Shown one piece after another: positions 1 to 64,000 of a stretch of 64,000 nt of DNA. The notes below the pieces were generated by a model. It did no database searches and was not told the DNA's origin. It worked only from the letters and a program-made list of their open reading frames with translations. Position numbers and translations under genes: made by a program. Source of the stretch: Clostridiales bacterium (GTDB lineage: Bacteria; Bacillota; Clostridia; Oscillospirales; Acutalibacteraceae). The stretch lies in contig DULI01000007.1 in NCBI GenBank assembly GCA_012840445.1, positions 310,001 to 374,000 on the forward strand. Reading direction: 5' to 3'. Within the stretch, counting starts at the first letter, position 1; each line of letters starts with the position of its first letter.

Positions 1-2
1 AC

Positions 3-218
3 TACGATAAATCAGGAACCCTGCCAGAGGGGCTCGATGAGTTTTTCCGTTTCAGCGAGGACACAGGTGAATTTGATGGGCTTATACAGGAAGTAAAGTT
101 TGACAGCAAGGACAAAACTGTTGAATACACGTGGAGAAAGGTGCGTCCTCTTCCCACCCCGGGTGGGGTGTTTGAAACGGTATGGAAGGAATATAGAGAA
201 AAAGGAATTATCGAATAA
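3..218 (+). CDS. C-terminal end of an unrecognised protein (cut by window edge)
   Basis: An open frame enters from the left edge in frame 3 and ends at TAA 216-218, giving about 71 residues rich in charged and aromatic residues (it ends ...EYREKGIIE). The gene start lies outside the window. I do not recognise a family; nothing suggests a membrane segment in the visible part. The stop codon falls in the loop of the following intrinsic terminator, which supports a real gene end. Confidence 0.6.
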   Translation, partial: YDKSGTLPEGLDEFFRFSEDTGEFDGLIQEVKFDSKDKTVEYTWRKVRPLPTPGGVFETVWKEYREKGIIE

Positions 219-238
219 ACCGATAATTCCTTTTCATT
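201..238 (+). terminator. Intrinsic terminator of the truncated first gene
   Basis: Arms AAAGGAATTATCG (201-213) and CGATAATTCCTTT (221-233) pair perfectly around a 7-nt loop that holds the stop codon, followed by a T-rich run. It lies between convergent genes. Confidence 0.8.
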
Positions 239-255
239 TCTAAACTATATATAGC

Positions 256-870
256 TTAACCGCCAAAGGGTATTTCCTCAATTACCTCAATTAACCCGCT
301 GCGCTGGTAGAGAGATGGCAGGATTCTTACAGTATACCCCCTGCCGTTTTGGCACAGCCATCTGAAAATCGGCTTTCGGGGCACTGCGCAGGCTGAGAGA
401 ATACTGGCAATCACCCCGCCATGGGTAATAACAACTCCTTCATTTTCCCCAGAAGACAGTAAATGATTTACAACCTGGTTAAGTGCCAAGCAGGTCCTGA
501 TTTTGAAATCCCTTCCCGGCTCACCGCCGGGCGGCGAATCGGCTTTTCCGGAGGTCCATTTAATAAAGTCTGCGTCCTTTTCAAGCTCGTGTGCGGTTTT
601 GCCTTCAAACCGCCCAAAATTATATTCCCTAAGGTTATCTACCACTATCGGATTAATATCCGGATACAAAATCTCCATTGACTGCCGGCAACGCAGCAGA
701 GGGCTTACAAATCCTATACGTACATCGGGGTAGACTGCATTTATTTTAAGCCAGTTTAACTCTTCAATACCTTCTTTGTTTAGTGGCAGATCAGTTACAC
801 CGATATATTGACCGTTTTTATTGCCGTCTGTTAAACCATGCCTCAGCAGATGCACCTTCAAACTTTTCAA
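256..870 (-). CDS. Histidine phosphatase family protein (alpha-ribazole phosphatase/phosphoglycerate mutase-like)
   Basis: A 204-residue protein with the branch-1 histidine phosphatase RHG signature near the N terminus (LLRHG, about residue 11), the second-half ITHGG catalytic histidine motif (about residue 148), and LREYNFGRFEG in between, typical of CobC-like phosphatases. Members dephosphorylate small metabolites through a phosphohistidine; the substrate cannot be read from sequence, and no cobalamin genes are nearby, so CobC is only one option. The start is a TTG preceded by AGGAGG about 10 nt upstream. It is divergent from the XRE regulator, and an ATTTTGTACAAAAT palindrome lies between them. 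Cytosolic; no signal peptide seen. Confidence 0.85.
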   Translation of the reverse strand: MKSLKVHLLRHGLTDGNKNGQYIGVTDLPLNKEGIEELNWLKINAVYPDVRIGFVSPLLRCRQSMEILYPDINPIVVDNLREYNFGRFEGKTAHELEKDADFIKWTSGKADSPPGGEPGRDFKIRTCLALNQVVNHLLSSGENEGVVITHGGVIASILSACAVPRKPIFRWLCQNGRGYTVRILPSLYQRSGLIEVIEEIPFGG

Positions 871-900
871 ATGGAACTTTCCTCCTAACTTAGTGTCAAC

Positions 901-914
901 ATTTTGTACAAAAT
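901..914. promoter_or_regulatory. Perfect 14-bp palindrome between divergent genes
   Basis: ATTTTGTACAAAAT is a perfect dyad in the 110-bp gap between the phosphatase and the XRE gene. A TATAAT-like -10 (943-948) lies downstream on the + strand. By position it could be an operator for the adjacent XRE regulator; that role is inferred. Confidence 0.45.
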
Positions 915-980
915 ATCTATATACTTATTGAAAAATTTTTAATATAATATTGGATAACAGATAAAATGAGGTGGGTCTGT

Positions 981-1592
981 GTGAGCAATAAGTTTTCCAA
1001 AACCATATCGGCGCTGCGCAAAGAAAGGGGGATATCACAAAAAAATGCCGCTGCCAATCTTGGAATATCCCAGGCACTCCTTTCCCACTATGAAAGAGGA
1101 ATAAGGGAATGCGGGCTCGATTTTTTAATAAAAGCTGCTGATTATTACGGTGTTAGTTGTGACTATCTTCTCGGGCATGACACATGCCCTTTTACTGATA
1201 AAAATAGCGATGATACTATACATACAAGTCCACAGCGCCTGCTAGCATGTGTGTTGGATATTGTAAACGATTTAATATGCCGCCTGCAAAACGAAGAGTT
1301 AAAAACCGAAGTACAGAATTTTCTTTATTTATCTGTATATAGGATCATCAGGATTTTATGCCAGTTGTATTCAGTAGACGAATCGATATTTATGTTTGAC
1401 AATTCCATATACCAGCAACTTTCATTGGGCGAAATGCAATTGTGCGAAACACGCATGAAGCTTGTCCCAACGAAATCCATGCCAAAGTACTCAAGCCTCG
1501 AAGAACTTACAAACGGGAACCCAAACCAATATAAAGCGTTAAAAGACTTTATTTCCATGACCGAAGAAATATTAAACTTAAAACTTAAATGA
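981..1592 (+). CDS. XRE-family helix-turn-helix transcriptional regulator
   Basis: A 203-residue protein. Residues about 5-65 form a classical XRE/Cro-type HTH (ISALRKERGISQKNAAANLG followed by ISQALLSHYERGIREC), ending in the common DYYGVSCDYLLG motif. The C-terminal 130 residues are helical and not recognisable; they may mediate dimerisation or sensing. I place the start at GTG 981 because GAGGTGGG (969-975) sits 6-7 nt upstream; the in-frame ATG at 966 overlaps that ribosome site. It is convergent with secF, sharing a bidirectional terminator. Its likely targets are itself and the divergent phosphatase. Confidence 0.85.
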   Translation: MSNKFSKTISALRKERGISQKNAAANLGISQALLSHYERGIRECGLDFLIKAADYYGVSCDYLLGHDTCPFTDKNSDDTIHTSPQRLLACVLDIVNDLICRLQNEELKTEVQNFLYLSVYRIIRILCQLYSVDESIFMFDNSIYQQLSLGEMQLCETRMKLVPTKSMPKYSSLEELTNGNPNQYKALKDFISMTEEILNLKLK

Positions 1593-1597
1593 AAATT

Positions 1598-1636
1598 ATG
1601 CGGGGTAGACGCCACTACCCCGCATATTTTATTTCT
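1598..1636. terminator. Bidirectional intrinsic terminator between the XRE gene and secF
   Basis: ATGCGGGGTAG (1598-1608) pairs with CTACCCCGCAT (1615-1625). A T-rich run follows on the + strand and an A-rich side serves the opposite strand. Confidence 0.85.
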
Positions 1637-2579
1637 TTTTATTTTTACGTCCTTTGGCACGTTCTCTTTTATCTTTGAATTCTATCCACTTGACCCACAG
1701 CGGACCGGTTAAACAAATGGTCGAATACGAACCGGAAATAATGCCCAACGCCATTGGAATAGCAAAGCTGCGGAGAGTCGTCAATCCGTATATTTCTGCA
1801 ACCACTATTACTGTCAGCATTGCAATAAGGGTAGCAACCGAGGTCATCAGTGTTCTGCCTAAAGTCTGATTAATACTTAAATTAACAAGCTCTCCAATCG
1901 GTGTTTTGGTATCCTTTTTGCGGTTGTCCCTGATTCGGTCATAGATAACAATAGTATCATTCAGCGAATAACCAAGAATTGTCAACACGACCGCCATAAA
2001 GTTTGCGTCTATCTGCAATTTGAAAATCACACAGGTAAAAAAAGCAACCAGTATATCATGGAACAGCGCAACCCAGGCCATGATTCCGGCGGAAATACCA
2101 CCGATTCTTCTAAACCTGATTCCAATATAAATTATAACTAAAATACTTGCAAGCAGTACTGCGGCAATACTTTTGGCAAAAAAGCTCTTTGCCAAAAGGG
2201 GATTTACGGTGTTAGAGTCTCCAAGCTGAATATTATTATCGGGGAATTTTTCCTGAAGCGCCTCGGTGAGCGACTTTTGAATCTCTGTGGACACCGCCTC
2301 ATCTGCCGCAAGAGTAATTATTAGCTTCTTTGAAGCACCGGTTATATCCGTGCTTTCTATAACATCAACCGGCTTTCCTATCGTTTCTTCAATCACGGTA
2401 TCGGCATCATTAAGGGAAAGCTCATTCTCAAAGGTGTAGGTAAACCTTGTGCCGCCTTTAAAGTTGATATCGAGATTAACCCCGAAAACAAACATGAATA
2501 TTATGCCGATAATAAAAATCATCGCCGAACAAATTAAGTACTTCTTTATATTACCAACAAAATTTATATTCTTACGCAT
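1629..2579 (-). CDS. secF: Protein translocase subunit SecF
   Basis: About 316 residues with six predicted membrane helices and the SecF signatures: an N-terminal helix, a periplasm-side domain beginning DINFKGGTRFTY, and the conserved YSLNDTIVIYDRIRDN motif in the C-terminal half. SecF pairs with SecD to use the proton motive force to complete export through SecYEG, which matters here for the large secreted glycosidases. I chose ATG 2579 because GGAGGTG lies about 6 nt upstream; a longer reading frame would include that site in the coding region. The start overlaps the end of secD by 8 bp, so the two are translationally coupled. Confidence 0.95.
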   Translation of the reverse strand: MRKNINFVGNIKKYLICSAMIFIIGIIFMFVFGVNLDINFKGGTRFTYTFENELSLNDADTVIEETIGKPVDVIESTDITGASKKLIITLAADEAVSTEIQKSLTEALQEKFPDNNIQLGDSNTVNPLLAKSFFAKSIAAVLLASILVIIYIGIRFRRIGGISAGIMAWVALFHDILVAFFTCVIFKLQIDANFMAVVLTILGYSLNDTIVIYDRIRDNRKKDTKTPIGELVNLSINQTLGRTLMTSVATLIAMLTVIVVAEIYGLTTLRSFAIPMALGIISGSYSTICLTGPLWVKWIEFKDKRERAKGRKNKKK

Positions 2580-3942
2580 TCTTGGCACCTCCATACAGCC
2601 ACGGCTTGCGGAATGCCTTGAACCTTGATATGCTCTTTAACATCAGGCGGGACGCGGTAACACCCATTACAAAGTTGAATATAACGCCCATTAAAAGTGT
2701 GTAGCCGAACGAGTATATTGAGCCGGTTATCGAGGAACTAAAGAAGTTCATAATCCAAGCAATCATTTTATAGGTTAAGCTGTTCGGAGACCCGAATGCG
2801 CCCATCAATATGATTGATACAATTATAACCGTAATATTTCCGTCTAATATAGCACTCCAGCCGGTTTCATATCCCGAATCAATAGCACCGTCGATTGTCT
2901 TGCCCTTACGGAGTTCCTCCTTGATATGTTCGGATGTGATAACGTTTGCGTCAACACCCATACCAATCGAGAGGATTATACCCGCAATACCGGGTATGGT
3001 AAGCGTAAAGCTGGGGAAATTGGGGAAAAAACCGGAAACACAGGCTATCATTCCACCGACCTGGCCTATAAGCGCAATACTTGCTATCGCTCCGGGCAGG
3101 CGGTATCTTAATATCATCAGCAGGCATACAAGTATCAGCGCAACTATACCGGCGACTAACATTACATTTAACGCCTGGGCACCCAGTGTGGGGCTAATTA
3201 TCTGAAGTTTTGAATCATCGACATTTAATGCAAAGGGAAGCGAACCGGCATTAATTTTGTTTGCGAGTTTTGTCGCCTCCTCGGCATTTGCCATTCCTTC
3301 AATATAACATTTGCCTTCGGTAATAACAGCGTTTACCGTCGGAGCGGAAATCATCTGGTCGTCCATCCAGATGGATATTTGCTTTCCATAATATTTCTGT
3401 GTAGCTTCTGCAAATTTGGCAGCGCCAGAACTTGTCAGTTCAAGGTGTACAATATATCTGCCATTTTCATCTACCCCGGGATAAGCTCTCGCCACGTCCT
3501 TAGAGCCCTCAAGTATTAAATCATCCCTGGTTGTACCACCGTAGAAGGTAAGCATTGCGGTCTCACCCAATTCCTGGACCGCCTCAGCGGGATCGAATTT
3601 GCTCTCACCAGGTTTCCATGGGAAGCGGACTATTACCTGTTTATTGCTATTATCCGTATAAACTTCGCTATCTGTGATATTAAGGTTTACTAACCGGGTT
3701 TCGATTTTTTCTTTAGCAGCCGCCATATTTTCATCGGTTATCTGGCTTTTATCAATGTCCGGCACAAAAATAGCTTCAACACCGCCGCTGATATCTATAC
3801 CCCAGCGGATTTCGTCAGCGCCTTTTATATAAACCTTTTTAATGTCGCCGTAGTAGTTATACACTCCAAAAAAGGCGGCATAGGTCAGCGCAATGATCAG
3901 TATGGCTACTATAAAAAAAACCGGTTTGCCTACTCTCTTCAT
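2572..3942 (-). CDS. secD: Protein translocase subunit SecD
   Basis: About 456 residues: an N-terminal membrane helix, a WGIDISGGVEAIF motif (the SecD counterpart of the LGLDLRGG block), an extracytoplasmic P1 region, and a C-terminal five-helix bundle with GMGVDANVITSEHIKEEL (the canonical D4 motif). It partners SecF in the export motor. The ATG at 3942 (MKRVGKPVFF) has GGAGG 9 nt upstream and is preferred over a longer frame starting at 4005. First gene of a secD-secF operon. Confidence 0.95.
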   Translation of the reverse strand: MKRVGKPVFFIVAILIIALTYAAFFGVYNYYGDIKKVYIKGADEIRWGIDISGGVEAIFVPDIDKSQITDENMAAAKEKIETRLVNLNITDSEVYTDNSNKQVIVRFPWKPGESKFDPAEAVQELGETAMLTFYGGTTRDDLILEGSKDVARAYPGVDENGRYIVHLELTSSGAAKFAEATQKYYGKQISIWMDDQMISAPTVNAVITEGKCYIEGMANAEEATKLANKINAGSLPFALNVDDSKLQIISPTLGAQALNVMLVAGIVALILVCLLMILRYRLPGAIASIALIGQVGGMIACVSGFFPNFPSFTLTIPGIAGIILSIGMGVDANVITSEHIKEELRKGKTIDGAIDSGYETGWSAILDGNITVIIVSIILMGAFGSPNSLTYKMIAWIMNFFSSSITGSIYSFGYTLLMGVIFNFVMGVTASRLMLKSISRFKAFRKPWLYGGAKNA

Positions 3943-4104
3943 CGGCCAAGTCCTCCATTTTTCTTTATCTGAACAGTTTGCATTGCTTAACGGATATGTG
4001 TTCAAATTTACTAAAACATATCCAGACTAACGCTGTTTAATTATATTAGTTTTGAACAGTAAAGTCAATGAAAAGCCAAAATTTTTGCTGCGGAATTAAT
4101 AAAT

Positions 4105-5376
4105 TTAAATCATCTTTTCAAGTGCGGCATATTTAACACAAATACATAACAGTTCTGTGGCAGCCGCAAGTTCAGAAATATCCGGGAAGGTGGGTGCAAT
4201 TCTAATGTTGCTGTCGTCAGGGTCTTTCCCATACGGATATGTCGCCCCCGCAGGGGTTACCACCAAACCTGCCTGTTTGCACAACTCGGTGACACGGGAC
4301 GCACAGCCGCTTAAAACCCACAGGCTAATAAAATATCCGCCATTGGGTTTGGTCCAATGTGCAATACCGGTATCCCCTAGCTCCTGGTCGAATATTCTTA
4401 ACACCGTTTCAAATTTAGGCTTGATAATCTGCGCGTGGCGCTTCATATGGGCCTTAATGTCATCCAGGTTTTTAAACATCCTAATATGTCTTAACTGATT
4501 TATCTTATCAGGGCCTATAGTCTGAATGGTCAGCCTTTTCTTTATTTCGGAAATATTTGCGGAACTTGCCGCCATTGCAGCCACGCCCGCTCCCGCAAAA
4601 GTTATTTTAGAGGTGGAGGTAAACATTATAACCATATCTTCATTGCCGTTTTTGGAACACTCTTTGTATATATTTAACAGCTTGTCCCCTTCATCATTCA
4701 AATCATGAACGGCATAGGCATTGTCCCAGAAAATCCTAAAATCAGGTGCCGCCGGTTTAACTGCGGCGAGCCTTTTTACTGCCTCATCAGAGTATGTAAA
4801 TCCCTCTGGATTTTCGTATTTGGGGACGCACCAAATTCCCTTAATAGCCGGATCGCCTTCAATCAGCTTACATATGGTATCAATATCCGGGCCGTTGGGT
4901 TTGTTCTGCACCGTAATCATTTCTATTCCAAAATATTCGCAAATGGCAAAATGCCGGTCGTATCCCGGGGCAGGGCACACAAACTTCACCTTGCCTTGGG
5001 ACGACCAAGGTTGTCCGCCCAGGCCTTTAAACATGGCTTGCTGTACAGTGTCGAACATTAAATTCAAGGAGGAATTTCCACCTACTATAACATTTTCCGC
5101 TGGTACTTCAAGAATTTCAGCAAAAAGCGCTTTAAGTTCGGGCAACCCGTCAACCAAACCATAATTGCGGCAGTCGGTTCCGTAGCTGTCCTTGTACCCA
5201 TTTTCACTGTTAACCATGTTTAATAGCTCAAGGCTAAGATCAAGCTGCTCCTTGCAGGGTTTACCTCTGGACATATCTAATTTAAGCCCGCGCCGGCAAA
5301 AATCCTCATACCTCTGCTTAATAGCTTCAAGTTCGGAGCGGAGCTGTTCTTTGTTCATTTCACTATACTTTAACAT
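4105..5376 (-). CDS. Aspartate-type aminotransferase, class I (MocR/Aminotran_MocR branch)
   Basis: A PLP-dependent fold-type I aminotransferase of 423 residues. Visible landmarks are SRGKPCKEQLDLS near the N terminus, the N-E-G-type block YENPEGFTYS, FWDNAYAVHDL with the cofactor-contacting Asp and Tyr, and FTSTSKITFAGAGVAAMA containing the Schiff-base lysine. The pattern matches the unusual aspartate aminotransferase branch (Aminotran_MocR) rather than classical AspC. It should interconvert aspartate and oxaloacetate with glutamate/2-oxoglutarate. ATG 5376 has GGAGG 8 nt upstream. Monocistronic; cytosolic. Confidence 0.85.
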   Translation of the reverse strand: MLKYSEMNKEQLRSELEAIKQRYEDFCRRGLKLDMSRGKPCKEQLDLSLELLNMVNSENGYKDSYGTDCRNYGLVDGLPELKALFAEILEVPAENVIVGGNSSLNLMFDTVQQAMFKGLGGQPWSSQGKVKFVCPAPGYDRHFAICEYFGIEMITVQNKPNGPDIDTICKLIEGDPAIKGIWCVPKYENPEGFTYSDEAVKRLAAVKPAAPDFRIFWDNAYAVHDLNDEGDKLLNIYKECSKNGNEDMVIMFTSTSKITFAGAGVAAMAASSANISEIKKRLTIQTIGPDKINQLRHIRMFKNLDDIKAHMKRHAQIIKPKFETVLRIFDQELGDTGIAHWTKPNGGYFISLWVLSGCASRVTELCKQAGLVVTPAGATYPYGKDPDDSNIRIAPTFPDISELAAATELLCICVKYAALEKMI

Positions 5377-5508
5377 GCATATATCCTCCACTATACGGGT
5401 TGCTAACTTCATAAATTTTAATACATTTACTTGTATATTTCAAGAATAATATGCAATTACTTCAAATGCTTTCGCAAACAATATAAAAAAGTTATTTTGG
5501 CTTATAAA

Positions 5509-5537
5509 TTGACTTTGCGCTCCTAAAATGATATAAT
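5509..5537 (+). promoter_or_regulatory. Sigma-A promoter of tRNA-Arg
   Basis: TTGACT (5509-5514) and TATAAT (5532-5537) are separated by 17 bp and lie about 25 bp upstream of the mature tRNA 5' end. Confidence 0.8.
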
Positions 5538-5561
5538 TAGCGACGCATAAAATTTATATAT

Positions 5562-5638
5562 CCGCCCGTGGCGCAGCTGGATAGCGCAATGGATTCCGAT
5601 TCCAGAGGTCGGGGGTTCAAATCCCTCCGGGCGGGCCA
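5562..5638 (+). tRNA. tRNA-Arg (anticodon CCG)
   Basis: A 77-nt cloverleaf: acceptor CCGCCCG/CGGGCGG, D stem GCGC/GCGC, anticodon loop TTCCGAT (CCG anticodon, reads CGG), T arm GGGGG-TTCAAAT-CCCTC, discriminator G and an encoded CCA at 5636-5638. The outermost anticodon-stem pair is an A/G mismatch, otherwise canonical. No integrase or 3'-end duplication was seen nearby. Confidence 0.95.
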
Positions 5639-5640
5639 TG

Positions 5641-5687
5641 CTCAAAACCTGTCGAAAAGGCAGCAATTGTTTTTGAGACAGGTTTTG
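5641..5687 (+). terminator. Inverted repeat after the tRNA, possible terminator
   Basis: CAAAACCTGTC (5643-5653) pairs with GACAGGTTTTG (5677-5687) across a 23-nt loop. The outer CTCAAAA (5641-5647) can alternatively pair with TTTTGAG (5671-5677). No strong T tract follows, so the terminator role is moderate. Confidence 0.45.
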
Positions 5688-5728
5688 TCATAATAAATTG
5701 GAGAAATTATTAAAGAAAGTGATAATAA

Positions 5729-6217
5729 GTGAAAGGCAAATTTATTGTATCTGCATTTTGCGGAATATTTTTTGCTATTGTTACTTTTTATGTTTTGGAA
5801 TATATAAAGTTTGAGAATGCTTTGTTGATTTCTATTTTTGCTGGATTGATGTTTTATTTGATGCTTCTAATTTTTCTTTTATTATACGAAAACATTTTAA
5901 ATAAGCGGTATTATGAAGCAGAAAAAAACATTAAATCAAATATTTGGTTTAAATTTAACGGTAATATCAACACTGCAAATTCAGTTAGAAATGCTAATAT
6001 TTATTTTACAGACGATGGTATTGTATTTATATCATTGGATACAAAGCCCTATGTAATTGAAGAAGTATTAATTCAAAATATTGAAAAAATTCAATCAGAT
6101 TATATTAATAAATTGAATATATATACTAACGATAATCGACTGTTTATTATCACTTCCTCGGAAGTAAAAGAGCTATTCCCAATATTAAACGAACATAATT
6201 GGATGAATAAGGTATAA
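5729..6217 (+). CDS. Small membrane protein of unknown function
   Basis: 162 residues starting at GTG. Two hydrophobic helices (about residues 5-25 and 31-52) are followed by a roughly 110-residue soluble region that reads like a small beta-rich domain (NGNINTANSVRNANIYFTDD and later IYTNDNRLFIITS), loosely like PH/YcxB-type domains. I do not assign a family. The codons are very AT-rich compared with neighbouring genes, which may indicate later acquisition. The upstream ribosome site is weak (AAAGAAAG). An intrinsic terminator follows directly. It stands alone between tRNA-Arg and a pseudogene. Confidence 0.6.
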   Translation: MKGKFIVSAFCGIFFAIVTFYVLEYIKFENALLISIFAGLMFYLMLLIFLLLYENILNKRYYEAEKNIKSNIWFKFNGNINTANSVRNANIYFTDDGIVFISLDTKPYVIEEVLIQNIEKIQSDYINKLNIYTNDNRLFIITSSEVKELFPILNEHNWMNKV

Positions 6218-6221
6218 AATG

Positions 6222-6248
6222 AAACCCGCTTAAATGCGGGTTTTTCTT
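6222..6248 (+). terminator. Intrinsic terminator
   Basis: AAACCCGC (6222-6229) and GCGGGTTT (6236-6243) around a 6-nt loop, with a T run. It ends the small membrane protein gene. Confidence 0.85.
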
Positions 6249-6288
6249 TTGTCCACGCGGATTTAAAGTTATCCCCTATTTTCTTACA

Positions 6289-6816
6289 GATCTTAAATCC
6301 AATGCCGTGGAAGGCGACGGAAACGGCCAGTATCCCGCAGAAGCTATTGCCGCGCTACAGAATGCTACTGACACCGCTGCCGCGATAGCTGAGAATTCAC
6401 ATCTGTCCCAGAAGGAAATCGACGACGCTGTCAACGCACTTGAAGAGGCTACAATATCTTTAATGCTTCAAAAATCAGCGTGAACACCGATAAAGCTTGC
6501 CGATTCCCTCACGCAGGCCAAAATAATTCAAAAGAGCAATTATACTGACGAATCATGGAATGCCATGCAAAAGGCCATTTCCGAAGCTAAAGTCCTGTTA
6601 TTAAAGGAAGACGTAACACAAGAAGAACTTGATGCGGCATTAAAAGCGATTAATGATCCTATAAATGCCATTTCAAAAAAAACAAACATATACCCTGATA
6701 CCGGTGATGACTTCAGGTCTTCTGTTATGATTCTGCTTGCATCTCTTTCATCAGTTGTTCTGTTTACATCCCTTGCCAAAAGAAAGAAAAGGGCAATTTT
6801 AAACAAAACTAATTAG
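6289..6816 (+). pseudogene. C-terminal remnant of a FIVAR-repeat, sortase-anchored surface protein
   Basis: One frame encodes two FIVAR-like helical repeats: first NAVEGDGNGQYPAEAIAALQ..., then AMQKAISEAKVLL... . A cell-wall sorting signal follows: YPDTGD, a hydrophobic stretch of about 20 residues and a KRKKR tail. An in-frame TGA at 6481-6483 interrupts the frame between the repeats, and there is no start or secretion signal upstream, so only the tail of a once larger wall protein survives. TGA is a normal stop elsewhere in the window, so readthrough is unlikely. The downstream piece from ATG 6565 could still be translated as a short peptide, but no ribosome site is visible. Confidence 0.75.
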
Positions 6817-6822
6817 GCTATT

Positions 6823-6866
6823 TCAACAAAAGACACCTTTATTGGTGCCTTTTGTTTTTTGTTTAT
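6823..6866 (+). terminator. Intrinsic terminator after the surface-protein remnant
   Basis: CAAAAGACACC and GGTGCCTTTTG form a stem with one bulge around TTTATT, followed by TTTTTTG. It retains the original gene end. Confidence 0.75.
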
Positions 6867-6933
6867 AGAATTCCTCTAATATCCGCTCGGTACAGTTTTT
6901 TCGCCACCATGGCATTTTACACTTTATTATAGC

Positions 6934-6976
6934 AAAACACATCGCCCGGCATTGCAAAAGCGATGTGTTTTAATTT
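6934..6976 (+). terminator. Orphan terminator-like hairpin upstream of the CRISPR locus
   Basis: AAAACACATCGC (6934-6945) pairs perfectly with GCGATGTGTTTT (6960-6971), then TAATTTTG. No gene precedes it directly. It would insulate the CRISPR locus from upstream transcription. Confidence 0.6.
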
Positions 6977-7070
6977 TGTTGTTCTTAATAGTCTTCATTA
7001 TAGGTTTACGATTTGTTGAAAAAAATGGAGTATTACTTTGCATTCCATATTAAATAATGGTAGGTTTTGG

Positions 7071-7099
7071 TTGACCAAACAATTTATTTATTATACAAT
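7071..7099 (+). promoter_or_regulatory. Sigma-A promoter pointing toward cas9 across the tracrRNA locus
   Basis: TTGACC (7071-7076) and TACAAT (7094-7099) with a 17-bp spacer. A transcript from here would run antisense through the whole tracrRNA gene and give cas9 a leader of about 265 nt. No equally good + strand promoter is seen closer to cas9; a TATAAT at 7321 lacks a -35 match. Confidence 0.5.
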
Positions 7100-7157
7100 A
7101 ATTTTGTCAATTAATGTTATCTTTTGAAAAAAAACACACAGAAAACTGCGTGCAAAA

Positions 7158-7315
7158 TAAAAAAAGGCGGATTGCTTGTCGGATACCGCCATACCCCACG
7201 GCATAATGCCTTATCTTAGAACTGCTGATGGATATTGATAGACTTATAATAAGCCTTCAATAAAGTTTACCTCTGATGGATATTGATAAACTTATACATA
7301 AGCAATTCCAAGTTT
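7158..7315 (-). ncRNA. tracrRNA with two tandem anti-repeats
   Basis: Reading the minus strand from about 7315, a first degenerate anti-repeat (7297-7264) is followed by a second (7249-7213). The second pairs with 23 consecutive bases of the array repeat and, through CTAAGAT, with its 5' GTTTTAG, leaving the bulge typical of type II duplexes. The nexus GGCATTATGCC follows (about 7210-7200). It ends with a hairpin GGCGG...CCGCC (7190-7166) and seven T, an intrinsic terminator. The mature tracrRNA is probably about 90 nt (7250-7158); the promoter position predicts a primary transcript near 158 nt. It is divergent from cas9. Only the promoter-distal anti-repeat is joined to the Cas9-binding nexus. 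Confidence 0.85.
7264..7297 (-). repeat. Extra degenerate repeat/anti-repeat upstream of cas9
   Basis: The + strand CTCTGATGGATATTGATAAA then CTTATA matches the array repeat over 25 of 26 positions (one A for G), with a diverged 5' end (GTTTACC for GTTTTAGTT). It starts 48 bp after the equivalent point of the functional anti-repeat, leaving about 12-15 bp between copies rather than a 30-bp spacer. Confidence 0.85.
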
Positions 7316-7321
7316 AGTCTT

Positions 7322-7350
7322 ATAATACAATATGATTATAAAATTGTCAA
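7322..7350 (-). promoter_or_regulatory. Promoter of the long tracrRNA
   Basis: On the minus strand TTGACA (7350-7345), a 17-bp spacer and TATTAT (7327-7322). The predicted start is near 7315, so the transcript includes both anti-repeats. It lies in the cas9 5' region, ending 22 bp before the cas9 ATG. Confidence 0.7.
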
Positions 7351-7372
7351 GTGTAAAGAAGGAGGAATATTT

Positions 7373-10300
7373 ATGGCAAACAAGGTCAGAATCGGGCTGG
7401 ATATTGGCATCGGCTCAATAGGGTGGGCTGTGATTACCGGCGGTCCCAAAAACTCAAAATTAGAAAACTTCGGTGTAAGAATATTTGACTCCGGTGAGCT
7501 TGACAACGGCAAAAACAGAAAAAGTCAGGAACGTCGACATTTCCGTGGAGCCAGAAGACTTATACGACGGCGCTATTTTAGAAAGGAATGGCTAAAGTCG
7601 CATTTATCCTATATAGGATTCCTTGATGAAAGTGTAATGCAAGAATATGAGTTAATAAAAGATCAAAATGTTCACTATTTAAAAGCAAAAGGTGTCTTTG
7701 AAAAATTAACAAAAGCCGAGTTATATAAATGTATGATACATACCTGTAACCACAGAGGCTACCGTGATTTTTACGAAAATGATTATACTCTTGACAGCGA
7801 TGATGAAACATCTGTCAATAGAGTTGCTGCAAACGAATTTGAATCCATGTTCCGAAAAAGCGGCTGCAGAACGGTTTCTCAATTTATTAGCCAAAACTTT
7901 GTTAATGAAGCCGGGCAAATCGAATTTAGAAACAGGAATTCTCGCAAAGAAAATTATTTGCTAATCCGCCGCAGCCTACTACAGGACGAGCTCCGCATCA
8001 TTCTTAACAAGCAAGCTGAATATCATTCGTGTCTCACTAAAAATAACATTGATATAATAGACAAAATTATATTTTCCCAGCGCAATTTTGAAGATGGTCC
8101 TGGAGACAAAAATGACGAATTCCGTAGATACACAGGCTTCCTTAAATCACTTGGCTCCTGTCCATTCTATCCGGAAGACAAAAGAGGTTTTAGAGGCACC
8201 GTAATAGCAGATGTTTTTGCAGTAATTAATATTCTTTCACAATACCGGTTTATTGATAAAAATACAGAAAAATATTATCTAAAACCCGATGTTGCTAAAC
8301 AGCTTGTTGATCATTTGCTTAAAAACGCCAATCTTACAATAACAGATGTAAAAAGAATACTTAAGGCAAATAATTTCGAGCTGCAAAAAAGCAATAACAG
8401 TGATGACAAAGCACTTGCCAAAGCAATTAGATTTCTAAAAATTGCAAAAGCCAGTATTGAAAAAGCCGGCGAGGATTGGGAGATTTGGATTTCAGAAGAG
8501 CAATTTGACTGCGAAAAGCCCTCAAAACTGCATAAAATAGGCGAAGTATTATCAAAATACCAAACACCCTCCTACAGAAAAAACGAGCTTGAAAAGCTCG
8601 GTTTTATGTCGCCGGCAGTTATTAAAGAGTTTTCCTCTAAAAAAATAAGCGGAACCGCACGGGCCGGATACCGCTATATGTGTGACGCTATTCATGCTTT
8701 TTTACGCGGCGATATCTATGGCAATTTTCAAGCAAACAGGATGAAACAGCTTAGCCAAGAGAAAGCAAATGAATCTAAACGTAGTATTAAACTTTTACCG
8801 CAACATATTGATGATGAAGATATTAAGCAGAATCCTGTAGTTTTCCGAGCCATAAACGAAACCCGAAAGGTGCTTAATGCCATTATTGAGTTGTATGGCT
8901 CTCCGGAAACTATTGTCGTTGAAGTTGCAAGTGAGTTAAACTCAAGCTTTGTAGAACGCGAAAGAATTGCGAAACTTCAAAAGGAAAACGAAATCAAAAA
9001 CGATAAAGCGAAGCAGAAAATCGCAGAATTACTTAACATTTCTGTAGAAGAAGTAACTGTTGTTATGCTCGAAAGATATAAACTATACGAGGAGCAGGAG
9101 GGCAAATGTTTATATTCCAGCAAACCATTAGGGGAACTGACTGACGTATTGAAAAATACGGACAAAAAATACGAAATAGATCACATTGTTCCATTTTCCT
9201 TAATACTGGATAATACCCTTAACAACAAAGCCCTTGTTTTTAGTGTCGAAAATCAGGCAAAAGGCCAGCGTACGCCATTAATGTATCTCGACGCCGAAAA
9301 AGCAGCAGCTTTTAAAGCCAGAGCCAATGAAATGAGAACCAGAAAAGAAAACCACATTAGTGAAAGAAAGTATAGGTATTTGATGCTTGATAACATATAC
9401 GGAAAAGAAGCCGAAGAATTGTTGTCACAATGGAAATCCCGAAACATTAATGACACCCGTGCCATAACAAAATATATTGTTTCATTATTAAGCAAAAACC
9501 TTGTGTTCAGTGGCAACAGCGGGCAACCGGTTTATGGGGTTAAAGGTGCATTGACTTCAAAGTTTAGGAAGTTATGGCTTAATCCTAAAACTTGGGGAAA
9601 TCCAGATAAAAACCGAGACTCTTATCTGAATCACGCTGTTGACGCAGTTGTCGTGGCCAATCTTACACTACCATATATTGAAATCGCTTCTGACAATTTC
9701 AAACTTCAGCAAATTTATAAAAAATACAGATCCCAATCCGTACCCGAATATCAAAACTATCTTGAAAAATGTTTAGACAAAATGCAAAAATACTATAATT
9801 TTCCAAGGGAATACTCAAAAAATTTATTAACTAAAACAGAACGGGTACCCTCATATCTCCCTAATATTGCAGAAGAGGTTGATATCCGTTTTAACGACGA
9901 GGACGAGGAACTGTTCCAAAAAAACATAAATTATTATTATAAAGACCTTTCAAGCTTTGTTGTAAAGCCCCACATGCCGATTACATCCCATAAACAAGAA
10001 AAGAAATTCCGCGGGCAAATTGCCGATTCTAATCCCATAAGAGTTGTTGAAATTGATTCCGAACCTTATAAAATTTTAAGAAAAGAAATCGGCTCTTTGA
10101 CCAAAAAGGATATAGACAGGCTATACACCGGCGATAAGACACTTATATCTACTCTTGAAAGAATTTTTGAGGGAAAAGACGACAAATATACCGTAGAAAA
10201 ATACTTAAAAGAAAATGGCCTGACAGAATTCCGGACGGATTCCGGGCAGCCGGTTCATAAAGTGTCCATCATCTCCGGAAAGATATCTAATTTCTTCAAA

Positions 10301-10747
10301 AAACCCATATCGGAAAATAATTACTCAATACTCGGTGGATTAAATTACTATTGCGTTGAGGTATATAAGGACCATAAAGGCAACACAAGAATATGGGGTA
10401 TCAGGTATGTAGACATAAAACACAAAGGCAAAAAATTGTATATAATTAAAGAACGTCTACCGGAAGACTATTGTAGCCATGTTATGTATCTTTTCCCGAA
10501 TGATTATATTCGGATATATAAAGATGGAAAAATAAAGTTTGAAGGGTATTATAAAAGCGTCTACAACATAAACCAAGCAAGCCTTTATTATTCTAAAAGG
10601 AACAGTCCAACAGAACCAAGAAAATGTATAACAATTTCAAAAAAGGATGAAATCAAAAAATACCATATCGATATTCTAGGAAGGTTGGGTGGTGAAATTA
10701 AATGTTCCGCACCGTTGTCGTTAATTTCGGAGAAAGACTTAGTGTAA
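7373..10747 (+). CDS. cas9: CRISPR-associated endonuclease Cas9 (type II-C-like)
   Basis: 1124 residues. RuvC-I starts RIGLDIGIGSIGWAVI with D10. An arginine-rich bridge helix follows (RRHFRGARRLIRRRYFRKEW). RuvC-II is IVVEVASEL with E517. The HNH centre is YEIDHIVPFS...NKALVFS..NQAKG with D603, H604 and N627. RuvC-III is LNHAVDAVVVA with H754 and D757. All catalytic residues are present, so it should be an active RNA-guided double-strand nuclease. The C-terminal 300 residues form the PAM-interacting region. ATG 7373 is preceded by AAGGAGG; an in-frame upstream ATG (7283) lies in the repeat-containing leader. The size and the absence of csn2 or cas4 favour subtype II-C. It overlaps cas1 by 46 bp. 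Confidence 0.97.
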   Translation: MANKVRIGLDIGIGSIGWAVITGGPKNSKLENFGVRIFDSGELDNGKNRKSQERRHFRGARRLIRRRYFRKEWLKSHLSYIGFLDESVMQEYELIKDQNVHYLKAKGVFEKLTKAELYKCMIHTCNHRGYRDFYENDYTLDSDDETSVNRVAANEFESMFRKSGCRTVSQFISQNFVNEAGQIEFRNRNSRKENYLLIRRSLLQDELRIILNKQAEYHSCLTKNNIDIIDKIIFSQRNFEDGPGDKNDEFRRYTGFLKSLGSCPFYPEDKRGFRGTVIADVFAVINILSQYRFIDKNTEKYYLKPDVAKQLVDHLLKNANLTITDVKRILKANNFELQKSNNSDDKALAKAIRFLKIAKASIEKAGEDWEIWISEEQFDCEKPSKLHKIGEVLSKYQTPSYRKNELEKLGFMSPAVIKEFSSKKISGTARAGYRYMCDAIHAFLRGDIYGNFQANRMKQLSQEKANESKRSIKLLPQHIDDEDIKQNPVVFRAINETRKVLNAIIELYGSPETIVVEVASELNSSFVERERIAKLQKENEIKNDKAKQKIAELLNISVEEVTVVMLERYKLYEEQEGKCLYSSKPLGELTDVLKNTDKKYEIDHIVPFSLILDNTLNNKALVFSVENQAKGQRTPLMYLDAEKAAAFKARANEMRTRKENHISERKYRYLMLDNIYGKEAEELLSQWKSRNINDTRAITKYIVSLLSKNLVFSGNSGQPVYGVKGALTSKFRKLWLNPKTWGNPDKNRDSYLNHAVDAVVVANLTLPYIEIASDNFKLQQIYKKYRSQSVPEYQNYLEKCLDKMQKYYNFPREYSKNLLTKTERVPSYLPNIAEEVDIRFNDEDEELFQKNINYYYKDLSSFVVKPHMPITSHKQEKKFRGQIADSNPIRVVEIDSEPYKILRKEIGSLTKKDIDRLYTGDKTLISTLERIFEGKDDKYTVEKYLKENGLTEFRTDSGQPVHKVSIISGKISNFFKKPISENNYSILGGLNYYCVEVYKDHKGNTRIWGIRYVDIKHKGKKLYIIKERLPEDYCSHVMYLFPNDYIRIYKDGKIKFEGYYKSVYNINQASLYYSKRNSPTEPRKCITISKKDEIKKYHIDILGRLGGEIKCSAPLSLISEKDLV

Positions 10748-11610
10748 AAGACAACTGGCTTATTATTTCCACAGCCGAGGGAGAAAAGCAAATCCCAATA
10801 GAAGATATTTATTCGGTTGTGGTTGATAACCAACGTACATATATGTCCATTCCTTGTTTAAACGCGCTTACCAGTTCCGGAGCCCATTTGTTGCTTTGTG
10901 ACGGGAAGCACAACCCCGTGTCGGTTGTGCTTCCCCTTAACACTCACTATCGACCGCTTAATGTAATAAAAAAACAGCTGTCGCTAACTCAGGATTTTAA
11001 AGACAACATTTGGGACAGAATTGTAAAGCATAAAGTTTTAAATCAAGCTAAAGTATTGGAACTTTGCGGCTGCAACAGCGAATATGCTGCGCGCTTGAGA
11101 GAATTGGCCGAGGAAGTGGTGGATGGCGACAGCGGGAACCGTGAAGGCATTGCCGCCAAAATGTATTTTAGGTGCCTGTTTGGTTCCAATTTTATCAGAA
11201 TGAACGATGATGCTACAAATGCCGCATTAAACTATGGCTACGCGGTGATCCGTTCATCTATAAGCAAGGCGTTATGCGGCTATGGCTTTAATTGCGTTTT
11301 GGGTATTCATCATATTAACGAATCAAACCCGTTTAATTTGGCAGATGATTTGATGGAACCCTTCCGCCCGATTATTGACTTATGGGTCGCCGACAATTTT
11401 GAAGAACTGCTTAATGAACTTACACGGCAGCAAAGAAATGAACTTGCGGCTATCGTTAATAATGTGGTGGAATTTGGCGGTAAAAAAATGAGAATTCGAA
11501 ATGCTGTAGAAAAATATATTCAAAGCTTTTCAACTGCTGTAGAGAGAAACAACGCAAAATATATCCTTTTCCCGAAAATAATACGCCAGGATCTTTATTT
11601 TGAGGAATAG
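10702..11610 (+). CDS. cas1: CRISPR integrase Cas1 (type II)
   Basis: 302 residues in the type II Cas1 form: it opens FRTVVVNFGERLSVKDNW, has the NREGIAAKMYFRCLFG block carrying the metal-binding Glu, and GIHHINESNPFNLADDLMEP carrying the catalytic His and second Glu. Cas1 with Cas2 inserts new spacers at the leader end. The start ATG is inside the last 46 bp of cas9, so translation is coupled. The size is normal and no key residue is missing. Confidence 0.96.
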   Translation: MFRTVVVNFGERLSVKDNWLIISTAEGEKQIPIEDIYSVVVDNQRTYMSIPCLNALTSSGAHLLLCDGKHNPVSVVLPLNTHYRPLNVIKKQLSLTQDFKDNIWDRIVKHKVLNQAKVLELCGCNSEYAARLRELAEEVVDGDSGNREGIAAKMYFRCLFGSNFIRMNDDATNAALNYGYAVIRSSISKALCGYGFNCVLGIHHINESNPFNLADDLMEPFRPIIDLWVADNFEELLNELTRQQRNELAAIVNNVVEFGGKKMRIRNAVEKYIQSFSTAVERNNAKYILFPKIIRQDLYFEE

Positions 11611-11614
11611 AGAG

Positions 11615-11938
11615 ATGGTAAACAGAAATATGAGAATACTCGTATTTTTTGATTTGCCCGTTATGACTAAAAAGCAAAGGAAAAATTACGCCGCTTTCCG
11701 CAAATTTTTGATTAAAGACGGATATCAAATGCTGCAATTTTCGGTTTATAGCCGTGTTACGCGCAATCATGACGATGCCAGAAAACATACCAATCGCCTT
11801 CGAAACAACTTGCCGCCCGAAGGTTCTGTAAGGGTAATGGTAGTAACCGAAAAACAATACAATTCAATGGAAATCCTGGTCGGCGATCTTACGGCAAGTG
11901 AATGTTTTTTATCCCCACGCGAGCTAATTGAAGTATAG
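11615..11938 (+). CDS. cas2: CRISPR-associated Cas2
   Basis: 107 residues with the ferredoxin-like Cas2 fold: MRILVFFDLPVMTKKQRKNY with the beta-1 Asp, FQ-type block QMLQFSVYSRV, and SVRVMVVTEKQYNSM. It forms the central dimer of the Cas1-Cas2 integrase. ATG 11615 follows GAGG about 9 nt upstream and starts 4 nt after the cas1 stop; a TTG at 11600 or an ATG at 11630 are alternatives. The gene ends 38 bp before the first CRISPR repeat. Confidence 0.94.
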   Translation: MVNRNMRILVFFDLPVMTKKQRKNYAAFRKFLIKDGYQMLQFSVYSRVTRNHDDARKHTNRLRNNLPPEGSVRVMVVTEKQYNSMEILVGDLTASECFLSPRELIEV

Positions 11939-11939
11939 G

Positions 11940-11976
11940 TTGATTTTTAAATGGAATATGATATTATAAATTTAAG
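11940..11976 (+). promoter_or_regulatory. Short CRISPR leader with promoter elements
   Basis: The 38-bp AT-rich stretch between the cas2 stop and the first repeat holds TTGATT (11940-11945) and TATTAT (11962-11967) 16 bp apart, so transcription could start at about the first repeat. This side is the leader end because the far-end repeat is degenerate. Confidence 0.55.
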
Positions 11977-12936
11977 GTTTTAGTTCTCTGATGGATATTG
12001 ATAGACTTATATTGAAGGGCATAAAATTTACATGCTAATCACGTTTTAGTTCTCTGATGGATATTGATAGACTTATATTAAATTATCAATTCTCAAAACG
12101 ACGTATAAGTTTTAGTTCTCTGATGGATATTGATAGACTTATATCACCGTTCTCCAGTATTGACGCTTCATCCCGTTTTAGTTCTCTGATGGATATTGAT
12201 AGACTTATATGTTGATTAATGATTGTGCCTACCCCCATACGTTTTAGTTCTCTGATGGATATTGATAGACTTATATTTGGACAAAAAGTGGATTCATTAT
12301 GGGAAGGTTTTAGTTCTCTGATGGATATTGATAGACTTATATAGGCAGACGAGGCGTATATGCGTACTTCTGGTTTTAGTTCTCTGATGGATATTGATAG
12401 ACTTATATCATTGTGGGGTCTTTTTCATTCTGCCAGTTGTTTTAGTTCTCTGATGGATATTGATAGACTTATATCAACTTGCAGCCAGTACCGTGACAGA
12501 AGCCGTTTTAGTTCTCTGATGGATATTGATAGACTTATATTCAAGATACTAATATGTCTGGCTTCAGGTGGTTTTAGTTCTCTGATGGATATTGATAGAC
12601 TTATATTATCACAAAAAGCGTCACCCATGTGCAAATGTTTTAGTTCTCTGATGGATATTGATAGACTTATATACAACTTGTATGTGAAATATGCGGTGGT
12701 ATGTTTTAGTTCTCTGATGGATATTGATAGACTTATATTGGCGATTGTATCGTCACTTGGCATGATACGTTTTAGTTCTCTGATGGATATTGATAGACTT
12801 ATATGGTAAAAACATGAAAGAAACTAAGCATGATGTTTTAGTTCTCTGATGGATATTGATAGACTTATATCCGATGGAACTTTGGTCTTGCCAATTATGT
12901 GTTTTAGTTTTCTGATGAGTATTGATATTTAAATTT
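11977..12936 (+). CRISPR. Type II CRISPR array, 15 repeats and 14 spacers
   Basis: A 36-bp repeat beginning GTTTTAGTTCTCTGATGG and ending GATAGACTTATAT recurs exactly every 66 bp from 11977 to 12901, so all 14 spacers are 30 bp. The first 14 repeats look identical. The last (12901-12936) is degenerate, with changes in the middle and 3' end, marking the trailer. Orientation is + because the 5' GTTTTAG must pair with the tracrRNA lower stem. By eye, I saw no spacer matching the rest of the window. The array, cas2, cas1 and cas9 form one co-directional unit. Confidence 0.98.
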
Positions 12937-12962
12937 ACACAGTTTTATAGGGATATTCAGAA

Positions 12963-12996
12963 AGCCCCAACGAAAACTCTACCGGGGCTATTTTAG
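12963..12996 (+). terminator. Intrinsic terminator after the CRISPR array
   Basis: AGCCCC (12963-12968) pairs with GGGGCT (12984-12989), followed by ATTTTAG. It is plausibly the end of the pre-crRNA transcript. Confidence 0.6.
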
Positions 12997-13024
12997 TTAT
13001 TACATACTTAATTCCCTGCATCAA

Positions 13025-13092
13025 TTCACCTGTCAACTAATAATATTTATTTTTCGGGGGAATATTATTTTAATAAAGTATTGACAGGTGAA
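13025..13092 (+). promoter_or_regulatory. Large nested dyad overlapping the azoreductase ribosome binding site
   Basis: TTCACCTGTCAA (13025-13036) is the exact reverse complement of TTGACAGGTGAA (13081-13092). Inside it AATAATATT (13039-13047) mirrors AATATTATT (13061-13069). The right arm contains the likely ribosome site AGGTGAAG just before ATG 13099. It could be a DNA operator or an RNA hairpin that hides the ribosome site. Confidence 0.6.
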
Positions 13093-13098
13093 GTGCAA

Positions 13099-13746
13099 AT
13101 GAAAAAACTGCTTTACATTACGGTTAACTCAAAGGATGAAACCCAGTCGTCCAGCAAAACGGTTGGCAGAAGATTGGTCAATGCAATTCTGGAAAAACTA
13201 CCTGATGTTCAGCTTGAAGAATTAGATTTATATAAGGACCACATTCCACAGTTAAAGGCCTGTTATTTCGAGGATAGAAACGCAATTGTAAGCACCGAAG
13301 CAAAAAGCAGGCTATCTGCAGAAGAACAAAACGAGGTTGACACAATCATTAAATTATGCGACCAATTCAGGGACGCAGACATTTATGTTTTGGCAGCGCC
13401 AATGTGGAATATGTCTTTCCCCTCCCCGCTAAAAGAGTACCTCGACTGTGTAATTCAGGTAGGTAAAACAGTTGAGTTTAGGAACAACAAACCCCATGGG
13501 ACACTTAACAATAAGCATAGGGTATTTATCTATGTACAATCCTCCGGCGGTAAAATCCCGTGGCTGACAAGGCCTGCGATAAATCAGGGCGTGAATTACG
13601 TGCAGGATATTACCAAATTCCTTGGAATAGACACTTTCGAGGAATTGCTTGTGGACGGAACGGGAACCACCGAAGCCGAACGCCAGGAAGCAATTCAAAA
13701 GGCAACCGAGGAAATATATGAACTGGTTGACAAAATGTTTGATTAA
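13099..13746 (+). CDS. azoR: FMN-dependent NADH-azoreductase (flavodoxin-like fold)
   Basis: 215 residues of the AzoR/AcpD family: KKLLYITVNSKD...SSSKTVGRRLV for flavin phosphate binding, YVLAAPMWNMSFPSPLKEYLD (the diagnostic P-M-x-N-F block), and FIYVQSSGG. It uses FMN and NADH for two-electron reduction of quinones, azo compounds and probably other electrophiles. ATG 13099 is preferred over TTG 13081 because AGGTG lies 8 nt upstream. The nested inverted repeat before it suggests regulated expression. A terminator follows. Confidence 0.9.
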   Translation: MKKLLYITVNSKDETQSSSKTVGRRLVNAILEKLPDVQLEELDLYKDHIPQLKACYFEDRNAIVSTEAKSRLSAEEQNEVDTIIKLCDQFRDADIYVLAAPMWNMSFPSPLKEYLDCVIQVGKTVEFRNNKPHGTLNNKHRVFIYVQSSGGKIPWLTRPAINQGVNYVQDITKFLGIDTFEELLVDGTGTTEAERQEAIQKATEEIYELVDKMFD

Positions 13747-13747
13747 C

Positions 13748-13776
13748 AAATCCTGTCAAACGACAGGATTTAATAT
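13748..13776 (+). terminator. Intrinsic terminator of the azoreductase gene
   Basis: AAATCCTGTC (13748-13757), loop AAAC, GACAGGATTT (13762-13771), then an AT-rich run. Confidence 0.75.
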
Positions 13777-13832
13777 TATATATAGCAATTGGCTATTTTT
13801 TCTTGTAAACTATTGAGATATTTACTATTTTA

Positions 13833-13861
13833 TTGACTTTATTTTGAATAGCGTCTATAAT
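13833..13861 (+). promoter_or_regulatory. Sigma-A promoter of the superoxide reductase-rubredoxin operon
   Basis: TTGACT (13833-13838), 17-bp spacer, TATAAT (13856-13861). Predicted start about 40 nt before the coding region. Confidence 0.8.
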
Positions 13862-13908
13862 AACAATAATGGTATTTGATACTATTTATTCTTAAGGAGG
13901 TTGTTTCA

Positions 13909-14292
13909 ATGTCCAAATTCCAGCGGTTTTTTACCTGTAAACATTGTGGAAACATGGTAGGCTTAATAGTCAACGGCAACTCCGACTTAATTTGCTGCGG
14001 CGAGGTAATGACCGAGCTTGTTCCCAACACAGTTGACGCTTCTCAGGAAAAGCATGTTCCCGTGGCGAAATATAATAACGGGATTTTAGATGTTCAAGTC
14101 GGCAGCGTACCTCATCCGATGACCGAAGAACATTACATATGCTGGGTATATGTCCAGACCAAAAATGGCGGGCAAAGAAAATCCTTAAAGCCCGGCGAAG
14201 AACCAAAGGTTCAGTTTGCCATAATAGACGACGAACCAATTGCGGTATTTGAATACTGCAATCTTCACGGTCTATGGATGGCTGAATTATAA
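13909..14292 (+). CDS. dfx: Desulfoferrodoxin (two-iron superoxide reductase)
   Basis: 127 residues. The N-terminal Fe(Cys)4 centre is complete (C10, C13, C29, C30). The catalytic site has the E47-K48-H49 triplet in [21 protein letters not shown], and EYCNLHGLW with the Cys and His ligands near the C terminus. The enzyme reduces superoxide to hydrogen peroxide without releasing oxygen, a defence of anaerobes. AAGGAGG precedes ATG 13909. It is 19 bp upstream of rubredoxin, its usual electron donor, so the two form an operon. Confidence 0.96.
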
Positions 14293-14311
14293 AAAAACGG
14301 AGGAAAGAAAT

Positions 14312-14473
14312 ATGTCAAAATACGTATGCAGTATTTGCGGCTATGTTTATGACCCCGAAGTGGGCGACCCGGACAACGGAATTGCTCCAGGAACCAAGTT
14401 CGAAGACCTGCCGGATGATTGGGTATGTCCGGTGTGTGGCGCAGAAAAGGACATGTTCGAGCCTGAGGAATAA
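14312..14473 (+). CDS. Rubredoxin
   Basis: A 53-residue iron protein with C6-x2-C9-G and C39-P-x-C42-G ligand pairs and the [12 protein letters not shown] motif. It carries one electron and likely feeds the upstream superoxide reductase. AGGAAAG precedes ATG 14312; an in-frame upstream start inside the previous gene is unlikely. Confidence 0.97.
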
Positions 14474-14480
14474 AAGATTT

Positions 14481-14511
14481 AACGGCACCAAATTTGGTGC
14501 CGTTTTTATTA
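14481..14511. terminator. Bidirectional terminator
   Basis: AACGGCACCAAA (14481-14492) pairs perfectly with TTTGGTGCCGTT (14493-14504), then TTTATT. It ends rubredoxin and, on the other strand, the SGNH hydrolase gene region. Confidence 0.85.
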
Positions 14512-14525
14512 TGTGCACAATCAGA

Positions 14526-15290
14526 TTAAGGCAACGGATAGTTTACAGCCATCTCAACCGCTCGTTTTACTATTTCAAGCTGTTTTAAGCTTATGCCCTC
14601 TGGCACAAAAGAAATTTTATCTATGTTTTTATCCAAAAGTACACTATACCAGCAAAGTGCTGCGGCATATCTGCCTAAATTGTTTAAATGATAGCCGTCG
14701 CGCGTAAGATTCTCCCCTATAAAACTTGCCCGCAGGGTTTGGATTGCCGTACCGGCAGGTATTATAAAACTAAAGGCTTGATTATCTGCAATTCTGGATT
14801 TTACTGCGTTTACTATACAGTTATACATGTTTTTTTGATTACGGTTGTAAATAGCAAAATCGGGGTGGTCGCTTGTAGTTTCATATGCCCAGGTCATATG
14901 CCAGGCAAGCCGTGCTTGCGGGTTGGTTTTATTTTTATTAACATACGCTATTAAATCGTCCAAATCCTGATTATAGGTATCCACAACCCCTGAATGCCCG
15001 CTGTACTGCTGAAGGGTTATTATATCCCAGTCCTCATCCTGAATCCCGTATAAAAGCGGCTTGTTTTTGTGCGGGACCCATTCCCCAGCGTTATTTTTAA
15101 AATAAATATAGTTCTCTCTTCCTGTTCTTGCATTGTTTATGTGGGTACGTAAACTGCAGCCGCCAATAAACAGGTTTCCAAGCACAACATCCTTATAACC
15201 GCCGTTTTTTGCTATGTCATACAGATAAAACATAGCATCCTCGCTAAAACTATTTCCTACAGCCAATATTTTTAATCTCTTTTTATACAC
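14526..15290 (-). CDS. DUF4886/SGNH-hydrolase-like protein
   Basis: 254 residues. ILAVGNSFSEDA is the DUF4886 form of the SGNH block I (nucleophile Ser), LFIGGCSL resembles the Gly block, and DGYHLNNLGRYAAALCWY supplies the Asp and His of block V. Related proteins are esterase-like hydrolases of unknown substrate. No signal peptide, so probably cytosolic. It follows the ribokinase gene by 45 bp on the same strand, which suggests work on a deacylated or modified sugar, but that link is inferred. Confidence 0.75.
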   Translation of the reverse strand: MYKKRLKILAVGNSFSEDAMFYLYDIAKNGGYKDVVLGNLFIGGCSLRTHINNARTGRENYIYFKNNAGEWVPHKNKPLLYGIQDEDWDIITLQQYSGHSGVVDTYNQDLDDLIAYVNKNKTNPQARLAWHMTWAYETTSDHPDFAIYNRNQKNMYNCIVNAVKSRIADNQAFSFIIPAGTAIQTLRASFIGENLTRDGYHLNNLGRYAAALCWYSVLLDKNIDKISFVPEGISLKQLEIVKRAVEMAVNYPLP

Positions 15291-15335
15291 TTTGGCACTC
15301 CCTTTATCCGCTATTAAAACTTTCGACTAAGCTTA

Positions 15336-16301
15336 TTAGCGTAATATTTCAAACATATCTATATTCTTTCTCCTTTGCTTCATAAGCGAGAGAACCTCGT
15401 TAATATCCGGCAAACTCGGCTGTGCCCCCATGCGCGAAATGGTAATGGCAGCAGCGGTATTGGCAAACTCCAGCGCCATTTCAGGCTCGGCACCCAAACA
15501 GGTTGCGGTACAAAATGCCGCGATAAAACTATCCCCTGCTGCGGTAGTATCAACAATCTCCAAGCCCTCAACCGCAGGACTTTTAATAAAACTGTCTTTA
15601 TTTCCAAATACCGCTCCGTTCGCTCCAAGCGTGATAATCGCATTTTCTACACCAGAACGGTTAAGTTTTTCAACCGCCCTTTTGGCAGATTCATCATCAG
15701 TTACGGCAATCCCAGTAAGATCGTGCGCCTCATGCTCATTTGGGGATATGTAGGTAATACACTTTAAAAATTCATGGGACAGCGGTGCAGCCGGGGCGGG
15801 GTTGAGCATGACAGGAACCCCTTTGCCATATGCTATTCGGGCTACTATTTCGTTTATTTGAATCGGAATTTCAAGCTGTAGCATAACCATATCATATTGT
15901 TCGATTGTATCATATAAAAACATTATATCCTGCGGCTCTAACTTCATATTGGCGCCGGGAACCACAATAATGCGGTTGGCACTTTTGCCGTCTTTAATCT
16001 CTATCTGAACATTTGCAATACCTGTTGGAACGCCATCAATTACTGTGGTCTTAGAAACTTCTACGCCAGATTCTTGCGCAATTTCTAGAAGTGCCTTCCC
16101 ATAGCTATCATTTCCCACCTTGCCTACCATGGTAACCTGTGCACCAAGCCTTGCCGCCTGAACCGCCTGGTTTGCCCCCTTCCCCCCAGGCGCCGTTTGA
16201 AAACCGCATCCTATTACCGTCTCGCCACTGTTTGGGAACCGGTTAGTACTCACTATTAAATCCATGGCAAAACTGCCGACGACTAAAATTCTTGGTCTCA
16301 A
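15336..16301 (-). CDS. rbsK: Ribokinase (PfkB family)
   Basis: 321 residues. It shows the PfkB N-terminal block TAPGGKGANQAVQAARLG, NPAPAAPLS, and the C-terminal DTTAAGDSFIAAF with the catalytic Asp and anion hole. The overall pattern fits ribokinase: ATP-dependent phosphorylation of ribose to ribose 5-phosphate; deoxyribose or another pentose is possible. The start is TTG with AGGGGTG upstream. It heads a two-gene unit with the SGNH-like gene. No ribose transporter is close. Confidence 0.88.
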   Translation of the reverse strand: MRPRILVVGSFAMDLIVSTNRFPNSGETVIGCGFQTAPGGKGANQAVQAARLGAQVTMVGKVGNDSYGKALLEIAQESGVEVSKTTVIDGVPTGIANVQIEIKDGKSANRIIVVPGANMKLEPQDIMFLYDTIEQYDMVMLQLEIPIQINEIVARIAYGKGVPVMLNPAPAAPLSHEFLKCITYISPNEHEAHDLTGIAVTDDESAKRAVEKLNRSGVENAIITLGANGAVFGNKDSFIKSPAVEGLEIVDTTAAGDSFIAAFCTATCLGAEPEMALEFANTAAAITISRMGAQPSLPDINEVLSLMKQRRKNIDMFEILR

Positions 16302-16416
16302 TACAATTCACACCCCTATATTTAATTTAGATTGCTTTACTTAGACATCCTTGAGTGCATAAAAATCCTTTAACAGCCGTAGTTTTCTTTTTTTGTTGGG
16401 TATCCATGTAAATTAA

Positions 16417-16557
16417 CACCAGACCCCCGTTTTTGCCGAAGACCCTTGTACCGACGGCACTGTTGCATATGATACAGTTGAAAAAGCTCGCCTTGGCGAC
16501 TTAAACTATCAGCCTAAGCTTGGATATTATAAACTGCTACTTCCCCCAACGACGTAA
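16417..16557 (+). pseudogene. Fragment homologous to the N terminus of the downstream GH2 enzyme
   Basis: A 46-codon open stretch ends in TAA 16555-16557. It encodes AYDTVEKARLGDLNYQPKLG then YYKLL. The GH2 gene at 23967 has [19 protein letters not shown] then YYKLL in its mature N terminus. The frame has no start codon and is flanked by stops. It reads as a relic of a second GH2-type hydrolase gene. Confidence 0.6.
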
Positions 16558-16567
16558 GTAATTGCAT

Positions 16568-17287
16568 TTAGTTTTCTATGTTTGGCATTAGTTCTTTCAT
16601 AACCTTTCCCAGGCTGTCGTTTATAACCAAATCGGCGATTGAATCATACTGAGTCGGCGTTTTGTTTATTAAAACCAGTTTATTGCCCTTAAAATACCTA
16701 ATAAGCCCTGCCGCCGGGTATACGGATAAAGAGGTGCCTCCAACAATCAGCATATCAGCATTATGTATTGCAGAAATTGAGTTTTCAAGCGTATCCGTGT
16801 CCAGCTGCTCCTCATATAAAACCACATCAGGCTTGATAATGCCGCCACATTCACATTTAGGAATCCCTTCGCTGTTAATGATTTTTTCTATTCCATAAAA
16901 CTTTCCGCACTTTAAGCAATAATTGCGGTAAATGCTTCCATGCAGTTCGTATACTGTCTTGCTGCCTGCCATCTGGTGCAGCCCATCAATATTCTGAGTC
17001 ACGACCGCCTTAAGCTTGCCAAGCTGCTCTAGCTTCGCCAAGACAATATGGGTTATGTTGGGTTTGGCATCGAGGAATATCATTTTGTCCCTGTAAAACC
17101 TGTAAAATTCCTCGGTGTTAGTCATAAAAAATGTATGCGACAGGATTACTTCGGGAGGATAGTCATACTTTTGATTATAAAGTCCGTCTACACTTCTAAA
17201 ATCAGGTATGCCGCTTTCGGTAGAAACACCGGCGCCGCCAAAAAACACAATATTGTCACTGTTTTTAACTAGCCCAAGGAAACTCAT
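16568..17287 (-). CDS. cobB: NAD-dependent protein deacylase, sirtuin family
   Basis: 239 residues with complete Sir2 motifs: FFGGAGVSTESGIPDFRS, TQNIDGLH, catalytic His in YELHGS, a zinc site (C-x2-C ... C-x-C in NYCLKCGK and PKCECGG), and GGTSLSVYP for NAD binding. It removes acyl groups from lysines using NAD. AAAGGTGAT precedes the ATG. Monocistronic. Confidence 0.95.
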   Translation of the reverse strand: MSFLGLVKNSDNIVFFGGAGVSTESGIPDFRSVDGLYNQKYDYPPEVILSHTFFMTNTEEFYRFYRDKMIFLDAKPNITHIVLAKLEQLGKLKAVVTQNIDGLHQMAGSKTVYELHGSIYRNYCLKCGKFYGIEKIINSEGIPKCECGGIIKPDVVLYEEQLDTDTLENSISAIHNADMLIVGGTSLSVYPAAGLIRYFKGNKLVLINKTPTQYDSIADLVINDSLGKVMKELMPNIEN

Positions 17288-17399
17288 GTTTTATCACCTT
17301 TAAATATCGTGTATAATTACATTTTAACTCCATTTAAAAATTTTGCAAATATACGGCACATACTAATAAAAATAGCTGTCTTGTATGTGGGGGTTTAAG

Positions 17400-18635
17400 A
17401 TGCTTGATTTATTTAAAGAGCGGTTTGTTGATTACGGACTTAATGAGAATCTTGCTTATTATCTGTCCAATATTGCCACAGTCTTAACAATATTAGTAGC
17501 ATGTGTAATTTCAAATGTAATAACAAAAAAGTTAACACTAAGATTGCTTTGCTTTTACATATCCAGGAGCAAAGCCAAATGGGACGATGTATTTTTAAAG
17601 AAAAAAGTCTTCAATAGGCTTGCTCAAATTGTGCCGGCATTAATCATCCATGAATCGGCAGTATTTTTCCCGGCATATCAGGCCTGGATTCAGCGAATTG
17701 CCTTTTCATACATCATTTTAATAGTGTTATTGACTCTAAACAGAATTATTGATTCGATTGATTATATTTACAGCCAGCACGATGTTTCCAAAACAAGACC
17801 GATTAAAGGATATCTTCAGGTTTTAAAAATATTTCTTGCCACCGTCGCGGTAATTATTATTATCAGCACACTAATAGACCGTTCACCCTGGCTACTTTTA
17901 AGCGGCCTTGGTGCCGCAACCGCAGTGCTGATACTGATATTTCAAAATACAATTCTTGGTCTTGTATCAGGTATCCAGCTTGCCACTAACAATATGATTC
18001 AAATAGGTGACTGGATAGAAATGCCTTCACACGGGGTGGACGGTAATGTTATAGAAATAACGCTGCATACAGTAAAGGTCAGAAACTGGGATAAAACCAT
18101 TGTTACCATTCCGCCGCAGGTGTTAATTTCAGAATCCTTCAAAAACTGGAAGGGCATGCAGGAAGCAGGAGGAAGAAGGATAAAACGCAGTATTTATCTT
18201 GACATGAACAGTATAAAATTCTGTGATGGAGAAATGCTCGAACGGTTTAAAAAAATCCAGTATATTAAGGAATATATCGAAATTAAGACCAAAGATATTG
18301 AAAATTATAACCGGGAATACAATATCGATAATGCCAGTATTGTGAACGGCAGACATTTAACCAACATTGGAACCTTCAGGGCGTACGTTCAAAGGTATCT
18401 AAAAAACCATCCCAGACTAAACAAAAACATGAGTATTATGGTAAGGCAGCTCGAACCCTGTGAGCACGGTTTGCCTATTGAAATATATGCGTTTACCGAC
18501 ACAACCAACTGGACCGAATACGAAACTATCCAGTCGGATATCTTTGACCATATTCTGGCCATAGTCCCCGAATTTGACCTTAAAATTTATCAAAATCCGT
18601 CAGGCAGCGATATTAGAGCCCTAAAGTCCAATTAA
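17400..18635 (+). CDS. Mechanosensitive ion channel, MscS family (YbdG/MscM-like)
   Basis: About 411 residues with several N-terminal membrane helices, the pore-lining helix LLLSGLGAATAVLILIFQNT leading into ILGLVSGIQLATNNMIQIGD, then the MscS beta domain (GDWIEMPSHGVDGNVIEI) and a long cytoplasmic region resembling YbdG. It should open under membrane tension to protect from osmotic downshock. ATG 17400 follows GGGGG by about 6 nt; the in-frame ATG 17385 has no ribosome site. Confidence 0.9.
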   Translation: MLDLFKERFVDYGLNENLAYYLSNIATVLTILVACVISNVITKKLTLRLLCFYISRSKAKWDDVFLKKKVFNRLAQIVPALIIHESAVFFPAYQAWIQRIAFSYIILIVLLTLNRIIDSIDYIYSQHDVSKTRPIKGYLQVLKIFLATVAVIIIISTLIDRSPWLLLSGLGAATAVLILIFQNTILGLVSGIQLATNNMIQIGDWIEMPSHGVDGNVIEITLHTVKVRNWDKTIVTIPPQVLISESFKNWKGMQEAGGRRIKRSIYLDMNSIKFCDGEMLERFKKIQYIKEYIEIKTKDIENYNREYNIDNASIVNGRHLTNIGTFRAYVQRYLKNHPRLNKNMSIMVRQLEPCEHGLPIEIYAFTDTTNWTEYETIQSDIFDHILAIVPEFDLKIYQNPSGSDIRALKSN

Positions 18636-18788
18636 CCAAAACTTTGCTTTAGCGGCATAATTTAATTCCGTGTCGTATTGCGGCAGTGCGAATTTGCATA
18701 ATATACGTGTTAAATAATTGCCATTATAATTGATATGGGTTAAAATATAATTTGTCAGCAAATTTTCGAAAATATTTTGGAGTGTAAC

Positions 18789-21143
18789 ATGACAGATTTG
18801 GAAAAAAAGTTTATAGATTTGCGCCGCAAGGTAGTTGAAAAAGATTTTGCAAGAATGAACGATATGCAGTTCAAAGCCGTTACCACAACCCAAGGCCCGG
18901 TTTTAGTGCTTGCCGGCGCCGGTAGCGGCAAAACCACCGTTTTGGTTAACAGGATATCCTACCTTATAAAGTATGGAAATGCATACAATTCAGACTATAT
19001 ACCACACTTTACGCAAGCAGATTTACATGTAGCAGAGGATTACATAAGCGGAACGGTCAATGAACTACCCTCCGGAGTCTTTACAGTAAATCCCGCAAGG
19101 CCGTGGGAAGTACTGGCAATTACATTTACCAATAAAGCCGCCAACGAACTTAAAGAAAGAATAGAAAAGATGCTTGGTAGCGCCGCTTTGGAGGTCACCG
19201 CAGGCACCTTTCATTCGGTCTGTGCAAAGATACTCAGGCGTTATGCCGATCGGCTAGGATTCTCCCCGCACTATACCATATATGATACCGATGACCAGAA
19301 GCGGCTGATGAAGGATGTTTTATCACAACTTAAAATAGATGAAAAAATACTTCCTGTAAGATCGGTTTTGTCAATTATCAGTTCGGCAAAGGATAAGTTA
19401 ATTTCTCCCGAACAGTTTGCCGCAAGCTGCGGAAATGACTACAGACTGCAACTGGTTGCCAAGGCATATAATTTTTATCAAAAATGCCTGCAAAGCGCCG
19501 ACGCCATGGATTTCGACGATTTAATCGTAAACACCGTGAAGCTGTTTGAGCAAAACCCCGATGTACTGGACATTTATCAAAACAAATACAAATACATAAT
19601 GGTGGACGAATACCAGGACACCAACCATGCCCAGTATGTTTTGGTTAGCAAACTCGCCGAAAAATACGGCAACATCTGCGTTGTTGGCGATGATGACCAG
19701 AGCATTTACCGTTTCCGCGGCGCGACTATTGACAATATACTTAATTTTGACAGGCAGTATAAAAACGCAAAGGTAATTAGACTAGAGCAAAACTACCGGT
19801 CCACCCAAACCATTCTGAATGTCGCAAACGCGGTAATTGCCAACAACACTGGGCGCAAAGGCAAAAACCTCTGGACCCATAATCCCGGAGGAGAACCTGT
19901 GGTTATTTTTACCGCCTCAAACGAACAGGACGAGGCACGATTTGTGGCCGATTCGATTCTGTCCAAAGTACAAAATGGCATGAAGTTTTCTGACTTTGCA
20001 GTGCTCTATCGCATGAATGCACAATCCAATACCATTGAAAACGTGTTTGTGCGTTCGGGTATACCGTACAGGATTATTGGCGGATACCGGTTTTATGAGC
20101 GCAAGGAAATTAAAGATGTAATAGCCTATCTCAATGTAATTAACAACCCTGCCGACAACATTAGGCTTGTAAGAATAATCAACGAGCCAAAACGCGGCAT
20201 CGGAGAAGCAACCATATCAGCCGCACAGCGGATTGCAGACGGCTTGGGCGTACCTTTGTATGAAGTGCTAAAAAACGCCGACTACTACCCCGACCTTTCG
20301 CGGGCAAGCAAAAAAATAGCCGAGTTTGTGAAAACCATGGAGGAATTAATCAGCGCCGCCGATACAATATCTGTACATGAGCTGTTAGAACTCACCCTCG
20401 ATAAAACCGGCTATATGGCTGCCTTGCAATCCCAAGGCGAGGAAGCCCAGGACCGGATCGACAATATTAATGAGCTTTCCTCAAGCATACTGCTGTATGA
20501 AAGCGAAAATCCGGACCCCTCCCTCGCAGGATTTTTGGAGGAAGTCGCACTGGTCAGCGATATTGATTCCTATGATTCCTCGGCTGACGCAGTAGTCATG
20601 ATGACCCTGCATTCTGCTAAAGGACTGGAATTTAATAATGTGTATATCATCGGAATGGAAGAGGGGATTTTTCCCGGCACCCAGTCAATCTACGGGCCGC
20701 CCGATGAAATTGAGGAAGAACGCCGTTTGGCTTATGTGGGAATAACACGCGCCAGAAAAAGCCTTACCCTGACCAAGGCCCAAAGCCGCCTTTTTTACGG
20801 CAAAACCTCCCATAATCCTCCCTCAAGGTTCTTAAAAGAAATCCCCACAGAGTTTTGCCGGAATGAAACCAGCAGCCTTATTGAAAACATAAATGCATTT
20901 CCTACAGCTGCAGTACCCTTTTCCAAATCTAGAAATGCCTCGAAATTTACTGGTTTTCAGCCCGCGTCAAAGTCGGATGCGGTTTATAAAATTGGGCAGC
21001 GGGTAAAACATAGAACCTTTGGAGAGGGGCTTGTCCTGTCAGTTACACCTATGGGCAATGATAATTTGCTTGAAATAGCATTTGATACACACGGCACCAA
21101 AAAAATCATGTCAAACTACGCAAAATTAGAGATTCTAGATTAG
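18789..21143 (+). CDS. pcrA: ATP-dependent DNA helicase, UvrD/PcrA type
   Basis: 784 residues with all superfamily 1A motifs: Walker A (LAGAGSGKTT), ITFTNKAANELKERI, VDEYQDTNHAQ (Walker B), VGDDDQSIYRFRGA, EQNYRST, TLHSAKGLEFNNVYIIG and YVGITRARK, plus a C-terminal Tudor-like segment (GQRVKHRTFGEGLV) found in PcrA. It unwinds DNA 3' to 5' in repair and replication. ATG 18789 follows GGAG by 6 nt. Single gene. Confidence 0.95.
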   Translation: MTDLEKKFIDLRRKVVEKDFARMNDMQFKAVTTTQGPVLVLAGAGSGKTTVLVNRISYLIKYGNAYNSDYIPHFTQADLHVAEDYISGTVNELPSGVFTVNPARPWEVLAITFTNKAANELKERIEKMLGSAALEVTAGTFHSVCAKILRRYADRLGFSPHYTIYDTDDQKRLMKDVLSQLKIDEKILPVRSVLSIISSAKDKLISPEQFAASCGNDYRLQLVAKAYNFYQKCLQSADAMDFDDLIVNTVKLFEQNPDVLDIYQNKYKYIMVDEYQDTNHAQYVLVSKLAEKYGNICVVGDDDQSIYRFRGATIDNILNFDRQYKNAKVIRLEQNYRSTQTILNVANAVIANNTGRKGKNLWTHNPGGEPVVIFTASNEQDEARFVADSILSKVQNGMKFSDFAVLYRMNAQSNTIENVFVRSGIPYRIIGGYRFYERKEIKDVIAYLNVINNPADNIRLVRIINEPKRGIGEATISAAQRIADGLGVPLYEVLKNADYYPDLSRASKKIAEFVKTMEELISAADTISVHELLELTLDKTGYMAALQSQGEEAQDRIDNINELSSSILLYESENPDPSLAGFLEEVALVSDIDSYDSSADAVVMMTLHSAKGLEFNNVYIIGMEEGIFPGTQSIYGPPDEIEEERRLAYVGITRARKSLTLTKAQSRLFYGKTSHNPPSRFLKEIPTEFCRNETSSLIENINAFPTAAVPFSKSRNASKFTGFQPASKSDAVYKIGQRVKHRTFGEGLVLSVTPMGNDNLLEIAFDTHGTKKIMSNYAKLEILD

Positions 21144-21155
21144 ATGAAAAGAACT

Positions 21156-21193
21156 AAAAAAGGGTTACCTTTCGGTAACCCTTAAACTTTTTT
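21156..21193. terminator. Bidirectional terminator
   Basis: AAGGGTTACC and GGTAACCCTT form a 10-bp stem with loop TTTC, flanked by A-rich and T-rich runs. It ends pcrA and the convergent ABC ATPase gene. Confidence 0.88.
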
Positions 21194-21196
21194 TGA

Positions 21197-22339
21197 TTAG
21201 TTAACAATGGTGTTTTCGGTATCCTTGTCGAAGATGTGAATCTTGGACGGATCAAGTGTAATCTTGATTTTGTCGCCCGGGCGGGAGGTTGTTGAAGGTG
21301 AAACACGGGCATTGATTGTCTGGCCTTCACAGCTCATGTACAGGTAAGTCTCAGCGCCCATATGCTCGGCAACCTCAACAGTTGCTTCAACAATACCATC
21401 AGGCATGGTATTGAGGTAATACTCCTCATCGTGTACATGCTCGGGGCGAATACCGATTATGACGTCTTTGTCAATATAGGGTTTCAAGCAATCCCTGTAG
21501 TTCTTGGATTCAGGAAGCCTAATTTTATATTTTACGCCCGCACGGGTCTTAGTATCTTCGGAACCAAACTCAACAAAGTATGTACCGTTCTCCTCCAAAA
21601 CCTTGGCCTCGAGGAAGTTCATCTGGGGAGAGCCAATAAATCCGGCAACAAACATGTTGCAGGGCTGGTTGTACAGCCTTTGAGGAGTGTCAACCTGCTG
21701 AATAATACCGTCTTTCATAACAACAATGCGGGTACCCATCGTCATAGCTTCGGTCTGGTCGTGGGTAACGTATACGAATGTAGTACCAAGTCTCTGATGC
21801 AGCTTGGAAAGCTCGGTACGCATCTGTGCCCTCAGCTTTGCATCAAGGTTTGAAAGCGGCTCGTCAAGAAGGAAGACCTTGGGTTCGCGGACAATTGCTC
21901 GTCCCAACGCAACACGCTGGCGCTGACCTCCGGACAAAGCCTTGGGTTTGCGGTCGAGCAGGTGGTCTATACCGAGAATTCTTGCTGCCTCTTCAACGCG
22001 GCGCTTGATTTCGTCCTTAGGTGTCTTGCGCAGTTTAAGGCCGAACGCCATGTTATCGAACACGGTCATATGCGGGTAAAGCGCATAGTTCTGGAAAACC
22101 ATTGCGATATCGCGATCTTTTGGGGGGACGTCGTTAACAAGGCGATCTCCTATGTAAAGTTCGCCTTCGCTTATTTCCTCCAAACCGGCGATCATACGCA
22201 GGGTGGTTGATTTACCGCATCCAGAGGGGCCAACAAGTATAACAAACTCCTTATCCTTGATTTCAAGGTTAAAGTTGGATACAGCAAGAACCCCGTTGGG
22301 ATATTTTTTATAGACATTTCGGAATGTTAAACTAGCCAT
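21197..22339 (-). CDS. msmX: Sugar ABC transporter ATPase (MsmX/UgpC/MalK type)
   Basis: 380 residues: Walker [11 protein letters not shown]-loop [12 protein letters not shown], signature LSGGQRQR, Walker [17 protein letters not shown], then the C-terminal MalK-type OB domain (IGIRPEH and HMGAETYLY). AGGAGG precedes the ATG. No permease or binding protein is adjacent, as is typical of Firmicutes multitask ATPases that energise several oligosaccharide importers. It could import the products of the glycosidases in this window; that is inference. Confidence 0.92.
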
Positions 22340-22527
22340 ACATTAACCTCCTAAAAATAAAAAAACAACTGCCTATATGGTCATTAATTTCATTAATTAT
22401 AGCAAAACAGCACATTTTTTTCTATACCCTAATTATCCAAACTTGATTTTAAGCGTTTAGATAATATGTATAATGAAAAAATGCGCTTGTATTATATTTA
22501 TCTAAAATATTCGCAATTTTTATTTAA

Positions 22528-23253
22528 TTATTGGTCTGTTCGTAAAATAAGAGATTCTTCGGTTTTAGAAAGCTCCCTGCATTCCCCTTCGGGAAGATTA
22601 TTATCAAGCGACAGCCCGCCAATTTTAACCCTTCTTAGGGCCAACACCTTTAACCCCGCAGCAGCAAACATCCTTTTGATTTGATGGTATTTCCCCTCTT
22701 TTATTACCACCTCAGCCAAAGGATTGTCGCCGTTGTCAAGCACTTTAAGCTCTGCCGGGGCACACAAAAAACCATCCTTAAGCTTTACCCCCGTCGCAAA
22801 CGTGCGTATAATCTCATCGGTAATCTTACCGTCAACAACCGCATGATAATGCTTGTTTATACCATATTTCGGAGAAATTACCTTATGGGCAAAATCCCCG
22901 TCATCGGTAATTATCATCAGCCCGGTTGTATCCTTGTCCAACCTTCCCACAGGGAAAAGCCCGTTTCGCTTATAGACCTTTGGAATAAGGTCCAAAACCG
23001 TTTTACTGTTGCTGTCGGTAGTTGCAGAAAGCACACCTGCCGGCTTGTTAAGCATTAAATAAATATGTTTTTTATAAGCAAAAGGCTTCCCGTCTATAGC
23101 AATACCACTCGATGCGGGGTCAAGTTTTTCGGAAGGGTCTTTAATAACCTTGCCGTTTACCGTAACCCTTCCATCTCTAATGGCCTTACCTGCCTCTTTG
23201 CGCGAAAACATCCCTTGAGAAGATATGATTCTATCCAATCTCTCAAGCGCCAC
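22528..23253 (-). CDS. rsuA: 16S rRNA pseudouridine synthase, RsuA/RluB family
   Basis: 241 residues: an N-terminal S4 RNA-binding domain (RLDRIISSQGMFSRKEA), then the catalytic VGRLDKDTTGLMI with the Asp nucleophile, and EGKYHQIKRMFAA. It isomerises a specific uridine in rRNA. GTG start with GAGGTG upstream. The DUF4830 gene lies upstream on the same strand. Confidence 0.92.
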   Translation of the reverse strand: MALERLDRIISSQGMFSRKEAGKAIRDGRVTVNGKVIKDPSEKLDPASSGIAIDGKPFAYKKHIYLMLNKPAGVLSATTDSNSKTVLDLIPKVYKRNGLFPVGRLDKDTTGLMIITDDGDFAHKVISPKYGINKHYHAVVDGKITDEIIRTFATGVKLKDGFLCAPAELKVLDNGDNPLAEVVIKEGKYHQIKRMFAAAGLKVLALRRVKIGGLSLDNNLPEGECRELSKTEESLILRTDQ

Positions 23254-23295
23254 AATACACCTCTAATTCACCTTTAAACTGTATTTTAAATTATA

Positions 23296-23766
23296 TCATG
23301 CTTTTATTTTATTTACAACATTCTCATAAGTGTCTAATGCTACCATAAACCCGTTAAGTTCAGTAGAGCTAATATCCCCACCAATTATTATATCCTCAAA
23401 AACCAGTACATTCGCCCTTACATCCGAACGTCCCGGAAAATTGGTGATTGTAAAGGTGTATCTGGTAACCTTTTTACCTTTATATTTTTTCAAGTCATAC
23501 CCTGCTTCCCTTTGAAGGTTGTTATAGTTTTCATAAACATCCATAAACTCCTCGGGAATTTGGATTTCTTTCTGTTCTATGGGTTGATCAGGCACCTGCC
23601 AGCCAAGGTTCTGCAAAAACTCTGCGCAAGACACCCCCGCCTTGTCTATATTTTGGGCCTTGTTATCCCTTCCAAAAACACAAAAACCTAACAAAATAAT
23701 AACTACAAGGCAAACAACAGCCAATGCTATTTTACGTTTTGTCAGCCTTACATTTAATACAAACAC
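23296..23766 (-). CDS. DUF4830 membrane-anchored protein
   Basis: 156 residues. One N-terminal membrane helix (about 12-30) is followed by an extracellular domain matching DUF4830 as I know it: CAEFLQNLGW, YNNLQREAGYDLKKYKGKKV, and IIGGDISSTELNGFM. Function unknown; the family is common in Clostridia. GTG start with GGGAGTGG upstream. It lies 42 bp upstream of the pseudouridine synthase. Confidence 0.75.
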   Translation of the reverse strand: MFVLNVRLTKRKIALAVVCLVVIILLGFCVFGRDNKAQNIDKAGVSCAEFLQNLGWQVPDQPIEQKEIQIPEEFMDVYENYNNLQREAGYDLKKYKGKKVTRYTFTITNFPGRSDVRANVLVFEDIIIGGDISSTELNGFMVALDTYENVVNKIKA

Positions 23767-23966
23767 TTATACCACTCCCAAGGCGGCAAAAATCTATATC
23801 TATTTATCCTTATGCTTTTTGGCGCTAATGTATTACCTTCTTCCTGTAATCTTTGGCCTATAAAATATATAACAATAGCACAAATATAAATAACATAATG
23901 GCATTTTATTTGTCGCAATGTTCATATATAATGTATTTGTCAAATCAGATAGAAAGGATGAGATAA

Positions 23967-29276
<5,310 letters not shown>

Positions 29277-29297
29277 CATTTTATAACCCGCTAATAG

Positions 29298-29333
29298 AAA
29301 TAGGAGACACAAATTGTGTCTCCTATTTTTGTT
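29298..29333 (+). terminator. Intrinsic terminator of the GH2 gene
   Basis: AAATAGGAGACACAA (29298-29312) pairs perfectly with TTGTGTCTCCTATTT (29313-29327), followed by TTG and T-rich sequence. Confidence 0.88.
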
Positions 29334-29352
29334 TTGAAAACAAGTTCAACAA

Positions 29353-29389
29353 AAAATAACCCCCGCCTTTTTAAGGCGGGGGTTATTTT
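29353..29389. terminator. Bidirectional terminator before the AraC gene end
   Basis: AAAATAACCCCCGCCTT (29353-29369) and AAGGCGGGGGTTATTTT (29373-29389) around TTT. It serves the minus-strand AraC gene and backs up the GH2 terminator. Confidence 0.88.
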
Positions 29390-29391
29390 GT

Positions 29392-30162
29392 TTAACTTTC
29401 TATGTAACTTCTAGGTTGGGTACCCGTTAAGTTTTTAAATACCCTGTTAAAAGTGCGGATACTCTGAAACCCGCTTTCCAAGGCAATTGTGGATATGCTT
29501 CTTCCACCGTTTAAAAGCATATCCTTGGCACAGTCCACCCGGTACTGGTTAATAAACTGACGAAAGTTCATCTTAATATTGTTGTGAAAACAACGCGACA
29601 GGTAATGCTCCTCGTACCCTAACTCCTTTGCAATCTGTTTTAGGGTAATTGGTTCTTTGTAGTGTTCGGATATATATTCCAGTATTTTATGGAACAGGTC
29701 TTTCCCCTGCTGCCTTTGCTCTATAAACTTTGCCTGCTTTTCATATTCGGCACATACCGTATATAGGTAGGCTTTTAGCTCTAATACCGAATAGTCATTT
29801 CTGTTTATTAAATTATCTACCAAAAATTTGCTGGTACCGTAGTCACATATAAATACGCTGGAAGTTCCCCTGCGGTTATTTACCATGCTGTTAAATTTGC
29901 CCACCCAGTCGCAGGAAAAGACGGCCACCCAAACCTTTGAATGGTTTTTGGTGTAGTAGGCATGGGCATGGTCGCCAAGTATCAAGGCAAAATCCCCCTG
30001 TTTTGCAGTCTCAATTCTGTTTTCGACTTCAACATCGACCTCACCTTCTAATACATATATCAACTCATGGTGTTTGTGTAGGTGCAGCACGAAGTTGAAA
30101 TTGTCATATACAATTGCCTCAAAGGTATAGTTTCCAACCGAATTGTGTTTTTGGTAAAGCAT
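29392..30162 (-). CDS. AraC-family transcriptional regulator with N-terminal cupin
   Basis: 256 residues. An N-terminal sugar-sensing cupin (HLHKHHELIYVLEGEVDVEV, GDFALILGDHAHAYY) precedes a C-terminal double HTH (ITLKQIAKELGYEEHYLSR and STIALESGFQSIRTFNRVFK). It sits between the GH2 and GH51-like dockerin genes, divergent from the GH51 side, so it is a good candidate activator of these enzymes. The upstream ribosome site is GCGGTGAT. Confidence 0.9.
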   Translation of the reverse strand: MLYQKHNSVGNYTFEAIVYDNFNFVLHLHKHHELIYVLEGEVDVEVENRIETAKQGDFALILGDHAHAYYTKNHSKVWVAVFSCDWVGKFNSMVNNRRGTSSVFICDYGTSKFLVDNLINRNDYSVLELKAYLYTVCAEYEKQAKFIEQRQQGKDLFHKILEYISEHYKEPITLKQIAKELGYEEHYLSRCFHNNIKMNFRQFINQYRVDCAKDMLLNGGRSISTIALESGFQSIRTFNRVFKNLTGTQPRSYIES

Positions 30163-30324
30163 TATATCACCGCAAGATAACTTTTGTCTATTATATTATA
30201 ACATATTACTTTCAATGTAAATATGAATTTTGTATGATTTATACGAACCAATAATCAGGAAGGTTCGTGCGTGAATAGGTTTTTATACGATTTTATTATC
30301 AACAAGTAGCACCACAAATACAGA

Positions 30325-30610
30325 AGAGAAATTGGCGAAAATTGGGCTTATGAAAATAAACAAAAGGGATTGCCACCAATGAACGCATGGCCGACCGCTT
30401 TATCCGCACCATAAAAAACATACCCGATATCTTTACCCCCGATGAGTGGAAAGAAATAAAAGCAAAATCAATATTAGAGTCAACAATGACTCTCCTATTG
30501 ATGTGTATATCGCTGGCACCAAGCTTACAGTAAAGGTAAATCCCAACGACCCTATCAGCGTTCCAAAGGCAGGTGTAATATCCATTAAAGCCAAACTAAA
30601 TAAAATTTAA
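30325..30610 (+). pseudogene. Frameshifted coding remnant between the AraC and GH51-like genes
   Basis: Three short frames read like real protein but are broken from each other. The first is REIGENWAYENKQKG. The second is TNERMADRFIRTIKNIPDIF followed by TPDEWKEI. The third is SPIDVYIAGTKLTVKVNPND, ending at TAA 30608-30610. Codon use resembles neighbouring genes. I do not recognise the parent. It fills most of a 470-bp gap that otherwise holds only the promoter region of the next gene. Confidence 0.45.
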
Positions 30611-30633
30611 TCCCATCGGAAGGGGGTTTATTC

Positions 30634-33600
30634 TTGAAACCTATGTTAAGACTCAAAGCCATGTGTCTAGTATTGGCCTTTGTTATGATATTTGTGTCCT
30701 TGCCGATGGTGGTATTGTCCGCAGACAATAACTACAAAAACGGTCTTTGGGGCGAATACTACAACGGCGAAAAATTTGATACCTATGTGACTGCCAGAAC
30801 CGACAGTAGTATTAACTTCAGTTGGAGTGGCACAGCACCGGCACCCGGAGTCAATACCGAGCACTTCTCGATACGCTGGATAGGACAGATATTTGCCGAG
30901 TCCACAGATACATATACTTTCTACACCAGCACAGACGACGGTGTTAAACTTAAAATTAACGGCAAATATTTGATAATAGATAAAGGCCCCCATGGTCCAG
31001 AGGAGCGAAAAGGCACCATTGACCTGGAAGGCGGAAAGTATTACGAACTGGAAATTGAATATTATAACAGCTATGGCGGCGGCGAGATTAAACTGTACTG
31101 GCAAAGCCCGACTTTTGGGAAGCAAATCGTCCCTGCGCAATCGCTTTTCGCCCCAAAATATAAAGTAGATGTGACACTTGAATCGGGTTCCGATTACCAG
31201 ACCGCAAGGGCAAAGATGTTCTGTAATGAAAATATTGATGCAAAATTGGTCATGAAAAAATACGATCTTTACGGCAATCTGGTCGACAATTTTGAAAGCA
31301 ACAGAAACGGCCAATATTTATGGGAGGTCACCGACACCTTGGGGGATGAAAAGAATTTTTATTATTCCGCCTATGTTGTCGACAACGCCACAAATGAGGT
31401 AATATCAGAGGAAATAACAAAACAATTTGGCGTTGATTACACAGTAGACATTGATATCGACAATGTTTTGGGCGAGGTTTCACCTTATTTGTACGGCGCA
31501 TGTATAGAAGACGTTAACCATGAGCTGTATGGCGGAATCTGGGCACAGATGATCTTTGGCGAAAACTTTGCAGAGCCCGGCACGTTCGACGTAGATGGCG
31601 TGTCCATATACGGTGGCGATTGGACAACATCCGCCAGCGGGAATGACACTCAGATAAATGTACGTAGGGTAGATAACGGTCCTAAGCTTGTTTTTGATAA
31701 TCTTACCTGTACAACCGGCGAGGTTTCACTTGATGTTAAGGTTAGCGGCGACGGGCCTGCAGGACTTATTGTAAAGGTTTCTGACGCCGGAATGGGTGCC
31801 GATTCATTTAACGGCTATGAAATCGGCGTTATGAATAATGTGTTAAGGCTTGCAAAACACCAGCAAAATTACACAAATATAAGAGATGTACAATGCAACG
31901 CCCCGCTTAATACCTGGGTTAACCTGAAAGTACAAATGACCTCTGACAATTTAAAGATATACATAAATAATCAACTTATTACCGAATACACCGACCCCGC
32001 TCCCTTAACATCTGGCGCAATAGGTCTTCGCGCCTGGAATTGCGACGCAAGCTTTAAGAATATTAAATTTGGCAAAGACGTTAGCACCCCCACACTTATT
32101 GAAATGCCCAATTTCAGCAGCAAAGCCGTTAGCGGCATGTGGAGATCGGTAAAACGTGGCAACGCGGTAGGTGAATATAATTTTAATACCACTGACCCGT
32201 TTATTGGTTCAAAAAGCCAGGTTATATGTTTTACATCGGGTACGGGAGCTATTGGCATAAACAACATGGGGTTAAACCGCAAGGGCATGAATTTTGAAAA
32301 GGACAAGGATTACAACGGCTATTTCTATGCTAAGAGCCAGCAGGAAACACCCGTTTTCCTTGTATTTGAAAGCGCCAACGGGCAAACACAGTATTGCGAG
32401 ACCGAGGTATTAGTAAGCGGCAATGAATGGACCAAATATTCTTTTGAGCTGACTCCCAACGCCAAAGACGCGGCCGGCAGGTTTACAATAGAATTAAGAG
32501 CGCCCGGCAGTGTCGAAATCGGATATGTGTACCTGCAACCCGGCGAATGGGGCCTTTATAAAGGGCTGCCCTTCCGCCGCGATGTATGCGAAGCACTTGA
32601 AAACCAGGAACTCACAGTACTGCGTTTTGGAGGTTCCATGATTAACAACAACGGGTACATGTGGAAACGAATGCTGGGAGCGCCTGAATTTCGCGAAAAC
32701 TATTCAGGTCACTGGTATCCCTATTCTTCATTCGGGTTTGGAATCTTTGAATTCCTTCAATTGTGCGACTCGTTGGGAATCCTCGGCATTCCCGCGTTAA
32801 ACAGCTATGAATCCCCACAGGACGTGGCCGACTTTATAGATTTTGCCACCGGCACCGACCGGTCTAACCCATGGGTTCAAAAGCGCATAGAAATGGGCCA
32901 TCCCGAACCCTTTGATCTGCCTTATCTGCAGATTGGCAACGAGGAACGCATAGACCAAAACTTTGCCGCAAGGTTTAACAACATCGCAAGCTATGTATGG
33001 GCAAAGGATGAGAATATTATACTGGTAGCAGGTGACTTTGATTATAAAGAGATCATCAGAGATCCTTACAACTTCTCCGGTGCTGCCAGCGGTATTACCA
33101 CCCTGGCAGGGCACAAGCTAATCCTCGACCATGCTACCCAAAACGGCCGGGAAGTCTGGTTAGATATCCACTTCTGGACCAACAACCAGTTTGAAGCTAT
33201 GAATTTCTTTGACGCAGGTGTCAGTTTGTACAATGCCCTTAAAACCATTTGCCCCGATGCCAAGTTTAAGCTTGCGGTATTCGAGCTCAATTCCCACCAC
33301 CATATATTTGAAAGGGCGCTTGCTAACGCATATTGCATTAACCGCTCCGAAAGGCTGAGCGATATGTTTGCGGTTATGTGCTCGGCCAACTGCCTACAGG
33401 TAGACGGCCACAACGATAACGGCTGGGACCAGGGATTGGTATTCATGAATAATGACTCGGTATGGTATCAACCTCCGGCATACATTACCAAAATGTCATC
33501 AAGCGTTTACCAGCCCTATACGGTTGATGCGGTTCTGTCCGAGCAGGTTTTAGGGCTGGATGTAACCGCTACCAAGAGCGAGAATGGCAAAACCGTTGTT

Positions 33601-34047
33601 GCCAAAATCGTTAATGTGCAGGATAATAGCTGCAAAATTAAGCTGAATATCCCAGGGCTAGCCTCAGAATATGTCGACGCTAGAATTATCAGCTATGCAG
33701 ACGAACTGTCAGCGCGTAACACTTCGAAAAACCCGCAGAACAGCAAACCGAAAGACGAAATTGTAATCCGAAATGCATTAAATAACGGCAGCATGACATA
33801 CGAACTGCCTGCCAATTCCTACACCACAATCGTGCTTACGGTTTCCGAATTAACCCGCAAACCCGGCGACATAAACGGTGACGATAAAGTCACAGTTGTC
33901 GACATAGTCGCGCTTAGAGGCATTATTATGAACGAAACGGAATTAGACCCGGATACCTTCAGGATAGCCGACTTGAATGAAGACGGCTATATCTCGGTAA
34001 CCGATATCATCGCACTGCGCAGAATAATAATGTCACAAACCGACTAA
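30634..34047 (+). CDS. Secreted GH51-like alpha-L-arabinofuranosidase with PA14 and dockerin
   Basis: 1137 residues. A signal peptide (1 to about 29) is followed by a PA14 domain (about 35-175: GLWGEYYNGEKF, YTFYTSTDDGVKLKING). A linker leads to a GH51-type start, SPYLYGACIEDVNHELYGG (about 285-305). A LamG/DUF1080-like module (about 325-485) interrupts the barrel, which then resumes; likely acid/base E770 is in QIGNEERID and likely nucleophile E884 in VFELNSHHH. A type I dockerin ends the protein ([35 protein letters not shown]). Start TTG 30634 with GGAAGGGGG upstream. It should remove arabinose side chains from plant polysaccharide; the GH51 call is by motif only. Confidence 0.82.
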   Translation: MKPMLRLKAMCLVLAFVMIFVSLPMVVLSADNNYKNGLWGEYYNGEKFDTYVTARTDSSINFSWSGTAPAPGVNTEHFSIRWIGQIFAESTDTYTFYTSTDDGVKLKINGKYLIIDKGPHGPEERKGTIDLEGGKYYELEIEYYNSYGGGEIKLYWQSPTFGKQIVPAQSLFAPKYKVDVTLESGSDYQTARAKMFCNENIDAKLVMKKYDLYGNLVDNFESNRNGQYLWEVTDTLGDEKNFYYSAYVVDNATNEVISEEITKQFGVDYTVDIDIDNVLGEVSPYLYGACIEDVNHELYGGIWAQMIFGENFAEPGTFDVDGVSIYGGDWTTSASGNDTQINVRRVDNGPKLVFDNLTCTTGEVSLDVKVSGDGPAGLIVKVSDAGMGADSFNGYEIGVMNNVLRLAKHQQNYTNIRDVQCNAPLNTWVNLKVQMTSDNLKIYINNQLITEYTDPAPLTSGAIGLRAWNCDASFKNIKFGKDVSTPTLIEMPNFSSKAVSGMWRSVKRGNAVGEYNFNTTDPFIGSKSQVICFTSGTGAIGINNMGLNRKGMNFEKDKDYNGYFYAKSQQETPVFLVFESANGQTQYCETEVLVSGNEWTKYSFELTPNAKDAAGRFTIELRAPGSVEIGYVYLQPGEWGLYKGLPFRRDVCEALENQELTVLRFGGSMINNNGYMWKRMLGAPEFRENYSGHWYPYSSFGFGIFEFLQLCDSLGILGIPALNSYESPQDVADFIDFATGTDRSNPWVQKRIEMGHPEPFDLPYLQIGNEERIDQNFAARFNNIASYVWAKDENIILVAGDFDYKEIIRDPYNFSGAASGITTLAGHKLILDHATQNGREVWLDIHFWTNNQFEAMNFFDAGVSLYNALKTICPDAKFKLAVFELNSHHHIFERALANAYCINRSERLSDMFAVMCSANCLQVDGHNDNGWDQGLVFMNNDSVWYQPPAYITKMSSSVYQPYTVDAVLSEQVLGLDVTATKSENGKTVVAKIVNVQDNSCKIKLNIPGLASEYVDARIISYADELSARNTSKNPQNSKPKDEIVIRNALNNGSMTYELPANSYTTIVLTVSELTRKPGDINGDDKVTVVDIVALRGIIMNETELDPDTFRIADLNEDGYISVTDIIALRRIIMSQTD

Positions 34048-34060
34048 TCCAATCCAAATT

Positions 34061-34092
34061 AAAAGGGGAGATTTCAATCTCCCCTTTTTAAT
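34061..34092. terminator. Bidirectional terminator
   Basis: AAAAGGGGAGAT (34061-34072) and ATCTCCCCTTTT (34077-34088) with A/T-rich flanks, between the GH51-like gene and the convergent ABC-F gene. Confidence 0.88.
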
Positions 34093-34093
34093 T

Positions 34094-35635
34094 TTATACT
34101 TTTACTCGGGTTTCCAGAAGCCCGTTTTCAGTAAGTTCATAAATTTTGCTGCAAACCTGCGTAATATATTTCCTGTCATGCGACACGCTAATAATGCAGC
34201 CTTTAAAAGATCTTAAAATGTCGCGTATTACCGGGTTAGAAAGTGGCGAAAAGTTGCGGGTAGGCTCATCAAGAATTAATACATTGCTGTTTTGCAGTAT
34301 CATCTTAATGAATAAAAGCTTTGCCTTTTGCCCGCCAGAAAGTTCAGATATCGGATGCTCCATTTCATCAGCGGTGTATTTCACGCTTCCAAGAAGTGTG
34401 CGCACGCGGGTTATATCTCCCTTATCACCAGAAGGGGCCAAAAACTCCACCGGCGTTTTGGATAAATTGAGCATTTCCTCGTAGTTTTGGGGCATATAAG
34501 CTGCATTAATGTCCTTGCGCGCAAGCAGCATATCCGCAATTAGTTTTAACAGTGTGGTCTTGCCCGATCCATTTTCGCCGACAATGCAGACTTTTTCAGG
34601 GCCGGTAATATTAAGGCTTATGTTATTAGCAAGTATCCTTTCCCCCATTTGCAATTTGTCTATTTCAAGTTCCAAAACGGTCTTCCCGTTGGGTATAAAT
34701 ATGCCCTCGTTAAATTTCAGCATTATCTCTTCTTCCACATCGGGAATTTGGGTAATGTTTTCCTTTTCTTTCTCGAGCCTGCGGCCTAAAGATTTTACCG
34801 ATTTCATTTTCTTTTTAAGAAGTCGCCCGCCTGATGGGTTTGAGCGGGATATGGTGTTTTGTTCATGTTCAACCTGCTGGAATATACGCCGGTATTTCTC
34901 CATCTTTTTTTCAAACTCGCTTCTTTCCTTGCGGGCGATTTGCTCCTGATGCTCCAATTTCGACTGCCTTTGTTCAACATAATCACGGTACCCCATTTGG
35001 GCTACTGTATGGCGCGGCATAGTTTTTCGGCGCACCAGTTCCAGATGTATAATCGTATTGGCTGTGCGTTCTAATAGGGTTTCGTCGTGGGACACAAACA
35101 AAACCGGCTGCTCGCATGAATTAATAAATCTTTCTAGCCATTCCAGCGTATTAATATCTATGTCATTCGAGGGCTCGTCAAGCAGCAGGATGTCAGGGTT
35201 ATTCATTAATATACTGCTAAACTGCAGTTTCACCTTTTCTCCGCCTGAAAGCGTCCCAACAATCTGGTCGGAATAAAAAATATCGCAAGGCAGGCCCAAC
35301 CAGTAAGCAATATTCGCCAGCTCTTTTGGGGTGATGTCGAAAAAATGCGGGTTATTACTGCAAAACTCGTAAACCGTTTTCGCATTGTCATCCTGCGGCA
35401 GTTCCTGAGCAAGATATCCTAATTTTAAATTATTCTTAATTATATCGCCGGTATATTCAATATAGCCTTCAACAAGCTTTGCATCGTATATTAGTTTGAG
35501 CAGCGTCGATTTTCCGTTGCCTTCTTCACCAATTATTGCCGCCTTGTCGCCTTTATTTAAATTAAATGAAAGGTCTTTTATTAAAACTCTAAGGTCTTTC
35601 TTATGAGTAAGCGTAAGATTCCTGATTTGTAGCAT
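34094..35635 (-). CDS. ABC-F ATPase, probable antibiotic-resistance (ribosome protection) type
   Basis: 513 residues, two ABC domains and no membrane helices. Domain 1 has GEEGNGKST, LSGGE and LLLDEPSNDIDI. Domain 2 has GENGSGKTT, LSGGQKAKLL and LILDEPTRNFSP (unusual in place of TNHLD). Between them is a charged coiled-coil linker (about 190-300), the part that reaches into the ribosome in ARE-ABCF proteins. Such proteins dislodge drugs such as lincosamides, pleuromutilins or streptogramins. ATG 35635 has GGAGG 5 nt upstream; the upstream in-frame ATG (35647) overlaps that site. The attenuator leader supports a drug-inducible resistance role, but specificity cannot be read. Confidence 0.87.
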   Translation of the reverse strand: MLQIRNLTLTHKKDLRVLIKDLSFNLNKGDKAAIIGEEGNGKSTLLKLIYDAKLVEGYIEYTGDIIKNNLKLGYLAQELPQDDNAKTVYEFCSNNPHFFDITPKELANIAYWLGLPCDIFYSDQIVGTLSGGEKVKLQFSSILMNNPDILLLDEPSNDIDINTLEWLERFINSCEQPVLFVSHDETLLERTANTIIHLELVRRKTMPRHTVAQMGYRDYVEQRQSKLEHQEQIARKERSEFEKKMEKYRRIFQQVEHEQNTISRSNPSGGRLLKKKMKSVKSLGRRLEKEKENITQIPDVEEEIMLKFNEGIFIPNGKTVLELEIDKLQMGERILANNISLNITGPEKVCIVGENGSGKTTLLKLIADMLLARKDINAAYMPQNYEEMLNLSKTPVEFLAPSGDKGDITRVRTLLGSVKYTADEMEHPISELSGGQKAKLLFIKMILQNSNVLILDEPTRNFSPLSNPVIRDILRSFKGCIISVSHDRKYITQVCSKIYELTENGLLETRVKV

Positions 35636-35647
35636 AAAAACCTCCAT

Positions 35648-35835
35648 AAAAAAAGCTGCTTCCGGTAACCGAAAGCAGACAAATACGAAATCAGACCTAA
35701 TTTTAGGTGAAATATATCGTATTATAATCTATTTTCGGTTACAGAAACCAAGCCCACTGTTTTGTGGGATTAAATAATTTCTGTAGCTTTGAAAATAGAT
35801 TATATTAACACCTTTTCACCCATTTCTCTGTTGTT
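35648..35835 (-). promoter_or_regulatory. Transcription attenuator leader of the ABC-F gene
   Basis: In minus-strand order the leader holds three parts. First is a 7-codon uORF. Second is a long hairpin: ATAATCTATTTTC (35803-35791) with GAAAATAGATTAT (35736-35724), plus TACAGAAA/TTTCTGTA and a CCCAC/GTGGG tip. Third is a terminator, CTGCTTTCGG-TTA-CCGGAAGCAG plus seven T (35678-35648), directly before the coding region. GTAACCGAAA (35742-35733) is perfectly complementary to TTTCGGTTAC (35674-35665) of the terminator, forming an antiterminator when the long hairpin is blocked. Confidence 0.8.
35800..35823 (-). CDS. Candidate leader peptide MGEKVLI of the ABC-F attenuator
   Basis: ATG-GGT-GAA-AAG-GTG-TTA-ATA-TAA, seven residues, starting about 13 nt into the predicted transcript. 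Its last codons and stop lie inside the 5' arm of the long leader hairpin, so a ribosome stalled here would free the antiterminator. The ribosome site is weak (AGAG), which lowers confidence. Confidence 0.55.
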   Translation of the reverse strand: MGEKVLI

Positions 35836-35841
35836 AATTTT

Positions 35842-35870
35842 ATTATAAATGTGTCTATCTTAACTGTCAA
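35842..35870 (-). promoter_or_regulatory. Consensus promoter of the ABC-F leader
   Basis: On the minus strand TTGACA (35870-35865), 17-bp spacer, TATAAT (35847-35842). Both hexamers are perfect. The start is expected near 35835. The -35 lies just beyond the flavodoxin stop codon. Confidence 0.88.
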
Positions 35871-36387
35871 TATTTGAAATATAGCTAATTATGGGTTCAA
35901 GCTGCGCTTTATCAGTCTTATCAAAACCGTCACCCGCCTGAATCAAAGCCTCTTCCAACGGCTCGCGATTTTCAAGCGCCTTCTTTGCTATTGCACGCTG
36001 TATTATTTTACACAAAGTGCGGTCCAGAAACGACAGCTTATTTATACTAAGCGCGCCTTGCAAATAGAATAGCGGTACATTAAGGTCTCGAAGATTTCGC
36101 TGCTTTAAATTTTTTATATTATCCTGATCCTGTCCTGTAACGCCAACCGCAAACACAATTATATTTTTACCGGAAAGTGCTTTTATGTGTTTGTGCAAAA
36201 AACTAATTCCGGCTATGCTTCCGGCGTAAACACCGCCTCCAATAATAATGGTGTCATATTGGGCTAAATCGCCAATTTGTGCCTTTCGGATATCATTTAA
36301 ATCACAGCCAAGCGCTTCACTTAACCACTGTGCGTATTTGCGGGTTGTACCGTATTTGGATTTGTAAAGTATTATACTCTTTGACAT
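35860..36387 (-). CDS. Flavodoxin-domain protein (HemG-like)
   Basis: 175 residues. The N-terminal flavin phosphate loop is YKSKYGTTRKYAQWL; DTIIIGGGVYAGSI and VFAVGVTGQ follow the flavodoxin_5 (menaquinone-type protoporphyrinogen oxidase-like) pattern. No haem genes are adjacent, so the redox partner is unknown. Cytosolic. It is upstream of the ABC-F gene on the same strand, but that gene has its own promoter. Confidence 0.8.
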   Translation of the reverse strand: MSKSIILYKSKYGTTRKYAQWLSEALGCDLNDIRKAQIGDLAQYDTIIIGGGVYAGSIAGISFLHKHIKALSGKNIIVFAVGVTGQDQDNIKNLKQRNLRDLNVPLFYLQGALSINKLSFLDRTLCKIIQRAIAKKALENREPLEEALIQAGDGFDKTDKAQLEPIISYISNIDS

Positions 36388-36484
36388 ATCTGCACTTGCC
36401 CTTCAATTTTTTTTATATTATACACCGGCAATTAACAAATAACAATCTTTGCCAATTCTATTTTTAGGTACATCTTTGTTTAGC

Positions 36485-36513
36485 TTGACATAATCTAGAA
36501 AATGATTTATACT
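36485..36513 (+). promoter_or_regulatory. Promoter of the zinc operon
   Basis: TTGACA (36485-36490), 17-bp spacer, TATACT (36508-36513). Expected start near 36520, inside the operator that follows. Confidence 0.8.
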
Positions 36514-36536
36514 AATTTGCAAATAATTTGCAAATT
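36514..36536 (+). promoter_or_regulatory. Candidate Fur/Zur-type operator
   Basis: AATTTGCAAAT occurs twice in tandem, giving a near-palindromic 22-bp site directly after the -10 and over the expected transcription start. Its place before a Fur-family gene and a zinc importer suggests autoregulation by metal-loaded repressor. Confidence 0.6.
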
Positions 36537-36549
36537 CGGAGGAATTAAT

Positions 36550-36939
36550 TTGTCCAGTTATGTAACCGAGCAGAGAAAACGGATTTTAGAGATACTAAAA
36601 AACAGCTCTGAACGGCTTTTCACGGTTGAAGAGCTGGCAGAAATGCTAAGTTGCGAGGGCATTAGCCTTAGCACGGTTTACAGGACGATTAACCGGCTGT
36701 ACAGCAAGGGGCTTGTCCGCAGGACCGCCATTGACGGCAGCCGCAAGTTCGCATATCAGTATATAGATGACGAGCACTGCACAGAACACCTGCATTTAAG
36801 CTGTACGCAGTGCGGCAAAATTTTTCACCTTGAAAACGACATCTCAAGCAATCTAATAAAACAAATCCAGCAAAAAAACAACTTTTTAATAGATAACAGC
36901 AAAACTCTGCTGCGCGGCATCTGTGACAGGTGCAAGTAA
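36550..36939 (+). CDS. zur: Fur-family regulator, probable zinc sensor Zur
   Basis: 129 residues: an N-terminal winged helix (TVEELAEMLSCEGISLSTVY then RTINRL), the metal-sensing HLHLSCTQCGK block, and paired cysteines C-x2-C twice (CTQC and CDRC) for the structural zinc. Fur paralogues cannot be told apart safely by eye, but the co-directional znuACB genes point to Zur. The start is TTG 36550 with CGGAGGAA 6 nt upstream. First gene of the operon. Confidence 0.87.
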   Translation: MSSYVTEQRKRILEILKNSSERLFTVEELAEMLSCEGISLSTVYRTINRLYSKGLVRRTAIDGSRKFAYQYIDDEHCTEHLHLSCTQCGKIFHLENDISSNLIKQIQQKNNFLIDNSKTLLRGICDRCK

Positions 36940-36961
36940 TTTTAAAACTGCGAGGTATGAA

Positions 36962-37924
36962 ATGAGAAAACTGATTATTTCTTTTTTGGTTGCTATAGCG
37001 GTTTTAAGCACAGTATTTATTCCCGGTTGCAGCGGGAATACAGCAAAAGACGGTCTTAATATTGTCTGCACGCTGTTTCCCCAGTATGATTTTGTGCGCG
37101 CGATTTTGGGAGATAAGATTAACGATGTAGCCGTTACCTACCTGCTGGATGACGGATCGGATATTCACAACTACAAAAACAACATTACCGCAGCAGATAA
37201 AATCACCATCATCTCCAGCGATTTATTAATTTTCGTAGGTGGTGAGTCCGACCGCTGGATTGAGCAACTGCTTGAAGATCCAAGCCGCAACCCGGACCTT
37301 ATTGCCATCCCGATGTTGGATATAATCAACAACCCTAAATTGGAGGAGGACAACCACGAAGAAATTGGCTATCAGGAACACGAGGAAACCTATGATGAAC
37401 ATGTGTGGCTTTCTGTAAAGAATTCAATTGAAATATGCAACGCAATCTGCGATGCTTTTGTATCCCTCGACCCCGAAAACGCTGATATTTACCGCCATAA
37501 TGTCAAAAATTATGTAAACCAACTTGAGGCGTTGGACAATGAGTACAAAGAAATGGTGGAAAGTTCAAAACGCCGTGTTGTCGTGTTTGCCGACCGGTAC
37601 CCCTTTCGTTATTTAATGGAAGACTACTCAATTACCTGTTACGCCGCCCTGCCCGGCTGCTCTACCGAGACAGATGCCAAATATGAAAACATAATCGCAT
37701 TATCCAAGGTTATAGACGAATACGATATTCCTTATCTGCTAACCCTTGAAAACTCCAAAATAAACATAGCCGACCAGGTAATTAATAACAGTAAGAAAAG
37801 ACCGGTAAAAATCGGAGTATTGAATTCGCTTCAATCTGTTACAAGCAAGGAAATTGAGGCGGGGATTTCTTACCTTTCGGTCATGCGGCAGAACCTTGAA
37901 GTATTAAAAGGAGCCTTGAACTGA
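36962..37924 (+). CDS. znuA: Zinc ABC transporter substrate-binding lipoprotein ZnuA
   Basis: 320 residues. Signal peptide with lipobox FIPGC (lipidated Cys about residue 25), then a cluster-9 fold: CTLFPQYDFVRAI, DIHNYKN with a metal His, a His/Glu-rich loop (NHEEIGYQEHEETYDEH) leading to VWLS, and VVVFADRYPFRYL. It captures zinc (possibly manganese) outside the membrane. ATG 36962 follows GAGG. Starts 22 bp after zur. Confidence 0.9.
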   Translation: MRKLIISFLVAIAVLSTVFIPGCSGNTAKDGLNIVCTLFPQYDFVRAILGDKINDVAVTYLLDDGSDIHNYKNNITAADKITIISSDLLIFVGGESDRWIEQLLEDPSRNPDLIAIPMLDIINNPKLEEDNHEEIGYQEHEETYDEHVWLSVKNSIEICNAICDAFVSLDPENADIYRHNVKNYVNQLEALDNEYKEMVESSKRRVVVFADRYPFRYLMEDYSITCYAALPGCSTETDAKYENIIALSKVIDEYDIPYLLTLENSKINIADQVINNSKKRPVKIGVLNSLQSVTSKEIEAGISYLSVMRQNLEVLKGALN

Positions 37925-37925
37925 T

Positions 37926-38633
37926 ATGGCGCTTATTACATGTAAAGATTTATGCCTTGCGTATGACGGCAAAATTGTTTTAAACAATCTTAATTTCCAT
38001 GTAAATTCGGGTGATTACCTTTGCATTGTGGGCGAAAACGGCTCGGGTAAAACCACGCTCATGCACGCGCTATTGGGTCTTAAATCCCCATTGCACGGCG
38101 AGGTGCTGTTTGAGGAGGGCTTAAACCTTAAGGATATTGGCTATCTTCCGCAACAGACAATAGTGCAAAGGGATTTCCCGGCTTCGGTGCGCGAGGTGGT
38201 GCTCTCTGGGTGCCTTAACCGTTTAGGATTTTTTCCATTCTATAGCAGAACAGAAAAACAAATAGCCAAAACTAATATGGACAGATTGGGTATAGCAAGC
38301 CTTGCAAACCGGTGCTACCGCGAATTATCTGGCGGTCAGCAGCAAAGGGTACTACTGGCTAGGGCTTTGTGTTCTGCCAAGCGCCTGCTGCTACTTGATG
38401 AGCCTGCCTCGGGGCTTGACCCCAGGATGACTCAGGAGATGTATTCGTTAATATCCGAACTTAATCAAAAGGACCAAATCACAATAATCATGATTTCACA
38501 CGATATCGCTGCGGCGGTAAAATACGCTTCAAACATACTTCATTTAGGCAAACAGCTTTTTTTCGGCAGCACTAAAGAGTATATGGAATCTGGCATCGGC
38601 AGGGCATATTCAGGTAACGGAGGATGCGCATGA
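37926..38633 (+). CDS. znuC: Zinc ABC transporter ATP-binding protein ZnuC
   Basis: 235 residues: Walker A GENGSGKTT, Q-loop YLPQQT, signature LSGGQQQRVLLARAL, Walker B LLLLDEPASGLD, H-loop MISHD. It energises uptake with ZnuB. It starts 1 nt after the znuA stop, with GGAG upstream, and its TGA overlaps the znuB ATG. Confidence 0.93.
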   Translation: MALITCKDLCLAYDGKIVLNNLNFHVNSGDYLCIVGENGSGKTTLMHALLGLKSPLHGEVLFEEGLNLKDIGYLPQQTIVQRDFPASVREVVLSGCLNRLGFFPFYSRTEKQIAKTNMDRLGIASLANRCYRELSGGQQQRVLLARALCSAKRLLLLDEPASGLDPRMTQEMYSLISELNQKDQITIIMISHDIAAAVKYASNILHLGKQLFFGSTKEYMESGIGRAYSGNGGCA

Positions 38634-39490
38634 ACGAATATATAAGCACTCTATCAGAATATCTGTCATATCCGTTTGTGCGCTATTCAATAATAGTTGG
38701 GGCACTAATTTCCTTATGCGCTTCGCTATTGGGCGTGCCGCTAGTACTCAAACGCTATTCAATGATCGGAGACGGGCTGTCCCACGTGGCTTTCGGAGCG
38801 GTGGCGGTAGCCGCGGTTACGCGTCTTACCAGCAGCATGCTGGTTGTCCTGCCCGTTACAGTAATAGCGGCAGTGCTAATCCTTAAAACCAGCCAAAACG
38901 CCAAAATTAAGGGCGACGCGGTAATTGCCATGATTTCGGTTGGCTCGCTGGCCGTAGGATACTTACTGCTTAATAAATTTTCTAGTTCTGCCAATGTCAG
39001 CGGAGATGTGTGCAGCACTTTGTTTGGCTCTATGTCGATACTGAACCTATCCGTAAATGATGTATGGCTGTGCCTTGGACTTTCGGTTTTGGTAATAGCC
39101 ATTTTTATCTTGTTCTACAACAAAATTTTTGCCGTTACATTTGATGAAAACTTTGCAAGTGCCACGGGTACCAAATCGGGTATGTATAACCTGATGATTG
39201 CCGTAATAACAGCGGTGGTCATTGTGCTTGCAATGAACCTTGTGGGCGCGCTGCTAATCTCGGCGTTGATTATCTTTCCTTCCCTGTCGTCTATGAGGGT
39301 ATTTAAAAGTTTTCGCTCGGTTATTATAAGCTCCGCAGTGATTGCGGTAAGCTGCGCCATCATAGGCATACTTATATCAATTCTGTGGAGTACGCCCGTC
39401 GGTTCAACCATTGTAGCTGTCAATATTGTTATATTTTGTTTGTTTTATGTTGCCGGACTTTTGCCAAACTTTAAAGGTCATTTACATTAA
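38630..39490 (+). CDS. znuB: Zinc ABC transporter permease ZnuB
   Basis: 286 residues, eight or nine membrane helices, ABC-3 permease family (SMIGDGLSHVAFGAVAVAAV, LVGALLISALIIFPSL). ATG 38630 is chosen because GGAGG lies 6 nt upstream and the codon overlaps the znuC stop (ATGA); an in-frame ATG at 38624 would overlap that site. Confidence 0.93.
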   Translation: MNEYISTLSEYLSYPFVRYSIIVGALISLCASLLGVPLVLKRYSMIGDGLSHVAFGAVAVAAVTRLTSSMLVVLPVTVIAAVLILKTSQNAKIKGDAVIAMISVGSLAVGYLLLNKFSSSANVSGDVCSTLFGSMSILNLSVNDVWLCLGLSVLVIAIFILFYNKIFAVTFDENFASATGTKSGMYNLMIAVITAVVIVLAMNLVGALLISALIIFPSLSSMRVFKSFRSVIISSAVIAVSCAIIGILISILWSTPVGSTIVAVNIVIFCLFYVAGLLPNFKGHLH

Positions 39491-39511
39491 AATCTTGCAG
39501 GAGTGAGAGCT

Positions 39512-41167
39512 ATGAGGGCTTTAATTATCGGCGGGGTAGCCGGTGGCGCTACCGCCGCCGCACGGTTGAGAAGGCTTGACGAGCATGCCGAGATTATCAT
39601 ATTTGAGCGCGGGGAACATATCTCCTTTGCCAACTGCGGCTTGCCTTATTATGTTGGCGATATAATTACAGACAAGCAGTCACTACTGCTCCAATCCCCA
39701 GAAGGGTTTGGCAGGCGTTTTAATATTGATGTGCGGGTTTTAAGCGAGGTTATCTCAATCGATCGGGAGAATAAAACGGTCACTGTAAAAGACACAAAAA
39801 CCAAAAACACATATACAGAAAGTTATGATAAATTAATAATTTCTACAGGTGCAGAGCCCATAAGACCGGCTATCAAGGGTATCGATACTGACGGTATTTT
39901 CACCTTGAGGAATGTGTCCGACACGCTGGAAATAAAAAACTTTATACAAAACAAAAAGCCCACAAGCGCTGTGGTTGTGGGCGGAGGCTATATTGGTGTT
40001 GAAATGGCCGAAAATCTTGCACTTGCGGGGCTTAAAGTAAGCCTTATAGAGCTGTCTGACCATCTAATAGCGCCGCTGGATTTCGAAATGGCAGTGCATG
40101 TGCATGATTATATAGAATCCAAAGGAATAAAGCTATATTTAAACAGCGGGGTTCGGGAAATTTCCGAAAACGGCGGCAAATTTACCGTTTCACTCGATGA
40201 TACCAAAATTGATTGCGATATGGTAATTCTCTCAGTCGGTGTTTCCCCGGACACAAAGCTTGCAAGGGACTGCGGGCTTAAAGTTAACGAGCGCGGGGCT
40301 ATAATAGTTAATCCTAACATGCTCACATCTGACCAAAACATATACGCTGTCGGAGACGCGGTAGAGGCAGTTGATTTTGTAACCAGGCGCCCCGCATATG
40401 TACCGCTGGCAGGGCCGGCAAACAAGCAGGGGCGCATTGCGGCCGACAATATCTGTGGAATAGCCAGCAGCTATACGGGCACCCAGGGCTCTTCTATTCT
40501 AAAACTCTTTGACATGACCATTGCCAAAACTGGTATAAACGAAGCATTCGCAAAACTGTGCGAATTTGATTACGACAAAGTATATTTGTATTCAAACTCT
40601 CATGCAGATTACTACCCCGGTGCAACCACAATGGTTATTAAAGTAATTTTCGAAAAGCCAACCGGCAAAATTTTAGGCGCGCAGCTTATAGGTTTTGACG
40701 GGGTAGACAAGCGCTGCGATGTTCTGGCTACTGTAATACGCCTTGGCGGCACTGCCCACGACCTGACTCAACTTGAGCTCTGCTACGCTCCGCCATTTGG
40801 CTCGGCCAAAGACCCGGTGAATATGGCAGGGTATGTAATCGAAAATATACTGACGAATAAAGTAAAAAACTTTCACTGGCACGATATTGAAAAACTGCCC
40901 AAAGACGGCAGCGTAACCCTGCTTGATACCAGGACACGCTTTGAATACAACAAAGGCCACATTGAAGGGTTTATAAACATCCCGCTCGATGAGTTAAGGG
41001 ACAGAATAAACGAACTGGACAAATCCAAACCGGTATACGTCCATTGTTTAAGCGGATATAGAAGTTATATCGCCTGCAGGATTTTAGAAGGCCACGGGTT
41101 TGAAACCTACAACCTAAGCGGGGGTTACAGGCTTTATCATACGGTTATGAAACATAAAAACAGATAA
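39512..41167 (+). CDS. cdr: CoA-disulfide reductase with C-terminal rhodanese domain
   Basis: 551 residues. FAD domain (IIGGVAGGATAAARLRRLDE), single redox Cys42 in SFANCGLPYY, NAD(P)H motif VVGGGYIGVEMAENL, and the second FAD block IYAVGDAVE; a rhodanese domain from about 465 has active-site Cys in VHCLSGYRSY. Enzymes of this form reduce CoA disulfides, persulfides or polysulfide with NAD(P)H. ATG 39512 follows GGAG by 8 nt. It begins 22 bp after znuB with no terminator between, so it is probably co-transcribed with the zinc genes. Confidence 0.9.
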   Translation: MRALIIGGVAGGATAAARLRRLDEHAEIIIFERGEHISFANCGLPYYVGDIITDKQSLLLQSPEGFGRRFNIDVRVLSEVISIDRENKTVTVKDTKTKNTYTESYDKLIISTGAEPIRPAIKGIDTDGIFTLRNVSDTLEIKNFIQNKKPTSAVVVGGGYIGVEMAENLALAGLKVSLIELSDHLIAPLDFEMAVHVHDYIESKGIKLYLNSGVREISENGGKFTVSLDDTKIDCDMVILSVGVSPDTKLARDCGLKVNERGAIIVNPNMLTSDQNIYAVGDAVEAVDFVTRRPAYVPLAGPANKQGRIAADNICGIASSYTGTQGSSILKLFDMTIAKTGINEAFAKLCEFDYDKVYLYSNSHADYYPGATTMVIKVIFEKPTGKILGAQLIGFDGVDKRCDVLATVIRLGGTAHDLTQLELCYAPPFGSAKDPVNMAGYVIENILTNKVKNFHWHDIEKLPKDGSVTLLDTRTRFEYNKGHIEGFINIPLDELRDRINELDKSKPVYVHCLSGYRSYIACRILEGHGFETYNLSGGYRLYHTVMKHKNR

Positions 41168-41169
41168 AA

Positions 41170-41805
41170 TTAAGATAATGCATTGATTGCATTTAATAAT
41201 GTTTCTTTATTAATCTGGCCACGAAAACCGGCTACCTTGTTTCCATATCCGTCATTAATCTGTGCGAGATAGCCGTCTTTATCTATAAATACCGTAAGCG
41301 GTATTGAATACGCCCCATACTCCATAGCGGCCCGCTGGGTTGTATCAAAATAAATTGGGAAGGTATATCCCGACTCGTCAATAAATTGTTTAGCCGAGCT
41401 TATAGTTTCCCTGCTGTCATCGGTAAGGTTAATCATCATAAACTCAACCTTATCTTTCATCTGTAAATATATTTCTTCAAATTCAGGCATTTCGTTCCTA
41501 CAGGGTGAACACCAGCTTGCCCAAAAATTAAGCACTACCGGTTTGCCCAAAAAGTCGGATAATTTAACACTGTTGCCCTGTCTGTCTATAACAGTAAAAT
41601 CGGGAGCCTTTTTTCTTTCTTCCAAAACCGTTGTGGTATTTGTTGAATCAGGTTCGCCGGGCAGGTCTGAGATTAGCATGTCACTCGAAAGCGCAAGTTG
41701 ATTGTTGGTGCTGTGTTTGCCTGACAGCCTATTGTAGGCAACCGAAGCTACAACAATTATTAATATTAGTAAAATAATTGAAATTATAGACGACTTAAAT
41801 TTCAT
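41170..41805 (-). CDS. TlpA/ResA-type thiol-disulfide oxidoreductase
   Basis: 211 residues: an N-terminal signal anchor (about 5-24), then a thioredoxin fold with active site NFWASWCSPCRNEMPEFEE and cis-Pro loop SIPLTVFID. It probably reduces extracytoplasmic disulfides. It follows ccdA by 12 bp, its usual electron supplier. Convergent with the CoA-disulfide reductase gene, 2 bp apart. Confidence 0.92.
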   Translation of the reverse strand: MKFKSSIISIILLILIIVVASVAYNRLSGKHSTNNQLALSSDMLISDLPGEPDSTNTTTVLEERKKAPDFTVIDRQGNSVKLSDFLGKPVVLNFWASWCSPCRNEMPEFEEIYLQMKDKVEFMMINLTDDSRETISSAKQFIDESGYTFPIYFDTTQRAAMEYGAYSIPLTVFIDKDGYLAQINDGYGNKVAGFRGQINKETLLNAINALS

Positions 41806-41817
41806 GGAATCACCTAC

Positions 41818-42489
41818 TTAAAATGATAACAGCGCCAAAAAACGTCCTATTAACCCGGTTGCCATCAGAATTCCTACTATAACAAGGAATATACCCGAAA
41901 CCAGATTAATTACCCTGTAATTCCGCTTTATTACACTGAACACCGATTTTAAATTCTCCAATAATACCGCACTTAAAATAAACGGTATTCCAAGACCCAA
42001 CGAAAAGCACAGCAGCATTAAAACACCTTTAAGGCTTTGCCCCTCGCTGGCCGCCAGCATTAAGGCCGAACCCAAAAAAGCACCTACACAGGGAGTCCAA
42101 CCGACCGAGAAAACCATTCCAAACAAAACCGATGAAAAAAATCCTGGGGCAAAATGCTTCAATTTAATTTGACGGGTATTTAAAAACGGCAATCTGATTA
42201 CATTCATAAAATTTAGTCCGAAAAGTATTACAATCAGCCCGGTCAATATATTGACAACATTCCTATGTCGGTTTAAAGCCACGCCGATTGTGCCCGCAAA
42301 CGCGCCCAAAAGCATAAATATTAGGCTAAAACCGAGCACAAAGCCAATGGCGTTTAGAAAAGCTTTAACACTCGGTTTGTCATGATTGGACGAACCTGCA
42401 AAATAGGAAATGTAAATCGGAAGCATGGGAAGCAGGCAGGGAGAAATAAATGTTATTATGCCTTCTAAAAATGTAATTAGATATTCCAT
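41818..42489 (-). CDS. ccdA: CcdA-type transmembrane thiol-electron transporter
   Basis: About 223 residues, six predicted helices, with conserved FISPCLLPMLPIYISY and GWTPCVGAFLGSAL cysteine motifs of CcdA/DsbD. It carries electrons from cytosolic thioredoxin to TlpA-like proteins. ATG 42489 follows GGAGAA; GTG 42501 is an alternative. Heads the ccdA-tlpA operon. Confidence 0.92.
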   Translation of the reverse strand: MEYLITFLEGIITFISPCLLPMLPIYISYFAGSSNHDKPSVKAFLNAIGFVLGFSLIFMLLGAFAGTIGVALNRHRNVVNILTGLIVILFGLNFMNVIRLPFLNTRQIKLKHFAPGFFSSVLFGMVFSVGWTPCVGAFLGSALMLAASEGQSLKGVLMLLCFSLGLGIPFILSAVLLENLKSVFSVIKRNYRVINLVSGIFLVIVGILMATGLIGRFLALLSF

Positions 42490-42519
42490 TTTCTTCTCCA
42501 CATTAAGATATTTTATATA

Positions 42520-42548
42520 ATACTAGTTTTTATTATTATATTTGTCAA
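42520..42548 (-). promoter_or_regulatory. Promoter of ccdA-tlpA
   Basis: On the minus strand TTGACA (42548-42543), 17-bp spacer, TAGTAT (42525-42520), about 30 bp upstream of the ccdA ATG. Confidence 0.7.
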
Positions 42549-42606
42549 CACAAATTTTGCATTTATTCGTTGATAATAGCATTTAGAATGGTATATAAGA
42601 AATAAT

Positions 42607-42635
42607 TTAAGGCAGCTGTTACTGCTGCCTTTGCT
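42607..42635 (-). terminator. Hairpin after the AraC gene
   Basis: AAGGCAGC (42609-42616) pairs with GCTGCCTT (42624-42631), and the minus strand continues into TTAAATTATT. A likely terminator of the AraC gene. Confidence 0.6.
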
Positions 42636-42648
42636 TTTGTAGTATTGT

Positions 42649-43530
42649 TTATATTTTTACCTTTTCAATCGAGCGGCGATACTCGCTTGGCGTGGTTTGA
42701 GTAACTGACTTAAACACGCGGTTGAAGGTCTTAAGGCTTTGAAATCCCACTTTATATCCTATTTCAGAAATTGACAAATTCGTGTCGCTAAGCAGCGACA
42801 TGGCGCAACTTATGCGGTATCCGTTTAAGTAAGTGTGAAAATTAAGCCCCGTATATTTTTTCCACACCTTAGTAAAATGGTTGGGCGAATAGCCAAGCTG
42901 CTTTGCCGCGTCCTCAAGTCTTATATCTTTCCAGTAATTATCCCTTACAAACCCAAAAACCTCTTCAAGTTTTGCTAATACCCGTTTACTTTGCAGGGTC
43001 TGACTCTTTACCGATTGATCAGCATTTTCCGGGAGTTTTTCACAGCAGATGTATATTAGTCGGCTAAGTAAAGATAGAATATTCAAGCGATAGGCTATAT
43101 CTTCCCGGTCGCAGTTTTCATCGGCCTTTTTTAATGCTAAAATAATTTCTTCAATTTCTCTTTTTGCATCAGGTGGCCAGTTAGGACTTACCTTTTCACG
43201 CGAACTTAAAATTTTTCGGATTTTTCGAATCTGCGAATGATCTAAAAATTTACCCTCTAAAATTTCCAGTTCAAACTGGATTACAAACCGCTTATTATTA
43301 GAGTACAAAATCCCATGTATATCCCCGCTGGATGCAAACATTATATCCCTAGGCGACAGCTTATAGTAAGTGCCGTTAATGTAAGCATCCATATAATTTT
43401 CTAAAAGGTATATAAATTCTATTTCCGTATGCCAGTGGTTTTGGGTTGACATCATATAGTTTGTAAAACTTTTGTATGGAAACCGGCTGTCGGTTTCATA
43501 CAGCTGGACCTCGGTAGTTATGCCTTTCAT
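42649..43530 (-). CDS. AraC-family transcriptional regulator
   Basis: About 293 residues. N-terminal cupin-like sensor (HWHTEIEFIYLLENYMDAYINGTYY), C-terminal double HTH (IRLEDAAKQLGYSPNHFTKVWK and SISEIGYKVGFQSLKTFNRVFK). The start ATG 43530 has GGGG 8 nt upstream; a longer frame from 43650 lacks a ribosome site. No obvious target is adjacent except the ammonium transporter leader, which is divergent. Confidence 0.85.
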   Translation of the reverse strand: MKGITTEVQLYETDSRFPYKSFTNYMMSTQNHWHTEIEFIYLLENYMDAYINGTYYKLSPRDIMFASSGDIHGILYSNNKRFVIQFELEILEGKFLDHSQIRKIRKILSSREKVSPNWPPDAKREIEEIILALKKADENCDREDIAYRLNILSLLSRLIYICCEKLPENADQSVKSQTLQSKRVLAKLEEVFGFVRDNYWKDIRLEDAAKQLGYSPNHFTKVWKKYTGLNFHTYLNGYRISCAMSLLSDTNLSISEIGYKVGFQSLKTFNRVFKSVTQTTPSEYRRSIEKVKI

Positions 43531-43767
43531 AAGATAACCCCACAAAGCATAGTTTAGCAGGTTATCTATAACATAGCACAAAATATCAAACATGTAAAGA
43601 ACAGTAAACATGCGTTTAGTATATATATTAAAACCCAAAAAGTGATGCAAAAATAATTTTCAAAAAGTGCCTTTATGTAAGTTTTGTGAGGCTTGAGTCA
43701 GTTTTCACATGTTTTGTGTTTACCTTTACCTTGTTTAGTATAAAACTAACAATTATTTAATTTTGCG

Positions 43768-43796
43768 TTGACAAATAAAAACGATTAAATTATACT
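43768..43796 (+). promoter_or_regulatory. Strong promoter upstream of the ammonium transporter
   Basis: TTGACA (43768-43773), 17-bp spacer, TATACT (43791-43796). The expected start (about 43803) is directly at the following hairpin. Confidence 0.82.
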
Positions 43797-43803
43797 GATA
43801 GTG

Positions 43804-43852
43804 AACAGCAAAGGCGTTGTGGGCGCTGCCCAAAGCGCCTTTGCTGTTTTTA
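43804..43852 (+). terminator. Terminator immediately at the transcription start
   Basis: AACAGCAAAGGCG (43804-43816) pairs perfectly with CGCCTTTGCTGTT (43836-43848), then TTTT. The inner loop can also pair GGGC/GCCC. Transcripts from the promoter would form this hairpin first, giving an RNA of about 50 nt unless termination is prevented. Confidence 0.75.
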
Positions 43853-43947
43853 ATATTTAAAAGAAAAATGAAAAGCTGGCCTTATGTCAAGGCAAAATTG
43901 CCTTTGTCATATGCCGTATTAAAGGAATTTGAAAACATAACGCACAC

Positions 43948-44012
43948 AAAGGCGTGTGTTTTATTCACGCATCTTAGGATGTCGGGATAAAATACACGCC
44001 TTTAAGTTTTAT
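43948..44012 (+). promoter_or_regulatory. Second terminator-like hairpin in the amt leader
   Basis: AAAGGCGTGTGTTTTAT (43948-43964) pairs with ATAAAATACACGCCTTT (43987-44003) with one wobble, then AAGTTTT. It sits about 115 bp before the amt coding region. Between the two hairpins a small GGCAA/TTGCC dyad occurs near 43890. Confidence 0.55.
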
Positions 44013-44124
44013 AACCAAAAAGTTTGCTTGGAAACGGGGGTAGCAATTTATGAAATTCACATGAAGGATAATTGTAAGATGCTTTCAGTTTGTCCTAAAA
44101 ACTATTGAGTGAGGAGGAACATCT

Positions 44125-45870
44125 GTGGACTTTACAATGATTGTTGATACCCTATGGGTATTATTAGCGGCAGTACTTGTGTTCTTTATGAACCTGGGCT
44201 TTGCGGCGGTTGAAGCCGGAATGAACAGGTCAAAAAACGCAGTAAACATCCTGTCCAAAAACTTTATCGTCTTCGCAGTATCATCCCTTGGTTTTATGCT
44301 GCTTGGCTGGGGCCTTATGTTTGGCGGAGACAACCCGATAGTCGGGACCCAACATCTGCTTATACTAAATAACTCAAATCTTGGCTTTTACAAGGACACC
44401 CTGACTTCCAACGTTCCCTTCTGGGGAAAATTTTTCTTCCAGTTAGTATTCTGCGGCACTGCGGCAACAATAGTTTCCGGAGCCGTTGCCGAGCGCATTA
44501 AGTACATCTCCTTTATCATATTTTCATTTGTGTTGACACTAGTAATTTATCCAATCGTCGGCCACTGGGTATGGGGCGGCGGCTGGTTGTCTAATCTTGG
44601 CTTTATGGACTTTGCGGGTGACACCGTTGTCCACTCGGTAGGCGGCTGGGCGGCTTTGACTGGTGCTATCATCCTCGGTCCCAGGTATGGCAAATATGAC
44701 AAAGACGGAAAACCGAAGGCTATTCCAGGACACAGCATGGCTTTGGCGGTAATCGGACTTTTTGTTCTGTGGCTGGGCTGGTTTGGATTCAACCCCGGTT
44801 CAACCATGAGTTTCCAGAACCCTGAAGATGTGTTCCATATCGTAGTGACCACCAATACCGCTGCCATTTCGGCTATACTTACAGCTACCGCAACCTCATG
44901 GATTTTCCTAGGCAAACCTGATCTTGGCATGACCATAAACGGCTGCCTTGCGGGTCTTGTTGGGATTACCGGTGGCTGCGCATATGTTAGTGTTGTAAGC
45001 TCTCTGATTATCGGCGCTATAGCCGGCGTTATCGTGGTGTTCTCGGTCGTGCTCTTTGACCGGGCTAAAGTTGACGACCCTGTAGGCGCCACCTCGGTCC
45101 ACCTGGTCTGCGGCGTATTCGGTACCATCTGTGTTGGCCTGTTCGCCCAGGAGGGGGTTACAAGCCTTTCAACCGTTAACGGTCTGTTCTTCGGTGGCGG
45201 CTTCTCGCTTCTGGTAGTACAGCTGTTAGGCATTGTCGCCGTTGGTGCGTTTGTTGCGGCCTCCTCTGCCATAGTGTGGTTTATACTTAAAAAGACAGTT
45301 GGCATCCGAGTCAGCCTTGAAGAGGAAATCCAGGGTCTTGATATCGGCGAGCATGGAAACATGGCCTACCCCGATTTTGCAATCGTTGCCCAGATTACAG
45401 CCCCTGCTGACGAAGAGGCAAAGGTCGCTGCAGTACCCACAGTCGAAGTTCCACAACCTGCAGCACCCGAATCCGAAGCTATCCCTGTTGTCAACAAATC
45501 CCGCCCGGGCGCCAAGATGACCAAGGTCACCATTATCACCAATCAGGAAAAATTCGCTGGCCTGCAGGCTGCGCTTGACCAGATTGGCATTACGGGTCTA
45601 ACGGTTACCAATGTGCTTGGTTACGGCATGCAGAAGGGACACACTGAGTATTACCGCGGCGCACCCGTTAAGACCAGACTGCTGCCAAAGGTTCAGGTGG
45701 ACATAGTAGTATGCAAGATACCCACCCAGACGGTAGTCGACACCGTAAAGAAGGCGCTGTACACCGGCAATATGGGCGACGGTAAAATCTTTATTTATGA
45801 TGTCGAGAATGTCATCAAAATAAGAACCGGCGAGGAAGGGTACGACGCTCTGCAGGATGAGGATGAATAG
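44125..45870 (+). CDS. amt: Ammonium transporter fused to a P-II signalling domain
   Basis: 581 residues. Residues 1 to about 410 are an Amt/MEP transporter (FMNLGFAAVEAGMNRSKNAV, HWVWGGGWL, DFAGDTVVHSVGGWAAL, FNPGST, TSVHLVCGVFGTI). A Pro/Ala/Glu-rich linker (about 430-465) joins a full P-II/GlnB domain (MTKVTIITNQEKFAGLQAAL, T-loop MQKGHTEYYRGAPVKTRLLP, GDGKIFIYDVENVIKIRTGE). The transporter brings ammonium in; the P-II domain should gate it by ATP/2-oxoglutarate. The usual uridylylation Tyr51 is replaced (RGAPV for RGAEY). GTG start with GAGGAGGA upstream. Confidence 0.93.
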   Translation: MDFTMIVDTLWVLLAAVLVFFMNLGFAAVEAGMNRSKNAVNILSKNFIVFAVSSLGFMLLGWGLMFGGDNPIVGTQHLLILNNSNLGFYKDTLTSNVPFWGKFFFQLVFCGTAATIVSGAVAERIKYISFIIFSFVLTLVIYPIVGHWVWGGGWLSNLGFMDFAGDTVVHSVGGWAALTGAIILGPRYGKYDKDGKPKAIPGHSMALAVIGLFVLWLGWFGFNPGSTMSFQNPEDVFHIVVTTNTAAISAILTATATSWIFLGKPDLGMTINGCLAGLVGITGGCAYVSVVSSLIIGAIAGVIVVFSVVLFDRAKVDDPVGATSVHLVCGVFGTICVGLFAQEGVTSLSTVNGLFFGGGFSLLVVQLLGIVAVGAFVAASSAIVWFILKKTVGIRVSLEEEIQGLDIGEHGNMAYPDFAIVAQITAPADEEAKVAAVPTVEVPQPAAPESEAIPVVNKSRPGAKMTKVTIITNQEKFAGLQAALDQIGITGLTVTNVLGYGMQKGHTEYYRGAPVKTRLLPKVQVDIVVCKIPTQTVVDTVKKALYTGNMGDGKIFIYDVENVIKIRTGEEGYDALQDEDE

Positions 45871-45896
45871 CTTGTAATTGTTTGTAAAATAGAGTA

Positions 45897-45932
45897 CCGT
45901 CCGGTTAAAGCATTAACCGGACGGTTATTTTT
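45897..45932. terminator. Bidirectional terminator
   Basis: CCGTCCGGTTAA (45897-45908), loop AGCA, TTAACCGGACGG (45913-45924), then TTATTTTTT. It separates amt from the convergent GH31 gene. Confidence 0.9.
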
Positions 45933-48900
45933 TAAGGCTGCGATAAAATAATGGCTCTTGTGGCTATGATATCTGCGACGGTAAGTCGGTCGTCTTCGGA
46001 AACGTCAGCCCTGATAAACAAATCTGCGTCATACTCATCGTATTCCATTATAAGCCTTCTAATTCCGATAATATCTGCAACCGTAATCCTACCGTCATAA
46101 TTCGTATCGCCAATCAGCGTAATTTCAGAATCAGGTGTTTTGGCAACAACAGCGCTTTCAACCCCCGACTGGTTAACAGCCTTGAAACGATACACAACAC
46201 CTTGGATTTGGTTGGTATCCACAAGTTGGTCTTTCAAAACTTTCCAGCTGCCGCCGTCAACACTATAGTAGATTGTAACTTCCGAAACAGAACCGGGGAG
46301 AAGCCTTGGCTTGAAGATCCGTCCCGAACCGCTGCCTTCGTCCACAATTATACCCAGTTCTGCCGCTTTGCTGTCCTTTTTAACGACTAGGGTTTTGACA
46401 TCTGCTGTCGCACCAAGTCCCTTATTGAAAATCCTGAAATCAAAATTATAAACTCCGTCTTCTATGACTCTAATGGTGTCTCCTTCTGCTCGTTTCCAGC
46501 CGGTATTATTTATGTTTACCTCATATCCGTCAGTCGCAGGCGGATTTGTCGATGAAAGCCTGATAATAACATCTTTATCTGTCCAGGTATCCGGCTGATA
46601 CGCGCCGGTGTTAATTATCAATTCATTTGCCTGATAAAGCGCTGCAGCAGTAAATGAGATATAGCCGTTTTGGTTGTATTTTTCATCCAGTTTATAACGC
46701 ACATGCAGTTTCGATTCCCAATCCGAGCTGTAATTTATCTTTATCCGCCTTATCTCGGGACTGCCCTGGAAATCAATTTCGTGCTTTATTAAGTTTCCGT
46801 TTTCGGTCTCGTCAAATACCTCAATTATTCCCTTAACCTGGCTGCCAGAAATAAATAGTATCAGGGACTTTGTGTATTTATTTGAATCGGCGGTAAATTC
46901 GAAATACTCATTAAGGGTATCGGTTGCAAGCCCCTGCAGATACTGGGCAGCAGCAACAGACCCATCCCACCATGTAATAAGGCTTGATAAATCTCTGAAT
47001 TCTTTTAGTTGTACATTCTGGGGCTTTCGGGTTAATGAAAGCTGCGCTCGTACATTTGCTTTCCTATCCAAATTGTTCTGGGCATCTTTGGAAACTGCCA
47101 TCCAATCTGCATTTCCGATATCCGTAAGGTTAACATATGTTCCAGCCTGCTCTTCGGTTATATTTTTATCTATGCTTGGCTGTTCGGGGATGGTTTTTAA
47201 GGTGGCTGCAGGGAATGTAATATTTCCTCCCTGTACATACGCATTAACCAGGGTGTATTTTATATGCAGCCTTGCAGGAGTGTTAGACCTAAAATTAATG
47301 CTAACTATTCTGTAGAATGAGATGCCGCCGCTTGATTCGAACTGATATGTATCCACCTTTCCGCCGGATTCATCATAAATCTCGAGTTTTCCGGCTCCGT
47401 TCCAGCCGCCGATATAAAGATTAAGCTGCTGTGTTTGAGAGCCCGACATGACCCACCATTCAAAAGCATCGTTCAAAACATTGTGGTATACGCCCCTTTG
47501 GCTGTCAACCACAGGCAACCCGTTAGTTCCATCGGTAAAGGAAAATCTTGTTCTATAATCGTACATAAGGTTGATATAAGTCGGGTATTTCACATGGATT
47601 TTTGGCTCTACTCCTGACTTTCTTGTAAGTTTTCCGTTCACCCCTGTGAATACCCAGTCTGTCGTACCTTCTCCAGAAAGGTTAACCCTCTCTGGCATAT
47701 TAGGTGTAATATTAATTGTGCGCTGCACTGCAACAGCCTTGGGTTCGGCGCTGCGCGTTCTTGGCACATCATAGTCCGCCTCCGGTACAGGCGGGTCTTG
47801 CACGCCGTCAAACTGCAGGTAAATCGTCTGTGCCTCATAAACATTTGATGAAAGCTCTATTTCATACACCGCACCGTCCGTGGCGCCGCCACTAATTGCA
47901 AAAGGCATTGCATCCATGTCTTTTTCTATTTTTCTAAATGAAAGCACAGTCCCGTTGGCTAATTTGGCGGTTTTAAGCTCGCCCCAGTTTTCAGGCTGGT
48001 GAACCCTTATTGTCCAATTGCGGTTTGTAAAGGCCCTGTCCCCATTAAAGACACCTTGTGCCGCAGCAATTTTTACAACCGCAGCGTTTTTATTTTCGTC
48101 AAAACGGTAGGACAATTCGGTTGTCCTATAAAGTCCATTTTTGTAATCGTTGGATACGGTGTCGTCCTCATAAAGAATTGTGGTATCGGAATACCTTTGC
48201 GAGGGATATACATCAAGGGTAAGGTGGCTCCAGTCTTTTTCGCTGGTTGTAAGCATATGGTCTGCCAACGGGATTACGGCACCCTTTTTTACAAATATGG
48301 GCATCCTATCAATTCCACATTCAACCGTTATTGTCTGCGGGCCGTATACGGTACGGCCGGTGCAGGTGTCTATCCATTCACCCTCGGGAATCCACACGCT
48401 GCGCCTGGATATGGTATCGGCACTGACACAACCTAAGCGGCATACAGCATCACGGGTAAGCTCAAAGTATTCGAAAACCAGGTTATAGGTCTTTCCCTTT
48501 TTAAATACAGTTTCACTTACTATTGATTTAGCCTCCTGTGGTACCCAGCTGTTTATTACAAGCTTACCATCGACATATAAGCGGCAACCGTCATCGGTAT
48601 ATGCCTCAAGCCGGACGTCCTCTGCAGGTGTAAATTTGCCGGAAAACCGGATACTGAAGTTATCTTCACCGATTCCGCTTTCAGGGCTTCCCATTCCCCA
48701 GTTAAAATCCACACAAGATACAGTTTTTGTAAGTGCCGGACTGCCAGACAGGTTTGGATTTGTGAAGAATTCGGCCTTTAATCCCGGTTGTCCGTCCTCG
48801 GTTGTAACCCATTCAGTCGGCAAGACCTTTTTGGATGTGTCGATAACAGGCGCTATTAAAATATCTTCGCCCAGCATATACTGGTCGCTTGTGTTGGCTG

Positions 48901-50497
48901 CGGCGTATTCCCTGTAGTCAAAAAGCATGCTTCTTACAATCGGCAGACCGGTTTCATAGTTTTCATGCACAAGCTGATAGAATACAGGTAACAGGCGGTA
49001 GCGTAAATTCAAATATTCGCGGTATATGTTTGTAACCTCTTCGCCCCTCAACCACGGCATTCTGCCGGTATCACCACTTGTAACGTGGGGGCGGAAAATC
49101 GGAGATAGCGCACCCATCTGAACCCAGCGCAGGTATTCCGCATCTGTAATGTTTACCGATTTGGTATTGTGGGCTCCAAGATCTGTGCTAACATATGGCA
49201 GTGCGCTGTTAGCGCCGCGGTCAATGGTAGTGGCAAGCTCTTGTAAAATGGTCTCCTGACCGCCGCTTGTATCACCTGTCCACTGGACAGAATACCTGTG
49301 AGCCGCAATATTTGACGGGTTTGCATTGAAACCATTGCTTACACCGTCTATGTTGGACATCATAAACAAACGCCTGTCCGGATATGCTGCTTTTGCAGCA
49401 TCGGCATAAACCGCCATACCCATTACTTCATGTGTAAAGCCGTCAAGGGGCTTAATGGTAGTCCACCAGTTGCGGTCGTACCACCAGGCGTCCACTCCCA
49501 GATTTAATATCCTGGTGAGGTTGGTAAAACGGTAATTGATTTCATCAGGTGCCAAAACATTATTCTGTACCTCGCCCGTTTGGGTAGGTTCAGGATGGTC
49601 GTTGAAAATTATTACCACATTTTTATCATGGGCTTTCTGTAAAAACCCCTGCATATTCGGGAAAAGGTCGGTATTTATATCATATCCTATTCCAGAAGTT
49701 GCGCGGCGCCAATCGGTATCAATAACCAGTACGTCCAGTGGAAGGTTTCTGCTGTGGTATCCGTCTATCTGCGCCAGTGCGGTACTTTCGCTATAGGGAT
49801 AATAGCGGCTGTCCCATGCTCCCAATACCGCCAGCGGCACCATTTCGGTCCGCCCTGTAAGCCTTACAAAATCCTTCCTTAACTGTTTATGGTCATTATT
49901 GGGCAGGAATATGTACATATCGGGCGCATCATTGGTCAAATCCCATCCGTTGGTTTGCCTGAATTCTGTGTTGCTGTCAGGCTGCGGCGCAAATCCCCAT
50001 TCGGCCGGCACTATCCTCGGTGTGTCTGCAATTTCCCATACATATACATCTTCCGCTAAATCCGGGAGGTAAATTTTATTGGAAGGCAGTTTGGTATATT
50101 TCCAAAGCTGTTTGCCCTGTTTATCATAGATTTTGACATCTGAAAGCGTCTTAGCAGATTTAGCTATTTCGATCTTTACATTGCTTGTAGTCAATATAAC
50201 GGAATTCCCGGTCTCGGATTTTATTACATTATCTCCGTCCCAGTCAGCCCTGTTTACAATGTGAAAGGTGTTCCGATCCTCGAACCCTTTGGGTCCTTTT
50301 TCCTCGATACGCACTAAGGTCGGTGATAAGACCTGAACCCTGACATTGTTTTCAATAACGGTCATTATATCACCTCCTGATAAAACTTTTGCTTTTACAC
50401 TGCCAGTATTTTTATTCAGCACGACTGAAGACATCACAATGCTTGATCCAAATATAAAGGTTAGCAGTGCAGCCAGCAAACGTTTTGGCTTTTTCAT
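45932..50497 (-). CDS. Secreted GH31 glycosidase with inserted PA14 domain and dockerin
   Basis: 1521 residues. Signal peptide (1 to about 36), N-terminal beta-sandwich, then a GH31 TIM barrel (VLGAWDSRYYPYSE, LDVLVIDTDWR) with nucleophile D341 in WWYDRNWW and acid/base D409 in WTGDTSGG. A PA14 domain (about 580-705, LKAEFFTNPN, YTDDGCRLYVDGK) is inserted in the C-terminal sheet domain, which resumes at WIPEGEWIDTCTGR. Long beta-rich modules follow, then a type I dockerin (GDTNYDGRITVADIIGIR, DVSEDDRLTVADIIATR). GH31 includes alpha-glucosidases, alpha-xylosidases and alpha-galactosidases; the substrate is undetermined. GGAGG precedes the ATG by 9 nt. Monocistronic. Confidence 0.88.
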   Translation of the reverse strand: MKKPKRLLAALLTFIFGSSIVMSSVVLNKNTGSVKAKVLSGGDIMTVIENNVRVQVLSPTLVRIEEKGPKGFEDRNTFHIVNRADWDGDNVIKSETGNSVILTTSNVKIEIAKSAKTLSDVKIYDKQGKQLWKYTKLPSNKIYLPDLAEDVYVWEIADTPRIVPAEWGFAPQPDSNTEFRQTNGWDLTNDAPDMYIFLPNNDHKQLRKDFVRLTGRTEMVPLAVLGAWDSRYYPYSESTALAQIDGYHSRNLPLDVLVIDTDWRRATSGIGYDINTDLFPNMQGFLQKAHDKNVVIIFNDHPEPTQTGEVQNNVLAPDEINYRFTNLTRILNLGVDAWWYDRNWWTTIKPLDGFTHEVMGMAVYADAAKAAYPDRRLFMMSNIDGVSNGFNANPSNIAAHRYSVQWTGDTSGGQETILQELATTIDRGANSALPYVSTDLGAHNTKSVNITDAEYLRWVQMGALSPIFRPHVTSGDTGRMPWLRGEEVTNIYREYLNLRYRLLPVFYQLVHENYETGLPIVRSMLFDYREYAAANTSDQYMLGEDILIAPVIDTSKKVLPTEWVTTEDGQPGLKAEFFTNPNLSGSPALTKTVSCVDFNWGMGSPESGIGEDNFSIRFSGKFTPAEDVRLEAYTDDGCRLYVDGKLVINSWVPQEAKSIVSETVFKKGKTYNLVFEYFELTRDAVCRLGCVSADTISRRSVWIPEGEWIDTCTGRTVYGPQTITVECGIDRMPIFVKKGAVIPLADHMLTTSEKDWSHLTLDVYPSQRYSDTTILYEDDTVSNDYKNGLYRTTELSYRFDENKNAAVVKIAAAQGVFNGDRAFTNRNWTIRVHQPENWGELKTAKLANGTVLSFRKIEKDMDAMPFAISGGATDGAVYEIELSSNVYEAQTIYLQFDGVQDPPVPEADYDVPRTRSAEPKAVAVQRTINITPNMPERVNLSGEGTTDWVFTGVNGKLTRKSGVEPKIHVKYPTYINLMYDYRTRFSFTDGTNGLPVVDSQRGVYHNVLNDAFEWWVMSGSQTQQLNLYIGGWNGAGKLEIYDESGGKVDTYQFESSGGISFYRIVSINFRSNTPARLHIKYTLVNAYVQGGNITFPAATLKTIPEQPSIDKNITEEQAGTYVNLTDIGNADWMAVSKDAQNNLDRKANVRAQLSLTRKPQNVQLKEFRDLSSLITWWDGSVAAAQYLQGLATDTLNEYFEFTADSNKYTKSLILFISGSQVKGIIEVFDETENGNLIKHEIDFQGSPEIRRIKINYSSDWESKLHVRYKLDEKYNQNGYISFTAAALYQANELIINTGAYQPDTWTDKDVIIRLSSTNPPATDGYEVNINNTGWKRAEGDTIRVIEDGVYNFDFRIFNKGLGATADVKTLVVKKDSKAAELGIIVDEGSGSGRIFKPRLLPGSVSEVTIYYSVDGGSWKVLKDQLVDTNQIQGVVYRFKAVNQSGVESAVVAKTPDSEITLIGDTNYDGRITVADIIGIRRLIMEYDEYDADLFIRADVSEDDRLTVADIIATRAIILSQP

Positions 50498-50647
50498 AGA
50501 TTCTTTCCTCCATGAAATGTTTTTATGTGCAATTTTAACAGATGCCGTTGCTATTAGTATAAAACATAAAATTCCCTATTTCTATGCCAGTTTTATACCT
50601 ATTTGCCTCAAAAATAATTATTTAACTTCAAAACGAATTCTGCGCAT

Positions 50648-50672
50648 AAAAACGCCCGCTCTATGCGGGCAT
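50648..50672 (-). terminator. Intrinsic terminator of the ccsA-resB unit
   Basis: On the minus strand GCCCGC (50670-50665), loop ATAGA, GCGGGC (50659-50654), then GTTTTTA. Confidence 0.8.
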
Positions 50673-50690
50673 TGGATTTACGTTATTAAA

Positions 50691-51467
50691 TTATACTGAA
50701 TAAGCGTGCCTTGACCCCGCGCCTATGATATTTACAAAGAAAAGCGTGATGATTATGCACATAAAACCGAGTATTACAAAAAGTTTTGAATACTTCGCAG
50801 TGCTTTTGTGCCTTCTAAAGTGCAAATAGAGCATAAACATAAGCCAGGTCATAAGCGCCCAGTTTTCTTTAATATCCCAACTCCAGAAATTTCCCCAGAC
50901 TTCATTAGCCCAAACAGCGCCAATCATCATGCCTGCGGTCATAAACGGGAAAGCCATGCAGGACAGCACATATGCTCCGTTGTCTAACATAGATTTTTTG
51001 TCAGGGCTTTTATTGATAAAGCTTAATACAGCGACAAAAAAGGCAACCGTGCCAAGAGAATAAGCAAACATATAGACCAGTACATGCGGGACAAACCATA
51101 CCGACTGCAGCGCCGGCGGGAAAGCCCATTTCGAAGTGGCATTCATAAACGACACGCCGGTCATTATTATGGCTGCGGCAAAGGCAAAATAATTTGCCAT
51201 CCAGTCGAATTTATACATAAAATGCACATATAAAAACAGAGGAAGAAAACACATACCCAAAAAGGTCAGCACCTGATACATACTTACAAAGGGCACATAA
51301 CCGTTAACTATCCAGTTGTTTATCACCAATGACACATTAAGGGCAAATGCCGCACCCCATGTAAATCTTGCAGCCGATTTAAGCTTTTTGACAAAAAACA
51401 GCCCAAAGGAAAGGTAATATAACACCGCCGATGCAATCGCAACAAGCTTTAAAATTACGGGACTCAT
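50691..51467 (-). CDS. ccsA: Cytochrome c biogenesis protein CcsA/ResC (haem handling)
   Basis: 258 residues, about eight membrane helices, with the tryptophan-rich WWD haem motif WGNFWSWDIKENWAL and conserved histidines (FVPHVLVYMFAYS; the C-terminal GSRHAYSV). With ResB it moves haem across the membrane and joins it to apocytochrome c. The ATG overlaps the resB stop by 4 bp. No c-type cytochrome (CxxCH) gene was recognised in the window. Confidence 0.9.
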   Translation of the reverse strand: MSPVILKLVAIASAVLYYLSFGLFFVKKLKSAARFTWGAAFALNVSLVINNWIVNGYVPFVSMYQVLTFLGMCFLPLFLYVHFMYKFDWMANYFAFAAAIIMTGVSFMNATSKWAFPPALQSVWFVPHVLVYMFAYSLGTVAFFVAVLSFINKSPDKKSMLDNGAYVLSCMAFPFMTAGMMIGAVWANEVWGNFWSWDIKENWALMTWLMFMLYLHFRRHKSTAKYSKLFVILGFMCIIITLFFVNIIGAGSRHAYSV

Positions 51468-52159
51468 TTTGCATCCCCCATTCTATGCCTTGTAAAGCAC
51501 ATCATACAACTGCCTATAATCATCGTCCATATGCCAGACAAAGAGACATATTCCCCGGGGTCTTTTTTAAACAGTATATTTAACAGGGATTGATTATAAT
51601 GGCTCATAAGGTAAATCTTCCAACCGTTTTTGCGGTACGGATTGTTGACAGTAAGCGCTACTTCGCTTGTCTTTCGGGTTTTGGCATCGGTAATTACCAG
51701 TGTAGCCTCATAATATCTATCGGCTTGGTACCCTCTTTCATCGGGCTCATATTTTTCTACCTTAAAATCCGATACGCCTATATCAAACCCAAGATCTACA
51801 AACATATCCTTTCCGGCCACTTCTTCGCTTCTTTTAATTCTTGAATACTGCTTTCCCGGTTCAACAGGTATTGCAACAGTCAGCTTATCTCCCGATACAT
51901 AATAGATAAAGCTTCCTATTAAAAACAAAACAATACCTGCATGCATCACGTAAAATCCGATCCTGTAGACCGAAAGCTTTGGTTTTCTGGAAAAAAGGCA
52001 AATAGTCTGCAGTGCAACAAACGCGGCGAGAAGGAACACCACCCACACGTTGCTGAACACTTTTACCCCTGTGGCAGAAGACCAGACTGTAAGGCCTAAC
52101 AGAATGACCGTCATTGCGAGCATTATATAATTTGACCACTTGAGTAGCTTCAAGCGCAA
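51464..52159 (-). CDS. resB: Cytochrome c biogenesis protein ResB
   Basis: 231 residues, shorter than typical ResB (over 300). Three N-terminal helices (WSNYIMLAMTVILLGLTVWS; VFLLAAFVALQTICLFS; GFYVMHAGIVLFLIGSFIYY), an extracytoplasmic beta domain (LTVAIPVEPGKQYSR, FKVEKYEPDERGYQ), and a final helix. It partners CcsA. The start is TTG with GGATGGTGA upstream. First gene of the resB-ccsA unit. Confidence 0.85.
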   Translation of the reverse strand: MRLKLLKWSNYIMLAMTVILLGLTVWSSATGVKVFSNVWVVFLLAAFVALQTICLFSRKPKLSVYRIGFYVMHAGIVLFLIGSFIYYVSGDKLTVAIPVEPGKQYSRIKRSEEVAGKDMFVDLGFDIGVSDFKVEKYEPDERGYQADRYYEATLVITDAKTRKTSEVALTVNNPYRKNGWKIYLMSHYNQSLLNILFKKDPGEYVSLSGIWTMIIGSCMMCFTRHRMGDAK

Positions 52160-52225
52160 TCACCATCCATTCTATGTTAACATATCAGTTAATCTTCGCA
52201 AAAGTAATATGTCTTGTTTTTGGTT

Positions 52226-52270
52226 ATAATATCACAATAAATATTGACGGTCAATCAATATTTATTGACA
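52226..52270. promoter_or_regulatory. Divergent promoter and operator between resB and the ArsR-like gene
   Basis: AATAAATATTGA (52236-52247) and TCAATATTTATT (52255-52266) form a 12-bp dyad with 7-bp centre; TTGACGGTCAA overlaps it as a second dyad. On the minus strand TTGACC (52254-52249) and TATTAT (52231-52226) are 17 bp apart, giving a resB promoter inside the dyad. TTGACA at 52265-52270 may serve the + strand gene. Confidence 0.65.
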
Positions 52271-52338
52271 AATCAGAAATTTATGCTAACATTATAAACG
52301 CATATTAATTATACGATTAACTTAAAAGGGGATATAAC

Positions 52339-53232
52339 ATGAAATTGACTTTAAATGACGAAAGTTTAATGGTGTTTAAGGCCTTGGCGTGCAGTACCCG
52401 CCTTAGAATATTGGAATTAATCGCAAATACCCCCTTGAATCAGCGCCAGATAGCCGAAAACCTTAACATTAGCACCGCCATAATTTCGGAACATATAAAG
52501 CAACTTGAAGAAGCGGGGCTTGTCAAAGTAGGCGGCGGTGAAAGGGGACAAGGCAAGCAAAAAATCTGCTATCTTGCAACAAACAGTATAAATATAGAGT
52601 TAACAAAACAGTGCAATAACAATGTAAACAGGTTTTCCATACCTATTGGGCTGTATTCAAAGCACAAGGCTGTGCCCACCTGCGGAATAGCAAGCTCAGA
52701 TAGGCTTATAGGTGGCGTGTTTGACGACCCAATGGTATTCTTTGACCCGGCAAGAAGCGATGCCCGCCTGATTTGGTTTACCAAAGGCTATCTTGAATAT
52801 ATTATTCCAATTAAGGACGAGTGTAGAAATATTACTCGCCTTGAGATTTCAATGGAACTTGCTTCCGAACACCCAGGTCACAAAAATGTCTGGCCGTCTG
52901 AAATATCATTTTATATTAATGGAATCCACATCGGTAACTGGATAAGCCCCGGCAACTACGGAGACAGGCGCGGGAAATACACTCCCGAATGGTGGAGCCC
53001 CCATTGTAGCCAGTACGGCCTGCTTAAAACCCTGATAATAGATAACAGCGGCTGTTACATGGACGAAGAAAAAATGTCGGATGTCAGTCTTAATTCACTT
53101 AATATTTCCAATAAATTTACTTTCAGGATGGCAGTTGAGGAGGATGCAAACCCCGCCGGAGGGCTGACCATTTTCGGCAGAGGCTTTGGGGACTATAATC
53201 AGGACATTGAAGTTGCCACCTATTACGAGTAA
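52339..53232 (+). CDS. ArsR-like winged-helix regulator with a C-terminal beta-sandwich domain
   Basis: 297 residues. Residues about 5-85 are an ArsR-type winged helix (FKALACSTRLRILELIAN, IAENLNISTAIISEHIKQLE). The remaining 210 residues are a beta-rich domain (EISFYINGIHIGNWISPGNY, WWSPHCSQYGLLKTLII) found in a clostridial family of predicted regulators; it resembles sugar-binding jelly rolls, so a ligand-sensing role is plausible. It is divergent from resB across a long dyad. Confidence 0.8.
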   Translation: MKLTLNDESLMVFKALACSTRLRILELIANTPLNQRQIAENLNISTAIISEHIKQLEEAGLVKVGGGERGQGKQKICYLATNSINIELTKQCNNNVNRFSIPIGLYSKHKAVPTCGIASSDRLIGGVFDDPMVFFDPARSDARLIWFTKGYLEYIIPIKDECRNITRLEISMELASEHPGHKNVWPSEISFYINGIHIGNWISPGNYGDRRGKYTPEWWSPHCSQYGLLKTLIIDNSGCYMDEEKMSDVSLNSLNISNKFTFRMAVEEDANPAGGLTIFGRGFGDYNQDIEVATYYE

Positions 53233-53240
53233 ATTAAAAT

Positions 53241-53295
53241 ACCGCCGGATACCGGCGGCAAATCAAAAAGCAGAACGGCTTCGTTCTGCTTTTAT
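53241..53295. terminator. Two hairpins between convergent genes
   Basis: CCGCCGG/CCGGCGG (53242-53258), then AAAAGCAGAACG (53267-53278) with CGTTCTGCTTTT (53282-53292) and a T-rich tail. Confidence 0.75.
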
Positions 53296-53769
53296 TTATT
53301 TCTCTCCATCGCGGCGGGCGGTTCCCGAACCGTGCTGTTTTAACGAGGCTCGGGTCTTTCTCAGCTCAGCAAGCGTGGCAGTAAGCGATTCATCGGCTTT
53401 TTTCATAAGGTCGTCCACAAAATCCTGTGCAGCCTTGCGCATTTCACGGCTTTTGGTCTGGGCCGCCGAAATAATCTCGCTGGCCTTTGCCTGGGCAAGA
53501 CGCGTTATCTCCTCCTGGGCTACCATTGCTTTTGCCCGTTCCTCGGCAGCCCTGATAATCCCGTCGGCCTCGCGTTTGGCTGTGGTTATAATATCTGCCC
53601 TGTCAGCCACAATACCTCTTGCCTGTTTAATTTCGGTAGGCAAATTAAGACGTATATCGTCAACAATAGCTCTGAGTTTTTCCACATCAATAATAGACCG
53701 ACCGCCCGGCATGCGGATACCCTTGTCCAACAATTCGTCCAGTTGATCCAAAAAATCTTCTATATTCAT
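53296..53769 (-). CDS. Coiled-coil protein of unknown function (ATPase/V-type subunit-like)
   Basis: 157 residues: an N-terminal MNIEDFLDQLDELLDKG helix, GGRSIIDVEKLRAIVDDIR, and then a long Ala/Glu/Lys/Arg-rich coiled coil (about 50-145) resembling ATP-synthase b/E-type stalks. No catalytic motif. Its ATG overlaps the coaD stop. A comparable small coiled-coil gene next to coaD and rsmD is common in Clostridia, sometimes labelled ATPase; function is unknown. Confidence 0.75.
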   Translation of the reverse strand: MNIEDFLDQLDELLDKGIRMPGGRSIIDVEKLRAIVDDIRLNLPTEIKQARGIVADRADIITTAKREADGIIRAAEERAKAMVAQEEITRLAQAKASEIISAAQTKSREMRKAAQDFVDDLMKKADESLTATLAELRKTRASLKQHGSGTARRDGEK

Positions 53770-54266
53770 TACTTCGACCCCTTTCCATTAAGTCTGCTGA
53801 TAATAAAGTCATGTATACATTCGGGCACAAAATCCCGAATATCCCCGCCCATACTGCCAATAAGTTTAACCATACTTGAACTTAAGTACATATATTCTGC
53901 GCTGGTTGTAAGAAACAAGGTTTCAGTATTTTGGTTCAGTTTCTTGTTGGTCAAGGCCATTTGAAATTCATATTCAAAGTCTGAAACTGCTCGAAGGCCC
54001 TTCACTATTACTCTCGCATTGTGAATTTTCGTATAATCGGCAAGCAAACCGTTGTATGAATCTATCTCGATATTTGGAATATCAGAAATAGACTTTCTTA
54101 TCATATCAAGCCGCTCTTCCACCGTGAAGGTAGATACCTTGTCCGCATTTTTCATTACAACCACAATAACTTTATCAAACATTGAGCTTGCACGTTTTAT
54201 TATGTCAATATGCCCAAAGGTAATCGGGTCAAAACTGCCCGGGCATACTGCGGTTATGCTCTTCAC
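53769..54266 (-). CDS. coaD: Phosphopantetheine adenylyltransferase
   Basis: 165 residues: the nucleotidyltransferase motif CPGSFDPITFGHIDIIKRA, KGLRAVSDFEYEFQMA, and TTSAEYMYLSSSMVKLIG with the (S)SS-V-K block. It makes dephospho-CoA from 4'-phosphopantetheine and ATP. The start is GTG 54266, 5 nt after the rsmD stop, with GGGGAG inside the end of rsmD; longer in-frame versions run into rsmD. Confidence 0.93.
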   Translation of the reverse strand: MKSITAVCPGSFDPITFGHIDIIKRASSMFDKVIVVVMKNADKVSTFTVEERLDMIRKSISDIPNIEIDSYNGLLADYTKIHNARVIVKGLRAVSDFEYEFQMALTNKKLNQNTETLFLTTSAEYMYLSSSMVKLIGSMGGDIRDFVPECIHDFIISRLNGKGSK

Positions 54267-54270
54267 CTTA

Positions 54271-54813
54271 TTAACTCTCCCCTTTGCGGTACACTGAAAT
54301 AATTGTTTTGCCGAATTTATGGCTTTTGTGAAGAAAGAACGCTTCAACTTCTTGCGGCATATACTGATGAATGTAATGCTCACAAATAATTATACCATGT
54401 TCGCTCATGTTTTGGGCAGTAAGCCTTAACGCCTTTTCCATAATCCCTTCGTGATACGGCGGGTCTAAAAAGGCGATATCGTACTTTTGCTTGCAGTTTT
54501 TTAAATACATTTCATAATCGGTATATAAAACCTTTGCCTTTGCAAAAAGCCCTGTTTTCTGTAGGTTGGCTTTAACCGTTTGGATTGATGCAGATGAATT
54601 ATCAATAAAAGTTGCCGAAGCCGCATTTCGGCTTAAAGCCTCTATACCAAGCTGCCCCGTGCCTGCAAACAAATCTAGGACATGTCTTCCATCTATTTCA
54701 AATTGAATAATACTGAAAATGGCCTCTTTAACCCGCTCGGAAGTCGGACGAACATCATTTCCGGGCAGGGTCTGAAGCCTACGGCTTTTGGCAGTCCCTG
54801 TGATTACTCTCAT
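54271..54813 (-). CDS. rsmD: 16S rRNA (guanine966-N2)-methyltransferase
   Basis: 180 residues: MRVITGTAKSRRLQTLPG, VRPTSERVKEAIFSI, SAM motif LDLFAGTGQLGIEALSR, and catalytic FLDPPYHEG. It methylates G966 in the small ribosomal subunit. GAGGG precedes the ATG. First of the rsmD-coaD-coiled-coil operon. Confidence 0.94.
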   Translation of the reverse strand: MRVITGTAKSRRLQTLPGNDVRPTSERVKEAIFSIIQFEIDGRHVLDLFAGTGQLGIEALSRNAASATFIDNSSASIQTVKANLQKTGLFAKAKVLYTDYEMYLKNCKQKYDIAFLDPPYHEGIMEKALRLTAQNMSEHGIIICEHYIHQYMPQEVEAFFLHKSHKFGKTIISVYRKGES

Positions 54814-55067
54814 TTTACTACCCTCGCTAGCTTTACTTTATTATCACACTATATGTCTTAATTTGTCAACAATTATTTACACAATTAAGTTAAATATATT
54901 ATGCCTATCGGCCTATATATTATAAGCATACAAAATATTAAGCAGATTCTTAGAGGTTTTATATATTTAAATTATTATATTTTTTAGTATAATATAATAA
55001 AATTTTGTAAGTTTTGTAAAAATTTCTATAATATATAACCTCTTTTACATATTTTAACATAAAAATT

Positions 55068-55134
55068 ATATCTTATAGTGTAAGATATTGATTAAACCTC
55101 CGTTAGAACTTTACATAAGATTTATATCTTATGT
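55068..55134 (+). promoter_or_regulatory. Two related dyads upstream of the GH76 gene
   Basis: ATATCTTA-5-TAAGATAT (55068-55088) and ACATAAGAT-TTAT-ATCTTATGT (55113-55134) share an ATCTTA/TAAGAT core. They lie in a 350-bp, very AT-rich gap (54814-55164) with no gene. They could be operator sites or leader hairpins. Confidence 0.5.
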
Positions 55135-55164
55135 AGAAATATATCAGAAAAGGAGGAATCAGGC

Positions 55165-57111
55165 ATGCTTAGAAACAAACCCGCGTTAAGAATCCTTGGC
55201 ATAGTCATGTCCTTTGTAATGGTATTTGTAGCAATGGCCGCTGTGCAGGGTCAGTCATCCAAAGTTTCAGCGGCAGAAACACCCGGAATAGTATCAGGTG
55301 CTATCTACAAAATCATTGCAAAGTGCAGCAACAAGGTTTTAAATGCAGACAATGCGGGGCTTACCAATGGCACGAACATCAACCAGTGGACCGATACGGG
55401 CAGCAATGCACAGAGATTCAGAATAGAGTATACCGGCAACAGCCTGTATAGGATAGTCTCTGTCAGCAGCGGCCTCGTCGTGGACGTTGACGGCGCAAAC
55501 AATAATGACGGTTCCAACATCCACCTTTGGCAATGGCTCAATCAGGGGAATCAAAAGTTTTATATCGATGACCTTGGCGGAGGCTACTACCGTTTCAGAC
55601 CTGAGAGTGCGCCCGGAAAATGCATGGATGTAAGTGGAGCCTCCCCAGACGAAGGCGCCAACGTTCAGCAGTGGACAATAAATAATACCGACGCACAGGC
55701 ATGGTATCTGCAAATCCAGTCCGAGCAGCCCGAAGCACCAACAGTAGACATCGGCAAAGCTGCTTTGAACAGTTTTATTAATAAATACTACACCGTATCC
55801 AACGGACAGGGTCGTTTCACTGGCGAAGGGTTCTGGACCGTAGCTGAAATATTCGAAATTATAATCGATGCATATAACCGCTATGGAACCGGAACTTACC
55901 GTGATATGATAAACCAGATATATAACGGTTTTGTAGCCGATTACGGTACCAACTGGTCCTGGAATGGATACAACGACGATATTATGTGGATGGTGCTCGG
56001 ATGCATTAGGGCTTATCTTGCTACCGGGAACACCACCTACCTTAATCAGGCTAAAACCCACTTTGACATTGTTTATTCGAGGGCATGGAGTAGCCACCTT
56101 GGTGGAGGGCTTTGGTGGAACACCCAGAACTATACCAAAAATTCCTGCATAAATGGACCCGCTGCTATTGCGGCCGTTTATCTTGCAAAACTTACCGGCG
56201 ACAGCAGTTATGCCACCAAGGCAGTCAATATTTATAACTGGCAGCGCGCCAATCTCTATGAACCCGCTACCGGCAAGGTTTACGACTCTTATGATATTTA
56301 CGGAAACAAAAACACATGGAGCTCGACCTATAACCAGGGAACATTTATCGGTGCAGCATTAATGCTCTACGACTACTATGGAAATTCCAGCTATTTGAAC
56401 GACGCTATAAAAGCCGCCGATTATACCATGAACAATATGTATGCGGGCGGAGTTATGAATAATGAAGAGTCGGGCGGAGACCTGCCAGGATTTAAAGGTA
56501 TATTCATGCGCTATATCAGAAAACTGATAATTGACGAAAACCAAACGCAGTATATCCCATGGCTTCAGAAAAACGCCGCTGTCGCATGGAACAATCGCAA
56601 TACCCAGGGTTTAATTATGACCCAGTGGGCAACCCGCACAAAAGAAACCTCCTATTCCGCCTGGAGCTGCTCGGCAGCCGTTTCCCTGCTTATCAATTGC
56701 CCGGTTTCTACCAATGTAATTAAAAACGCCTATTCAAGAATTGAAGCCGAGGATTTCGAGGAGATAAGAGGCTGCATTTCCGAGCCCTGCCCAGACGGAA
56801 CCTATAATCTTGGCGGAGTACTAAACGGCCATTACACCGTTTATAAGAATGTCAACTTCGGCAGCAGCCGCCCATACACTGCGCAATTCAGAGTTTCATC
56901 AATATCAAGCGGAGGCACCATCGAGATTCGACTTGGCAGTACGACAGGAACCCTGCTAGGCACTCTTATCGTAAGCAATAATGGAGCTTGGGAAAATTAC
57001 AACACCCAGTCATGCAGTGTGGGTTCGGTGACCGGGGTTCATGATGTATATCTTGTATTCAAAGGAAGCGGATATATAGTCAACCTAAACTGGTTCCAGT
57101 TCAGCAGATAA
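55165..57111 (+). CDS. Secreted GH76 alpha-1,6-mannanase with ricin-type and CBM6 modules
   Basis: 648 residues. Signal peptide (1 to about 37); ricin-type beta-trefoil/CBM13 (about 42-190, with repeated Q-x-W: NQWTD, HLWQWLN, QQWTINN); GH76 (alpha/alpha)6 barrel (about 200-515) with the catalytic Asp pair in NGYNDDIMWM; CBM6-like domain (about 525-648, YSRIEAEDFEEIRG to NLNWFQFSR). GH76 endo-acts on alpha-1,6-mannan, as in yeast walls. No dockerin, unlike the other glycosidases here, so it is probably freely secreted. AAGGAGG precedes the ATG. Confidence 0.92.
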   Translation: MLRNKPALRILGIVMSFVMVFVAMAAVQGQSSKVSAAETPGIVSGAIYKIIAKCSNKVLNADNAGLTNGTNINQWTDTGSNAQRFRIEYTGNSLYRIVSVSSGLVVDVDGANNNDGSNIHLWQWLNQGNQKFYIDDLGGGYYRFRPESAPGKCMDVSGASPDEGANVQQWTINNTDAQAWYLQIQSEQPEAPTVDIGKAALNSFINKYYTVSNGQGRFTGEGFWTVAEIFEIIIDAYNRYGTGTYRDMINQIYNGFVADYGTNWSWNGYNDDIMWMVLGCIRAYLATGNTTYLNQAKTHFDIVYSRAWSSHLGGGLWWNTQNYTKNSCINGPAAIAAVYLAKLTGDSSYATKAVNIYNWQRANLYEPATGKVYDSYDIYGNKNTWSSTYNQGTFIGAALMLYDYYGNSSYLNDAIKAADYTMNNMYAGGVMNNEESGGDLPGFKGIFMRYIRKLIIDENQTQYIPWLQKNAAVAWNNRNTQGLIMTQWATRTKETSYSAWSCSAAVSLLINCPVSTNVIKNAYSRIEAEDFEEIRGCISEPCPDGTYNLGGVLNGHYTVYKNVNFGSSRPYTAQFRVSSISSGGTIEIRLGSTTGTLLGTLIVSNNGAWENYNTQSCSVGSVTGVHDVYLVFKGSGYIVNLNWFQFSR

Positions 57112-57122
57112 TATAAAAGATT

Positions 57123-57157
57123 AAAAGCTTCCCCTGTTTTGGGGAAGCTTTTTTATT
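57123..57157. terminator. Bidirectional terminator
   Basis: AAAAGCTTCCCC (57123-57134), loop TGTTTT, GGGGAAGCTTTT (57141-57152), then TTATTTTATTT. Shared with the convergent diguanylate cyclase gene. Confidence 0.88.
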
Positions 57158-58328
57158 TTATTTCTTCCACCCATATCATATTTTTCCCCTTTGCCTTCGC
57201 GTTGTAAAGTGCTTTATCAGCCCTGTGAACAATCTCCTCGGGGTTCATTTTCGAGTTTGGCGTCACACTGCAAATTCCGCCGCTTATCGAAATCTTCATA
57301 TCGCGTTTTATATTTAGCGAGTTAATATCTCGCCTTATCATTTCCGAAATTTTATATGCTTCTTCTAGCTGGCAGCCGGGCATTAGGATTAAAAACTCCT
57401 CCCCTCCAAATCTAAAACAAAACGCCGCCAGTGGCGTAGTATACTTTAATAATATTTTAGCAACTTTCCGTATGCATTCATCGCCTGTAAAATGGCCGTA
57501 TTTATCGTTTATTTGCTTAAAATCATCAATATCTATCATCAAGACTGTAAGTGTTTTAGCTTCCTTTAAACAATTTTCCCAAACCTCATTAAGCTTGGTG
57601 TCCAAATACCAGCGATTGTAAAGCTCAGAAAGCCTGTCGGTCTCCGAGACCCTTTTAAGCTCAAGATTCAACTTATTAAGCATTTTATTCATGTATTTTA
57701 AATCTCGGTTTTGTTTAATTATTCTAAGCTGGAATTTATACTCTTTAACAAGATCAAAATATCTGATTAATGAAACGATCATGGCTATAATAGTAATAAA
57801 AGCCATATTCATCAAAAAGTACACATCAAGCAATTTCCTATCATCCAACAGAAGAGAAACCATTGATATAGTGTAATAAGACGAAAGAAATATTGCAGAT
57901 ATCTTTGGTTTTAACAATATAAGACAGGAGCAGCCTATTAATGTAACAAAAAAATTAATAATGTACCCGCGATAGGTAAAATCGACGAATGTTTTTATAA
58001 CCGACCACAGCATTAAAAAAATTAAATATAAATATACAAAATAAGAAGCTGTTTTATAGGACTTGTTTATACTTTTTTTAAATCTTATTATCAGAAACAA
58101 TGTTCCGACCGATGCAAGAAACAGTGTCGAGTATAAAACAATATAAAAAACTCGGTAAACTTTATCTACACTTGTTATGCAAACGAAAACAAGGTTTATC
58201 AGTTCAAAAACAGTGACAAAGGATAAAACTATATGCCCGGTGGAAAGATTGCGTTTTGTAAGTTCTTTGCAAAACTGTTCGTTCTTTTCTTCTGGGATCT
58301 TGAATTTTTTTAGTTTAAAACTTATCAA
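57153..58328 (-). CDS. Membrane-bound diguanylate cyclase (GGDEF)
   Basis: About 391 residues. Six or so membrane helices (about 35-205) with no recognised sensor, a short coiled coil, then a GGDEF domain (SETDRLSELYNRWYL, LMIDIDDFKQINDKYGH, and FGGEEF as the active A-site). It should make cyclic di-GMP from GTP. I prefer TTG 58328 because AAGGGGGAG lies 6 nt upstream; ATG 58367 in the same frame has no ribosome site and would add 13 residues. No EAL or PilZ protein is in the window. Confidence 0.88.
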   Translation of the reverse strand: MISFKLKKFKIPEEKNEQFCKELTKRNLSTGHIVLSFVTVFELINLVFVCITSVDKVYRVFYIVLYSTLFLASVGTLFLIIRFKKSINKSYKTASYFVYLYLIFLMLWSVIKTFVDFTYRGYIINFFVTLIGCSCLILLKPKISAIFLSSYYTISMVSLLLDDRKLLDVYFLMNMAFITIIAMIVSLIRYFDLVKEYKFQLRIIKQNRDLKYMNKMLNKLNLELKRVSETDRLSELYNRWYLDTKLNEVWENCLKEAKTLTVLMIDIDDFKQINDKYGHFTGDECIRKVAKILLKYTTPLAAFCFRFGGEEFLILMPGCQLEEAYKISEMIRRDINSLNIKRDMKISISGGICSVTPNSKMNPEEIVHRADKALYNAKAKGKNMIWVEEIK

Positions 58329-58637
58329 GGCAATCTCCCCCTTCCAATATCCTTCAAATATTTTCATTATAATTTAATTTGGTAATTATTTCAACAAATT
58401 ACTACAAATTTTTTTATAAATTATCTGTGCTAATTACCAATAAAGTTGTGCATACTTTCCAAAACTAATAATATCAGATTAATAAGACTTATATAAATTA
58501 TTTCGAAAAGCCTTCGGAATGGGTTTAAGTTTTTTAGGAAAAACTAAACACACAATCTTTAAACAAATTTTTTGCTGCAAATCGTATTCTAATATGGTAT
58601 AATCTGGGCATAAGGACTTGAAAGAAGGGGTATATTT

Positions 58638-59801
58638 ATGAATTTTGAGTATTATATGCCTACAAAGCTTTTTTTCGGACCAGGTTCGCTTGAAAAACTA
58701 GGTACCGAAAAGCTGCCCGGGAAAAAAGCCTTGATAGTGATTTCCGCCGGAAATTCAATGAAAAAATATGGATATTTGGACAGGGTCAAAGCCCTGCTTG
58801 AAAAAAACAATACCGAGTACTGCGTGTTCGATAAAATAATGCCGAACCCAATCAAAGCTCACGTTATGGAAGGCGCACAAATGGCAAGGGACAACGGCTG
58901 CGATTTCGTAATCGGCCTTGGCGGTGGCAGTAGCATAGATTCCGCAAAAAGCATTGCCATAATGGCCACCAACGAGGGCGATTACTGGAATTATATCTAT
59001 GGAGGCAGCGGAAAAGGAAAGCCAATTCCTAATAAACCTCTGCCAATAATTGCTATTACCACCACCGCAGGAACCGGTACCGAATCAGACCCTTGGACTG
59101 TCATCACAAAAGAAGACACCGGGGAAAAAATTGGTCTTGGATATGAGTTTACCTTCCCCTATTTCTCCATAATTGACCCCGAACTGATGACTAGCATCCC
59201 CCCCCATTTGACGGCATATCAGGGGTTTGACGCACTGTTTCACTCTACCGAAGGATATATTTCCAACAAAGCCAATCTCATGAGTGACATTTTCGCTCTT
59301 AAGGCAATAGAATTGTTGGGAAAATATCTTCCCCGCGCCGTCAAAAACGGTGAGGATTTGGAAGCTCGTAGCATGGTGGCCTTCGCAAACACCCTTGCAG
59401 GCATTGTTGAAAGCACATCTACCTGTACTTCCGAACACGCGATTGAGCATTCGCTTAGCGGGCTTTATCCGGAACTTCCCCATGGCGCCGGCCTGATTAT
59501 GATTTCATTGGAATATTACAAGGTATTTGCCGACAAGGTCCCGGACAGATTTGTTAAAATGGCAAAAGCTTTGGGCAAGCAGGACGCCAGGAAGCCTTCA
59601 GATTTTGTGGATTTGTTGGCCGAACTTCAGGCAAATTGCGGCGTGGACAACCTTAAGATGTCTGATTACGGAATCAAAAAGGATGACTTGCCACGCATAA
59701 CAAAGCACGCATTTGACACCATGGGTCAGCTGTTTGAGAATGACCGCTATAAATTATCAGAAGCCGAAACACTTGGAATCTTGGAAAAAGCATATAAATA
59801 A
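58638..59801 (+). CDS. Iron-containing (group III) alcohol dehydrogenase
   Basis: 387 residues: NAD(P)-binding GLGGGSSIDSAKSIAIMA, TTTAGTGTESDPWTVIT, and metal-site residues in AYQGFDALFHSTEGY, STSTCTSEHAIEHSLSGLYPELPHGAG (His ligands). It resembles butanol/lactaldehyde-type dehydrogenases and probably reduces aldehydes in fermentation; the exact substrate is unclear. GAAGGGG precedes the ATG. A TATAAT -10 lies at 58598-58603. Monocistronic. Confidence 0.9.
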   Translation: MNFEYYMPTKLFFGPGSLEKLGTEKLPGKKALIVISAGNSMKKYGYLDRVKALLEKNNTEYCVFDKIMPNPIKAHVMEGAQMARDNGCDFVIGLGGGSSIDSAKSIAIMATNEGDYWNYIYGGSGKGKPIPNKPLPIIAITTTAGTGTESDPWTVITKEDTGEKIGLGYEFTFPYFSIIDPELMTSIPPHLTAYQGFDALFHSTEGYISNKANLMSDIFALKAIELLGKYLPRAVKNGEDLEARSMVAFANTLAGIVESTSTCTSEHAIEHSLSGLYPELPHGAGLIMISLEYYKVFADKVPDRFVKMAKALGKQDARKPSDFVDLLAELQANCGVDNLKMSDYGIKKDDLPRITKHAFDTMGQLFENDRYKLSEAETLGILEKAYK

Positions 59802-59807
59802 AAATTT

Positions 59808-59845
59808 AAAGAGATTCAGTCGGTTGACTGAATCTCTTTTTTTAG
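59808..59845. terminator. Bidirectional terminator
   Basis: AAAGAGATTCAGTC (59808-59821), loop GGTT, GACTGAATCTCTTT (59826-59839), then TTTT. It lies between the alcohol dehydrogenase gene and the convergent SpoIID-fusion gene. Confidence 0.9.
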
Positions 59846-62412
59846 CCTATTGTAACACCAGTGTAGTAGTGTTTAAGGATTTGCTCAAAGGTCCAGCCGC
59901 TTTTGGCATAGGCATTAGCTCCTACCTGGCTCATACCAACACCGTGCCCGTATCCCTTTACGACAAACGTAAATTTGTCTTCCTCCTTGTTATAGGATAT
60001 GGTATAAGCGCTTGAACGCAGCACATTGGCAGCACCTACTCTGCTGCTTGTAAACAGCCTTTCTCGTAATACGGTGCCCTTAAAGCTCTGGTTTCCGATT
60101 GTAACTGTTTTTACATACAGCCCATTGGCATCGTATGTACACTTAAACCATTCATTTTTATCAAGTTTACTTACATCAATTCCAAACTCTTCTTTAATCC
60201 ATTTCTGCACATCAGAAGCTTTGTAACTGCGTATGGTTTGGAATTGGCTGACATTTTTGTCCACTGAAGATTCCACGCTCTTAAGATACGGAAGCGAAGC
60301 CACCCAAATATCCTCACAGTTTGCAGTGTAGCCGGCAGATATGGCGAAATAGTAGGCCTGCGCCACCTGGCCGTTATACAGCACCCTAAGTCCGGCCACA
60401 GCGTTGGCAGCTTCTATGGCCTTTTGCCCGGGTTCCTTCATCGGAACGGAAGGAGTCTTGCCGGTGGCAGCTCCGTTGCACAAGAGCCAGGAATAGGTCG
60501 CTACAGCCTGCGCTTTTAGCGCTTCAATATGAAATCCGGAACCCATTTCAGCCTCGATAATCTGTGCAATTATATCGGTCGCGTTCCCCGTTACAATCTT
60601 GCCGGTATATTGATTTTTTACCGACAGTATCACTGGTTCAGGAGTCGGAAGTTCAGACGAAGTAGGTTCAGAAGAAGTGGGGCCCGAACTGGGCTGGCTT
60701 TTGGCATCGCTTGAATCCGGAGAAGATGAAATATCGGAAGACTGGCTGGTTTGACTCGAAGTTTCGCCGGTACCGCCTGAAGGATAGCTTGTTGGAGTAT
60801 TACTTGAAGGCTCAGAGGACGGCTGTGAACTTGAAGGAAGGTTTGACCTTACCTCATCCTCGGTAAGCGGAGGCGGCTGCTCTATAAAACCACCCGAACC
60901 TCCCCCGATATTCTGCTCATCCTGCAGTTCCTTCTCCATATGCGCAGGCAGTTCAGCCGAATCACTGTCTTCACTCTCAGTAACAGTCGAACTGTATATG
61001 CTGCTGCTTATGTAGGAAGATAGATCGCTTGAACTATCAGGGTTTACCGGATTATTATCCACCCGTTCAACATCCACATAAGCAGACTCGCCCTTTCGTA
61101 CCTTGCGGGCAGTAACGACCACCGTGTATTCTTCACCGTTTGCGGCAAGCGTTAAAATATCGTCGTCGGAATTCAGGTCAACAGGTGTGGAATATATCGA
61201 ACAGGCAGACAGTTTTTTCAGGTGATCCATAAATTCCGCATCATTAAAAAATGAAGTTTTTGCATAGTCTACCGGCGGGTTTTCAGAATATTTAAAAACA
61301 CTGAATATCTTCCAGTTGTTTTCGGTAAACAGGGTATCCATTGAAAGGATGGGACTTGATTTATAAAAATTGATATCAAGATATTTAGAAAGATCTGAAA
61401 ACATTCTGCCGTCGCCGGTATTTTTGGCAAAAACGGTTAAATTGCGTTGATAGCTGTCCTTAGTAATTTTCAAGTGAGTATAGGGTGTGCCGTACCTGTT
61501 AAAACTGCCGTCAAACAGGTGCGAATTGTAGTATTTTTCGGATTTGTTCGCACAGGTAACCACCGGATAGCTGATTTTAGTGTTGGGCAGGCTGACCCAG
61601 CCAACCAAATCAGGGTTAATGCTATACAGTTTCCCAAACTTTTCAAGCATTTCAAGCGGGAAATCATCAGATATTTCCCCCAATCCATAAAGCGAGTAAG
61701 CCCTTAAATATACTGAATCGGCCTGGGCAGGCAGATACATGCGGTCGTATCCGAAAAATCCCCCAACGACAATTAAAGCCGAAAGCACAATTGCGGCAAC
61801 AGTCCTTATTACCTTTTTTTTGCTGCTCCTTTCATAGCTTTCAAACCCGTAAAACAATGCTTTCTGGGTTACAGCTTGTCCGTACGGTCCCTCTGTTTGA
61901 TCCTCCTTAAACAAAGAGCTTTCAGTCAGCGCTTTTTCATTAGATCTATCTTGCAGTATCGGGGCGGCGCCGACAAACGCAGGGATTTCTTCGCGTTTTA
62001 TGTAGTATTTATTCTCAATAAATCTTTCTACTGAATCAAGCGCAACATCTCTTTCATGCGGGTCTTCGGAAAGCATAATAATAGACTGGTTGCCGCTTTC
62101 AATAATACAACCGCAAAGCTTTCCTGTATCGCTATACAATACTTTAGAGCCCACAGGGCAGTTTGTCTCTTCATTACATGGTAAATCCACTGCCTTGGCA
62201 ATTATCGCAGGAGTAAATTCAGGGGTATTAAAACCTCCAACAGTAAAAATAACATAGCTTCGCGCAACCGCTTGCTGCAGGTGCAGAAGCAGTTCACGTT
62301 TTGATTCGGCTATCGTCGATATAAACTGCTGGTTTATGTAACTGAAATGGCTTTCCAATTCCGGATGTTGCGGTGTGTTAAAATACACTATTTCAAAATT
62401 TATTTTTATCAT
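59842..62412 (-). CDS. MoCF-like / membrane / inactive sortase B / SpoIID fusion protein
   Basis: 856 residues. Residues about 40-170 form a cytosolic domain resembling the MoCF/CinA fold (VIFTVGGFNTPEFTPAIIAKA, IIESGNQSIIML). A membrane helix (about 199-222) leads to a class B sortase fold (about 250-445). Here the catalytic His is K330 (VFAKNTGDGRMF, versus YGHHRRDGSMF in the next gene) and the catalytic Cys is N425 (LTLAANG versus LTLSTCS), while the Arg (R436) remains. A Ser/Pro/Thr-rich stretch (about 450-595) joins a SpoIID/LytB domain with catalytic Glu E622 in IIEAEMGSG, LKAQAVATYSWL and GYGHGVGMSQVGANAYA. The SpoIID part should cleave peptidoglycan glycan strands; the sortase part looks non-catalytic. 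It lies 96 bp downstream of an active sortase gene. Confidence 0.85.
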   Translation of the reverse strand: MIKINFEIVYFNTPQHPELESHFSYINQQFISTIAESKRELLLHLQQAVARSYVIFTVGGFNTPEFTPAIIAKAVDLPCNEETNCPVGSKVLYSDTGKLCGCIIESGNQSIIMLSEDPHERDVALDSVERFIENKYYIKREEIPAFVGAAPILQDRSNEKALTESSLFKEDQTEGPYGQAVTQKALFYGFESYERSSKKKVIRTVAAIVLSALIVVGGFFGYDRMYLPAQADSVYLRAYSLYGLGEISDDFPLEMLEKFGKLYSINPDLVGWVSLPNTKISYPVVTCANKSEKYYNSHLFDGSFNRYGTPYTHLKITKDSYQRNLTVFAKNTGDGRMFSDLSKYLDINFYKSSPILSMDTLFTENNWKIFSVFKYSENPPVDYAKTSFFNDAEFMDHLKKLSACSIYSTPVDLNSDDDILTLAANGEEYTVVVTARKVRKGESAYVDVERVDNNPVNPDSSSDLSSYISSSIYSSTVTESEDSDSAELPAHMEKELQDEQNIGGGSGGFIEQPPPLTEDEVRSNLPSSSQPSSEPSSNTPTSYPSGGTGETSSQTSQSSDISSSPDSSDAKSQPSSGPTSSEPTSSELPTPEPVILSVKNQYTGKIVTGNATDIIAQIIEAEMGSGFHIEALKAQAVATYSWLLCNGAATGKTPSVPMKEPGQKAIEAANAVAGLRVLYNGQVAQAYYFAISAGYTANCEDIWVASLPYLKSVESSVDKNVSQFQTIRSYKASDVQKWIKEEFGIDVSKLDKNEWFKCTYDANGLYVKTVTIGNQSFKGTVLRERLFTSSRVGAANVLRSSAYTISYNKEEDKFTFVVKGYGHGVGMSQVGANAYAKSGWTFEQILKHYYTGVTIG

Positions 62413-62461
62413 CTATACCTTGCCTTTCCTGTATTTTTAAAATTGATGCAGTAAAGGCCAA

Positions 62462-62485
62462 GAGCCATTTTGGGTAAAATGGCTC
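62462..62485. repeat. Perfect 10-bp inverted repeat between the two sortase-type genes
   Basis: GAGCCATTTT (62462-62471), loop GGGT, AAAATGGCTC (62476-62485). No T run follows on the minus strand, so it may be a partial terminator or an RNA processing or stability element separating the two genes. Confidence 0.6.
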
Positions 62486-62508
62486 CGCTAATTGATTACT
62501 ATTAAGAT

Positions 62509-63999
62509 TTAAGCTTCTGAAGATTCTTCTTCAGACGGTGGTTCTTCTAAAGATGTAGTGGTTTCATCGGAAGAAGTATTTTCTGAAGGAGTAGGTTCCT
62601 CTTCTGATGTTGTTGTCTCATCAGACGATGTCCCGGGCTCAGAAGTTCCGGTCTCGGAAGAATCTGTAGACGGCACGGTTCCCTCAGACGGCCCCGAGGA
62701 ATAATTTGGCTGCGACGAAGGTGTAGATGTTGCAGGGCTGGATGACGTTTGGGGACGTGGAGAAGAAGTGCCCGAACTTGCCCCGCCGCCTGATCTTGAG
62801 CTGCCGCCGGCTTCGGATGTGGCGGTAGAATCAGAAGAAGTGGTTCCCTCAGACGATGTGCTGGTCTGGGAGCCTTGAGGCCTGGTCGTAGTAGAACTTG
62901 AGCTTAACGACGGCTTGGATTTGCCGTATTTTTCATACCATATCTGGGGATACAGCGGGTTCGGATTAAGCTTTGCTTCACTTACATTAACGGCCGTACT
63001 CTCCCCTTCGCGCACACGCCTTGCCATAACCACCAAACGGGCGTCGTCAAATTCATATGAACAGGTGGACAGCGTTATAATCTCATCATTCTCGATAACA
63101 TCTACAGGAGTAATAATCATGGAGCGCTTTCTTACTTCATCTATCCATTTCAGAAAATCCTGCTGGGAAGCAAACTCGCTGGGTCGATACGCGAAAACAT
63201 TTCCGTTGTCGTGTTCGGGAAGGGCGTTGGTAATAAATACGGCAAAAATCTTGTATGTACCCGGGCGGTACAATGTATCAAACTGGATTAACGGGTTTTG
63301 CTTATAAAAATCAAGCGCCTTGGAATTGCTTTTTATCGAATACTTTTTCAGGTTGTGGAACATCGAACCGTCGCGCCTGTGGTGGCCGTAGATAACTATA
63401 TTCTGGCTTACCCTTTCTTTTGTAATCACGGCATTGTAGTCTATAAATATAGCGCCGGCCTTGCTTTTTTCTTTATTTAAATTGTGGTCTACATAAAATT
63501 CATTGTCGGTTGTCTGATATACCGGGTAATCTATATTTGTATTGCTGATAGTTATCCAGCCTTTAATGTCGCTGTTTTGCGCAATTAACGGTTCAAATCT
63601 TTTGTATATTCCGTCTGCATTAATCGAATCGTCTTCGCGGTTATAAATCTTGCGGATTTCATCAACCTTACTATTTTCGATATTATCAAGTATAAAATCG
63701 GAAAGAATGTACCCGCCCGTTCCCAAAAGTGTTAATAAGGCTACAATGAATATCGACTTCCTGACAATCTCAGAGACAGGATCTCCCTTCCAGGGGAATA
63801 TAGACCGCAGGAACTTTTTATACCAGGGCAGTACTTCCTCCTCATCATTATCATCGGAATCATAAAAATACATGGAACCTAAATCCTGCGCGGCTCCTTC
63901 CTCGCTGCCCAATTGGGTCAGGCTGCTTTGGATAGAACGGAAGATTTCATCATCACTTGCCACAGCAGCGACCGGCCCAACCTCAGAGTGTGCGGACAA
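62509..63999 (-). CDS. Class B sortase with acidic cytosolic N terminus and long Ser/Thr-rich tail (5' end at window edge)
   Basis: About 496 residues visible. An acidic cytosolic region (1 to about 75) precedes a membrane helix (about 83-107). The sortase B core (about 130-345) has SDIKGWITISNTNIDYPVYQ, catalytic His in VIYGHHRRDGSMF, catalytic Cys in ITLSTCSYEF, and Arg in VVMARRVREGES: all three residues intact. After about 370 a roughly 120-residue Ser/Thr/Glu/Pro/Gly-rich tail projects outside the cell. The visible first codon is a TTG at the right edge; the true start may lie beyond the window. It should anchor surface proteins to the wall; its sorting motif is unknown. Confidence 0.88.
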   Translation of the reverse strand: MSAHSEVGPVAAVASDDEIFRSIQSSLTQLGSEEGAAQDLGSMYFYDSDDNDEEEVLPWYKKFLRSIFPWKGDPVSEIVRKSIFIVALLTLLGTGGYILSDFILDNIENSKVDEIRKIYNREDDSINADGIYKRFEPLIAQNSDIKGWITISNTNIDYPVYQTTDNEFYVDHNLNKEKSKAGAIFIDYNAVITKERVSQNIVIYGHHRRDGSMFHNLKKYSIKSNSKALDFYKQNPLIQFDTLYRPGTYKIFAVFITNALPEHDNGNVFAYRPSEFASQQDFLKWIDEVRKRSMIITPVDVIENDEIITLSTCSYEFDDARLVVMARRVREGESTAVNVSEAKLNPNPLYPQIWYEKYGKSKPSLSSSSTTTRPQGSQTSTSSEGTTSSDSTATSEAGGSSRSGGGASSGTSSPRPQTSSSPATSTPSSQPNYSSGPSEGTVPSTDSSETGTSEPGTSSDETTTSEEEPTPSENTSSDETTTSLEEPPSEEESSEA

Positions 64000-64000
64000 A

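Follow-up and report, generated by a model that had tools for sequence, protein, structure and literature searches.

The ABC-F gene in the window (the whole stretch of 64,000 nucleotides analyzed, from a Clostridiales bacterium) is preceded by a leader that is read, with a probability of about 0.8, as a ribosome-mediated transcription attenuator similar to those of vmlR, cplR and vgaL; it would make a target-protection-type ABC-F inducible. A previous sequence-only reading of this DNA had proposed attenuation controlled by a seven-codon uORF. Transcription attenuation under uORF control is strongly supported by the folding of the leader under a ribosome footprint, by the architecture kept across the family and by the match to characterized systems, but the sensor is very probably a nested three-codon uORF starting with GTG (MLI) and not the seven-codon ATG ORF. 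The elements, their mutually exclusive pairings, the dependence on the footprint and the conservation were all established by computation. All of the attenuator elements and the ABC-F gene lie on the minus strand of the window.

The perfect promoter of that reading was recovered by a consensus scan, as a -35 element TTGACA (35865-35870) and a -10 element TATAAT (35842-35847) separated by a 17-nt spacer. This sigma-70 promoter (35870-35842) matches the consensus at 12 of 12 positions and is the sole such site in 4.5 kb. From the promoter spacing, transcription would start near 35835, and the leader between promoter and gene measures about 185-200 nt. Folding of the 189-nt leader gave -59.2 kcal/mol, compared with -32.9 (sd 3.7) for shuffled sequences (z -7.1). 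No Rfam matches were obtained in this leader or in the leaders of 19 relatives, and a search for a second copy elsewhere in the genome returned only short chance matches. The alignment with relatives places the start of the ABC-F ATPase (513 aa, 34094-35635) at ATG 35635, with the protein N-terminus MLQIRNLT..., preceded by the Shine-Dalgarno GGAGG (35641-35645). The ATG at 35647, given as the start by the ORF finder, overlaps this GGAGG and was discarded in favor of 35635. The seven T of the terminator (35648-35654) are present as described, but the ATG that they abut is not the beginning of the coding region. A bidirectional terminator-like hairpin is also found 3' of the gene (34061-34088).

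Between the promoter and the T tract, a long hairpin (35804-35723) carries the end of the uORF in its 5' arm, as had been noticed before, and corresponds to an anti-antiterminator. Its lower stem pairs 35804-35791 with 35736-35723, and its upper stem pairs 35785-35775 with 35750-35740. The 3' arm contains the antiterminator strand GTAACCGAAA (35742-35733), the 10-nt segment already pointed out for its complementarity to the terminator; its exact reverse complement, TTTCGGTTAC (35674-35665), is located in the 5' arm of the intrinsic terminator hairpin CTGCTTTCGGTTACCGGAAGCAG (35656-35678). The antiterminator pairing GTAACCGAAA:TTTCGGTTAC and the terminator located ahead of the gene are mutually exclusive.

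The seven-codon ORF MGEKVLI does exist (ATGGGTGAAAAGGTGTTAATATAA, 35823-35800), although its ATG is probably not the start of the translated frame. The Shine-Dalgarno pairing of ATG 35823 amounts to 0.1 kcal/mol, that is, it is absent, compared with -10.8 kcal/mol for the in-frame GTG at 35811, which is served by GGGTGA (35816-35821; duplex with the 16S 3' end), a motif kept in the relatives as GGGTGA or AGGTGA. An ultra-short uORF with a Shine-Dalgarno near the 5' end, characteristic of this attenuator class, is therefore present. In the closest relative by identity (L056, 66% identical), the same place carries GGGTGG-aaac-GTG-ATC-ATT-TAA (MII), and in L076 (64% identical) it carries GGGTGA-aaaa-ATG-CGC-AAA-TAA (MRK). 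Both uORFs are followed by TCTRTTTTT, to which the sequence in the window is closely alike (TCTATTTTC). Since these mini-ORFs and the sequence downstream of them align there, the uORF of the window is read as GTG-TTA-ATA-TAA (MLI, 35800-35811), the probable drug sensor.

The effect of a ribosome on the window leader was modeled by keeping bases unpaired up to a varied end position. The probability of the terminator was 0.99 without a ribosome or with its edge up to +9 of the GTG, and fell to 0.94 at +12, 0.37 at +14 and 0.02 at +16. The antiterminator had a probability of 0.00 without a ribosome or with the edge up to +6, and reached 0.91 at +16, the edge of a ribosome whose P site contains the GTG. 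The 5' arm of the anti-antiterminator thus lies under the stalled ribosome, and the flip takes place between +12 and +16. In RNAs folded before the terminator closes, the footprint raised the probability of the antiterminator from 0.01 to 0.75. The 30S start-codon toeprint on the vmlR uORF lies 16 nt downstream of the start (PMC9226507), and since the switch flips at an edge of +16, a ribosome with the GTG in its P site fits what the switch needs. The same attenuator could be sensed instead through the seven-codon ATG uORF, with a stall at an internal codon, but this is very unlikely. In its favor, that ATG shares the reading frame and lies near the predicted transcription start, and in L076 an in-frame ATG likewise occurs four codons 5' of the uORF (MGEK-MRK); however, only 2 of 46 leaders have an in-frame ATG exactly four codons 5' of the uORF start, and the footprint of a ribosome on ATG 35823 would end at about +4 of the GTG, where the probability of the terminator is still 0.99. 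MGEKVLI was rejected as the sensor on its missing Shine-Dalgarno, its poor conservation and the wrong position of its footprint. Additionally, in the repressed fold the Shine-Dalgarno of the three-codon uORF pairs with a downstream UUUCACC (35814-35822 with 35704-35712), so that transcription past this segment may turn the modeled sensor off.

We infer from these elements a scheme in which the translation of the uORF, the identity of the stalling drugs, termination in vivo and the resistance activity of the protein are all predictions. By default, no ribosome would stay on the three-codon uORF, the long hairpin would form and lock up GTAACCGAAA, and the terminator would end an RNA of about 185 nt just before the ABC-F gene. 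Under induction, a lincosamide, pleuromutilin, streptogramin A or similar drug would halt the ribosome during initiation or immediately afterwards, with its P site on the GTG. The ribosome footprint, extending to about +16, would cover the foot of the long hairpin and free GTAACCGAAA for pairing with TTTCGGTTAC of the terminator, so that RNA polymerase would read through. The ABC-F made in this way would then clear the drug from the ribosome.

ABC-F relatives were gathered from Clostridia and neighboring groups, yielding 60 non-duplicate upstream regions, including that of the window. An ORF of 2-5 codons, preceded by a Shine-Dalgarno and with its stop region opening a stem, was found in 41 of the 60, compared with 3-12 (mean 6.5) in shuffled sequences. 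The peptides of these mini-uORFs include MRK, MNK, MLK, MIL, MII, MLI, MRF, MIIK, MINR and MYRR, among others, and the leaders conserve architecture rather than sequence. The automatic choice of the terminator failed or was weak for L037, L056, L066-L068, L071 and L072, and took the wrong hairpin for L038; for this reason the family test was limited to 36 leaders (window and relatives), with uORFs picked by hand by Shine-Dalgarno and length. In these RNAs, cut before terminator closure, the 5' arm of the terminator paired with upstream RNA at a mean of 0.52 without and 0.76 with stalling, and the change was -0.04 when only the region from uORF to terminator was shuffled. The leaders are individually variable, and a few of the 36 do not switch in the model. 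Among 10 alignable Lachnospiraceae-type leaders, the long hairpin keeps 90.4% standard pairs, with 7 double-changed cells against 3.4 in shuffles and a covariation score reached by 0 of 500. The antiterminator pairing keeps 95.5% standard pairs in the same 10 leaders, with no compensatory (double) changes among them. No comparable leader was found in L002 (60%) and L031 (61%), where the promoter seems to lie directly before the gene.

It is exceedingly improbable that these structures are chance hairpins of an AT-rich intergenic region: terminator-like sites do exceed expectation (11 found, 4.9 expected), but the z score of the leader, the exact 10-nt complementarity, the switching that depends on the ribosome edge and the conservation in the family all speak against it. 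Mainly translational regulation, through a sequestered start region and with the terminator in a minor role, is quite unlikely as well. In cplR both levels of regulation act (PMC10201436), and the upstream region of L056 has no strong terminator, while the Shine-Dalgarno of its gene seems to be enclosed in a hairpin close to a complement of CCGAAAATT, which suggests translational rather than transcriptional attenuation in that relative. By contrast, the terminator of the window is strong, with its seven T, and folding leaves the GGAGG of the gene outside any stable stem.

Transcription attenuation in the window would work as in the known ABC-F leaders, and the importance of the mini-uORF has been demonstrated in vmlR, cplR and are5sc (PMC9226507, PMC10201436, PMC12421871). 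The Bacillus subtilis vmlR leader likewise has a three-codon uORF at the foot of an anti-antiterminator, an antiterminator and an intrinsic terminator; its uORF is MIN (MDN, MDK or MRK in other bacilli), and stalling at initiation induces the gene (PMC9226507). Compared with the window, where the uORF is MLI with a GTG start, the vmlR leader is described with an extra hairpin sequestering the Shine-Dalgarno and with NusG pause sites (PMC9226507). VmlR itself belongs to ARE2 and was 26% identical to the ABC-F of the window in the fold match. The Clostridioides cplR leader, induced by lincomycin and retapamulin, shares the three-codon uORF (MR[I/M] in Clostridia) and a terminator just before the gene (PMC10201436). 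However, its terminator stem sequesters the Shine-Dalgarno of the gene, which that of the window does not, and CplR is an ARE1 protein in a separate clade of the tree. The Streptomyces are5sc and tiaA leaders also combine an ultra-short uORF with a terminator and antiterminator, but encode ARE5 proteins of Actinobacteria; in are5sc the uORF is MLV with a TTG start, and LSAP drugs stall the ribosome at the start codon (PMC12421871). Mini-uORFs of the same sort precede lsaA (MAGN) and vmlR2 (MK[L/Q]).

The protein contains two ABC domains in one chain (two Pfam ABC_tran stretches), joined by an extended linker of the ARE1-5 type, and its arm region is short. The linker measures 168 aa, compared with 169 in VgaA and LsaE, 172 in MsrA and 166-167 in CplR-like proteins; the housekeeping ABC-Fs of the relatives mostly have 141-150 aa, and one (L008) reads 208. 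All 62 members of the family carry a DEPTRN[FL]SPLS-type motif in the second ATPase domain, replacing the usual NHLD-type D-loop. The AF2 model (pLDDT 92) matched best the ribosome-bound PoxtA, VmlR2 and Sal(B), followed by the translation factor EttA. The protein also passes NCBIfam NF000355 (387 bits, cut-off 380), which was rejected as proof of resistance function, since 8 of 14 control genomes also have a hit above the cut-off of this model. Inducible target protection against drugs of the peptidyl-transferase center is likely and is the best reading, at the level of prediction. Because of the long linker, the short arm and the attenuator, the protein may reasonably be regarded as a putative inducible resistance factor. 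Against this stand an identity to known resistance ABC-Fs of only about 22-28%, a clade of its own and a fold that also matches EttA.

In the IQ-TREE analysis, the family of the window grouped into a clade with 100/100 support and a long branch, separate from VgaA, MsrA, CplR-like proteins, OptrA and PoxtA, in a sample without VmlR and Sal; LsaE joined it through a flagged long branch. The protein is thus outside every ARE subfamily sampled in this tree. A close plasmid relative was not found among the 60 listed of 4949 matching plasmid records (all <60%), where identity was at most about 35%, or about 30% for full-length proteins. The subfamily, a deep branch across Clostridia, is apparently unstudied. 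FAF1, FAF2 and SAF1, compared here by description only, are likewise Firmicutes-only ABC-F subfamilies of unstudied function, with a role in resistance predicted for FAF1-2 (Murina et al. 2019; PMC6723617).

YfmR-type ABC-Fs are general ribosome-rescue factors. An attenuator sensing general translation stress, with the ABC-F of the window as a general rescue factor and not a drug-resistance protein, is rather unlikely. A search for other ABC-Fs (Uup, YdiF or EttA type) in the 1.88-Mb genome (99.99% complete) found none, and as the sole ABC-F found there the protein could have a general rescue role. Its clade is its own, unlike those of the characterized resistance ABC-Fs, and the uORF peptides vary (MLI, MII, MRK, MIL, MNK, MINR), from which it would follow that sensing is not residue-specific. 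On the other hand, the long linker and short arm are those of resistance ABC-Fs, the family is patchily present (31 of the 295 genomes sampled from the order), and the leaders of resistance ABC-Fs are typified by ultra-short uORFs. An ABC-F of about 640 aa was found in most of the relatives searched. For the Clostridia subfamily as a whole, defined by DEPTRN[FL]SPLS and a conserved linker tip, an inducible ribosome-protection or rescue system is proposed only tentatively.

The switch type is already known, and the interest lies mainly in the apparently unstudied subfamily. This chromosomal family, widespread in gut-type Clostridia, would provide probable inducible protection against peptidyl-transferase drugs; if so, the intrinsic tolerance of such commensals to lincosamides and pleuromutilins would be inducible, and searches by gene name would overlook it. 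With their variety, the three- and four-codon uORFs are a ready means of testing context effects when drugs stall translation early. If the subfamily reading holds, the conserved ultra-short uORFs, among them MRK, MLI, MIL, MNK and MxxR, would form a natural library of first-codon drug stalling.

Several other features were observed around the gene. A large secreted PA14/alpha-L-arabinofuranosidase protein with a dockerin domain (30634-34047) suggests a cellulosome-type or fiber-degrading gut bacterium as the host. A FUR-family regulator gene (36502-36939) is followed by a zinc-type ABC importer with a ZnuA-like lipoprotein, an ATPase and a permease (36962-39490), and because of this zinc uptake operon it is likely a zinc regulator. 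Ahead of it, an inverted repeat (77%) containing tandem TAATTTGCAAA lies across the promoter TTGACA-17-TATACT (36485-36551) and is a probable autoregulatory operator. Finally, a CoA-disulfide-reductase-like flavoprotein is encoded at 39503-41167, with a C-terminal extension that appears rhodanese-like by eye.
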